DNA of 39,065 nucleotides, taken from the NCBI RefSeq assembly GCF_009711445.1, contig NZ_SMMC01000196.1:1-39065 (forward strand). The letters are read 5' to 3'. Below, piece after piece: positions 1 to 39,065 of this stretch (position 1 is the first letter of the stretch; the number at the start of each line of letters is the position of its first letter). The notes below the pieces were generated by a model. It did not search any database. It had not been told where the DNA came from and worked only from the letters and a program-made list of their open reading frames with translations. The stretch comes from Curvivirga aplysinae. Its GTDB lineage: Bacteria > Pseudomonadota > Alphaproteobacteria > UBA8366 > Aestuariispiraceae. Made by a program: the position numbers and the translations under genes.

Positions 1-137
1 TTTAATATCTGTAGCTTAACTTATAAACTGGAATATCACATATTTGGCTTTTTATTAGTTATTCTAGCGTTTTGATGTGATTTTGATACAGACGCTTACT
101 TTTCTAATAGTTTCTACGGCTTTTAAGCACTCATGGA

Positions 138-166
138 TTGGCATCAGCAAGGCAGACAGATAATAT
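138..166 (+). promoter_or_regulatory. Predicted sigma70-type promoter for the aminotransferase/molybdoenzyme operon
   Basis: TTGGCA at 138-143 and TAATAT at 161-166 are separated by exactly 17 bp, about 46 bp ahead of the aminotransferase ATG. The rest of 1-137 is AT-rich and shows no gene. This is a consensus match only. Confidence 0.55.
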
Positions 167-211
167 GCGCCTCAATTTAGAAATAAATATTTTATAAAAA
201 AAGTTTGATTG

Positions 212-1420
212 ATGTCTGTGGAAACCAACGAAATTCTATCTTCTTATGGGACAACTGTTTTTGAAGTTATGTCTCGACTCGCAATTGAGAACGAAGCTGT
301 AAATCTGGGGCAGGGCTTTCCGGATGAGGATGGACCTGAAGATATAAGGCAGATTGCTGCAGAAGGTTTGGTATCTGGACCGAATCAATATCCACCCATG
401 ATGGGGCATCCTGACTTACGTCAGGCTGTTGCGGAACATAATTTGCGATTTTATGGTTTGGAGATTAATTGGCAAAAAGAAGTACTTGTAACATCGGGTG
501 CAACCGAAGCATTGGCGGATTGTTGTCTGGCACTCCTAAACCCGGGCGATGAAGTTATTTTAATTGAACCACTTTATGATTGTTATCTGCCCTTGGTAGA
601 ACGTGCAGGTGCAACGCCGATTCCTATACGAATAACGCCACCTGAATGGAAACTTGATAGAGACGCGTTAGAAGCTGCCTTTTCTGATAAAACGAAGTTT
701 ATCTTGCTAAATTCACCAATGAATCCGGCAGGCAAAGTTTTTAATGAAAACGATCTCTCTTTTATAGCAAGTCTGGTTATTAAACATGATTGTATTGCGC
801 TTTGTGATGAAGTCTATGAACATATCTTTTTTGAGAAACATCAACATAAACCATTAATGACATTTGAAGGTATGCGAGATCGTTGTATTCGTATTGGGTC
901 TGCAGGAAAATCGTTTTCATTAACGGGTTGGAAAGTTGGTTATATTACCGCCCCAGAGATGTTGTTGGCGACAATTACCAAGTCACATCAATTTTTGACT
1001 TTCACCACACCACCTAACTTACAAATTGCCGTGGCAGCAGGTTTAAGAAAAGACGTAAGTTATTTTAATGATCTTGCCATTGAAATGCAGCAGAAACGCG
1101 ATTATTTGAAAGCAGGTTTGGAAAAACTGGGCTTTTCAGTTATTGAGTGCGAAGGAACCTATTTCCTTACAGTTGATATTTCATCTATGTCATCTGGAAT
1201 GAATGATGTAGATTTCTGTAAAGATATGACGGTGAATGGCGGTGTTGCTGCTGTGCCTGTCAGTGCATTCTATAAAAATGATGCACCGGATCATTTTATT
1301 CGGTGCTGTTTCTGCAAAAAATATGATGTGCTTGAAGAAGCATTGCGCCGTTTAGCGCGCTATTTAAATAAACATGAAGATCAGGTTATAGAGGCTGCGA
1401 AAGCACATGAACGAAGTTAA
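212..1420 (+). CDS. PLP-dependent class I/II aminotransferase (kynurenine/methionine aminotransferase-like)
   Basis: This is a cytosolic fold-type I transaminase of about 402 residues, the usual family length. Visible marks are the N-terminal substrate-loop region NLGQGFPDEDGP, the cofactor loop TSGATEAL, NSPMNPAGK, the CDEVYEH strand that holds the PLP-pyridine aspartate, and SAGKSFSLTGWKVGY with the Schiff-base lysine. The NLGQGFPD and CDEVYEH wording resembles kynurenine-oxoglutarate or methionine aminotransferases (YbdL-like), but substrate cannot be read from sequence. A TTG codon at 209 directly precedes ATG 212; ATG is preferred although no strong ribosome site is visible. The end overlaps the next gene by 14 bp, so the two are probably cotranscribed and translationally coupled. 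Confidence 0.9.
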   Translation: MSVETNEILSSYGTTVFEVMSRLAIENEAVNLGQGFPDEDGPEDIRQIAAEGLVSGPNQYPPMMGHPDLRQAVAEHNLRFYGLEINWQKEVLVTSGATEALADCCLALLNPGDEVILIEPLYDCYLPLVERAGATPIPIRITPPEWKLDRDALEAAFSDKTKFILLNSPMNPAGKVFNENDLSFIASLVIKHDCIALCDEVYEHIFFEKHQHKPLMTFEGMRDRCIRIGSAGKSFSLTGWKVGYITAPEMLLATITKSHQFLTFTTPPNLQIAVAAGLRKDVSYFNDLAIEMQQKRDYLKAGLEKLGFSVIECEGTYFLTVDISSMSSGMNDVDFCKDMTVNGGVAAVPVSAFYKNDAPDHFIRCCFCKKYDVLEEALRRLARYLNKHEDQVIEAAKAHERS

Positions 1421-3518
1421 GAAAATCGAAAAACATTTCACCGCTTGTCCACATGATTGTCCGTCTACTTGTGCGTTAGAGGTGGAAAAAATAGACGATA
1501 AAACGATCGGTCGTGTCCGCGGATCGAAAGAGAATAGTTACACTGATGGTGTCGTTTGTGCCAAGGTTGCACGTTATGCAGAACGTGTTCATCATCCTGA
1601 TCGTTTATTATATCCGATGAAACGTAATGGCCCAAAAGGCAGTGGCCAATTTGAGCGCATCTCTTGGGATGAAGCGCTAGATGAAATTGTTTCTAAATTC
1701 AATGCAGCAGAGACAGAATTTGGCAGTGAGTCTGTTTGGCCGATATTTTATGCAGGTACCATGGGGCTTGTTCAGCGTGATGGTATTGAACGTATTCGTC
1801 ATGCAAAGAAATATTCTGGTTTCTACGGAACTGTTTGTATCGCGTTAGCATGGCCGGGCTATACAGCTGGCACAGGACAGTTACGCGGTGCAGACCCGCG
1901 TGAAATGGCAGAATCTGAGGTGATTGTCCTTTGGGGAAACAATGCGGTTAATACACAAGTGAATGTGATGACCCATGCTTTGAAAGCTCGTAAAAAGAAC
2001 GGCGCGAAGATCGTCGCCATTGATGTCTACAATACAGGTACTGTTCAACAATCAGATATGGGGTTGATCTTAAAACCGGGGACGGATGGTGCTTTGGCTT
2101 GTGCAGCGATGCATATCGCGTTTCGTGACGGCTATGCCGATCGTGATTATATGGATAAATACGCTGATGATCCAAAAGCTTTGGAAGAACATCTTAAAGA
2201 TAAAACACCAGAATGGGCTGCCGAGATCACAGGGCTTTCTGTTGAAGAGATTGAAGAATTTGCAAAAGTAATTGGTACGCATAAGAAAACGTTTTTCCGA
2301 TTAGGTTATGGTTTTACGCGTTCACGTAATGGTGCAACCAGCATGCATGCGGTGAACTCTATCCCGGTGGTGCTTGGGTCTTGGCAGTATCTAGGAGGCG
2401 GTTCGTTATTATCCAATAGTGGTATGTATGGGTTGGATGGTCGCCTTGTGCAGGGACGTGATTTGCGTGACAAGTCGATCCGCATTTTGGATCAATCCCG
2501 TATGGGGGATATCTTATGTAACGATCCAGATGCCTTGAAAAATGGTGTGCCTGTTAAAGCTACCATTATTCAGAATACAAATCCGATGGCGATATGCCCA
2601 GATCTGGCACGCGTGAAAGAAGGTTTCATGCGTGATGATCTATTTGTCGCTGTACATGAACAATTTATGACTGATACCGCAAAAATGGCGGATATTCTTC
2701 TACCGGCGACCACATTTGTTGAGCATGATGATATTTATAAGGGCGGAGGACATACTCATGTTCTGTTTGGCCCAAAGATCATTGATCGCCCTGGAGAATG
2801 TCGCACAAACCATGAAGTTTATGCCGCATTAGCTGAACGTCTTGGTATTGATGATTTGCCTGGTATGAAAATGTCTGAGCGAGAATTAATCGATGATATG
2901 CTGGACAAGTCTTATGGTGAGACGCTGGAGAATCTTGAGAATGAGCGTTGGATTGATAAAGCATTAGACTTTGAAACTGCGCATTTCTTAAATGGTTTTG
3001 CGCATGAAGATGGTAAATTTCATTTCAAAGCTGATTGGGTATCCATGTCCGAAAGTGGCAATCCTGAAGCGGGTTATGGAATGAATAATATTCCGGGCGA
3101 AGAAATGCCTGTTTTACCTGATCATTGGGATGTTATTGAAAATGCTACCGAAGAATATCCTTATCGATTGGTAACTGCACCTGCACGAAATTATTTGAAT
3201 TCCAGTTTTACGGAAACGCCAACATCTATTGCCAAAGAAATACGTCCGACAGTTATCGTTGAAAAAACAATGGCCGAAGAAGCAAGTTTAAGCGAAGGTG
3301 ATCTAGTTCGTTTATCTTCGGCACGTGGGTCTTTACGTATTCATGTGGAGATCGCTGAAAACCTTCAGAAAAATACTTTAGTTGTTGAAAGTATTTGGCC
3401 TAATAATGCTTATTTAGATGGTATGGGAATCAATATCCTGACAGGTGCAGATCCAGGTAGCCCTGTTGGCGGCGCCGCATATCATGATAACCGTGTATCT
3501 ATGGAGAAATGCAATTAA
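1407..3518 (+). CDS. Molybdopterin (bis-MGD) oxidoreductase with N-terminal 4Fe-4S site
   Basis: This 703-residue protein belongs to the DMSO-reductase/formate-dehydrogenase superfamily. An N-terminal iron-sulfur motif is seen at Cys14-x3-Cys18-x3-Cys22 and Cys51. The molybdopterin body follows, with VIVLWGNNAVNTQ, KPGTDGALA and the QNTNPMA and LPATTFVEHDD segments. A molydop-binding C-terminal domain carries TAPARNYLNSSF. Cys144, in GTVCIALAWPG, lies where cysteine or selenocysteine ligands of molybdenum sit in related enzymes; this assignment is inferred. No Tat signal is present, so it is probably cytosolic. The electron acceptor and substrate are unknown. It overlaps the aminotransferase by 14 bp and its stop lies 2 bp from the end of the convergent broken gene. 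Confidence 0.9.
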   Translation: MNEVKKIEKHFTACPHDCPSTCALEVEKIDDKTIGRVRGSKENSYTDGVVCAKVARYAERVHHPDRLLYPMKRNGPKGSGQFERISWDEALDEIVSKFNAAETEFGSESVWPIFYAGTMGLVQRDGIERIRHAKKYSGFYGTVCIALAWPGYTAGTGQLRGADPREMAESEVIVLWGNNAVNTQVNVMTHALKARKKNGAKIVAIDVYNTGTVQQSDMGLILKPGTDGALACAAMHIAFRDGYADRDYMDKYADDPKALEEHLKDKTPEWAAEITGLSVEEIEEFAKVIGTHKKTFFRLGYGFTRSRNGATSMHAVNSIPVVLGSWQYLGGGSLLSNSGMYGLDGRLVQGRDLRDKSIRILDQSRMGDILCNDPDALKNGVPVKATIIQNTNPMAICPDLARVKEGFMRDDLFVAVHEQFMTDTAKMADILLPATTFVEHDDIYKGGGHTHVLFGPKIIDRPGECRTNHEVYAALAERLGIDDLPGMKMSERELIDDMLDKSYGETLENLENERWIDKALDFETAHFLNGFAHEDGKFHFKADWVSMSESGNPEAGYGMNNIPGEEMPVLPDHWDVIENATEEYPYRLVTAPARNYLNSSFTETPTSIAKEIRPTVIVEKTMAEEASLSEGDLVRLSSARGSLRIHVEIAENLQKNTLVVESIWPNNAYLDGMGINILTGADPGSPVGGAAYHDNRVSMEKCN

Positions 3519-3520
3519 CC

Positions 3521-4096
3521 TTAGGGATAGTTGCTTTCAACGCGCTTTAGGAAGCCTTTGATAGTGCGAAGCTTTTCACCGTCACGGATGCGGTTAAAGA
3601 CGAGTTCCATTGTCTTATCGTCAATGATACGGCGGTTATATTGTTGCATTTCATATCCACCATCTTCGGTGATAATCATGGCGTATACAATAAAAGTATC
3701 ATTATCGATTTTTGCCCAAATATAAGGATCGCCCTTCATCGGGTTTAAAGGCTCCCATTTACCGAATAGATTTTTGCGCATGGCTGAGCCGTAAACGCCG
3801 TCCCGTTTAGACACACGGAATTCAACTGAATGCTCAGTTACTTTCTCTCGTCCATCGGTTTTATGGACTGTGGTTTCCCAAATCAGATGAAAAGAGTCGT
3901 TGCCGGTAGGCCATACTTTTACTCGTAGGGATCGTTTGTCTGCTTCTTCTGCGGAAGAAATAGCATCACCTTCATATGTGCCAAAAAAGGGTTTGATGAC
4001 CGATATGTCATCTGCAGCATGTGCAACTTGTTAATCACCGAAGAAAATCAGCAGGAAAGTGAAAGTTGTATAAATCTTTTTCAAGTTGTTTTTCAT
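3521..4096 (-). pseudogene. Secreted protein gene interrupted by an in-frame TAA in the signal peptide
   Basis: Reading leftward from ATG 4096, preceded by a TAGGTAAG ribosome-site-like sequence, the frame starts MKNNLKKIYTTFTFLLIFFG, a typical signal-peptide start. Codon 22 (4033-4031) is TAA. The same frame continues without further stops to 3521, beginning QVAHAADD, where AHA-AD looks like a signal-peptidase site. The total would be 191 residues. The mature part (PFFGTYEGDA..., many charged residues, predicted beta-rich) resembles small lipocalin-like secreted proteins but I recognise no family. A GTG at 3814 could start only a 97-residue fragment without export signal. Either the gene is dead or leaky, or the base is a sequencing error. 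Confidence 0.75.
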
Positions 4097-4191
4097 TGGC
4101 TTACCTAGTCAAATCCATTTACTCTACAGATGTCTAATAAAGATAGTGAGGCGACGCTACCTTAACAAGGCTAAAAGTAAGGATTAATAAT

Positions 4192-5298
4192 ATGAAAGCG
4201 TTAACCATAGGCGGGGCTACAGTTGATATCATTGCATCTGTTGAAGATCATAATCTTGAACGAATGACGATGGAAAATGCTTATTCTAGTTTTTTATTAT
4301 TAGAAGAAGGCAAGAAAGTAGAAGCACAATCCGTGGATTTTTATGTTGGCGGCGGCGCGACGAATGCAGCTATTTCTATGGCGCGCCGTGGCGCTGATGT
4401 CGCATGTCTTGTGAAGGTTGGAGATGACGTCGAAGGTCATAAAGTACAAGATCAGCTTCGAGCCGAAAATGTGGACACGCGCCCTATCTTGATTGATCAT
4501 CTTGAACCGACAGGTCGTGCTGTCATGATTGCAAGTCATGCTAAAAATCCAACAATTTTTGTGGCACGTGGTTCAAACACGACTTTGCGTGAAGAGGATA
4601 TCCAGCCAAGTTTATTTAAGGATCGTGATCTTGTTTATATTACAGGGCTAAGTGGTGATTCTGCGGATTGTTTTGCCAAGATTGTGACCTTGGCCAAAGA
4701 AGCTGGTGCTATGGTTGCCTGCAATCCCGGAATTCGGCAATTATCTTCACGCAGTCAGGCGTTTTATAGTGTTCTGGATAAAATCGATATGTTGATTTTA
4801 AATGAACGAGAGACGGCACAATTGATACCGGAGTTATCTGTGCATCTTAAAGAGAGAAACACTGTCGTCTGTGATCAATCTGTTGAAGTAGATTTCTGGC
4901 CTCATTTAATGAAAAAGGGATTGGAAAGTCATGGCTTCTCTATGACGTTGCCAACCTTGTTTGATGCGTTATTAGAGCGTGGTATAAAAAGCTTTCTTCT
5001 GACCGATGGAAAACGTGGTGCGTATTTAGCAGATAAAGATGGGATTATTTTCTGTCCAAGTCATAAGGCAAAAGTACGTGGAACTGCTGGGGCAGGCGAT
5101 AGTTTTGCATCGACCTGCGTCTCAGAAATTGCCATGGGACGATCAAAGGAAATTGCCATAAAGAAAGCTGCAATGAATGCGGCCTATGTGGTATCTCATG
5201 TGGATGCACAATCAGGATTACAAGATAACGAGATTTTAGATCAGCGTATAATGGATGCCGATTGGGATGGGTTCCTGACATTTTGTTGGGCAGACTAA
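4192..5298 (+). CDS. PfkB-family carbohydrate kinase
   Basis: This is a ribokinase-fold sugar or nucleoside kinase of 368 residues, somewhat longer than the usual 300-330. The N-terminal PfkB signature region is GGGATNAAISMARRGADV, with the glycine-rich substrate loop. Near the C-terminus, RGTAGAGDSFAS supplies the anion hole and catalytic aspartate (GAGD) of signature 2. ILNERETAQL and FLLTDGKRGAY are also family-typical. The extra length lies between the NERE segment and the nucleotide site, around residues 205-250. The substrate is not deducible. An AAGGA ribosome site precedes ATG 4192. It ends 4 bp from the convergent radC. Confidence 0.9.
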   Translation: MKALTIGGATVDIIASVEDHNLERMTMENAYSSFLLLEEGKKVEAQSVDFYVGGGATNAAISMARRGADVACLVKVGDDVEGHKVQDQLRAENVDTRPILIDHLEPTGRAVMIASHAKNPTIFVARGSNTTLREEDIQPSLFKDRDLVYITGLSGDSADCFAKIVTLAKEAGAMVACNPGIRQLSSRSQAFYSVLDKIDMLILNERETAQLIPELSVHLKERNTVVCDQSVEVDFWPHLMKKGLESHGFSMTLPTLFDALLERGIKSFLLTDGKRGAYLADKDGIIFCPSHKAKVRGTAGAGDSFASTCVSEIAMGRSKEIAIKKAAMNAAYVVSHVDAQSGLQDNEILDQRIMDADWDGFLTFCWAD

Positions 5299-5302
5299 AT
5301 CG

Positions 5303-5989
5303 TCATAGAAGACCTTGGGTTTTGAAGCTAAGATAGTTGTTATGTCCAATAATAATATGGTCGTGCAGGGTGATGCCAAGATTGCTTCCTGCATCTTTAA
5401 CCATATTTGTCATTTGAATATCTTCTTGTGATGGCGCAGGGTCGCCGCTTGGGTGGTTATGCACGATAATGATGGCAACAGCACTTAAATCAAGGGCACG
5501 TTTCACGATTTCTCTTGGGTAAAGCGGCGTGTGATTTACTGTACCGATATTTTGTACCTCATCGGCGATTAAGTGATTTCTTTGGTTTAGATAAAGGACT
5601 CTTAGTTGTTCGACTTTCTCTCGGCCCATTGCGGCCTGAAGATAGTCGATTAGGTTTTGCCAGTTGTTCAGGATATGACCTTTAAAGGCTTCTTGTTTTA
5701 ATAAGCGTAAAGCTGATTGTTGTGAAAGCTTTATGGCTACAATGGCTGCTTCCCCGACGCCTTCGACCTTTTGTAACTCTTCAGGTGTGGCGGATAAAAC
5801 ACCGGCATAAGATTTGAAATAGCTAATAAGTTGCTTTGCTAACGGCTTAACATCACCACGCGGGATTGCCTGAGTTAGAATTAATTCCAGAAGTTCGTAA
5901 TCTTCCATTGCCCGACCAAGGTCCTTCAGGAAACGTGTGCGAAGACGTTTCCTGTGGCCTAATTGGTCTTTTCTGACTTCATCCCCCAT
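5303..5989 (-). CDS. radC: RadC-family JAB/MPN domain protein
   Basis: The 228-residue length is normal for RadC. The N-terminal part carries a helix-hairpin-helix-like region (ELQKVEGVGEAAIVAIKLS, about residues 68-86). The C-terminal JAMM domain contains the zinc motif HNHPSGDPAPSQED, which gives the HxH-x-S-D metal signature, preceded by the conserved NIGTVNHTPLYPREIVKRAL. The historic DNA-repair role is disputed for the family; a metalloprotease-like fold is clear but activity is unproven. It lies 12 bp downstream of map on the same strand, so cotranscription is likely. Confidence 0.93.
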   Translation of the reverse strand: MGDEVRKDQLGHRKRLRTRFLKDLGRAMEDYELLELILTQAIPRGDVKPLAKQLISYFKSYAGVLSATPEELQKVEGVGEAAIVAIKLSQQSALRLLKQEAFKGHILNNWQNLIDYLQAAMGREKVEQLRVLYLNQRNHLIADEVQNIGTVNHTPLYPREIVKRALDLSAVAIIIVHNHPSGDPAPSQEDIQMTNMVKDAGSNLGITLHDHIIIGHNNYLSFKTQGLL

Positions 5990-6001
5990 TCAGTCAGAAC
6001 T

Positions 6002-6814
6002 TTATGCGTAAGGTGGTTGGGTCCAGCCTTTAGGAGAGGCTGTAAAAATTTCATAACCATCCTTTGTCACGCCAATTGTATGTTCAAACTGGGCAGATAA
6101 GGATTTATCTTTGGTTACAGCAGTCCAACCATCTTGCAGAACTTTACATGCATATTTACCCGCATTGACCATAGGTTCAATGGTAAAGAACATACCTTCT
6201 TGCAGGACTGCACCTGTACCCGGTGTACCATAATGCAAAACACTTGGTGCATCGTGGAAAACACGACCAATGCCATGACCGCAAAAATCACGGACAACGG
6301 AAAAACGATGTTTTTCAGCATGTTGTTGAATGGCAGCCCCAATGTCACCCAAAGTTACACCCGGTTTTACCATTTCAATACCAATCATCATGGATTCATA
6401 GGTCACACGAACCAGATTTTTCGCTTTTACAGGAATTTTGTCGCCAACCATATACATGCGACTACTGTCACCATACCAGCCATCTACAATGACGGTTACA
6501 TCAATATTGATGATGTCACCATTTTTAAGTTTTTTGCTTGGGTCAGGGATACCATGGCACACAACGTGATTTACACTAGTACAAATAGACTTAGGAAAGC
6601 CACGATAGTTAAGCGGTGCAGGGATCGCATCGTGATCAAGAATATACTTATGACAAATTTGATCCAATTTATCTGTGGTAACGCCAGGCTCAACGAATTG
6701 AGTGATATGATCCAACAACTCAGCCGCAAGATGGCCAGCTTTGCGCATACCTTCAAAATCTTCAGGTGTATGAATTTTAATACGGCCAGAATCAGGGTCG
6801 TTATAGTCGTCCAT
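6002..6814 (-). CDS. map: Methionine aminopeptidase, type I
   Basis: This enzyme removes the initiator methionine from nascent proteins in the cytosol. Its 270 residues are the usual length for the bacterial type. All five dinuclear metal ligands are visible by motif: the two aspartates in NIDVTVIVDGWYGDSS, the histidine in CGHGIGR, and the glutamates in FTIEPMV and QFEHTIGV. VNHVVCHGIP holds the substrate-site histidine. The gene sits between sfsA and radC on the same strand, an arrangement common in Alphaproteobacteria. A 144-bp AT-rich spacer separates it from sfsA and could hold its own promoter. Confidence 0.96.
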   Translation of the reverse strand: MDDYNDPDSGRIKIHTPEDFEGMRKAGHLAAELLDHITQFVEPGVTTDKLDQICHKYILDHDAIPAPLNYRGFPKSICTSVNHVVCHGIPDPSKKLKNGDIINIDVTVIVDGWYGDSSRMYMVGDKIPVKAKNLVRVTYESMMIGIEMVKPGVTLGDIGAAIQQHAEKHRFSVVRDFCGHGIGRVFHDAPSVLHYGTPGTGAVLQEGMFFTIEPMVNAGKYACKVLQDGWTAVTKDKSLSAQFEHTIGVTKDGYEIFTASPKGWTQPPYA

Positions 6815-6958
6815 CAGACAAATCTTTCTTAATCACATCAAATCTTTTTATCAGCTATATTCAATCTATGAATATTTTACATTTGCTTCTTTTACCCCGA
6901 ACTCGGCCATTCGCCAAGGGGGTGGTGTAAAACTAATAAAAATCTATAGTTGAAATTA

Positions 6959-7675
6959 TCAGTCTATAGAAATCTTAAGTGGATTCCGAATGGTGATTTC
7001 TGTTTCCGTAATGTCACAATCATAACAAACAGCCTCTACACCTGCTTCTCGCGCTTTTAGGAAAGCTGTTTTATATGTTGGATCAATATCATTTGCTAAT
7101 CTGAATTCATTACAGTCTGGGCGTTGTACCAGATAGACCATAACGGCGCGATGACCCTGGGCGACCATATCAGACATTTCATCTAGATGTTTCGCCCCGC
7201 GCGCGGTAACGGCATCAGGAAATTCCGCTGCATCTGGATAAGTGCCATCTAGACGACGTAAGGTTACGTTTTTAACTTCGACATAACAATCTGGTTTATC
7301 GTTTTCAGAAAGCAGAATATCAATTCGGCTATTCTTACCGTATTTTACTTCACGTTTGGTATTTGTATAACCAGAAAGTTCGATGATTTTCCCATCAATA
7401 ATTGCCTGTTCTACAATTGCATTGGGGCGAGATGTATTTATCCCAACAGGTATACCGTTTTGACTCGCAAGTTCCCAACGCCAATCCAGTTTGGCCTTTG
7501 GATTGGTATTTGGAGATAACCAAACATCTGAACCTTCATCTTTTAGGCCCATCATAGAACCAGAATTGGCGCAATGGGCTATTACAATAGACCCATCCGC
7601 CAGTTCCACATCTGCCAGAAAACGCTTATAACGTTTGATTAATTTCCCCTTGGTAAGGGGATTGTCGAATTTCAT
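6959..7675 (-). CDS. sfsA: SfsA, sugar fermentation stimulation protein homologue
   Basis: The 238-residue length matches SfsA. Recognisable segments are the N-terminal KRYKRFLADVELADG (OB-like domain), AHCANSGSMMGL, and the nuclease-like core SRIDILLSENDKPDCYVEVKNVTL, with D and E-x-K metal-binding residues as in PD-(D/E)XK enzymes. RGAKHLDEM follows. E. coli SfsA was described as a nucleic-acid-binding regulator of maltose metabolism; the nuclease fold suggests DNA processing, but the true role is unresolved. It is the middle gene of a minus-strand run, with the DsbA-like gene 15 bp upstream. Confidence 0.95.
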   Translation of the reverse strand: MKFDNPLTKGKLIKRYKRFLADVELADGSIVIAHCANSGSMMGLKDEGSDVWLSPNTNPKAKLDWRWELASQNGIPVGINTSRPNAIVEQAIIDGKIIELSGYTNTKREVKYGKNSRIDILLSENDKPDCYVEVKNVTLRRLDGTYPDAAEFPDAVTARGAKHLDEMSDMVAQGHRAVMVYLVQRPDCNEFRLANDIDPTYKTAFLKAREAGVEAVCYDCDITETEITIRNPLKISID

Positions 7676-7690
7676 GATGAAAAAGACCTC

Positions 7691-8452
7691 TTAACTTTCC
7701 TCTTTTGCCTTTTTAACTAAGCCAAGCATAGCGTCTTCACCAATGGCACCACGAACAATTTCATTGCCGATGATGAAAGCAGGTGTGCCGGAAAGGTTTA
7801 GCATTTGTGCAACTTGTCGATTACGGCTGATTTTCCCGGTTACTTCATCTGATTCCATATCGACTTTCAATTTCTCGACATCTAGACCAACGGAATCTGC
7901 TACTTGGAAAACACGTTTTTCAGTAATACCGCCGCGGGCGCTCATCATAGCGACATGGAAGTCCATGTATTTACCTTGCATATCTGCAGCTAATGCTGCT
8001 TTTGCGGCAATAACAGACGTAGGGCTAAGAATTGGGAGTTCTATAAATAGAACGCGTACATCGTCATCATTTTCAATGATATTATTCACTTGAGGTAACA
8101 CACGTTTACAATATCCACAGTTATAGTCAAAAAACTCAACCATTGTCACTTTACCATCAGGATTACCTGCGACAGGATATTCGTCGCTTTTTTTGATAGC
8201 GGGCAAAAGGCCTTCTAAAGTTTTTGCGGATTCTGCTGCGGCCAGTTCTTCTTGTTCTTTATAATAAGCATCAAGTGAACGGATCATAACTTCAGGATTT
8301 TCCATCAGGTAGTTATGGATAATCTCTTCCAATTGTTCTTTTGAAATGTCGGAAATATCTTGAGCTTGCGCTGTTATTGTGAAGGCAGATGAAGATAACA
8401 AAATTGCAGATGCAGCGGTGAAATTAAAAAATTTGGATTTAATTGATCCCAT
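7691..8452 (-). CDS. Periplasmic DsbA-family thiol-disulfide oxidoreductase (Com1-like)
   Basis: Starting at ATG 8452 gives 253 residues with a signal peptide ending near TAQA-QD (residue 30). A thioredoxin-fold domain follows, with active-site Cys112-Gly-Tyr-Cys115 in FFDYNCGYCKRVLP and the cis-proline loop SGTPAFIIG. An N-terminal helical segment (EEIIHNYLMENPEVMI) is typical of Com1/ScsC-type proteins, some of which oligomerise and isomerise disulfides. The open frame extends upstream to 8707, but that part has no export signal and antisense-overlaps the M48 gene end, so the later start is preferred. It probably acts with the M48 protease upstream in envelope protein quality control. Confidence 0.92.
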   Translation of the reverse strand: MGSIKSKFFNFTAASAILLSSSAFTITAQAQDISDISKEQLEEIIHNYLMENPEVMIRSLDAYYKEQEELAAAESAKTLEGLLPAIKKSDEYPVAGNPDGKVTMVEFFDYNCGYCKRVLPQVNNIIENDDDVRVLFIELPILSPTSVIAAKAALAADMQGKYMDFHVAMMSARGGITEKRVFQVADSVGLDVEKLKVDMESDEVTGKISRNRQVAQMLNLSGTPAFIIGNEIVRGAIGEDAMLGLVKKAKEES

Positions 8453-8588
8453 AACGAAGTCCCGTATGCAGATAGATAATTGTCGTTTTATTGCCATTGA
8501 TAGTGGCGATTTGATGGCAGAGTTGCAAGAGGCGCGCGATGCATTTTGTACCAGTTCACAAATATATGATGAACACTTGATCGAAATG

Positions 8589-9962
8589 TTAAGATTTTCT
8601 CTCTTTTTGAAGGTCCTTTGCACGAAGATTGATATCTTCGGCGCGAAGCCATCCTGCACTGCCACGGGGTAATAGATCCAATGCTTTATCTGATTGGGTA
8701 ATCGCACTTTCTAATCTATTTCTAAGCAGAGATTCTTCTGCAAGAGCAAGCGCGGTATTTGCTTGATCTCCCATCTTTCCATATACGGTAGCCAATAAAC
8801 GCCAGTTGGAGGAAACGTTTGGTTCTAGACGAGCGGCTGTTTTTAAATTCTTTAGAGCGGCAGGTAAGAGTTCTGGATCTTGGGTTTCTATCCGCGCACG
8901 CCCTGCATTTTGATGAATTAAGGCTGCCCATGGAATAATCGCAAGCGCGCGATCATAAGCCTTAATCGATTCTTCAATTCTGGCGGCATCCAATAAGATA
9001 TCGCCTTCGAGTTCAATGAAAAACGGGTCTTCAGGTATTTGGGCTTGCAAACCCCTTACAATTTCTATGGCAAGGTCATAATTCCCATTCTCTTTATGCG
9101 CTATAGCACGGGCATATTGTGCTGGAATGGAGTTATCCGATTCTGGGTAAATTTTACTTACTGTTTCTAAGCCATCAATATAGCCAATTATTTTTGCACG
9201 AATACGGTCATGAATCCTGTAAAACTCTTCCGACATTTCTTTGCCAGTATAGCTTGAGCGTTGCGTGTGATGTTCAACAAAGTTGATTCGTGATTGAGTT
9301 AATGGGTGGGTTTGAGAATAAGGATTTTGCGCATCGGAATATATCTGACTTTGTTGATGAATTTTATTCAAAAAAGTTAACATTCCCTCACTGGTAATGC
9401 CCGCGGAATCAAGAAAAGTCAGTGCTGCTTGATCAGCAGCTTCTTCATTTGCGCGTGTGTATTTTAAGAAGCCACGAGTGGCGACCTGAGAACCTAATCC
9501 AAGAGCTGCAATCGCGACTTCAGGCTGCCCAGAGAGAATCGCTAATGGCAATCCAAGCACTGCCGCGGCCAAATTGATATCTTGTGCACGCTCATAATTG
9601 GCATAAAGTTGTGATAAATGACCACCTGTAATATGGCCGGTTTCATGGGCTAAAACACCGATAACTTCTTCAGGTTTTTCGGCTGCTGCGATTGTTCCTG
9701 TGTTGATAAATATTTGTTGTCCTTGGGCAACAAAGGCGTTTAGGCGTTTATCGTTAATAATATGAATATTTACAGAGGCAGCATCTAATCCTGCGACTTC
9801 AAAGATTGGTTGGCAATAATATCGGATAGCATTTTCAATTTCTGTATCACGAATATAGCTGATTGAGCTTGCACTCGCGGCAGATGTGATTAGGCTATGC
9901 GCCATTAACCACACAACCATAAAAGAACATATCCATTTATATAGGGTTTTAAGTCGATGCAT
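8589..9962 (-). CDS. Periplasmic M48 zinc metalloprotease with TPR domain (BepA-like)
   Basis: This 457-residue protein opens with a signal peptide (MHRLKTLYKWICSFMVVWLM, then SAASAS). The M48 domain contains His106-Glu-Thr-Gly-His110, with the third ligand region ANEEAAD at about 172-177. The C-terminal half (about 270-450) is built of TPR-like helical repeats. By analogy with E. coli BepA it should degrade or chaperone misassembled outer-membrane proteins in the periplasm. The start codon overlaps the start region of the divergent GGT-like gene; an alternative ATG at 9920 would still leave a short signal peptide. It is followed by the DsbA-like gene 136 bp away. Confidence 0.93.
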   Translation of the reverse strand: MHRLKTLYKWICSFMVVWLMAHSLITSAASASSISYIRDTEIENAIRYYCQPIFEVAGLDAASVNIHIINDKRLNAFVAQGQQIFINTGTIAAAEKPEEVIGVLAHETGHITGGHLSQLYANYERAQDINLAAAVLGLPLAILSGQPEVAIAALGLGSQVATRGFLKYTRANEEAADQAALTFLDSAGITSEGMLTFLNKIHQQSQIYSDAQNPYSQTHPLTQSRINFVEHHTQRSSYTGKEMSEEFYRIHDRIRAKIIGYIDGLETVSKIYPESDNSIPAQYARAIAHKENGNYDLAIEIVRGLQAQIPEDPFFIELEGDILLDAARIEESIKAYDRALAIIPWAALIHQNAGRARIETQDPELLPAALKNLKTAARLEPNVSSNWRLLATVYGKMGDQANTALALAEESLLRNRLESAITQSDKALDLLPRGSAGWLRAEDINLRAKDLQKERKS

Positions 9963-11651
9963 TTTAAAAAGCTCAATCCTGTCGCAGAAAAATCTAATGT
10001 AGGGATGAATTGGGAAACACGCAAACCCCAGTTTTCATTTTTTACGAGACGAGCAGCAACGTCATTGGCAATTGTTTCCGGATTATTATTATCTGCTTGT
10101 GCGCAAGATGAAGAAGTACCCTTAGGTCAGATAGGTTATGTTCAAGGGTTTTATGGAGCTATTTCGGGGGATGAACCAACATCCGTGCTTGTTGGACGTG
10201 ATGTGTTAACTGCAGGTGGAACTGCTGCAGATGCCGCCATTGCAATGTCTTTTACAATGGCAGCCACTTACCCGGGGCGTGCAGGATTAGGAGCTGGTGG
10301 AGTTTGCCTTATGCATGATGGTGCTATTGGGTTAACGGAAACTTTGGATTTTACTGGTAAAATTGGAAGTTTGAAAACTGAGGGGCGTGCGGCTGCAATT
10401 CCTGGGATGGTCAGAGGTATGGCGGTTATGCATGCCCGATACGGTACAATGGATTGGCGTCAGTTAGTATTACCTGCTGAGCAATATGCACGTTATGGTC
10501 ATCGCTTCTCTCGTGCTGCACGTGCTGATGTCACATTGGCTGAAAAGCCGTTGATGAGGGATGCCAATGTTAAAGAAATCTTTGTGAATGAAGAAGGATG
10601 GGTTCATCCTGAAGGGTATAGATTTGCCCAAGTAGATCTAGCAGCTACGTTGGCACAAATTCGCGCTAAAGGGGCCGGAGTTTTTTATCAAGGACCATTT
10701 GCACGTCAAGTCGCCGCTGGCATTCAAGCTGCTGGTGGAAATGTATCTGAAGAAGACTTACGTAATTATCTTCCAGAATGGCGTGGTGTTTATGGTGTGC
10801 AGGCTGGTGATTATACCTTTTATACTGCTGAGGCGCCTGCAGGAGGAGGTTCGGTTATAGCGGAAACTCTGGCATTGGCGAATGCAGATGAACGATATGA
10901 GGACTTATCCGGAGTGGATCGATTGCATCTGTTATTAGAAGCTTCTAAGCGTGCATATCAGCATCAGCAAGAGTATCTGGAGAAAGGTTGGAATGTTTCT
11001 GTCTCTAAAGATCAATTTTTGGGACAGGAATATGCAGAAAAAGTTATGAGCGGGTTTGACGCTTCTAAGGCATATACTGCTCGTCTAACTGATGTGAAAT
11101 TTAGTGAAAATTCTTATAATACTGGTTTTGTTGTAGTTGATAGAAACGGAAATGCGGCAATTTGTGATCTTAGCCTTAATAATCTATTCGGCACAGGGCG
11201 GATGGCTGAAGGGTTAGGGTTTATGATTGCTGCGAATCCTGACACGAAAACACGTAATCCATTGAATTTAGCACCTATGGCAGTCATTAGTGCAAATACT
11301 AATAGTTTTCACGGAGCCATTGCCGGTGCAGGTAGCTCTGTTAAGAAAATAAGTGCAATGAATGTTATGCTTGATGTCGTTGTCGACGAGAAGAATTTGA
11401 TTGATGCTCTTGTTGAACCACGTATGGGCTTATCGAATGATCTTGGTACTGTCTTGGTAGAGAAAAGTTTTAATGCCGATACAATTTCGCAATTGAAAGC
11501 GAAGGGATATCGTGTCGTGAGCGATGAATTACCTAATCGTTTGAATGCAATTTTTTGCAAGAACGGTTTGCCACGTGCGGAAGTTGGTGCCGAATGTTTG
11601 ACATTTACAGATTCTCGTGGACATGGCTTGAGTCTAATGACTTCCGAATAA
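9957..11651 (+). CDS. Gamma-glutamyltransferase-family lipoprotein
   Basis: The sequence has the GGT Ntn-hydrolase layout: the N-terminal GGTAADAAIAMSFTMAATYPGRAGLGAGG block, AAIPGMVRGM, and the autoprocessing site region SYNTGFVVVDRNGNAA with candidate catalytic Thr389. LNNLFGTGRMAEGLGFM follows. A lipobox (LLSAC) after a hydrophobic segment suggests an exported lipoprotein. The frame opens at ATG 9957, but ATG 10005 gives a more compact signal peptide and may be the true start. The usual TTH at the nucleophile is NTG, and the conserved PGGSRI-like oxyanion segment is replaced by AGAGSSVKK, so classical glutathione hydrolysis is doubtful. It lies 55 bp upstream of an aminotransferase. Confidence 0.85.
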   Translation: MHFKKLNPVAEKSNVGMNWETRKPQFSFFTRRAATSLAIVSGLLLSACAQDEEVPLGQIGYVQGFYGAISGDEPTSVLVGRDVLTAGGTAADAAIAMSFTMAATYPGRAGLGAGGVCLMHDGAIGLTETLDFTGKIGSLKTEGRAAAIPGMVRGMAVMHARYGTMDWRQLVLPAEQYARYGHRFSRAARADVTLAEKPLMRDANVKEIFVNEEGWVHPEGYRFAQVDLAATLAQIRAKGAGVFYQGPFARQVAAGIQAAGGNVSEEDLRNYLPEWRGVYGVQAGDYTFYTAEAPAGGGSVIAETLALANADERYEDLSGVDRLHLLLEASKRAYQHQQEYLEKGWNVSVSKDQFLGQEYAEKVMSGFDASKAYTARLTDVKFSENSYNTGFVVVDRNGNAAICDLSLNNLFGTGRMAEGLGFMIAANPDTKTRNPLNLAPMAVISANTNSFHGAIAGAGSSVKKISAMNVMLDVVVDEKNLIDALVEPRMGLSNDLGTVLVEKSFNADTISQLKAKGYRVVSDELPNRLNAIFCKNGLPRAEVGAECLTFTDSRGHGLSLMTSE

Positions 11652-11706
11652 ACGATTTTCTTATTTGTTGAAGAAATGAGTATTCTTTTCCTGTGAGGAT
11701 GTTGAG

Positions 11707-12861
11707 ATGGCGTTAAAACAATCGCATCGTTCGAATGTACCTGCCTTTATTGTAATGGAAGTTATGCGCGCTGCCGCAGAACGAGAGGCTAGTAAACAAG
11801 CCGTTTATCATTTAGAAGTAGGGCAGCCAGGAACCGGGGCTCCAAAGAAAGTTATTGAGGCAGCCAAACATGCTTTGGACACGGATAAAATCGGTTATAC
11901 CGTCGCCTTGGGTATTCCTGAATTGCGAGAGGCTATAGCGACCCATTACAAATCGGATTATTGTGTTGATGTTGCTTCTGATGATGTCATTGTTACAACT
12001 GGGTCATCCACTGGCTTTCTGTTATCTTTTTTATCTGCTTTTGATCCAGGAGACAGAGTTGCCCTTGCAGCTCCAGGGTACCCTTGCTATCGCCATATTT
12101 TAAATATGTTAGGTGTTGAGCCTGTTTTGTTGGAAACTGGGCCCGAAGATAGGTATCAACCCAGCCCCGACTTACTTAAGCAAGCTATGCAAAATGGTAA
12201 GTTAGATGGATTGATCTTAGCAAGTCCCTCTAATCCAAGTGGTACTATGTTGGATGATGCTGAATTAAAGGCTTTAATAGAATTCTGTCAGGAACATGGT
12301 ATTCGTTTAGTCTCTGATGAAATCTATCAAGGCATTAGCTATGGGCGCAACTTCCAAACCGCTTTATCACACACAAAAGAAGCAATAATAATTAATAGTT
12401 TTTCTAAATATTTTTCTATGACCGGTTGGCGCCTTGGCTGGATGGTGATGCCAAAGGATTTAAAACGCCAAATTGAATCTATGGCGCAAAACTTATTTAT
12501 TTCAGCACCTACTTTAAGTCAGGTTGCAGCTGTAGCCGCTTTTGATGCAAAGGAAGAATTAGAACAGAACATTTGCAATTATGCAAAAAACCGAGAAGTT
12601 TTGTTGAACGCCTTACCAGAGTTGGGGTTTAAGAAACTGGCTCCCTCCGATGGTGCCTTTTATATCTATGCGGATGTATCTGATTTAACGGATGACTCAG
12701 TTACTTTCTGCCAACGTATCTTAAAAGAGACGGGAGTGGCCGTAACACCGGGTTTGGATTTTGATCCATTTAATGGTCATCATACTATGCGTTTCTCCTT
12801 TGCTGCAGGGCATGATGAAATAATTGGGGCTATCGAGGCTCTTAGAAATTGGAAACGATAA
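11707..12861 (+). CDS. PLP-dependent class I/II aminotransferase (AspC-like)
   Basis: This 384-residue fold-type I transaminase shows the family landmarks in order: HLEVGQPGTGAP near the N-terminus, TTGSSTGFLL for phosphate binding, ASPSNPSGTML, SDEIYQGISYG with the PLP aspartate, and SFSKYFSMTGWRLGW with the Schiff-base lysine. FSFA near the end holds the substrate-carboxylate arginine region (MRFSFAAG). It differs clearly from the aminotransferase at 212-1420, so it is not a recent duplicate. A GTGAGGATGTTGAG ribosome-site region precedes the ATG. Substrate is unknown. A strong bidirectional terminator follows. Confidence 0.92.
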   Translation: MALKQSHRSNVPAFIVMEVMRAAAEREASKQAVYHLEVGQPGTGAPKKVIEAAKHALDTDKIGYTVALGIPELREAIATHYKSDYCVDVASDDVIVTTGSSTGFLLSFLSAFDPGDRVALAAPGYPCYRHILNMLGVEPVLLETGPEDRYQPSPDLLKQAMQNGKLDGLILASPSNPSGTMLDDAELKALIEFCQEHGIRLVSDEIYQGISYGRNFQTALSHTKEAIIINSFSKYFSMTGWRLGWMVMPKDLKRQIESMAQNLFISAPTLSQVAAVAAFDAKEELEQNICNYAKNREVLLNALPELGFKKLAPSDGAFYIYADVSDLTDDSVTFCQRILKETGVAVTPGLDFDPFNGHHTMRFSFAAGHDEIIGAIEALRNWKR

Positions 12862-12866
12862 AAATG

Positions 12867-12893
12867 AAGCGATCAATTATTGATCGCTTTTTT
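12867..12893. terminator. Bidirectional intrinsic terminator
   Basis: A perfect 10-bp stem (AAGCGATCAA / TTGATCGCTT) with a 3-nt loop is followed by TTTTTT on the plus strand and by TTCATTTTT on the minus strand. It sits between two convergent genes and includes the last codons of the DUF2062 gene. Confidence 0.85.
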
Positions 12894-13497
12894 CATGGAG
12901 TTTTTTAAGCATACGTTCCTGACGAAATCTTTGATAGCTGAGCGTTGCCCGAAGTGATAACCAATACCCCAGCAAACCCAATCCAACTGCCCATGGAAGA
13001 CTTCCGATTAACAGGCTTGAGCCAACTAGTTCAATTAGATCAATAAGAAATTTAAAAGATTCTGCTATGCCTGCATCTGCACTTAAATTATTGCTTATGT
13101 AGCTTGAGAAATCTTCAAAAGAAAAATCATCCTCATCTGTAGGTAATATCAAACGACCTGTCGCATAGAACAGGTAATAAAGAGGAATCATGGTTGCTGC
13201 ATTAGAAAACCATGACCAAGCAATTGCAATTAGAAGGCTGAAGTTAAATTTAAAAACTTTTTTAGCAATCCACCAGATCACAAATAAAGCGGGCATTTGA
13301 ATGCCAACGCTTGGTGTGAAGCCAACAAAAAGTCCAATCATCACACTATAGGCAATAAGGTGCGGTGAGTCTTTTTCACGTTGAATCGGAATAATAAGTT
13401 TATAGTGAAGATATCGAAAAGCTTTCGACCACCAATATTCTTTATTTTTTCGATGTCTTAACCTCTTCAAAACACCTTTTGGTGCATTTGAACTCAT
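12877..13497 (-). CDS. DUF2062-family inner-membrane protein
   Basis: This 206-residue protein has a basic N-terminus and the DUF2062 core beginning GLFVGFTPSVGIQMPALFVIWWIAKK, with hydrophobic helices around residues 50-75, 85-110 and 155-185. SNAATMIPLYYLFYATGR is also typical of the family. Function is unknown; DUF2062 proteins are often found near lipid or cell-envelope genes. Its ATG overlaps the end of the CDP-alcohol phosphatidyltransferase gene by 4 bp, indicating translational coupling and a possible shared role in envelope lipids. Confidence 0.88.
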   Translation of the reverse strand: MSSNAPKGVLKRLRHRKNKEYWWSKAFRYLHYKLIIPIQREKDSPHLIAYSVMIGLFVGFTPSVGIQMPALFVIWWIAKKVFKFNFSLLIAIAWSWFSNAATMIPLYYLFYATGRLILPTDEDDFSFEDFSSYISNNLSADAGIAESFKFLIDLIELVGSSLLIGSLPWAVGLGLLGYWLSLRATLSYQRFRQERMLKKLHEKSDQ

Positions 13498-14141
13498 TTG
13501 GTAATTCCTTCTAAAGAATTTTCCGGTTTGCTCGCCTCATGTAATTGATCGAAATGCTTATATATTCGCTGCAAGGCATGAATGCAGAAGAAGCTGTAAT
13601 AGATCGCGAATACTGGCGTTGCATAGACTAAAATTTCGTATTGGATCAAGGCAGAACTGCAATAAAGGAAATAGTAGAAATATTTCACACGCAAAAATGT
13701 CCAAAGTTGGATCTGATGTTGATTTGCGTAAACGGCCAACATAATAAATGAGATATAAGAAGCGGAGAAAACAACTGCGCTCCAAGGATCAACACCCCAA
13801 TGCCATGCACCAGCCGCAGCAACTAGGGGAACACCGATTTGATCTGCGGCCATATCCACCATGGCACCACCTTCATGGGCCTTACCTATACGCCGTGCTA
13901 GCGGTCCATCAAAACCATCCAGAACACAATAGGAAAATAGTAAGATACTAATGATCCACCAATACTCGAATTGTGTGGGCAGAGCCACGCCTATAATCAG
14001 ACATAAAATAGCGATGATTGTAATGTGATTTGGGCTTAATCGAAGCGCAAGAAATAATTTGATTACAGGGTTAAGCGCACGATCACGCCATGCTGCAAAT
14101 TCCTTCTGCTTCTTTCTTTCGTCTTCGTTGAAGTAATCCAT
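13494..14141 (-). CDS. CDP-alcohol phosphatidyltransferase family membrane enzyme
   Basis: This 215-residue polytopic protein carries the complete catalytic motif D-G-x2-A-R-x8-G-x3-D-x3-D: Asp78-Gly79, Ala82-Arg83, Gly92, Asp96 and Asp100 in DGFDGPLARRIGKAHEGG and the following segment. Several hydrophobic helices surround it (about 43-52, 62-75, 100-135 and 160-195). Family members transfer a phosphoalcohol from CDP-diacylglycerol or CDP-alcohols, as in phosphatidylglycerophosphate or phosphatidylcholine synthesis; which alcohol is used here cannot be told. It is first in a two-gene unit with the DUF2062 gene. Confidence 0.9.
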   Translation of the reverse strand: MDYFNEDERKKQKEFAAWRDRALNPVIKLFLALRLSPNHITIIAILCLIIGVALPTQFEYWWIISILLFSYCVLDGFDGPLARRIGKAHEGGAMVDMAADQIGVPLVAAAGAWHWGVDPWSAVVFSASYISFIMLAVYANQHQIQLWTFLRVKYFYYFLYCSSALIQYEILVYATPVFAIYYSFFCIHALQRIYKHFDQLHEASKPENSLEGITK

Positions 14142-14246
14142 AGATAAATCAAGCCCTGATATGAAAAACTATTATAGGGCTTTTATCTGATCAGAAGGAA
14201 TGAAACAATAAGTTCTGGTCCATTTTATTAAAGTTTCACGGAAAGT

Positions 14247-15176
14247 TTATGCCGCGTCAGGATGCCTATGAGCAGCGACTTTAATTATGCCGCTTTTTTG
14301 TGCTCTTTTTTCGATAGCCTCTTCCATTGTGCAATAACCACTTTGCAGCATATGCCAAACATTCAGCCATTGTTTTTTATTGCTTTCGCGAACTTCTTTT
14401 TTTCGGAATTTATGGCGCTGTTGAAGGAAGGAGAACCAGTCATTTGGAATAGTTTTATGGTTATCAGGTAAATCGACTGAACCAACGATCATTTGATGGG
14501 ATGGGAAATGCGCATCGGAACTTACCGACCAACCGACATGATCTAGACGAAATTCATTTGGTAGGCGATAAGTATAATTCACTTTGCGTTTTAGTGCTGG
14601 TGGTGCCACTAACTGTCCGTCTTTAATGCCATTTTCTAGGAAATGCAGACTAAGTCCATTATGGATTTCTACATAATCACTCTCTTCCTGTAACTCCATA
14701 AAACGTTTATCACCTACCGCGTTTGCAAGGCCTGTTTTTCCCGGTGTAAATGGATGTGGAATACTTGTGATTGCTCCTAAGTCATCACGAAGTTGGTTCA
14801 TGTCATTCACTGACCATTCGAAAGGGGGAAGTTTATTCAACCCGCGTCTTAAATCAGCTTCATCACGGAAGATGAAAATAATATCAACGCCTTCAGACGA
14901 TACAGCCTCAACGGCGGGTAAAATCGTAGTGTGAAGGTCCTCTGTAGCATCTCTTAAATACAGATAAGCATCCAATGGGGCCTTATAGCCGTGTTCTGTG
15001 GATGCAACAAAATCTACATTCGTTTCTTTTAAACATTTGTGATGTAAGGCTAGGCGTTGGTCACGTTTGGACTTTGAATAACGATAGATGTTTGTGTGAT
15101 AGTGCAAATCGAATGTCACGGAAACACGATCGGTGTTTTGTGATTTTTCTTGGTCAAAATGAAGCTCGGCCACCAT
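14247..15176 (-). CDS. PHP-domain metal-dependent phosphoesterase-like protein
   Basis: The 309-residue sequence carries the four PHP motifs: DLHYHT at residues 23-28, the STEHGY segment (Glu61-His62), PAVEAVSSEG around 88-96, SIPHPF with His141, and SSDAH near residue 222. These supply the usual three-metal site of PHP phosphatases. The C-terminal tail (RKKEVRESNKK...) is basic and not part of the core. The substrate is unknown; relatives hydrolyse histidinol phosphate, nucleotides or 3',5'-linked products. The gene stands alone, 105 bp upstream of the phosphatidyltransferase gene and divergent from fba. Confidence 0.85.
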   Translation of the reverse strand: MVAELHFDQEKSQNTDRVSVTFDLHYHTNIYRYSKSKRDQRLALHHKCLKETNVDFVASTEHGYKAPLDAYLYLRDATEDLHTTILPAVEAVSSEGVDIIFIFRDEADLRRGLNKLPPFEWSVNDMNQLRDDLGAITSIPHPFTPGKTGLANAVGDKRFMELQEESDYVEIHNGLSLHFLENGIKDGQLVAPPALKRKVNYTYRLPNEFRLDHVGWSVSSDAHFPSHQMIVGSVDLPDNHKTIPNDWFSFLQQRHKFRKKEVRESNKKQWLNVWHMLQSGYCTMEEAIEKRAQKSGIIKVAAHRHPDAA

Positions 15177-15421
15177 ATTTCGATTCGCTCTAAAATTTTT
15201 AAGAATGTGTTGCTTCTATTTTAACTTTTTTCAGCGATTAGACAACGAATTCTATTATTTCATTACTTTAATTGAGTTTTAATTTCGGATCAGGGCCAAT
15301 TTGCGATTTGAATCTTGCTTTATTGGTATGTTTTAGGGCATATGAAGGCAGATTTTACGCATAGATTATATGTGTGGTGATTGGGGTCAAATAAGTCGAT
15401 TAGACGTGAAAGGAATGGGCA

Positions 15422-16498
15422 ATGAGCTTAAAATTAAAGCCGGGTGTTGTTTATGGTGAAGATTATAAAGCTTTGGTTGATCACTGCAAGGCGGGTGGTT
15501 TTGCATTACCTGCGGTGAATATTGTCGGTACCAGTTCCTTAAATGCTGTTTTGGAAGCCGCGGCAAAAAACGACTCTGATGTGATCATTCAATTATCGAA
15601 TGGTGGGGCACAATTCTATGCTGGGGCATCTTTGGAAGACAGTTTTCAGGCGAAGGTCCTTGGCGCTGTCTCTGCGGCACAGCATGTTCATTTATTAGCG
15701 GAACATTATGGGGTGGCGGTCGTTCTTCACACTGATCATGCGAACCGTTCTTTGATTCCGTGGATTGAAGCTTTATTAGAACATGGCGAAGCTTATTATG
15801 AAAAACATGGCAAGCCATTATTCACATCGCATATGCTTGATTTGTCCGAAGATGATCTGGAATTCAATCTTTCTGAAAGTGCACGTGTTCTAGAACGCAT
15901 GGCAAAGATTGGTATGAGTTTAGAGATTGAGTTAGGTGTAACAGGTGGTGAAGAGGATGGTGTTGGATCTGATATTGATGAAGATCAGATGGATAATGCA
16001 AAATTATACACTCAGCCTGAAGATGTTCTAGAGGCCTATAATCGATTGAATCATCTAGGTCATTTCACAGTTGCGGCTTCTTTCGGTAACGTGCATGGCG
16101 TATATAAGCCTGGTAATGTGAAGCTTCGTCCGGAGATATTGAAAGCATCACAAGAATTAGTAGCGAAAGAAAAAGGCACAGATCACAATCCATTGGACCT
16201 GGTATTTCATGGTGGATCAGGTTCTGAAAAAGATAAGATTGCTGCCGCTATCGAATATGGTGTGTTTAAGATGAATATCGATACGGATACACAATTCGCA
16301 TTCTCCGAAGCAGTTGGGGCATATGTGGAAGAAAATAATGTGGCTTTCCATCATCAAATTGATCCTGAAACAGGTAATCCTCAGAAAAAACTCTACGATC
16401 CACGCAAATGGTTGCGTGCAGGTGAAAAAGGTATGGCAGAACGTTTAGATGAAGCTTTCGCCGATCTTGGATCTGTTGGTAGAACTGCGACAAAGTAA
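15422..16498 (+). CDS. fbaA: Class II fructose-1,6-bisphosphate aldolase
   Basis: This is the zinc-dependent glycolytic and gluconeogenic aldolase, 358 residues, the length of the E. coli-type class IIA enzyme. Visible are AVNIVGTSS, the metal-site HTDHANRSL, ELGVTGGEEDGVGSDI, NVHGVYKPGNVKLRP and VFHGGSGSEKDKI, followed by KMNIDTDTQFAF and the YDPRKWLRAGEKG end region. A GAAAGGA ribosome site lies 10-15 bp ahead of the ATG. A 245-bp spacer on its left separates it from the divergent PHP gene and must carry the promoter, though I could not pick a convincing one. A hairpin terminator follows. Confidence 0.97.
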   Translation: MSLKLKPGVVYGEDYKALVDHCKAGGFALPAVNIVGTSSLNAVLEAAAKNDSDVIIQLSNGGAQFYAGASLEDSFQAKVLGAVSAAQHVHLLAEHYGVAVVLHTDHANRSLIPWIEALLEHGEAYYEKHGKPLFTSHMLDLSEDDLEFNLSESARVLERMAKIGMSLEIELGVTGGEEDGVGSDIDEDQMDNAKLYTQPEDVLEAYNRLNHLGHFTVAASFGNVHGVYKPGNVKLRPEILKASQELVAKEKGTDHNPLDLVFHGGSGSEKDKIAAAIEYGVFKMNIDTDTQFAFSEAVGAYVEENNVAFHHQIDPETGNPQKKLYDPRKWLRAGEKGMAERLDEAFADLGSVGRTATK

Positions 16499-16536
16499 AA
16501 TACTTTTAGTTGTAAATAACAACTGATTATCTATAC

Positions 16537-16594
16537 AGTCCCGAAACACTATGCTATCTTTCGAGAAAGTTTGGGATGTTTCGGGACTTTTCTT
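16537..16594 (+). terminator. Long-stem terminator with nested hairpin downstream of fbaA
   Basis: A perfect 12-bp inverted repeat (AGTCCCGAAACA 16537-16548, TGTTTCGGGACT 16577-16588) is followed by TTTCTTT. Its 28-nt loop contains a second hairpin, CTTTC-GA-GAAAG (16558-16569). This most likely ends the fbaA transcript; a small RNA or mRNA-stability role is possible. Confidence 0.75.
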
Positions 16595-16685
16595 TGTCCA
16601 TAATAAATTGCTGATATAAAATGTTTTTTTATTTTAGGCTGTTCTTTTTGTAGTTCTGATCTAAAATCCCAGAAGTGATAATAAC

Positions 16686-16709
16686 TTTGATAGTCATTAA
16701 ATTATCAAA
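16686..16709. promoter_or_regulatory. Dyad in the leader of the PAS/chemotaxis gene pair
   Basis: TTTGATA (16686-16692) and TATCAAA (16703-16709) form a perfect 7-bp dyad with a 10-nt spacer, 33 bp before the TTG start of the PAS gene. It could be an operator, but AT-rich dyads arise easily by chance. Confidence 0.3.
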
Positions 16710-16742
16710 TTTGTTAAAAAAAGATTTAGTGGGGGCAACTAC

Positions 16743-17276
16743 TTGTTATACGGCAATCCTCATCTTACTGGTGTGGAACACACCTTTGATGAAAATGAAA
16801 TCATAGTTACAAAAACCGACCTAGCTGGTAAAATTACCTATGGTAACGATACCTTTTACAAGATGTCGGGTTTTTCTGAGAAAGAATCTTTAGGTAAGCA
16901 GCATAATATTATTAGGCATCCTGAAATGCCACGCGCAGCCTTTAAATTAGTTTGGGATACTTTAGCGTCAGGTGAAGAGGTCTTTGCATATGTCAATAAC
17001 CGCTCAAAGAATGGCGATCATTATTGGGTATTTGCACATATAACACCAAGTTTTAATACTTCGGGTAAGTTGGTTGGGTATCATAGTAGCCGCCGTAAGC
17101 CAGATAGGCGGCTGATCGAGGATAAAATTATCCCATTATACAGAGATCTACTAGCGACTGAAAAAGCGGCTTCCAGCCCGAAAGAGGGGATGGATAATGC
17201 GGTACAGGCGGTGTTGGATTTATTAGGTCAAACAGGAATGGGCTTCAACGAGCTGATGCTTTCATTGGGGAGATAA
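16743..17276 (+). CDS. PAS-domain sensor protein (Aer-type PAS)
   Basis: This 177-residue cytosolic protein is essentially one PAS domain: [50 protein letters not shown] and [22 protein letters not shown] are closely like the N-terminal PAS of aerotaxis receptor Aer, which binds FAD. A C-terminal helical tail follows (about 125-177). The only start is TTG 16743, preceded by the strong ribosome site AGTGGGGG; an in-frame TAA at 16698 rules out an upstream ATG. It is followed after 4 bp by the chemotaxis receptor gene in another frame. Together the pair looks like a split Aer-like receptor for redox or oxygen. Confidence 0.87.
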
Positions 17277-17280
17277 GAAT

Positions 17281-18426
17281 ATGTTTGGAAATAGTCGCGA
17301 TATAAAACGTGCAATTGATGTATTAGAACGTGCGATTAAGGGCGATTTTGAGGCGCGTTTGACAAACATTGATGCGAAAGGGGATGTTGGTATTCTTTTG
17401 CATCGAATTAATGATTTTATAGACCGTTCAGATGCATATCTGCGTGAAAGTGCGGCCGCTATGGAACATGTCAGCAATTCTAAATATTACCGTAAGATTG
17501 TTGAAACCAGTATGGATGGTGCTTTTTTAAATGCCAGTCGCACTGTGAACAATGCGCTAGACAGTATGAAATCACGGGTAGATAGCTTTGAAGTGGCTTT
17601 GGAGCATTTCGAAAATAATGTTGGTGGCGTGGTTTCGACTGTTTCCTCTGCTTCATCTGAACTGGATAATTCAGCATCTTCTATGCAGAATATTGCCAAC
17701 TCAACGAGCGAACAGGCAACCGCAGTGGCTGCCGCTGCGGAAGAAGCTGCGGTAAATGTTCAAACAGTAGCTGCAGCTTCCGATGAATTAACAAACGCGA
17801 TAAACGAAATTTCTGGGCAAGTTATGAATGCTTCAAGCGTGGCAAATGAAGCAGCAGAGGTTTCATCAAAAGTCGCCAGTCAAGTGGACGATCTCAAACA
17901 AGCGGCAGATCAGATTGTAAATGCAGTGAGTATTATTAATGACATTGCAGATCAAACAAACCTCTTAGCGTTGAACGCTACCATTGAAGCTGCGCGTGCG
18001 GGTGAAGCAGGTAAAGGTTTCGCGGTGGTTGCGAATGAAGTGAAAAACCTTGCCAATCAAACAGGGCAGGCGACGGCTGATATTGGGAATTATGTAAAGA
18101 ATATTCAGGAAGCCACTGATATTACTGTTGATGGGATACATAATATCTCAGAAAAAGTAAGTTTGATTAATTCTGCGAATTCGTCAATTTCAGCAGCAGT
18201 TGAAGAACAATCTGCGGCAACAAATGAAATCACACGCAATATTGAAGAAGCTTCTGCAGGTACAGCGGAAGTAACAACAAATATTGCAATGGTGACTGAA
18301 GCAGCCCAAGAAACTGGGCAGGCTGCGGGTGAAGTCAGCCAATCTTCGTCTGATTTGAAAGATCAATCTCAAAGTCTTGCAGAAATTGTCGATGACTTCT
18401 TGGTTGAAGTAAAAAAGGTTGTTTAG
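17281..18426 (+). CDS. Soluble methyl-accepting chemotaxis protein
   Basis: This 381-residue receptor lacks transmembrane segments and a periplasmic domain. Residues 1-100 are helical and HAMP-like ([21 protein letters not shown]). The remainder is the long coiled-coil signalling domain with the highly conserved hairpin tip [20 protein letters not shown] (residue 221 onward) and [17 protein letters not shown] that contact CheA and CheW. Alanine/glutamate-rich helices near 150-165 and 300-320 are likely methylation regions. A GGGGAGA ribosome site lies within the end of the PAS gene. It presumably takes its sensory input from the PAS protein encoded just upstream; no che genes are in the window. 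Confidence 0.93.
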
Positions 18427-18482
18427 AATATAAAAATAGTTCGAGATAGAAGTAACGCTCTTATTTTAAAAAAATTGAACTC

Positions 18483-18522
18483 AAAAGATCAATTTATGGG
18501 ATGGTGACATGTGATCTTTTTT
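18483..18522 (+). terminator. Predicted intrinsic terminator after the chemotaxis receptor
   Basis: AAAAGATCA (18483-18491) pairs with TGATCTTTT (18512-18520) across a 20-nt loop and runs into TTTTTT. The stem is A/T-rich with few GC pairs, so strength is moderate. Confidence 0.5.
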
Positions 18523-18600
18523 AGGAGAAAACACTGGAATCCGTATTCTATGTCTTAGCTATGTAAGTGAACCAAATCAGCTTACGTGATTTACTAGATT

Positions 18601-19410
18601 TTATTCAGGTGTTTGAAGTTTTAGTATTATACGGTTCTGAGTATCTAAACGGCGGAAGATGGCGCCATAATGTTTTTGAAGTAGCTGGTCAATCAGGCCA
18701 GTTTCTTGTGCGTTTTTCAGAGCGTCTTTAATAATATATTTCAGGTTTTCTTTTTCATGAGATAAATAAAATCTGAAGTCACGATCATAGGCAAGGATAA
18801 GTCTTGGTTCTATCTCTAATCCTTTATGCAGATGGGATTCTGTGAAGACTTCTATAATACCGCGTGAAAAATAGTCTATATTATGTTTTTGGCTTGCTGT
18901 CATTGCATAGATATTACGCCATTCTCCATCAACGATTTGATGTTTTAAATCGTTCAATGCCCAGACTTTGATGTCGAACCAATTCATGCCAAAGCCGCCA
19001 GATTTGTTTAGATTTCGGAAATCTTGCAATGTCTGGATTTTTTCATATTTTTTCCTATTGCCTGCGGGGATGAGAAGGATGCGCTGACCAATGAGTTTAT
19101 TGGTTATATCTATTTCAATAGGAATATATTTATTATTTCTTTCCTTTGACGCAACCAGCCATATCAGGTCCAGTTCCCCGCGTTCAAAAAGCTGCACAGT
19201 ACGTTTTTGCGGTAAATCTCTTGAGAATACAAGGCTTGCTTGATGCCCTTGATTTGCTAAAGAAGTGACAAGTAACTCATGAAAATAACTATATGAATTG
19301 TCAGACCTACCTTCCACTCGAAGGTTGATTTGTGTTGCGTGTGCATCCACCGTTATCTGAGTAAATGTCAGAAATACGAAGATGATAGATATTTTCCAAA
19401 TTTTGAGCAT
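18601..19410 (-). CDS. Periplasmic solute-binding protein, amino-acid-type (SBP_bac_3-like)
   Basis: This 269-residue protein starts with a signal peptide (MLKIWKISIIFVFLTF..., cleavage plausible at DAHA-TQ). A two-lobed binding fold follows, with RGELDLIWLVASKERN, IGQRILLIPAG and YFSRGIIEVFTES resembling type-3 solute-binding proteins. Near the end, KDALKNAQETGLIDQLLQKHYG is typical of that family. No ABC permease or ATPase is adjacent, so it is either an orphan binding protein or a ligand-presenting partner of a sensor. It is divergent from the response regulator and hybrid kinase on its right. Family assignment is good, ligand unknown. Confidence 0.75.
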   Translation of the reverse strand: MLKIWKISIIFVFLTFTQITVDAHATQINLRVEGRSDNSYSYFHELLVTSLANQGHQASLVFSRDLPQKRTVQLFERGELDLIWLVASKERNNKYIPIEIDITNKLIGQRILLIPAGNRKKYEKIQTLQDFRNLNKSGGFGMNWFDIKVWALNDLKHQIVDGEWRNIYAMTASQKHNIDYFSRGIIEVFTESHLHKGLEIEPRLILAYDRDFRFYLSHEKENLKYIIKDALKNAQETGLIDQLLQKHYGAIFRRLDTQNRIILKLQTPE

Positions 19411-19751
19411 CTATATCCAAACGTAATTATATTTAGGCTGTATGATATACGATAATTTCTAGTTAATGAAGCGGTTGGGGCATTTTTCAGTTCTAGGTAT
19501 ATGTGTAAAATAAGAAATTCCCGTCATACGTTTTTTCTCGACTTTCTGTTAATTTTTGTCCTCATCAGAAGGGGGCACAAAATAGTAGACCGTTACTTAA
19601 TGATAAACTAATATTCCATTAGGGGCTTACTATTTTTTAGTCCAAATATTTATCCTTAGAACAGGTATTTTACCGATTTTTGTCAGTTTTTTGAGTTTTA
19701 TTCGCTTTAAACTGTTTTGGTTAAATTTTTGGCGGGAGGGGGTATGTTTCA
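19411..19751. other. Intergenic region between solute-binding protein and response regulator
   Basis: No gene is visible in these 341 bp. It should hold divergent promoters. It includes a nested hairpin at 19579-19638 (annotated separately) and a strong GGCGGGAGGGGG ribosome site just before the response-regulator start. A minimal frame ATGTTTCAATGA at 19744 overlaps that start and is probably meaningless. Confidence 0.6.
19579..19638 (+). promoter_or_regulatory. Nested hairpin followed by T-run in the response-regulator leader
   Basis: AAAATAGTA (19579-19587) pairs with TACTATTTT (19628-19636). The loop contains a second short pairing TAATG (19598-19602) / CATTA (19617-19621), and six T residues follow. 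The form is that of an intrinsic terminator 114 bp ahead of the response-regulator ATG: an attenuator, the end of a small RNA, or chance in AT-rich DNA. Confidence 0.35.
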
Positions 19752-20132
19752 ATGAATAAAATTTTGATCATTGATGACGAGCGAGATATGGCACAGTTTG
19801 TTGCTGATATTTGCCAAACTAAGAATTTTGATACTACGGTGGTAACTACTGCCTCCGAGGCTATCAAAGCGATCAATGATAGTTCAGATTATCTTGGGGC
19901 CGTTTTAGATATCGTTATGCCTGATGTAGACGGTATCGAATTAGTTCAAGCTTTAGGAGATGAACATCCCAATATTCCGGTTGTCCTGATGTCGGGATAT
20001 GCCGACAGTTACTTGGATGCCGCATCCATACTTGGAAAGGCCCATGGGGTGAATATTGTAGGACAACTTTCCAAGCCTTTTTCTGTTGAGGATTTGGTTC
20101 CCTTCTTGGATAAAATTCAGTTGGCTTCCTAA
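19752..20132 (+). CDS. Single-domain response regulator (CheY-like receiver)
   Basis: The 126 residues form one receiver domain without an output domain. The acidic pair is in IIDDERD, the phosphoacceptor is Asp53 in VLDIVMPDVDG, the conserved serine is in VVLMSGYAD and the lysine in QLSKPFS. It has a strong GGGAGGGGG ribosome site. It lies 30 bp before the hybrid histidine kinase and is very probably cotranscribed, so it may be phosphorylated by that kinase or act as a phosphate sink. The SGYAD/SKPF style matches receivers paired with hybrid kinases rather than chemotaxis CheY. Confidence 0.93.
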   Translation: MNKILIIDDERDMAQFVADICQTKNFDTTVVTTASEAIKAINDSSDYLGAVLDIVMPDVDGIELVQALGDEHPNIPVVLMSGYADSYLDAASILGKAHGVNIVGQLSKPFSVEDLVPFLDKIQLAS

Positions 20133-20162
20133 GCGATTAAAAGCTGAAAAATATAAATTTAT

Positions 20163-22739
20163 ATGTTGAATATAAAAATAACATCTAGGCGATCTGCGTT
20201 TTTACCGATTATGGGGGCGTTGTTAATTGCGACCTTGTTGATTGGTTGGGTTATTTCTTATTCACTTTATAAATCTGCGATTGAAGAGAATAAAGAGAAC
20301 TTGATGCATTTAGCTAGTAATCTTAGCTCTTTAATTTCTTCCATTGCTGGATTTGATCAAAAATATATTGGCGAGGACTTCCAAGGTGACGCCAGTGACG
20401 CCACTTTAAGGCAAGTGCGGAAGGCACTGTCTCTGCCATTTGGTGCGGGGACAACGGAGGCGCTCATATTTCGTGCCGTAGAGGGTGGCGTTGAGATGCT
20501 CGTTCATATCGAAGGGGATTATCATCAAGACTATTACCCTGATGATACAGAGTTAGGTGCATTAGCGATTCAAACGCTTGATGGTGAATCCGGTGTTGTG
20601 CATTTGCAGGACCCGGATGGGCAGGATTTGTTGATTGCATATAAGCCGATTGAACTTACGAATTGGGGTATTTTTGTCGAACGTTATGAAAGTGAAATTT
20701 GGCATCCTTTTTTGTGGTCGTCTATTCAAGCGTTCATGGTCTCAATTGTTGTTATTTTATTAATGGCCTGGGGTATTTTGTGGATAACGCAACAGATTTC
20801 AAAAGATGCGTTGGAAAGTGAACGCAAGCAAGTTGAGCTAACAAATTCTCTTCTTAGAACTCAGCAAATCGGTAAGCTTGGAAATTGGCATCTGAACTTA
20901 AAAACCGATCATTTGCAATGGTCAGATCAGGTCTTTGAAATATTTGATATGAACCCAGCAGATTTTGACCATACAGTTGAAATGTTCTTTCAACGAGTCC
21001 ATCCGGATGATGTAGAGCTTATACGTCAGGAATCACGAAAAGCAATTGATCAGGGCGGCGAATATACGGTTGATCATCGATTGATTATTCGTAACGGATC
21101 CGTTCGGTATGTCAGAGAGAATGCTGAAATTGAAAAGGATAAGGACGGAAAACCGATTGCAATGCTTGGAACGGTTATTGATATAACTGATATACGGGCC
21201 AAGCAGATGGAGCTTGAAAGGATTGAAGCACAGCTTAGATTGGCGATTAATAGTGCACTAATTGGATTAGTTGTCAGTAATGTTGAGGGTGAAATACTCA
21301 CCTTCAATGATACAGCGTCCCAGATTTTTGGTTATTCACCTGAAGAAATTATTGGTTCAAATGTTTCCGTTCTAGCAAATAGCGATGATGCCAAGCGCCA
21401 TCATCACTATCTGGCCAATTACTTGTCGACAGGCGAAGCGCAGATAATTGGTAAAGGGCGTGAGGTGATCGGTAAAAGAAAAAACGGAGATGATTTTCCT
21501 CTTAGACTTGGAATTGCACCTTTGAAACTGGATGATGAACTTCATTTTATTGCATCTATCGAAGACCTTTCAGAGCAGAAGCAGTTAGAAAGTCAATTGC
21601 GTCAAGCGCAGAAGATGGACGTAGTTGGGCAAATGGTTGGTGGTATTGCCCATGATTTCAATAATTTACTTGGGATTGCAATGGGTAATTTGGAGTTAAT
21701 TAATATGGCTTTAACTGATCAACCTGAAATTACCCGAAAATCTGAACGCGCTTTAAATGCAATCAAGAGGGGAGCAGGCCTAACCGCTAAGTTATTAGGC
21801 TTCTCACGCCAAAACTTAAAAGTTGGCACAACCGCAAATATAGATGAGGCTATTGATCAGGTTTCCGATCTTATTAAGCGCTCTTTAACGAGTTCAATAG
21901 AAGTCATAGTAGATGTCGCAGATGATCTTCCTGATGTAAATGCGGATCAAGGAGATTTGGAAGATGCGATTGTAAACTTGTCATTGAACGCAAGAGATGC
22001 AATGCCAGATGGGGGGCAGCTTGCTATTAAATCCACCTTTGTACATTCGGATGAGGTTGTTATTCCAGATATGGAAACTTCAGATGAATTAGGATTTGTC
22101 GCTGTTTCTATCGCAGATACTGGTACTGGTATGGATGATGAAACGCTTGAAAAGATTTTTGAACCATTTTTCACTACTAAAGAATCTGGAGTGGGCACTG
22201 GTCTAGGTCTTTCTATGGTGTATGGTTTTGTGAAGCGCGCCGGTGGAGGAATCGATGTACATACGAAGCTTGGTCAAGGTACTAATATAACACTATATTT
22301 ACCGATTAGCATGACTGAGAGCAGCAATAAATTTTCTGAAGATGAACCACCTATCAAATTGAAATTCAAAGAGGTGAGCAAAATATTGGTTGTGGATGAT
22401 GAGCCGGACCTGCTTAAACTTGTTAAAACTGTTTTGTCCTCTGAAGGGCATCAGGTTTTAATATCATCAGATGGCAATGAAGCATTAGAGATATTTGAGA
22501 AACATAAAGATATCGATATTGTATTATCTGATGTAATTATGCCAGGTCATATGAGTGGATATGAACTTGCGCAAACAGTAAGAGAGGCACGTCCAGATAT
22601 CAAATTTTGTTTTATGTCTGGCTATACAGGTAGGAGTAATCCCATCAAGGAAGAATATTCTGATATGCCACTTTTACGTAAACCATTTACTATAAACGTT
22701 TTATTGAAATTTGTTTCGAAACAATTAAATCAACACTGA
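20163..22739 (+). CDS. Membrane hybrid histidine kinase (Cache-like sensor, two PAS, HisKA, HATPase, receiver)
   Basis: The 858 residues contain, in order: a transmembrane helix at about 13-35; a periplasmic domain at 36-186 ending in AYKPIELTNWGIFVERYESE, which reads like a Cache fold; a second helix at about 187-208; PAS at about 232-345 (WSDQVFEIFDMNP, VHPDD); PAS at about 350-470; and HisKA with phosphoacceptor His497 in GGIAHDFNNLLG. An HATPase domain follows, with NLSLNARDAMPDGG, ADTGTGM and GTGLGLSMVYG. The C-terminal receiver has Asp790 in VLSDVIMPG. It probably senses a small extracytoplasmic ligand and passes phosphate to its own receiver and perhaps to the regulator just upstream. 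Confidence 0.94.
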   Translation: MLNIKITSRRSAFLPIMGALLIATLLIGWVISYSLYKSAIEENKENLMHLASNLSSLISSIAGFDQKYIGEDFQGDASDATLRQVRKALSLPFGAGTTEALIFRAVEGGVEMLVHIEGDYHQDYYPDDTELGALAIQTLDGESGVVHLQDPDGQDLLIAYKPIELTNWGIFVERYESEIWHPFLWSSIQAFMVSIVVILLMAWGILWITQQISKDALESERKQVELTNSLLRTQQIGKLGNWHLNLKTDHLQWSDQVFEIFDMNPADFDHTVEMFFQRVHPDDVELIRQESRKAIDQGGEYTVDHRLIIRNGSVRYVRENAEIEKDKDGKPIAMLGTVIDITDIRAKQMELERIEAQLRLAINSALIGLVVSNVEGEILTFNDTASQIFGYSPEEIIGSNVSVLANSDDAKRHHHYLANYLSTGEAQIIGKGREVIGKRKNGDDFPLRLGIAPLKLDDELHFIASIEDLSEQKQLESQLRQAQKMDVVGQMVGGIAHDFNNLLGIAMGNLELINMALTDQPEITRKSERALNAIKRGAGLTAKLLGFSRQNLKVGTTANIDEAIDQVSDLIKRSLTSSIEVIVDVADDLPDVNADQGDLEDAIVNLSLNARDAMPDGGQLAIKSTFVHSDEVVIPDMETSDELGFVAVSIADTGTGMDDETLEKIFEPFFTTKESGVGTGLGLSMVYGFVKRAGGGIDVHTKLGQGTNITLYLPISMTESSNKFSEDEPPIKLKFKEVSKILVVDDEPDLLKLVKTVLSSEGHQVLISSDGNEALEIFEKHKDIDIVLSDVIMPGHMSGYELAQTVREARPDIKFCFMSGYTGRSNPIKEEYSDMPLLRKPFTINVLLKFVSKQLNQH

Positions 22740-22788
22740 GAAAAGCTACGAAGCGATTTATCGTTATTCACGTGTTGAGAAGGAAAGA

Positions 22789-22864
22789 TGGTGGCGGATC
22801 AGGGATTTGAACCCCGGACACAAGGATTATGATTCCTCTGCTCTAACCCCTGAGCTAATCCGCC
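22789..22864 (-). tRNA. tRNA with CAT anticodon (elongator Met or Ile2)
   Basis: A 76-nt cloverleaf can be folded: acceptor GGCGGAT/ATCCGCC, D-arm with TTAGCTCAGGGGTTAGAGCA, anticodon loop ATCATAA with CAT at 22831-22829, T-arm with GGTTCAAATCC, discriminator A and an encoded CCA (22791-22789). CAT anticodons serve initiator Met, elongator Met or lysidine-modified Ile; the paired first base excludes initiator. Choosing between Met and Ile2 needs a covariance model. Confidence 0.93.
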
Positions 22865-23096
22865 ACTGTATATATAACTGACGTATATATGGGTTACTGG
22901 TTATTCACCAGAGGCTTGATGTTTTATCATCTTGCGGGCGGATAAATATGAGTTTCGGGCCTTACTGTCAAGCGGACATTTCAATTTTTTTGCAGAAAAA
23001 TTATCTTTTTATAAATCAGCTTGGAAATTCTTAAGTCAAAGGCCATGGATCATTCCTTGCTCATGAAAATCAGCGTGAAATGATCCAAACTTTAAT

Positions 23097-23118
23097 GTTA
23101 AATCTGGTCAGATTTAAC
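23097..23118 (-). terminator. Perfect inverted repeat downstream of mnmA (possible terminator)
   Basis: GTTAAATCTG and CAGATTTAAC flank a 2-nt centre. The repeat lies 15 bp past the mnmA stop. The T-tract on the minus strand is poor (ATTAAAGTTT), so it may act as an RNA-stabilising hairpin or a protein site rather than a true terminator. The rest of 22865-23096 shows no gene. Confidence 0.45.
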
Positions 23119-23132
23119 AGATTTGATTCTGT

Positions 23133-24281
23133 TTAACTGATGCGGCGTTGAATCCAGCCGCCACCTAACACACGGTCATCTTGATAGAAGACACATGCTT
23201 GACCTGGCGATACGCCATTCATGGGTTCTGCAAAGGTAACCTCAACATCACCAAGTTCAGTTGCCTCAACTGTTGCTGCGACAGGTTGCATGGTGGAACG
23301 TACCTTAACACCAATTTCAACAGGCCCTTGGCTTAGTTTTGTATCCCCAAGCCAGTTCACATCGCTTAAACGAATGCGCGGTGTTGCCAATGCAGATTTT
23401 GGTCCCACAATAACCTGACGGTTTTCAGGATCAATTTTGACCACATAAAGTGGGTCTGTACCGCTATTGGCACCACGTCCACCAATGCCAAGGCCACGAC
23501 GTTGACCAACGGTATAGTGGATGATGCCTTTATGTGTGCCAAGTATTTCGCCATCAACATGAACGATATTGCCAGATTCCACCGCTTCCGGGCGGAATTT
23601 CTCAACGATGGACGCATAATTACCGTCTGGCACAAAGCAGATATCCTGACTATCTGGTTTGTCAGCAACTGTCAGATTAAACTTATCTGCCAAGGCGCGG
23701 GTTTCTGTTTTATCCATATGTCCCAATGGAAAGCGCAAGAAATCCAGTTGTTCCTGCGTGGTGGCAAATAGGAAATAACTTTGATCTTTTTTAGGATCGG
23801 CGCCTTTTAACATTTGGGCATCAGTTTCATCACCATTGCGTTGTACATAATGACCAGTCGCCAAAACATCGGCGCCAAGATCTTTTGCTGTATCAAGGAG
23901 GTCTTTGAATTTAACGGTCTGATTACAACGTACACATGGGATAGGGGTTTCGCCGCGCGCATAAGAATCTGCGAAATCTTCGATCACGCTTTCTTTAAAC
24001 TTGCTTTCATAATCCAGCACATAATGTGGGAAGCCGAAAGTATCTGCCACTGTGCGGGCATCATAGATATCCTGCCCGGCACAACAGGCACCAGTGCGCG
24101 CAATGATCTCGCCATGATCATAAAGTTGTAGGGTAATGCCAACAACATCATAGCCTTCTTCATGCAGCATCGCCGCAGTTACAGACGAATCCACACCGCC
24201 CGACATGGCCACAACCACACGGGTATCTTTGGGCTCTTTCGGGAGACCTAAAGAGTTTAAATTTGTAGATTCAGTGCTCAT
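23133..24281 (-). CDS. mnmA: tRNA 2-thiouridylase MnmA
   Basis: This enzyme thiolates U34 of Glu, Gln and Lys tRNAs, using ATP and sulfur relayed from cysteine desulfurase. The 382 residues fit the family. Motifs are the PP-loop [11 protein letters not shown] near residue 28, catalytic cysteine regions [14 protein letters not shown] and [11 protein letters not shown], and the C-terminal [14 protein letters not shown] and SPGQACVFY. The N-terminus is about 20 residues longer than E. coli MnmA ([18 protein letters not shown]), as often in Alphaproteobacteria. It appears monocistronic, with the CAT tRNA beyond its 3' end. Confidence 0.97.
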
Positions 24282-24410
24282 AACCTTTGTCCTATCTCAT
24301 TTATAGGGCGCGATATAGGGCTTTTCCTTGTATTTCGCAAGGGGAAAGCCTAAGAAAAGCAGGATCAGAACAATTTCTTAATCTCTCTTTTATACGGATG
24401 AAGCAGTTGG

Positions 24411-24623
24411 ATGTCTAATGTTACCTTGGAAAAGGGGCTGGATGCGCCTTTAGTTACGTTTGAAGAATTACCCGTTATTGATAGGGCGGATTTTATTTCT
24501 GGTAAGTATAAGCAGGGCGTTGCAGATAAGCTTGGCTGCGCCTGTCCTGATGTTGGCTTTTTATATCTCGTCAATCACGTGACATATTTGAAAGACGAAG
24601 AGGTCCAAGAAGACGCCGCTTAG
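24411..24623 (+). pseudogene. N-terminal remnant of an isopenicillin N synthase-like 2OG-Fe(II) oxygenase
   Basis: Only 70 residues remain. The segment LPVIDRADFISGKYKQGVAD followed by CACPDVGFLYLVNH matches the start of the DIOX_N domain (typically LPVIDLS...GFFYLVGHG). After NH the sequence changes to VTYLKDEEVQEDAA and stops. The catalytic HxD...H and arginine motifs of the iron site, normally some 150 residues further on, are absent from the following 150 bp, which run into the hisG ribosome site. It looks like a deletion remnant; a functional short protein is possible but I see no support for it. Confidence 0.6.
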
Positions 24624-24774
24624 GAAAAAGTAAGTTTTTCAGATATTTTTTATGGAAACTACTGGAAAACTAAGTCCTTCTATGCCAGATAAAGAGCCGT
24701 TCGCATCTTGCGATACAGCAATGTTTGTATTTAGTCGCGCAGTTTATAGAAACTGCAATCTAGGAGATACTCAG

Positions 24775-25437
24775 GTGAGTGAATCTGATCCATTGGTATT
24801 AGCCGTGCCGAAAGGCCGAATTTTAAAGGAATTGCGTCCGTTGATGGAAGCTGCCGGTATCGTGCCGGAACCAGCATTCGATGATCCATCCGCACGTCAG
24901 CTAAGCTTTGCGACTAATATCCCCCATCTAAGCTTGATCCGTGTCAGAAGTTTTGATGTGGCAACATTTGTTGCGTTTGGTGCTGCACAATTAGGTGTTG
25001 CAGGCAATGATGTATTGATGGAATTTGATTATCCTGAAATCTATGCACCTGTTGATTTAGACATCGGTCATTGCCGTGTATCTGTTGCGGAACCAAAAGA
25101 TTTATCTGAAGAAGATGACCCGGAACGTTGGAGCCATATACGCGTTGCAACCAAATATCCGGATGTGACCCGAAAGTATTTCGCGGACCGTGGTGTTCAG
25201 GCTGAATGCATTAAGTTAAACGGCGCAATGGAACTCGCACCCAATATGGGTCTATGTCGTCGTATTGTAGATTTGGTTTCTTCTGGTCAGACCTTGAAAG
25301 AAAACGGTTTGGTTGAAATTGAAACAATTGCTGAAGTGACCAGCCGTTTGATCGTAAACCGCGCGGCGTTGAAAACACGTCCGGAAGAAGTTGGCCGCTG
25401 GATTGAAGCCTTCAGAGGGGCGAAAGATGCTGCGTAA
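24775..25437 (+). CDS. hisG: ATP phosphoribosyltransferase catalytic subunit, short form
   Basis: This enzyme carries out the first step of histidine biosynthesis, joining ATP and PRPP. Starting at GTG 24775 gives 220 residues beginning [20 protein letters not shown], and AGGAG sits 8 bp before it. An ATG at 24652 in the same frame would add 41 residues with no family counterpart, so it is rejected. [26 protein letters not shown] and the PRPP-binding-loop region [19 protein letters not shown] are visible. The C-terminal regulatory domain of long HisG is missing, so the enzyme should need HisZ, which is not in the window. It overlaps hisD by 11 bp. Confidence 0.93.
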
Positions 25438-26731
25438 ATTAAATATTACTGATGCTGATTTCGAAGCACAGTTTCAGGACTTACTGAATAGTAAACGTGA
25501 AATGGACGAAGATGTTGACGCTATTGTTGCCGACATCATCGCAGATGTTCGTAAACGTGGCGACGAAGCTGTTCTGGAATACACGAATAAATTTGATAAG
25601 TTGAATTTAACTGCTGAAACCATGGTGATTTCCAAGGAGCAGTTAAAAGCGTCGATTGACGAATGTGACCCTGAAACCGTTGACGCATTAAAATTGGCAG
25701 CTGAACGTATTCGTTCATTCCATGCAAAAACACTTCCTGAAGGTCTGGATTATAAAGATGATGCAGGTGTACGCCTTGGGGCAAAATGGACGGCCGTTCA
25801 AGCGGCTGGTATCTATGTGCCAGGTGGCACAGCAAGCTATCCGTCTTCAGTATTGATGAATGCGATCCCTGCTAAGGTTGCAGGGGTGAAGCGATTAGTG
25901 ATGGTAGTGCCCACACCTGATGGTACGAAAAATCCTTTGGTATTTGCCGCGGCTTACTTTGCAGGTGTAGATGAGGTTTATTCCATTGGTGGGGCACAGG
26001 CTGTCGCAGCCTTGGCGTATGGGACAGAGACTATCAAGCCTGTCGATAAGATCACAGGCCCCGGCAATGCCTTTGTTGCCGCTGCAAAGCGTCGCGTATT
26101 TGGGCAAGTCGGTATTGATATGATTGCTGGACCATCAGAGATTTTGGTTGTGGCAGATAATCAAAATGATCCGGCTTGGGTCGCCATGGATTTATTAAGT
26201 CAGGCTGAGCATGACACATCTGCGCAATCTATTCTGATTACAGATGATGCGGCTTATGCGGATCAAGTGATCGACGCCGTTGATGCGGCATTGAAAACAT
26301 TACCACGTACAGAGATCGCACGCGAAAGTTGGGATAATCATGGTGCGGTGATCGTTGTTGAAAATCTGGATCAAGCTGTCCCGCTTGTGGACCGTGTTGC
26401 ACCGGAACATCTGGAACTTTCAGTGGAAGACCCACAAGAGCTGACAGACAAAATTACCAATGCTGGTTCTATTTTCATGGGACGTTATACGCCAGAAGCT
26501 GTAGGCGATTATGTGGCGGGCCCAAATCATGTTTTGCCAACAGCACGTTCTGCACGTTTTTCCAGTGGGCTAGGCGTATTGGATTTCATGAAACGCAGTA
26601 CATTCTTGCAATGTGATTCTGATAGCCTGGCAGAAATTGGCCCAGCGGCAGTGTCTTTAGCACAATCAGAAGGCCTAGGGGCCCATGCGCGTTCTGTGGC
26701 TATTCGTTTGAACTTGCCAGTCGTCGACTAA
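25427..26731 (+). CDS. hisD: Histidinol dehydrogenase
   Basis: This enzyme performs the last two oxidations of histidine biosynthesis (histidinol to histidine, NAD+, zinc). From ATG 25427, preceded by AGAGGGGCGAAAG, it has 434 residues as expected. Conserved blocks are [46 protein letters not shown] and [14 protein letters not shown]. The zinc/substrate region is [10 protein letters not shown] and APEHLELS, with [18 protein letters not shown] near the end. Coupled to hisG by an 11-bp overlap. A perfect 7-bp AT-rich dyad (26750-26765) lies just after the stop but has no T-tract. Confidence 0.97.
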
Positions 26732-26852
26732 GTTCATCTATGAAAAAGTGAGATTTTTAAATCTCTGGATTGCTCTTTCCTATTCGGGCTGTGTAAGATT
26801 GTTCTAATGACTAGAATAATGACATAGACAGCTCGAAAAGGGGAGACATGTC

Positions 26853-27347
26853 ATGTCCGATTGGGACACAGAAAAACATAAAATCATTAAGATCAATCTT
26901 GATGAAAAGACCGTCATTCGCCGCAGTCCGGAAGTGGAACATGAACGGTCAGTCGCGATCTATGATTTATTAGATATGAATCGATTTCGTCCAGTGGGGG
27001 AATTTGCTGATTCAGGTCCGTTTAAACTGGATCTCAGCATTGAAGATGGATCACGCCTTGTCTTTACATTAGCTACTGAAGAGATAGAAGAACTGACTTG
27101 GATAAACTTGCCTTTGTCGCCGTTTCGTAGATTGATCAAAGATTATTTCCAGATTTGTGAAAGTTATTACGACGCAATCAAGCGGCTATCACCTTCTCAG
27201 ATTGAAACCATCGATATGGCACGTCGCGGCCTTCATAATGAGGGGTCAGATTTATTGCGTGAACGCCTTGATGGAAAGTTGGAGATGGATTTGCAGACAG
27301 CACGTCGTCTCTTCACCTTGATTTGTGTTTTGCATATTCGAGCTTAA
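26853..27347 (+). CDS. UPF0262-family protein
   Basis: The 164 residues, including INLDEKTVIRRSPEVEHERSVAIYDLL, GPFKLDLSIEDGSRLVF and DMARRGLHNEGSDLLRERL, match UPF0262, a soluble family largely confined to Alphaproteobacteria and of unknown function. It almost always lies between hisD and a low-molecular-weight phosphatase, as here. A GGGGAG ribosome site precedes ATG 26853. About 40 bp upstream is the dyad TTCTA-N5-TAGAA (26802-26816), and TTGCTC and TAAGAT about 18 bp apart could form a promoter, so it may be transcribed separately from hisGD. Confidence 0.9.
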   Translation: MSDWDTEKHKIIKINLDEKTVIRRSPEVEHERSVAIYDLLDMNRFRPVGEFADSGPFKLDLSIEDGSRLVFTLATEEIEELTWINLPLSPFRRLIKDYFQICESYYDAIKRLSPSQIETIDMARRGLHNEGSDLLRERLDGKLEMDLQTARRLFTLICVLHIRA

Positions 27348-27382
27348 TAAAGCTTACGTGAACTAGGTGATTTGATTATCTG

Positions 27383-27838
27383 ATGGACGGACCTTTCTTC
27401 GAAAACGAAATGCCAGATGCAGTCTTGTTCTGCTGCACCATGAATGCGATCCGCTCGCCCATGGCAGAAGCCTTACTGCGTCATCATATCGGTACGCGTG
27501 TTTATGTAGATTCGGTCGGTGTACGTCCAAATGGGGAAGTTGATGGTTTTGCTGTAGCTGTCCTGAATGAAATCGGCATTGATATCATGAACCATGAACC
27601 AAAAGATTTTGATGAATTGGAAGATGGGTATTTCGATTTGATTATTGCGCTGTCACCAGAAGCACAACATCATGCGGTTGAGATGACACGTACCATGGCT
27701 TGTGATGTTGAATTCTGGAATACCTTTGATCCGTCTATGGTTGTGGAAGGGGGACGAGAGCAAAAGCTTGACGCATACCGTCAAGTACGCGATCAACTGA
27801 TCCGCAAGATTAAGCAACGCTTCCCGAAAGATGATTAA
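27383..27838 (+). CDS. Low-molecular-weight protein tyrosine phosphatase family protein
   Basis: The 151 residues include the phosphatase/arsenate-reductase P-loop Cys18-x5-Arg24-Ser in LFCCTMNAIRSPMAEALL, with an extra preceding Cys17. The later WNTFDPS segment carries the general-acid aspartate-proline. This supports phosphatase-type chemistry; annotations as arsenate reductase are common for such proteins but arsenic function is not shown. It lies 35 bp after the UPF0262 gene and 44 bp before maf, in one co-directional block. Confidence 0.9.
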   Translation: MDGPFFENEMPDAVLFCCTMNAIRSPMAEALLRHHIGTRVYVDSVGVRPNGEVDGFAVAVLNEIGIDIMNHEPKDFDELEDGYFDLIIALSPEAQHHAVEMTRTMACDVEFWNTFDPSMVVEGGREQKLDAYRQVRDQLIRKIKQRFPKDD

Positions 27839-27882
27839 TCTCGTCCGTGAATGAAATGATTCATTAGAAAATAGGATTTTTT

Positions 27883-28473
27883 ATGTCCAAATTTATTTTA
27901 GCTTCTTCCAGTCCACGCAGAAAAGAACTGTTAGCTCAGATCGGTGTGGAAATTGATGGGATTATTCCGGCAGATATTGACGAAACACCGCAAGATCGCG
28001 AAAGCCCGCGTGAATTAGCATTGCGATTAGCTGAAAGCAAAGCGCAGGCCGTTCAGGATCGTGATGAAGCGAAAGGACATTTTATCCTTGCTGCGGATAC
28101 GGTAGTTGGCTTAGGACATCGTATCTTGCCAAAGGCTGAAGATGAACAAACTGCACGTGACTGTCTTGATTTGATGTCCGGGCGTCGCAATCAGGTTTAT
28201 TCTGGTGTTGCGATTGTTGCACCTGATGGTGAAATGGTTAGTCGCGTGGTAAAATCACAAGTTGGGTTTAAACGCCTGACCCAGAATGAAATTAATGCTT
28301 ATATCCGTTCAGGTGAATGGGATGGAAAAGCGGGTGGTTATGGTGTGCAGGGATTGGCTGCGGCTTATATAAAATTTTTGAGTGGCTCTTATACCAATGT
28401 GGTAGGCTTGCCGCTGTTTGAAACTTCCCAGATGTTACAAGGTCTCGGGTATAAAGGATTGAAGTCCCAATGA
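27883..28473 (+). CDS. maf: Maf-like nucleoside triphosphate pyrophosphatase
   Basis: The 196-residue protein begins with the Maf signature LASSSPRRKELLAQIG and continues with PADIDETP, LAADTVVGLG, LMSGRRNQVYSGVAI, WDGKAGGYGVQG and FLSGSYTNVVGLPL. Maf proteins hydrolyse non-canonical or modified NTPs and influence cell division. DTVV holds the base/metal-site aspartate. It overlaps the RNase G gene by 4 bp (ATGA), a standard coupled pair. Confidence 0.95.
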   Translation: MSKFILASSSPRRKELLAQIGVEIDGIIPADIDETPQDRESPRELALRLAESKAQAVQDRDEAKGHFILAADTVVGLGHRILPKAEDEQTARDCLDLMSGRRNQVYSGVAIVAPDGEMVSRVVKSQVGFKRLTQNEINAYIRSGEWDGKAGGYGVQGLAAAYIKFLSGSYTNVVGLPLFETSQMLQGLGYKGLKSQ

Positions 28474-29852
28474 GTAAAAAAGGTCTGGATACACTTATCG
28501 AAATTTCCCTTGGGGAAACGCGTGCAGCTCGCATTGATGAAGATGGTGTATTATACGAATTACAAGTGGAACGCGCTGGACAGGAAAGTCTGGTAGGTAA
28601 CTTCTACTTGGGCAAAGTTACACGCGTTGAAAAAGGCATGGATGCCGTATTCGTAGATATCGGTACAGATGAACCGGGGTTGATTAACCGTGCGAAAGGC
28701 TTGGAAGAAGGTAAAACCTTGATCGTGCAGGTCATTCGTGATGCACGTGATGGTAAAGGACCTGCCTTAACACGTCATCCTGTTTTGATGGATCGATACT
28801 TTGCCTTCACACCGGGGCGTAAAGGGGTGAATTGGGCCCGTGCCGTGGGTAAGGGACGTGATCGTGCCCATTTGGAAGCTGTATTACCGCAAGTCTTAGG
28901 TGAGAAAACTGACGGTTTTAGTGTGCGTGGGCCTGCTGTGGCTGTGGGTGAGCCGATTTTAGAAGAATCAGTAGATCGTTTGCGTCAGAAATGGGATGTT
29001 TTACGTGATATGGTGCGTGAAGATCGCAAACCGCGCTTGCTTGAAAAAGCCCCTAAAATGATAGACCGTCTTTTACGTGATCTGGAAGGTGAAACTCGTA
29101 TCGCCATGGATGATCGTTCGGCATATCTTGAAGCGGAGAAAACGATTAAAAAACTTTATCCAGATTTGTCTCAAGGTTTGCTTTATCACGATTCTGAAAT
29201 TTCGATATTTGAAGATACAGGTGTGGAAGAACAGATTGAAGAAGCTTTGGAACGAGAAGTTCGCTTGAAAAATGGTGGCAGCTTGGCGTTTGATAAAACA
29301 GAAGCTTTGATCGTGATTGATGTGAATATGGGCTCTGCTACTGCTAAGGGGGATGACGCTATTTTTCAGGTGAATAAGGCCGCTGCAGAAGAAGCGGCGC
29401 GTCAGATCATGTTACGTAATCTTTCTGGTTTGATTGTAATCGATTTTATTTCCATGAAAAATAAAGGTCGTTTGAAACGCTTGATTGAGGCTTTACGCAG
29501 TAAGTTCCTTAAAGACACGCGTCATACAGATGTCTTAGGATTAACCTCTGCAGGTTTGATGGAAATTACTCGCCAACGTGAAGGTGTGTCACTTGATGAT
29601 TTAATGTTAAAGGCAAAGCCTGTTCAATCTTCTACTTTAAATCCTGTTGCGCAAGGATGCGCTGTTTTGCGTGCTGCAACCCGTTTAAAAGGGGCTGGGC
29701 GCCCGACAGCCTATGCCTCCCCAGAAGTGATTGATGCATTAAAGGGCGGCGTTTTAAGTGATGCTATGGAAGAATGTACAAAACGCTTAGGGCGTCCTTT
29801 GCATCTCTATGTTGGGGAAGATCAAATGCCGCCACAAGTGGGAATGGAGTAA
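28470..29852 (+). CDS. rng: Ribonuclease E/G family endoribonuclease (RNase G-like)
   Basis: The 460-residue protein has an N-terminal S1-like region (YLGKVTRVEKGMDAVFVDIGTDEPGLI), the RNase H-like and DNase I-like catalytic core with VIDVNMGSATAKGDDAIFQVNKAAAEEAARQI and GLIVIDFISM, and TSAGLMEITRQREGVSL. The metal-binding aspartates are in IDVN and IDFI. It lacks the long C-terminal scaffold of RNase E. The zinc-link CPxCxG motif is also not evident, and SAGLMEITRQR is followed by DDLMLKAKP. Its role would be rRNA and mRNA 5'-end processing. Confidence 0.93.
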   Translation: MSKKGLDTLIEISLGETRAARIDEDGVLYELQVERAGQESLVGNFYLGKVTRVEKGMDAVFVDIGTDEPGLINRAKGLEEGKTLIVQVIRDARDGKGPALTRHPVLMDRYFAFTPGRKGVNWARAVGKGRDRAHLEAVLPQVLGEKTDGFSVRGPAVAVGEPILEESVDRLRQKWDVLRDMVREDRKPRLLEKAPKMIDRLLRDLEGETRIAMDDRSAYLEAEKTIKKLYPDLSQGLLYHDSEISIFEDTGVEEQIEEALEREVRLKNGGSLAFDKTEALIVIDVNMGSATAKGDDAIFQVNKAAAEEAARQIMLRNLSGLIVIDFISMKNKGRLKRLIEALRSKFLKDTRHTDVLGLTSAGLMEITRQREGVSLDDLMLKAKPVQSSTLNPVAQGCAVLRAATRLKGAGRPTAYASPEVIDALKGGVLSDAMEECTKRLGRPLHLYVGEDQMPPQVGME

Positions 29853-29857
29853 ACATT

Positions 29858-30067
29858 ATGTCGACTGTAACTCCGTTGAATGCGGCGAATACTAAGAATG
29901 GCGGCAAGTGTAATATTTGTGGTAAGCCAAGTGATCAAAAATATAAACCGTTTTGCTCAAAGCGCTGTGCAGATGTTGATCTGAATCGTTGGCTTGGTGG
30001 AAATTATAGAATTCCCACGGAAGAGCCTGGTATTGCCAATGATCCATATGGAGAAGAGGAGTATTAA
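29858..30067 (+). CDS. yacG: DNA gyrase inhibitor YacG, zinc-binding
   Basis: From ATG 29858 this is a 69-residue protein with the YacG zinc finger Cys18-x2-Cys21...Cys33-x3-Cys37 (CNICGKPSDQKYKPFCSKRC) and the following DVDLNRWLGGNYRIP. E. coli YacG binds the GyrB C-terminal region and inhibits gyrase. The open frame extends into the RNase G gene up to 29774, but the conserved length supports the later ATG. It ends the chromosomal operon; a terminator hairpin includes its stop codon. Confidence 0.95.
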   Translation: MSTVTPLNAANTKNGGKCNICGKPSDQKYKPFCSKRCADVDLNRWLGGNYRIPTEEPGIANDPYGEEEY

Positions 30068-30081
30068 GCTCCTCTTTTTTT
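30054..30081 (+). terminator. Intrinsic terminator after yacG
   Basis: AAGAGGAG (30054-30061) pairs with CTCCTCTT (30069-30076) over a 7-nt loop that contains the yacG TAA. An unbroken T-run follows. It is a strong end for the hisGD-to-yacG block. Confidence 0.88.
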
Positions 30082-30139
30082 GTGAGTTTTCCTAGGAAAA
30101 GAAAAAGAATTAAAAAAAAGTTCATAAAAAATGAAATTG

Positions 30140-30225
30140 GTGCTTTACAGGTCCGGTGAACCTCTGTAAATCAAAGGCCGTCCAGAGGGGAGCACGACAT
30201 TGCTTCAAACCAAACACTGGACCTG
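30140..30225. ncRNA. Unidentified structured element between yacG and tRNA-Phe
   Basis: CAGGTCCGGTG (30148-30158) pairs along all 11 positions (one G.T) with CACTGGACCTG (30215-30225). Inside, CCTCTG (30161-30166) pairs with CAGAGG (30183-30188). Competing pairings exist: TTTACAG (30144-30150) with CTGTAAA (30164-30170), and GTGCT (30140-30144) with AGCAC (30191-30195). No open reading frame is convincing. It could be a small RNA, a leader of the tRNA transcript, or a phage attachment or regulatory structure. The strand is undetermined; on the minus strand a weak hairpin and T8 lie beyond (30135-30110). Confidence 0.4.
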
Positions 30226-30237
30226 ATAGGTGGTTAT

Positions 30238-30313
30238 GCTCGGATAGCTCAGTTGGTAGAGCAGCGGATTGAAAATCCGCGTGTCGGCAGTTCAAATCTG
30301 CCTCCGAGCACCA
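30238..30313 (+). tRNA. tRNA-Phe (GAA)
   Basis: A 76-nt cloverleaf: acceptor GCTCGGA/TCCGAGC, D-arm TAGCTCAGTTGGTAGAGCA, anticodon loop TTGAAAA with GAA at 30271-30273, T-arm GTTCAAATC, discriminator A and encoded CCA. Its 3' end lies 40 bp from a tyrosine-integrase gene, so it is the probable integration target. Confidence 0.97.
30289..30313 (+). other. Inferred left attachment site in the tRNA-Phe 3' end
   Basis: Phage-type tyrosine integrases usually recombine at the T-arm/acceptor end of tRNA genes. The integrase gene directly adjoins this tRNA and reads toward it. The matching repeat (attR) was not found up to 39065, so the exact core is unknown. Confidence 0.4.
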
Positions 30314-30352
30314 TTTACCCCATCTCTACACTCCGCAGAAAACCTTATTTAT

Positions 30353-31474
30353 TCACGATCCTTTCTTGTGTTTAGAATTTTGTCCTACTAAATTGTAGAC
30401 ACCCCCTGTAGACACCCCTTGCTTTTCTTCTACTCTCTGCATTGCGATTTTTGCCCGTGAAATTTGCTGCACTGATTGTGTATAATGACGTACCATATCG
30501 TCAGTTTTGTGACCTGTGATAGCCTTGATTTCTTCATTACTGCATCCGGCCTCTGCTAATGCAGAAGCAGCATTACGGCGCAGACCATGGAACGTACAGC
30601 CCTTAATCCTTCCAGCCTTTTCATTGGTTTCAAGATTTAGCTTTGCAAGCTGTCTGTTCCAGTTTGCGCGAAAGCCGTCTGTACTATACGGCTTTCCATC
30701 TTCGCGGCAGATAAAATAAATAGAGTTCGTCGGTGCTTCCTGCAAAATTTGCATTAGCAGAGGGTGGCAAGGGATATAAATCTCTGTGCCTGTTTTCTCC
30801 TGAATTACCTTGATTAGTCCGTCCTTAAGGCGTTCGTCTGTACGGGTCATATTTAAGCAATCACCCTGTCGTTGACCTGTGAACAGGGCCACGAAAAATG
30901 CAATCTTCATCATAGGATTGTCGCACCCTTCAACAAAGGCTTTCATTTCTCCTTCTGTCCATGCTCTATTACCGCCGCCTTTAGCCTTAAGAGAAGATAC
31001 GCCTTTTGCTGGATTGTCTGCTCTCAGACCTAAATCAATAGCCATTTCACCCAATACGCTTAACATACGGACGATTTTGTTTGCCTTAGATGGGCTATCG
31101 GAAAAGTGATTGCGCAGCTTGATAACATCGGCGCGGGACATGCTGGCAAAGGGCTTGTTCTTGGCTTTGGTTTTTTTAAGGATATCGCAGGAAGCTCTAT
31201 AATCCTTTTGGGTAGAAGGTCTCTTTTCCTTAAATTCTGGCGACCCTAAATACTGTTCAATTAGCCAACCAAAGGATTCACGAACTGTAAGCTCTCTCTT
31301 AACCTCAAAAGATTCTTTGATCTTGTTGTAATGGGCGTACCATTCAACAGATAGGTATTCACCACGGATATCTACAAGATGCGTTTTGCCGTCAACCTTC
31401 TTGCGGTATTGCGTGTAGATACGCTCGTTGCGTTTCCATATCTTGAGGTTAGGAAGTCTTGTGAGTTTCATCAA
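30353..31474 (-). CDS. int: Tyrosine-type site-specific recombinase (phage integrase)
   Basis: This 373-residue protein has a SAM-like core-binding domain (about 62-155) and a catalytic domain with Arg202 in FTGQRQGDCL, His296-x2-Arg299 in FHGLRRNAAS, His322 in ITGHKTDD and the nucleophile Tyr331 in VRHYTQ. Its N-terminal region (about 1-55) is an arm-type DNA-binding portion. It would integrate and excise the element at tRNA-Phe, just beyond its 3' end. Its ATG overlaps the excisionase-like gene by 4 bp, so the two are translated together as the last genes of the leftward operon. Confidence 0.95.
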   Translation of the reverse strand: MMKLTRLPNLKIWKRNERIYTQYRKKVDGKTHLVDIRGEYLSVEWYAHYNKIKESFEVKRELTVRESFGWLIEQYLGSPEFKEKRPSTQKDYRASCDILKKTKAKNKPFASMSRADVIKLRNHFSDSPSKANKIVRMLSVLGEMAIDLGLRADNPAKGVSSLKAKGGGNRAWTEGEMKAFVEGCDNPMMKIAFFVALFTGQRQGDCLNMTRTDERLKDGLIKVIQEKTGTEIYIPCHPLLMQILQEAPTNSIYFICREDGKPYSTDGFRANWNRQLAKLNLETNEKAGRIKGCTFHGLRRNAASALAEAGCSNEEIKAITGHKTDDMVRHYTQSVQQISRAKIAMQRVEEKQGVSTGGVYNLVGQNSKHKKGS

Positions 31475-31701
31475 TCAATCCCAAAGAAATCATCATTTGC
31501 CGTGTCGCGCATATCGTCCATGACGCGTTCTAATTCGTCTTTATACCAATACACGTTTTTGCCATCTTTACGGCCTTGAGGCCATTTTTCGCCAGCATTT
31601 TTGCGAAATGCAGATTCAGACTCACCCACATACAAAGCGGCTATTTTTGCTCTCATCCGGTAGGGGTAGCCTATCTGCACTGGCAGGTTGTTAGCTTGCA
31701 T
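31471..31701 (-). CDS. Excisionase/AlpA-like winged-helix DNA-binding protein
   Basis: This 76-residue protein carries a helix-turn-helix-like segment (KIAALYVGESESAFRKNAGE) followed by WPQGRKDGKNVYWYKDELERVMDD, the wing-plus-helix pattern of AlpA/MerR-type excisionases. The ribosome site AAGGAG lies 8 bp before its ATG. Immediate coupling to int (4-bp overlap) supports a role as recombination directionality factor. It could also regulate int transcription. Assignment is by pattern and position. Confidence 0.7.
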   Translation of the reverse strand: MQANNLPVQIGYPYRMRAKIAALYVGESESAFRKNAGEKWPQGRKDGKNVYWYKDELERVMDDMRDTANDDFFGID

Positions 31702-31735
31702 TTCTTACACTCCTTCCTTATGGCCTACTTGCGCA

Positions 31736-31993
31736 TCAATTGGATGTGGCATTGTCTTCTACCTCTCTATTGTTACACTGAGGAAATCCGCATTCACCAA
31801 TAACCCAAGCTTTCGGATAATCAGGATGATCAATTGAAAAGCACATTGTATCCATGATGATTTCACAAGGGTTGCTCTTGTCCTGATTGTGGATACAGTC
31901 ACGGCATACATTTGAAATAAATATATCTCCCTCTGTTCCGTTTGACGGGCGCCATGTTTCGCCTGCTTCGTCTAATCTTGGTTCATTCCACAT
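31736..31993 (-). CDS. Phage-type cysteine-rich small protein of unknown function
   Basis: This 85-residue protein contains CRDC, PCEI, MCFS and GECGFPQC, a spread of cysteines that suggests a zinc site. The opening WNEPRLDEAGETWRPSNGTEG resembles a widespread uncharacterised phage protein. GAGAGGATATGAAG gives a good ribosome site. It lies in the leftward early operon between the HNH/AP2 gene and the excisionase-like gene. I see no basis for a specific role. Confidence 0.7.
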   Translation of the reverse strand: MWNEPRLDEAGETWRPSNGTEGDIFISNVCRDCIHNQDKSNPCEIIMDTMCFSIDHPDYPKAWVIGECGFPQCNNREVEDNATSN

Positions 31994-32032
31994 TCTTCAT
32001 ATCCTCTCAAAATCTGCGGAGCGGGCGGGGCG

Positions 32033-32599
32033 TTAATTAAGTAACGCTGCTGCATGCCTCATTAGTCCTGCGGCAATATCTGTTGGCAGTCCTTCGCGGG
32101 AAATTTTTAATATTTGTTCGGCTTTGTAAGATCGGTAAGCTTGATTGGCCTCTTCTGGAGTGGAAAAGGTTCCGATGTGCTTATGGTTTTCTTGTCTGAC
32201 TTTACAGCGGGCTAGATATTTTCCAGTCTTTCTGCATTGAAAAACACCAGAGCCGAAACGACCTTTTGCAGAACCTTTATCTCCAACTAAAAGGTTGAGT
32301 TCTCCGCTAACAAAACAACATGTATCAGGACTGTAAATTTTATTGCCCGGATACAGGATGTCTTTATCTAGTTGCTTGCCTTGCCAGTCTTGAAACATCA
32401 TCCAAGAACGAAAATTCATAAAATATTTCCAGTCTGGATGCACAGAACAATCTCGATAAGTTGGATACTTATTGGTCTTAGCATAGCAGCGTCTTATCAT
32501 TTCTCTCCAACGCTCATAGAAAGGGCAAAAAATACGGTCATTTCTTGCACCAATGCAGACTTTGTATGTAGCGTTATTGATACCAAATCCATATATCAT
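32033..32599 (-). CDS. HNH-like/AP2-domain phage DNA-binding protein
   Basis: The 188 residues split into two parts. Residues about 20-105 (FYERWREMIRRCYAKTNKYPTY, CSVHPDWKYFMNFRSWM, DKDILYPGNKIYSPDTCCFV) follow the layout of phage HNH-type proteins, although a full histidine triad is not clear. Residues about 115-165 (SGVFQCRKTGKYLARCKVRQ, HIGTFSTPEEANQAYRSYK) form an AP2/ERF-like DNA-binding domain. Such proteins are often homing-type or accessory genes in phages. An AAAGGAAAG ribosome site precedes the ATG. Two hairpins separate it from the DUF1367 gene, so its expression may be set separately. Confidence 0.75.
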   Translation of the reverse strand: MIYGFGINNATYKVCIGARNDRIFCPFYERWREMIRRCYAKTNKYPTYRDCSVHPDWKYFMNFRSWMMFQDWQGKQLDKDILYPGNKIYSPDTCCFVSGELNLLVGDKGSAKGRFGSGVFQCRKTGKYLARCKVRQENHKHIGTFSTPEEANQAYRSYKAEQILKISREGLPTDIAAGLMRHAAALLN

Positions 32600-32623
32600 T
32601 AAACTTTCCTTTCACGCCCTCAA

Positions 32624-32653
32624 CCCCGTTCTCGCAGGGGACGAGATACGGGG
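32624..32653 (-). other. Stable hairpin in the phage operon spacer (proximal to HNH/AP2 gene)
   Basis: CCCCGT-T-CTCG (32624-32634) pairs with CGAG-AT-ACGGGG (32642-32653) over a 7-nt loop, giving ten pairs with a small internal loop. It lies about 25 bp upstream of the HNH/AP2 start on the minus strand. No T-tract follows, so a processing site, attenuation or translational effect is more likely than termination. Confidence 0.5.
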
Positions 32654-32660
32654 CTGTGGT

Positions 32661-32690
32661 CCAAGCATTAGAGGGGAGGAAACTGCTTGG
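32661..32690 (-). other. Second hairpin in the phage operon spacer
   Basis: CCAAGCA (32661-32667) pairs with TGCTTGG (32684-32690) over 16 nt. It lies 10 bp past the DUF1367 stop and directly before the hairpin at 32624-32653, forming a tandem pair in a 100-bp spacer within an otherwise tightly packed operon. Confidence 0.5.
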
Positions 32691-32699
32691 AGGAGGGAA

Positions 32700-33134
32700 C
32701 TAATAACTAAGACATAAATCCTCTACTTCACGTCTCAAGTCACTTTCGGGCATACCCTTTAAAATGTGGTTTACAGTTATTTGGATAACTCCATCGTAAA
32801 ACTGGTTGAATGCTAACTGGTCCATGCTGGCAAAGCTGATAGATTTGTATTCTCTATGCTCATTGCCCTTTGCATCCTTAAAAATGTCATAATGACGTGT
32901 TGCGTCTTTGAATAACTGGTGGACCTGCTTTTGCGTCCAGCCGTTATCCGTGTTTTCAGCGATGATCTTTATCAAAGCCCAATACTTGCGATGATGCTTG
33001 CCGTTACGTGGCTTGCTTACTTGTGCCTTGATAACATCACCCATCTTGATACCTTTGAGGGCCTCTGCTGTGTTATCATCCGCAGGGCGAAAGCCGCCTG
33101 TTGCTGTCTTGGTAAAAAATAACTCAGTAGCCAT
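32700..33134 (-). CDS. DUF1367-family phage protein
   Basis: Starting at ATG 33134 (eight codons inside the open frame, with GAGGA 8 bp ahead), the protein has 144 residues opening MATELFFTKTATGGFRPADD. GDVIKAQVSKPRNGKHHRKYWAL and YKSISFASMDQLAFNQFYDG match DUF1367, a phage early-region family near recombination genes. Biochemical function is unknown. Its start overlaps the HNH-like gene by 11 bp, indicating coupling. Confidence 0.85.
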   Translation of the reverse strand: MATELFFTKTATGGFRPADDNTAEALKGIKMGDVIKAQVSKPRNGKHHRKYWALIKIIAENTDNGWTQKQVHQLFKDATRHYDIFKDAKGNEHREYKSISFASMDQLAFNQFYDGVIQITVNHILKGMPESDLRREVEDLCLSY

Positions 33135-33435
33135 TTTTCCATTCCTCATATTTCTCACGGGCCAAAGCGCGAAATGCTGCTCTCAAAACATCGTCCGGCG
33201 CATGCTCACGAAGGAAAGAGACCTCACCTTGCTGGTGCATCTGCACATGAAAGCAATGCATAATGGGGAGGGCTTCATTGTCTGGTGACTTAATACCTTT
33301 ACCCATGGTCCCGATATGGGCGGGGTCTACTGCTTCATATTCATTTCCGCGCCGCCCTGATAGGATGCATGGCATATCACGCAATTCGTTTAGGTACTTG
33401 CGATCTCGGATGATAGGTTTCTTGAGCATGTTCAT
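33124..33435 (-). CDS. HNH-like phage protein (DUF968/Ref-like)
   Basis: In this 103-residue protein, YLNELRDMPCILSG, VDPAHIGTMGKGIKSPDNEALP and HCFHVQMHQQG follow the spacing of phage DUF968/Ref-type HNH folds, with His in AHIG, Asn in DNEALP and the later HxxxxH. One of the usual zinc cysteines is not seen. Relatives include RecA-dependent nucleases, which would suit the adjoining annealase and SSB genes; activity here is inferred. It overlaps its neighbours on both sides (4 and 11 bp). Confidence 0.7.
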   Translation of the reverse strand: MNMLKKPIIRDRKYLNELRDMPCILSGRRGNEYEAVDPAHIGTMGKGIKSPDNEALPIMHCFHVQMHQQGEVSFLREHAPDDVLRAAFRALAREKYEEWKNGY

Positions 33436-33629
33436 CGGTTAGCCCACTTTCTTTGCATTGCATCGGCGAATACGATTGCGTCAAAATGCCCCTCTAAGAA
33501 ATCGCTGTCGGCTGGGTCGGACTGATAGCCCTTAATCGCTTCTGGTAAATCGTAGATATGACCAGTTGCAATTTCCTCCATGGCTGCACTGTATCCGCGC
33601 TTATAATCTTCTAGAGCTTCATTCATCAT
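33432..33629 (-). CDS. Small acidic phage protein, unknown
   Basis: This 65-residue protein is acidic, with DYKRGYSAAMEEIATGHIY and DFLEGHFDAIVFADAMQRKW; no family is recognised. It starts at one of two adjacent ATG codons (33629 or 33626), lies 8 bp after ssb and overlaps the HNH-like gene by 4 bp, so its position in the coupled chain supports it being real. Confidence 0.65.
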   Translation of the reverse strand: MMNEALEDYKRGYSAAMEEIATGHIYDLPEAIKGYQSDPADSDFLEGHFDAIVFADAMQRKWANR

Positions 33630-33637
33630 TCACACCG

Positions 33638-34126
33638 TCAAAATGGTATTTCGTCGTCTAAGTCAGGTGATCCAGCATAACCACCACCAGCATTACCGCC
33701 GAAGCCGCCAGCATCGTTGCTATAACTGCCGAAGCCGCCAGCATCGTTGCCACCGTATCCGCTTTGGTCACTATCACCACCCTTGCTATCAAGCATGGTC
33801 ATGTTGCCACCGAAACCAGAAACAACTACCTCAGTTGAATAACGGTCAGCGCCGCTTTGGTCCTGCCATTTGCGGGTTTGCAACTTGCCCTCAATAAGAA
33901 CTTTTGCGCCTTTCTTGAGGTAGCGTTCGCAAACATCTGCAGTCTTTCCGAAGATAACGACACGGTGCCATTCAGTCCGATCTTGGCTGTTGCCGTCACG
34001 GTCTTTCCACCGCTCTGTGGTGGCAATGCGAAGGCTTGCAACCTTATCGCCGTTTTGGGTGTTCCGTATCTCAGGATCAGCACCCAAATTGCCGACTAGA
34101 ATTACTTTGTTTAAGCTTCCTGACAT
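33638..34126 (-). CDS. ssb: Single-stranded DNA-binding protein (phage-encoded)
   Basis: The 162 residues begin with the OB-fold [20 protein letters not shown], with [12 protein letters not shown] and [23 protein letters not shown] glycine-rich linker (about 113-152) follows, then the acidic tip DLDDEIPF that recruits partner proteins. It lies directly downstream of the Bet annealase with overlapping stop/start (TAATG), so the two are coupled and should work together in strand annealing. The linker DNA contains a 30-bp-period repeat. Confidence 0.96.
33698..33750 (-). repeat. Two-copy 30-bp-period repeat within the ssb linker
   Basis: A 23-bp segment at 33698-33720 recurs identically at 33728-33750. 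It encodes two NDAGGFG units of the glycine-rich linker. In-frame repeats of this kind vary in copy number and change only linker length. Confidence 0.85.
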
Positions 34127-35055
34127 TATGCTGCTTCCTTAAGTTTTGCGCGTAGTTTCTCTAATTCAGCTTTTAGCGCTAATGCATCACCCTTTTGAAC
34201 TGCCCAAAATTGACGTAAGCCTTCACGGTTCTGCTCTAAGAACATTTCCAACAATTGTGATGTTGCGAGCTGGTTGGCGTGATCTAAAAATTTGTCAGCA
34301 AATTCTCCCTCGCTGATCATCTGAATGCCCTCTGTCATTTCAAAAATCACTGGCAACATGTCTTTACCAACAAGCTTAAGTCGCTCTTCCCTTTGAAAGC
34401 TTTCCACACGCTCTGTTGCGGTCATTTCTGCTTGCAAGCGGTCCATTTCTTCTGCTGCATATGTGCCAGAAATATCCTCAGGCCATCCTTTGCGAAGAGC
34501 TTGCGCCTCTGCACATTTAGCGATCATGATCTTAGGCATACGAACCCAATTATCTTTAGCAATTGTATATTCGCCTGTTGGACCTTTTCGACCCGTTTCA
34601 TTTTCCGCCCAAATTTCTTTAAGGGGTACGTATTCCTCCCAATAAGCAGAACAGGTAATTTTGTGCCATTCGCCATGGGAAAATTTAAAGACAGACACAA
34701 CGGCCTTTTCTATGCCAAGTGGGTTTGTCTTATCCTTTAAGGATTCATCAAAGATAAGTCGCGGCTCTTCATCATCAGGTCGATAGTTACCGGAACGATT
34801 TGCGATTGCGCGATACCCGTCGATACCAACGATAAATGTTGCCTGACGTTTACTTGGTTTGTCTTTATTGAAAACTAAGCAATGAATTTGCTTGCGAAAA
34901 GGGTCAAGGCCAGCATTGCGGCAAAGCTCCATGAACATATCAAATTCATCTGCATTTGTATCCTTTGCGACGGTGTTTCGGATCAAGCTTAGCTGCTGAT
35001 TAGATAAGCCGTTAACAGGAGAAGAAAACTTCTCAATAGTAGCTATTTGGTTCAT
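34126..35055 (-). CDS. bet: Phage single-strand annealing protein, Bet/RecT type
   Basis: The 309-residue protein matches the lambda Bet group: [101 protein letters not shown] and AAEEMDR. It anneals complementary single strands during phage recombination. Lambda Bet works with exonuclease Exo; no exonuclease is recognised in the window, though Gp157 upstream and SSB downstream form the usual module. GGAGAGATTAAA precedes the ATG; one base separates it from the Gp157 stop. Confidence 0.94.
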
Positions 35056-35056
35056 T

Positions 35057-35545
35057 TTAATCTCTCCGAATTTGGATTGTCATACCACCGTTTGAAAGGG
35101 TAGCGCCTTTTACATCACCCTCATTGAGAGCTTTTAGCAGCGCCTTCTTATCCAGCTTTGGTGGCTGTGCTTTGAAGAATGTAGAGGGGATATCCGCCTC
35201 TTCGGTGATAATCACCTTCTTAGGCATCCTCTTTGTTGAAATGGTACAGGTCGGCCCCATGACCTTTGATAAATCTGCCAACTCCATAGCCTGTAGAATT
35301 ACCGTTTTGAGAGTGTCCGACTTTACCTTTAAGCGACCAGAGCGTCTTTTAAGGGCATCGCCTTTCTCGTTTGCAGCAACTGCCAGCATGTCCAATTCAT
35401 CCACTTCATCGACTAGGGCTTGTATAGCTTCCTCGAAGTTTGTTTCTGACTGAATAGCAAGCTGGATACTTTCGGCATCCCACTCTTGAGCCTCTAATTG
35501 CTCGCGTAAGCTTCTTACTGCCTTAAGTTCTTTATGAAGGCTCAT
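35057..35545 (-). CDS. Siphovirus Gp157-family protein
   Basis: From ATG 35545, with ribosome site GGAGGTG, the protein has 162 residues. It has a long helical first half (LREQLEAQEWDAESIQ, DEVDELDMLAVAANEKGDALKRRSG) and a second half with TISTKRMPKKVIITEEADIP, FFKAQPPKLDKKALLKALNEG and VKGATLSNGGMTIQIRRD, as in Gp157-type phage proteins linked to recombination modules and sometimes to phage resistance. The open frame extends upstream to 35626 but there coincides with a different coupled small gene. Its ATG overlaps that gene's stop. Confidence 0.87.
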   Translation of the reverse strand: MSLHKELKAVRSLREQLEAQEWDAESIQLAIQSETNFEEAIQALVDEVDELDMLAVAANEKGDALKRRSGRLKVKSDTLKTVILQAMELADLSKVMGPTCTISTKRMPKKVIITEEADIPSTFFKAQPPKLDKKALLKALNEGDVKGATLSNGGMTIQIRRD

Positions 35546-35685
35546 ATCCACACCTCCGCAATTACGATCAAAGACACACCCAACACTGCGAAGAAGATCG
35601 CTTGCCCTAATGTGATGCGCTCCCATAAATTTCGAGGCTTCACATGCATGTTATAGACGTTGGTGATAGTGCGTGCGGGTTTCAT
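35542..35685 (-). CDS. 47-residue single-pass membrane protein in the phage early operon
   Basis: This reading frame runs from ATG 35685 to TGA 35542. The N-terminus MKPARTITNVYNMHVKPRN is basic; residues about 27-45 (QAIFFAVLGVSLIVIAEVW) form one hydrophobic helix, so it would be a small inner-membrane protein with a cytosolic N-terminus by the positive-inside rule. Its ATG overlaps the preceding gene's stop by 4 bp and its TGA overlaps the Gp157 ATG by 3 bp, which makes a true, translationally coupled gene likely. I recognise no family. Confidence 0.65.
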   Translation of the reverse strand: MKPARTITNVYNMHVKPRNLWERITLGQAIFFAVLGVSLIVIAEVWI

Positions 35686-36044
35686 GCTGCACCTCTCATG
35701 GTTTCATTCAAAAGGCGTTGAGCCACCTTACGGTTATCGGCTGTATCTAATGCATGGCGGTAACCACGGAACTCGCCACCGGATACGGGCATGAATGCTT
35801 GGTAACCGTATAGGTAACGGGAAATACATTCCAAATTCAAACCTTCATCATAGAACAGCTTGAAGATGTCACCGTTGTGTGTGGTTTTAAAGGAAACCTG
35901 ACGAACAGAAATACTGTCGGATAGATTGTCATCATAGTCAGCGTGAGCCTCTTCTGGTGTCGAGCCATATCCTACGATATCGGCGCCACGATCTGCGTCA
36001 AATGCCATAAAGCCACGACTGCTTGTTTCGTATCGCATATCCAT
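35682..36044 (-). CDS. Phage early-region protein of unknown function
   Basis: From ATG 36044, with the strong ribosome site GGGAGGG, 120 residues. The N-terminal part (MRYETSSRGFMAFDADRGAD, then STPEEAHADYDDNL) looks like a small alpha/beta HicB-like or DUF-type fold, but catalytic or DNA-binding signatures are missing, so no function is assigned. An in-frame stretch up to 36116 antisense to nothing in particular is omitted because of the good ribosome site. It overlaps the 47-residue gene by 4 bp. Confidence 0.7.
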   Translation of the reverse strand: MDMRYETSSRGFMAFDADRGADIVGYGSTPEEAHADYDDNLSDSISVRQVSFKTTHNGDIFKLFYDEGLNLECISRYLYGYQAFMPVSGGEFRGYRHALDTADNRKVAQRLLNETMRGAA

Positions 36045-36058
36045 GATTATTCCCTCCC

Positions 36059-36259
36059 TTACTCTGCAGCCAATGCGAAAGCATCGGTAATGTCGATCTT
36101 TTCGCCTGTTAAGCAATTCAAGGTGAAACGGTATTCTTGACCTTTAAGCTGGTCTACTTCCTCGAAGTAACGAGTAGTCGCAGCTTCTAAATCACTTACC
36201 ATTGCTTCTTCGAATGTGAATGTGTCGTTTGACGGGATATTCCAAACATTGATCAGCAT
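36059..36259 (-). CDS. First gene of the leftward phage operon, unknown small protein
   Basis: 66 residues, acidic (LINVWNIPSNDTFTFEEAMV, FEEVDQLKGQEYRFTLNCLT), with an almost ideal ribosome site AAGGAGGAAACAC. It is the first gene after the operator-bearing promoter at 36285-36313. No helix-turn-helix is visible, so it is not an obvious repressor. Being the first early gene, an anti-host or antitermination role is conceivable but unsupported. Confidence 0.75.
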   Translation of the reverse strand: MLINVWNIPSNDTFTFEEAMVSDLEAATTRYFEEVDQLKGQEYRFTLNCLTGEKIDITDAFALAAE

Positions 36260-36284
36260 GTGTTTCCTCCTTGGTTATGAGGTA

Positions 36285-36313
36285 ACTATAATGTGGGAAA
36301 AATCCCACGTCAA
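36285..36313 (-). promoter_or_regulatory. Leftward early promoter of the phage operon
   Basis: On the minus strand TTGACG (36313-36308) and TATAGT (36290-36285) are separated by exactly 17 bp, a near-consensus sigma70 promoter 25 bp ahead of the first gene. The spacer is filled by a perfect operator palindrome. Confidence 0.85.
36293..36308. promoter_or_regulatory. Operator palindrome 1 inside the promoter spacer
   Basis: GTGGGA-AAAA-TCCCAC is a perfect dyad lying between the -35 and -10 boxes. A protein bound here would block RNA polymerase. A near copy lies 29 bp away. Confidence 0.75.
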
Positions 36314-36321
36314 GTTAAAAA

Positions 36322-36337
36322 GAGGGAAAAATCCCAC
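36322..36337. promoter_or_regulatory. Operator palindrome 2 (one mismatch)
   Basis: GAGGGA-AAAA-TCCCAC differs from operator 1 by one base (T to A at the second position). The centres are 29 bp apart, about three helical turns, which suits cooperative binding of two dimers and possible control of the rightward genes. Confidence 0.7.
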
Positions 36338-36403
36338 ATTTATTTTTTCGGAGAATTGAAATAGGTTTAAAACCCTAGGCTGTAATTGGATATGGAGGGT
36401 ATG

Positions 36404-36892
36404 ATGGAAGCTGTCTTGGTGGCGTTATTGGTCTGTATAGGTGTTTCTGTATTTTTGTTTTCGGCATATAGAGGCGTCTCTCATAGGCTTGAGTTGGAAC
36501 AATTTGCCCATACTGAAACTCAGCAAAAATTAAATGAAGCCATGATGCTTATTGGCGAATTAGCTGCTGAGCCGCCTGTGCAAGATTTTTCAGAGTTCAA
36601 AAATCCGAAAGAAGCAGCTTTGCTGGCAGAAATCATACATCAGGTAGAGATGGCTAGTGAGTTGGGATTTGACGATCCTAAGGAAGAGGCTGAGTTGGGC
36701 TTGTTGGTAGCAACTCTTCTATCAAAAGCTGAAGCATTAATTGATAATGATATGAGAAATTCGGCCCTATGTACTATCTGCGAATTGCTGGCTGTATCCA
36801 ATCAATTAGATAAGGCCAAGATGTTGATTTTAGAAATTAGAGATACGCCTGATAAGGTAAGGCTGCTTTCGCGATACCCGCAATTAAGTTAA
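36404..36892 (+). CDS. Membrane-anchored phage protein, unknown
   Basis: From ATG 36404 (GGAGGG just upstream) 162 residues: an N-terminal transmembrane helix (about 1-23, MEAVLVALLVCIGVSVFLF), a short coiled-coil-like stretch (RLELEQFAHTETQQKLNEAM), then helical repeats (PKEAALLAEIIHQVEMASEL, LLVATLLSKAEALID, ALCTICELLAVSNQLDKAKM) that resemble TPR-like hairpins facing the cytosol. ATG codons at 36392 and 36401 and a TTG at 36386 are alternatives. It is divergent from the operator-bearing promoter. Function unknown. Confidence 0.7.
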   Translation: MEAVLVALLVCIGVSVFLFSAYRGVSHRLELEQFAHTETQQKLNEAMMLIGELAAEPPVQDFSEFKNPKEAALLAEIIHQVEMASELGFDDPKEEAELGLLVATLLSKAEALIDNDMRNSALCTICELLAVSNQLDKAKMLILEIRDTPDKVRLLSRYPQLS

Positions 36893-36966
36893 CCTCTCTC
36901 CACCGATATTTACTTCTCAGAATAAGTATAGCGTATTGCAGTGTATTTGTAATGTAAGGAATATGA

Positions 36967-37266
36967 ATGTCAGAACAAAAACTAGATTATGAGCTTACTG
37001 ACGAAGAAATTAGAGTCGCTACAGAGTATTTGTATGACTTAGGCTGGATCGAGCGTGACTGTGAAGTTTGTCAAAGTCGTGAGTGGGTGATGGGAAGGAA
37101 GCTACTTGGTATGCTACCCACCGACGGAAAAGGATCGTTTTCCGTGACCCCCGATTACGCCTATGTAGCGATTATTTGCGAACATTGTGGCAATACAAAA
37201 ATGGCAAACGCAAATGTTTTGGGATTTCGCGACTTTAGTGAGAGTGAGGAGGGTGGCAATGAATAA
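36967..37266 (+). CDS. Zinc-ribbon phage protein, unknown
   Basis: This 99-residue protein has two CxxC pairs, in RDCEVCQSREW and IICEHCGNTKM, spaced about 40 residues apart, the pattern of a zinc ribbon. An N-terminal acidic helix (YELTDEEIRVATEYLYDLGW) precedes them. Its last codons overlap the start of the coiled-coil membrane gene by 8 bp, so the two are coupled. Similar pairs occur in prophages but no function is known to me. Confidence 0.75.
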   Translation: MSEQKLDYELTDEEIRVATEYLYDLGWIERDCEVCQSREWVMGRKLLGMLPTDGKGSFSVTPDYAYVAIICEHCGNTKMANANVLGFRDFSESEEGGNE

Positions 37267-37528
37267 TGATGTTATCGACCTTATGGACTTTCGCAAAGAA
37301 AAAGGTAATAATAATGAAAACCCACCTATGGGCGGTGATGGAGGCGATGGCATGGAAGCTAGAGTTGCGAAGCTTGAGACGCACGTGGAGCATATTCGCG
37401 AAGACATTGGAGAGCTAAAATCTGATGTTAAGGAACTGCGTAAAACAATTGATAGCAGATCGGCTTGGTTAATCGGCCTAGTCGTGGTGTCTATTTTGGT
37501 TCCTATAGCTTTAAAATATTGGGGTTAG
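37259..37528 (+). CDS. Small coiled-coil protein with C-terminal membrane helix (XhlA-like)
   Basis: From ATG 37259 (GGAGGGTGGCA ahead) 89 residues: a flexible Asn/Gly-rich stretch, a coiled coil (EARVAKLETHVEHIREDIGE, then LKSDVKELRKTI), and a C-terminal hydrophobic helix (SAWLIGLVVVSILVPIALKY). This is the layout of hemolysin XhlA and similar phage proteins, some linked to lysis; no holin or endolysin is seen nearby. The same layout is used by unrelated small membrane proteins. A strong terminator lies 22 bp downstream. Confidence 0.7.
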   Translation: MNNDVIDLMDFRKEKGNNNENPPMGGDGGDGMEARVAKLETHVEHIREDIGELKSDVKELRKTIDSRSAWLIGLVVVSILVPIALKYWG

Positions 37529-37549
37529 TTATTGCCTGTTTAGTTTTCG

Positions 37550-37571
37550 GGAGGCTTCGGCCTCCTTTTTT
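37550..37571 (+). terminator. Strong intrinsic terminator
   Basis: GGAGGC-TTCG-GCCTCC followed by TTTTTT: a 6-bp GC-rich stem with the extra-stable TTCG tetraloop. It ends the rightward three-gene unit and insulates the GNAT-like gene. Confidence 0.93.
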
Positions 37572-37668
37572 ATGTTCATAAATTCCATTCCAAGTAGTTT
37601 TCTTTGAAAAAAACACTAACGCATTGATATATGTAAGCTTCCACTAAATTAACTATAGGAAGTAAAAA

Positions 37669-38367
37669 ATGCTAAACGCTATACACGTTTTTGAATATAT
37701 GAAACTGCGGTTAGAAAAATTAAATGAGCATGGGATAGAAATTGAGATAAGTAATGACTTAGATAAGTTGATTGATGTTTCTGAGGGTATAGATGAGCAT
37801 AATCTATCACCTCTATATAATACAGATTACTTTGATATGTACTCCGAGCGATTTCTTTGGGTGCATGGTACCGACCATGAAGGTAAAACCATTCACATAC
37901 AAGCCTCGAAGCTGGAGGATTTGGGGGCAAATAGTTTAGATTGCCTTTTATCGCAACAGTTGCGTCGAGGCTGGGGTAATAAGGGGGATAAGAAAATTTC
38001 TTGTTGCCCAATATCTGCAAAAATAAAAGGGCGTGTAGCGTATCATGGGGATATGTGGCTAAGCTCAAAGTGCCGTGGTGATGGGTTGGGTAGGGTGTTA
38101 GGTACGCTAGGCTTAGCTATCATTTATTCTACATGGCAGCCGGATTTTGTCTTTGGATTTTTAGAAAGTCCATTGCAAAAAAAAGGTGTGATATTTAACC
38201 ACGGATATTGGAATTTTGAGCCTTTAGACCAAGAGTGGAAGCTGGCTTTTCCTTGGCTATACCAAGAAGATTTCCTGATTTGGATGACGCGAGAAAATCT
38301 TGATTATTCTTTTCGGTCAGATTTTGCGAAAACTCGCACAAAACAGCGACTGCCGGGTAATCTCTAA
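37669..38367 (+). CDS. GNAT-fold-like protein, unknown substrate
   Basis: The 232 residues contain a GNAT motif A candidate, SKCRGDGLGRVLGTLGLAII, with Arg136-Gly-Asp-Gly-Leu-Gly141 matching the acetyl-CoA pyrophosphate loop (R/Q-x-x-G-x-G/A). GRVAYHGDMWL would be the preceding strand and FNHGYWNFEPL the end of the fold. The N-terminal 120 residues are not typical. AGGAAG precedes the ATG, and TTGAAA about 17 bp from ATATAT (about 37603-37631) may be its promoter. The last 58 codons overlap the convergent gene, so its true C-terminus may be recent. Confidence 0.6.
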   Translation: MLNAIHVFEYMKLRLEKLNEHGIEIEISNDLDKLIDVSEGIDEHNLSPLYNTDYFDMYSERFLWVHGTDHEGKTIHIQASKLEDLGANSLDCLLSQQLRRGWGNKGDKKISCCPISAKIKGRVAYHGDMWLSSKCRGDGLGRVLGTLGLAIIYSTWQPDFVFGFLESPLQKKGVIFNHGYWNFEPLDQEWKLAFPWLYQEDFLIWMTRENLDYSFRSDFAKTRTKQRLPGNL

Positions 38368-38782
38368 AAGTAATAGGAAATGCAAAGCGGAAGTAACTGA
38401 CAGGTTTTAATTTATTGTCAATTATAAGGTTTGCGTTCACTTTTTCACATAATGGTGCACCATCTCTGACAATCTCGGAGTATGGTGCTTTCATTACTCG
38501 CTCGAATAGGTCGTCAGGCACGCCTGAGCGTCCTAAGGCATTCAAGGCAAAGTCATTACCGAATACCTTTGCTGACGTGCTTTTATCTCCACAAAATAGG
38601 AAAGGCTTATCATCTCTAGAAACAGCATGAATTTGAAGTCTCGGTACTATGATTTCGAAATCAGCGGCTCCATTTGCTATAACTCCACCAGTTCGCTCAA
38701 ACCACTCCATAGCTCTAAGAAATTTTTCACTCTTAGAGGCTAAAAAGTAATTACTAACTGTATTTTTCTGGAAATATCTCAT
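38195..38782 (-). CDS. Unknown protein, possibly PAS-like
   Basis: Of 195 residues, about 20-150 (RAMEWFERTGGVIANGAADF, NALGRSGVPDDLFERVMKAP, VSYFRFAFPITFRDYPAVAV) faintly resemble divergent PAS_5-type domains of Alphaproteobacteria. The last 40 or so residues (EKNNQDFLASSKSGNLLG onward) lie antisense to the GNAT-like gene and look low in complexity, as if the reading frame had run into foreign sequence. Its ATG overlaps the upstream small gene by 4 bp. The family call is weak. Confidence 0.5.
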   Translation of the reverse strand: MRYFQKNTVSNYFLASKSEKFLRAMEWFERTGGVIANGAADFEIIVPRLQIHAVSRDDKPFLFCGDKSTSAKVFGNDFALNALGRSGVPDDLFERVMKAPYSEIVRDGAPLCEKVNANLIIDNKLKPVSYFRFAFPITFRDYPAVAVLCEFSQNLTEKNNQDFLASSKSGNLLGIAKEKPASTLGLKAQNSNIRG

Positions 38783-39033
38783 GAGTTATTTTGAGTAGAG
38801 TGTGCTACAAAATGGAACTGCTCTACAAAACAGATAAGATGTTGTAATTGAGGTTCATTGAGTTGAGATAAATCGTGAATATTAAATTTATTTTGTGCGA
38901 ATTGGCTCACCACATTCTTGAGCCCTGCATCATTAATCTTTTGAGTGAAGCATTCAATTTTTGCTTCTAATAATAAATTTTTTATCTCTGTTCTAATCGC
39001 GTGTCTTTGGTTCATAGCCAATCCCATATTCAT
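38779..39033 (-). CDS. Small helical protein, unknown
   Basis: This 84-residue protein is predicted mostly helical (TEIKNLLLEAKIECFTQKIN, LNEPQLQHLICFVEQFHF), with no signal peptide or known motif. GGTAGGGAA before ATG 39033 is a fair ribosome site. It is followed by a coupled gene (ATGA overlap), so the two form a unit whose promoter lies at or beyond the right edge of the window. Confidence 0.55.
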   Translation of the reverse strand: MNMGLAMNQRHAIRTEIKNLLLEAKIECFTQKINDAGLKNVVSQFAQNKFNIHDLSQLNEPQLQHLICFVEQFHFVAHSTQNNS

Positions 39034-39065
39034 TTCCCTACCAATTAATATAATAAGTAGAAATA

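Follow-up and report, generated by a model that had tools for sequence, protein, structure and literature searches.

Putative left operators and early promoter of a lambda-type immunity region in a prophage of Curvivirga aplysinae

Described switches and the locus in C. aplysinae

In phage lambda, the left operon ends in int and the attachment site, PL and cI are read in one direction and cro in the other, and the operators form two clusters, where the early promoters enclose operators, OR2 separates the -35 box of PR from that of PRM, OR3 covers PRM, and the cI ATG stands at the place of a leaderless start. In switches of this type the operators are common to CI and Cro. The operators of phage 434 have the form ACAA-N6-TTGT. 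Other phages pair a non-proteolytic CI with a separate antirepressor, and passages of PMC10432266 state that repressors without a peptidase domain lose their activity through factors that the phage encodes at another place.

The stretch of DNA analysed here (the window, 39,065 nucleotides) is the entire contig C28 of Curvivirga aplysinae, and ends inside a prophage located at tRNA-Phe. In its predicted layout the prophage resembles lambda in each of the lambda features of the first sentence above, while its operator sequence, the two sites recognised at OL and the spacings (29 bp at OL, 23 and 36 bp at OR) set it apart, as do a CI without an S24 domain in its 210 assembled residues and the presence of a gene for a Rha/KilAC antirepressor-like protein, a candidate counterpart of the separate antirepressors. 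Among solved structures the 434 repressor is the nearest to the HTH domain of CI, yet the helix-3 residues differ by eye in alignments, and the prophage has GGGA-N4-TCCC in place of the 434 operator. To judge from the sequence, the palindromes and promoter in the window are very probably OL1/OL2 and PL of a lambda-type immunity region controlled by the CI-like HTH protein encoded on contig C24 (Table 1). They would belong to what looks like an ordinary and complete lambda-type switch in a new prophage, with two sites at PL and three at PR/PRM.

Table 1. Predicted features of the immunity region and left operon on the window (C28) and contig C24.
Feature	Contig	Position	Strand	Basis or remark
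attL core, 52 bp	window	30266..30317	+	over 3' part of tRNA-Phe (30238-30313); identical at C24:3237-3288 (-)
Tyrosine integrase	window	30353..31474	-	PF00589, 1.3e-19; gene adjoins tRNA-Phe
NinB/Orf-like recombination mediator	window	32700..33158	-	family match
SSB	window	33638..34126	-	domain/family match
RecT-like annealing protein	window	34126..35055	-	domain/family match
Gp157/Gam-like end-protection protein	window	35057..35626	-	domain/family match
First leftward gene, 66 aa	window	36059..36259	-	without recognised family
Shine-Dalgarno-like AAGGAGG	window	36266..36272	-	sequence; precedes first leftward gene
PL -10 hexamer TATAGT	window	36285..36290	-	consensus match, predicted
OL1, putative operator GTGGGA-AAAA-TCCCAC, GTGGGAAAAATCCCAC	window	36293..36308	.	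in PL; top matrix score 23.5 (matrix built with OL1 among its sites)
PL -35 hexamer TTGACG	window	36308..36313	-	consensus match, predicted
OL2, putative operator GAGGGA-AAAA-TCCCAC, GAGGGAAAAATCCCAC	window	36322..36337	.	centre-to-centre distance to OL1 29 bp
Rha + KilAC (ANT) antirepressor-like protein	C24	13206-13952	-	8.7e-31 and 4.5e-17
Cro-like ORF, 75 aa	C24	32209-32436	-	diverges from cI
OR1, putative operator GTGGGATTTTTCCCTC	C24	32469-32484		complement of OL2
OR2, putative operator ATGGGATTTTTCTCAC	C24	32492-32507
OR3, putative operator AGGGGATATTTCCCAC	C24	32528-32543
cI-like HTH_3 ORF	C24	from 32544	+	open at contig end after 210 residues

The control regions on the two contigs

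The first-pass annotation had reported a near-consensus promoter, TTGACG-N17-TATAGT, with an operator exactly filling its spacer and a near-copy 29 bp away, and as an observation this is confirmed for both the palindromes and the promoter hexamers. PL, whose 17-nt spacer reads TGGGATTTTTCCCACAT on the minus strand, agrees with the consensus at 10 of 12 positions and has its predicted start near 36278; it is a consensus match only, in a window where a promoter scan returned 15 promoter-like sites against 9.3 (sd 3.4) in shuffles. The filling of the spacer is near rather than exact, as 15 bases of the 16-bp OL1 palindrome lie within it, its first base doubles as the final position of the -35 hexamer, and 2 nt are left before the -10 hexamer. 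The near-copy is OL2, separated from OL1 by 13 bp edge to edge. Downstream of PL, AAGGAGG is followed by an ATG on the minus strand, and the putative left operon (recT, SSB, gam-like, ninB-like, int, attL) extends to the left of this operator cluster, the second of the prophage. To the right of OL, a 113-aa ORF at 37187-37528 (+), on the strand opposite to the left operon, scores weakly against the PHROG families for hemolysin (phrog_1193) and holin/antiholin.

The exact motif GTGGGAN4TCCCAC occurs a single time in the 3.56-Mb assembly. The two contigs hold four exact GGGAN4TCCC sites, compared with a mean of 0.63 and a maximum of 3 in 300 first-order simulations, and none of the 300 simulated sets had two such sites within 60 bp of each other; together with the single exact motif in the assembly, this makes chance an unlikely origin of the pair. 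Genome-wide, GGGAW4TCCC is found at 8 sites and the reversed control pattern at 4, with half of the 8 lying in the two control regions of the prophage. When two mismatches are allowed, the motif has 70 places against 58 for the control, so that only its tight form is informative. Among 43 genomes of the host's order, GTGGGAN4TCCCAC is present in two, C. aplysinae and one with a further site, and no such prophage is evident in close relatives of the host.

The first-pass annotation had also placed the controller either beyond the right edge of the window or among its uncharacterised proteins. The 52-bp att core is identical on the opposite strand of C24, and its orientation on the two contigs is as expected for one element, which argues that C24 read backwards carries the remainder of the prophage and has attR at the end away from C28. 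The genes on C24 include those for replication, terminase, portal, major head and head-closure/connector proteins; a GapR-like DNA-binding protein is also encoded there (L001:152-415 (-), PF10073, 6.3e-24). The compared ends of C24 and C28 do not overlap, which leaves a gap between them, and we infer the join. It is on this att-linked contig, beyond the right edge, that the HTH_3 repressor gene is found.

Within the C. aplysinae genome, GGGAAAAATCCC matches at three places, and the third lies 0.7 kb short of the C24 end. Three operator copies are evident there at 32469-32543, flanked by the divergent Cro-like and cI-like ORFs, and the 16 bp of OR1 are those of OL2 on the opposite strand. With a matrix of five sites, these five score 18.2-23.5, being the very sites from which the matrix was built, and nothing else in 72 kb exceeds 12.9. 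The predicted PR (TTGACA-N17-CATTCT) has OR1 in its spacer and a poor -10, CATTCT, the operator lying at an offset of 10 from the start of the -35 hexamer compared with 7 at PL. The predicted PRM (TTGGCA-N17-GATATT) is a consensus match only, with the cI ATG 7 nt behind it, a placement consistent with a leaderless cI mRNA, whose predicted start is at or beside the A of that ATG. OR2 occupies the whole stretch separating the two -35 boxes, and OR3 lies over the -10 of PRM.

The repressor and the predicted switch

Residues 14-68 of CI match HTH_3 (PF01381) at 1.1e-8, with 35.4 bits against a curated cut-off of 23. The match to the 434 repressor structure 2r63 has an E of 2.1e-6 over query residues 8-71, and a profile of 16 relatives matches the same structure at 2.9e-10. 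Residues 89-186 have no Pfam match, and BLASTP between the two halves of CI finds no similarity; PHROGs gives phrog_8 at 1.6e-15 and two stretches matching phrog_4, which suggests a possible second HTH. An AlphaFold2 model of the 210 residues, calculated without an alignment, is poor (mean pLDDT 51.6, helices only) and carries no weight here. No S24 peptidase domain is recognised in the 210 assembled residues, and the ORF runs off the contig.

Three S24 matches exist in the assembly, to an intact LexA-like ORF of 231 aa, an ORF of 108 aa and an intact repressor-like ORF of 217 aa. They were considered as the missing piece of CI, and none fits as its fragment. The 217-aa ORF is on contig C177 (L225), about 6.6 kb from an exact GGGATATTTCCC at C177:8293. 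Given what passages of PMC10432266 say about repressors without a peptidase domain, the Rha/KilAC protein is a candidate inducer that may inactivate CI here, a reading that fails if the gap between the contigs hides an S24 domain.

The switch model draws on five matching sites confined to two control regions in 72 kb, on the divergent HTH_3 repressor and Cro-like ORF around three of them, on the placement of operators in the spacers of PL and PR alike, and on the att core common to C24 and C28. Dimers of CI would bind GTGGGA-N4-TCCCAC, and a dimer on OL1 would sit between the -35 and the -10 and exclude RNA polymerase, so that the leftward recombination operon stays off during lysogeny, with OL2, 29 bp off, probably aiding through cooperative binding. 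On the right, CI on OR1 inside PR would silence cro and the rightward operon, while CI would also occupy OR2 between the -35 boxes and, on OR3 over the -10 of PRM, limit its own synthesis. Induction would proceed via an antirepressor instead of RecA-driven cleavage. The suggestion of the first-pass annotation that the leftward operon is under a repressor switch gains support from the three further operator copies upstream of the HTH_3 gene on C24.

No close relative of this prophage was evident in the searches made with RecT, the 66-aa first gene and the portal among phages, viral contigs and genomes of the host's family. The search with RecT in the genomic and viral contig collections gave no confirmed close relative, the 66-aa protein had no relatives in phages and was found in one of 14 family genomes, that of C. 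aplysinae itself, and the portal search of the viral contig collection gave no close relative. Distant portals are found in 215 phage records, the 25 listed of them being at about 36-42%, and tblastn of CI in phages returned 135 weak records below 60% identity, none of them covering 80% of the query.

Recurrence of the operator in distant phages

We approached conservation from the operator and from the protein. Viral contigs were searched for pairs of GGGA-W4-TCCC with a gap of 6-36, giving 67 stretches, and genomic contigs with a slightly stricter form of the pair (AY after the first site), giving 58. A CI-like HTH was detected by tblastn in 23 of these 125 stretches (15 viral, 8 genomic), a set that is partly redundant, including five Komagataeibacter copies and, by eye, the close pairs L053/L110 and L044/L079. 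The other 102 have no recognisable CI relative, and many of them resemble simple repeats by eye; a reversed-pattern control, small in itself, gave 17 stretches and no CI match. Of the 23 CI loci, 21 have an exact site no more than 200 bp upstream of the HTH, and 12 of the 23 have an operator pair downstream of cI, spaced by 29 bp in eight, 30 bp in two, 28 bp in one and 20 bp in one; at L087, one of the 30-bp loci, a third site follows 20 bp further. In all 12, the second or third site is preceded at 7-8 bp, on the cI strand, by the start of a -35-like hexamer, in a scan that allowed offsets of 5-11 and several -35 variants, some of the -10 boxes being poor. PL in the window, at 29 bp and offset 7, fits this recurrent geometry. 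The search of the genome and related elements that the first-pass annotation had proposed finds the exact motif once in the assembly, and the core and the 29-bp spacing again in distant phages; a palindrome not conserved in related elements would have refuted its reading.

The likeness extends to the right region. Locus L052 has sites at -73/-50/-14 from the cI start, the same as in the C. aplysinae prophage, and L108 at -50/-14; the Komagataeibacter prophages (L118, L139, L144, L147, L148) and the IMG/VR loci L044, L052, L079, L085, L087 and others carry the same core at similar distances before cI, and the core-flanking bases vary. A divergently placed ORF matches the Cro-like ORF in 5 of the 23 CI loci. 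Several of the Komagataeibacter and IMG/VR CI proteins are longer and look by eye to bear S24, whereas C. aplysinae, L052, L108 and L122 have CI proteins that are short or show no S24 part. Apart from these loci, the 43.6-kb phage contig IMGVR_UViG_3300021958_000157 (L035, L060, L062, L077) has eight listed pairs of GGGGAATATTCCCC-type palindromes at several places, all 39 bp end to end and reminiscent of distributed repressor or stoperator sites, and similar pairs occur in L063, L095 and L096.

Starting from the protein, a profile of seven HTH domains led to 18 viral loci, eight of which were dropped because the operator-first set included their contigs; the search profile (A2) itself contained six repressors chosen by operator. 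Upstream of the ten new viral loci, GGGA ranks first among all 256 half-sites possible for a 4-bp gap (8 of 10 loci, 16 sites; the next reaches 2 of 10), five of the ten (L175, L178, L179, L180, L187) belonging by eye to one subfamily. Among 29 chromosomal loci of the host's class (30 genome loci minus L193, which is C. aplysinae itself), GGGA is upstream in only three, two of them near-identical, and is tied with four other half-sites; L199, the best relative in the host's family, is without the motif upstream. The difference between 8 of 10 and 3 of 29 indicates that phage repressors of the CI type, and not all HTH relatives, are accompanied by the operator. A literature search with most subscription journals outside its scope found no description of a shared GGGA-N4-TCCC operator code, and passages of PMC11893012, PMC9437464 and PMC10432266 do not name the operator.

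These results bear on other readings of the palindromes. Alphaproteobacterial LexA recognises the box GTTC-N7-GTTC. Host regulators control some phage promoters, LexA being mentioned, in passages of PMC9437464, and the palindromes could be sites of LexA or another chromosomal factor borrowed by the phage; we regard this as very unlikely, given the difference from the LexA box, the single exact motif in the genome, and the fact that the four GGGAW4TCCC sites outside the prophage equal the count of the reversed control. Less probable still is that the inverted repeats are not protein sites but work as hairpins, RNA or single-stranded, in the manner of terminators: a terminator scan does list 36308-36293 as terminator-like, but the window has 4 such sites against 3.6 in shuffles, this one precedes the expected start of PL and has no T run directly behind it on that strand, and its sister copies are in the divergent promoter region of C24.

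The Cro-like protein might instead be the main binder of the OL sites, since its ORF adjoins OR1 and lambda-type switches share operators between the two proteins. We give this as little credence as the borrowing of a host site: neither Pfam nor NCBIfam recognises an HTH family in the 75-aa protein, and the motif follows CI-type HTH genes even at loci without a Cro match. Control by CI remains the preferred reading of OL1/OL2.

We tentatively raise a wider scenario, which we think possible though rather doubtful: a widespread, portable immunity module with the GGGA-N4-TCCC code, the 29-bp left geometry and one HTH type, in which the C-terminal half is exchanged between S24 self-cleaving and non-cleaving forms, induction would then answer no longer to DNA damage but to an antirepressor, Rha/KilAC in this case, and the core-flanking bases set immunity specificity.

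For this prophage, an orphan operator has become a complete predicted switch, with its repressor located on another contig. The more interesting part, beyond the switch itself, is that diverse repressors share one operator core and a left operator with a fixed 29-bp spacing. The rule of GGGA-N4-TCCC sites 29 bp apart in TTG-N20-TANNNT-like promoters can be used to find immunity regions in uncultured phages and to match repressors with their operators. If the repressor end is exchangeable, these phages would offer a natural series on how the induction trigger evolves under fixed DNA recognition.
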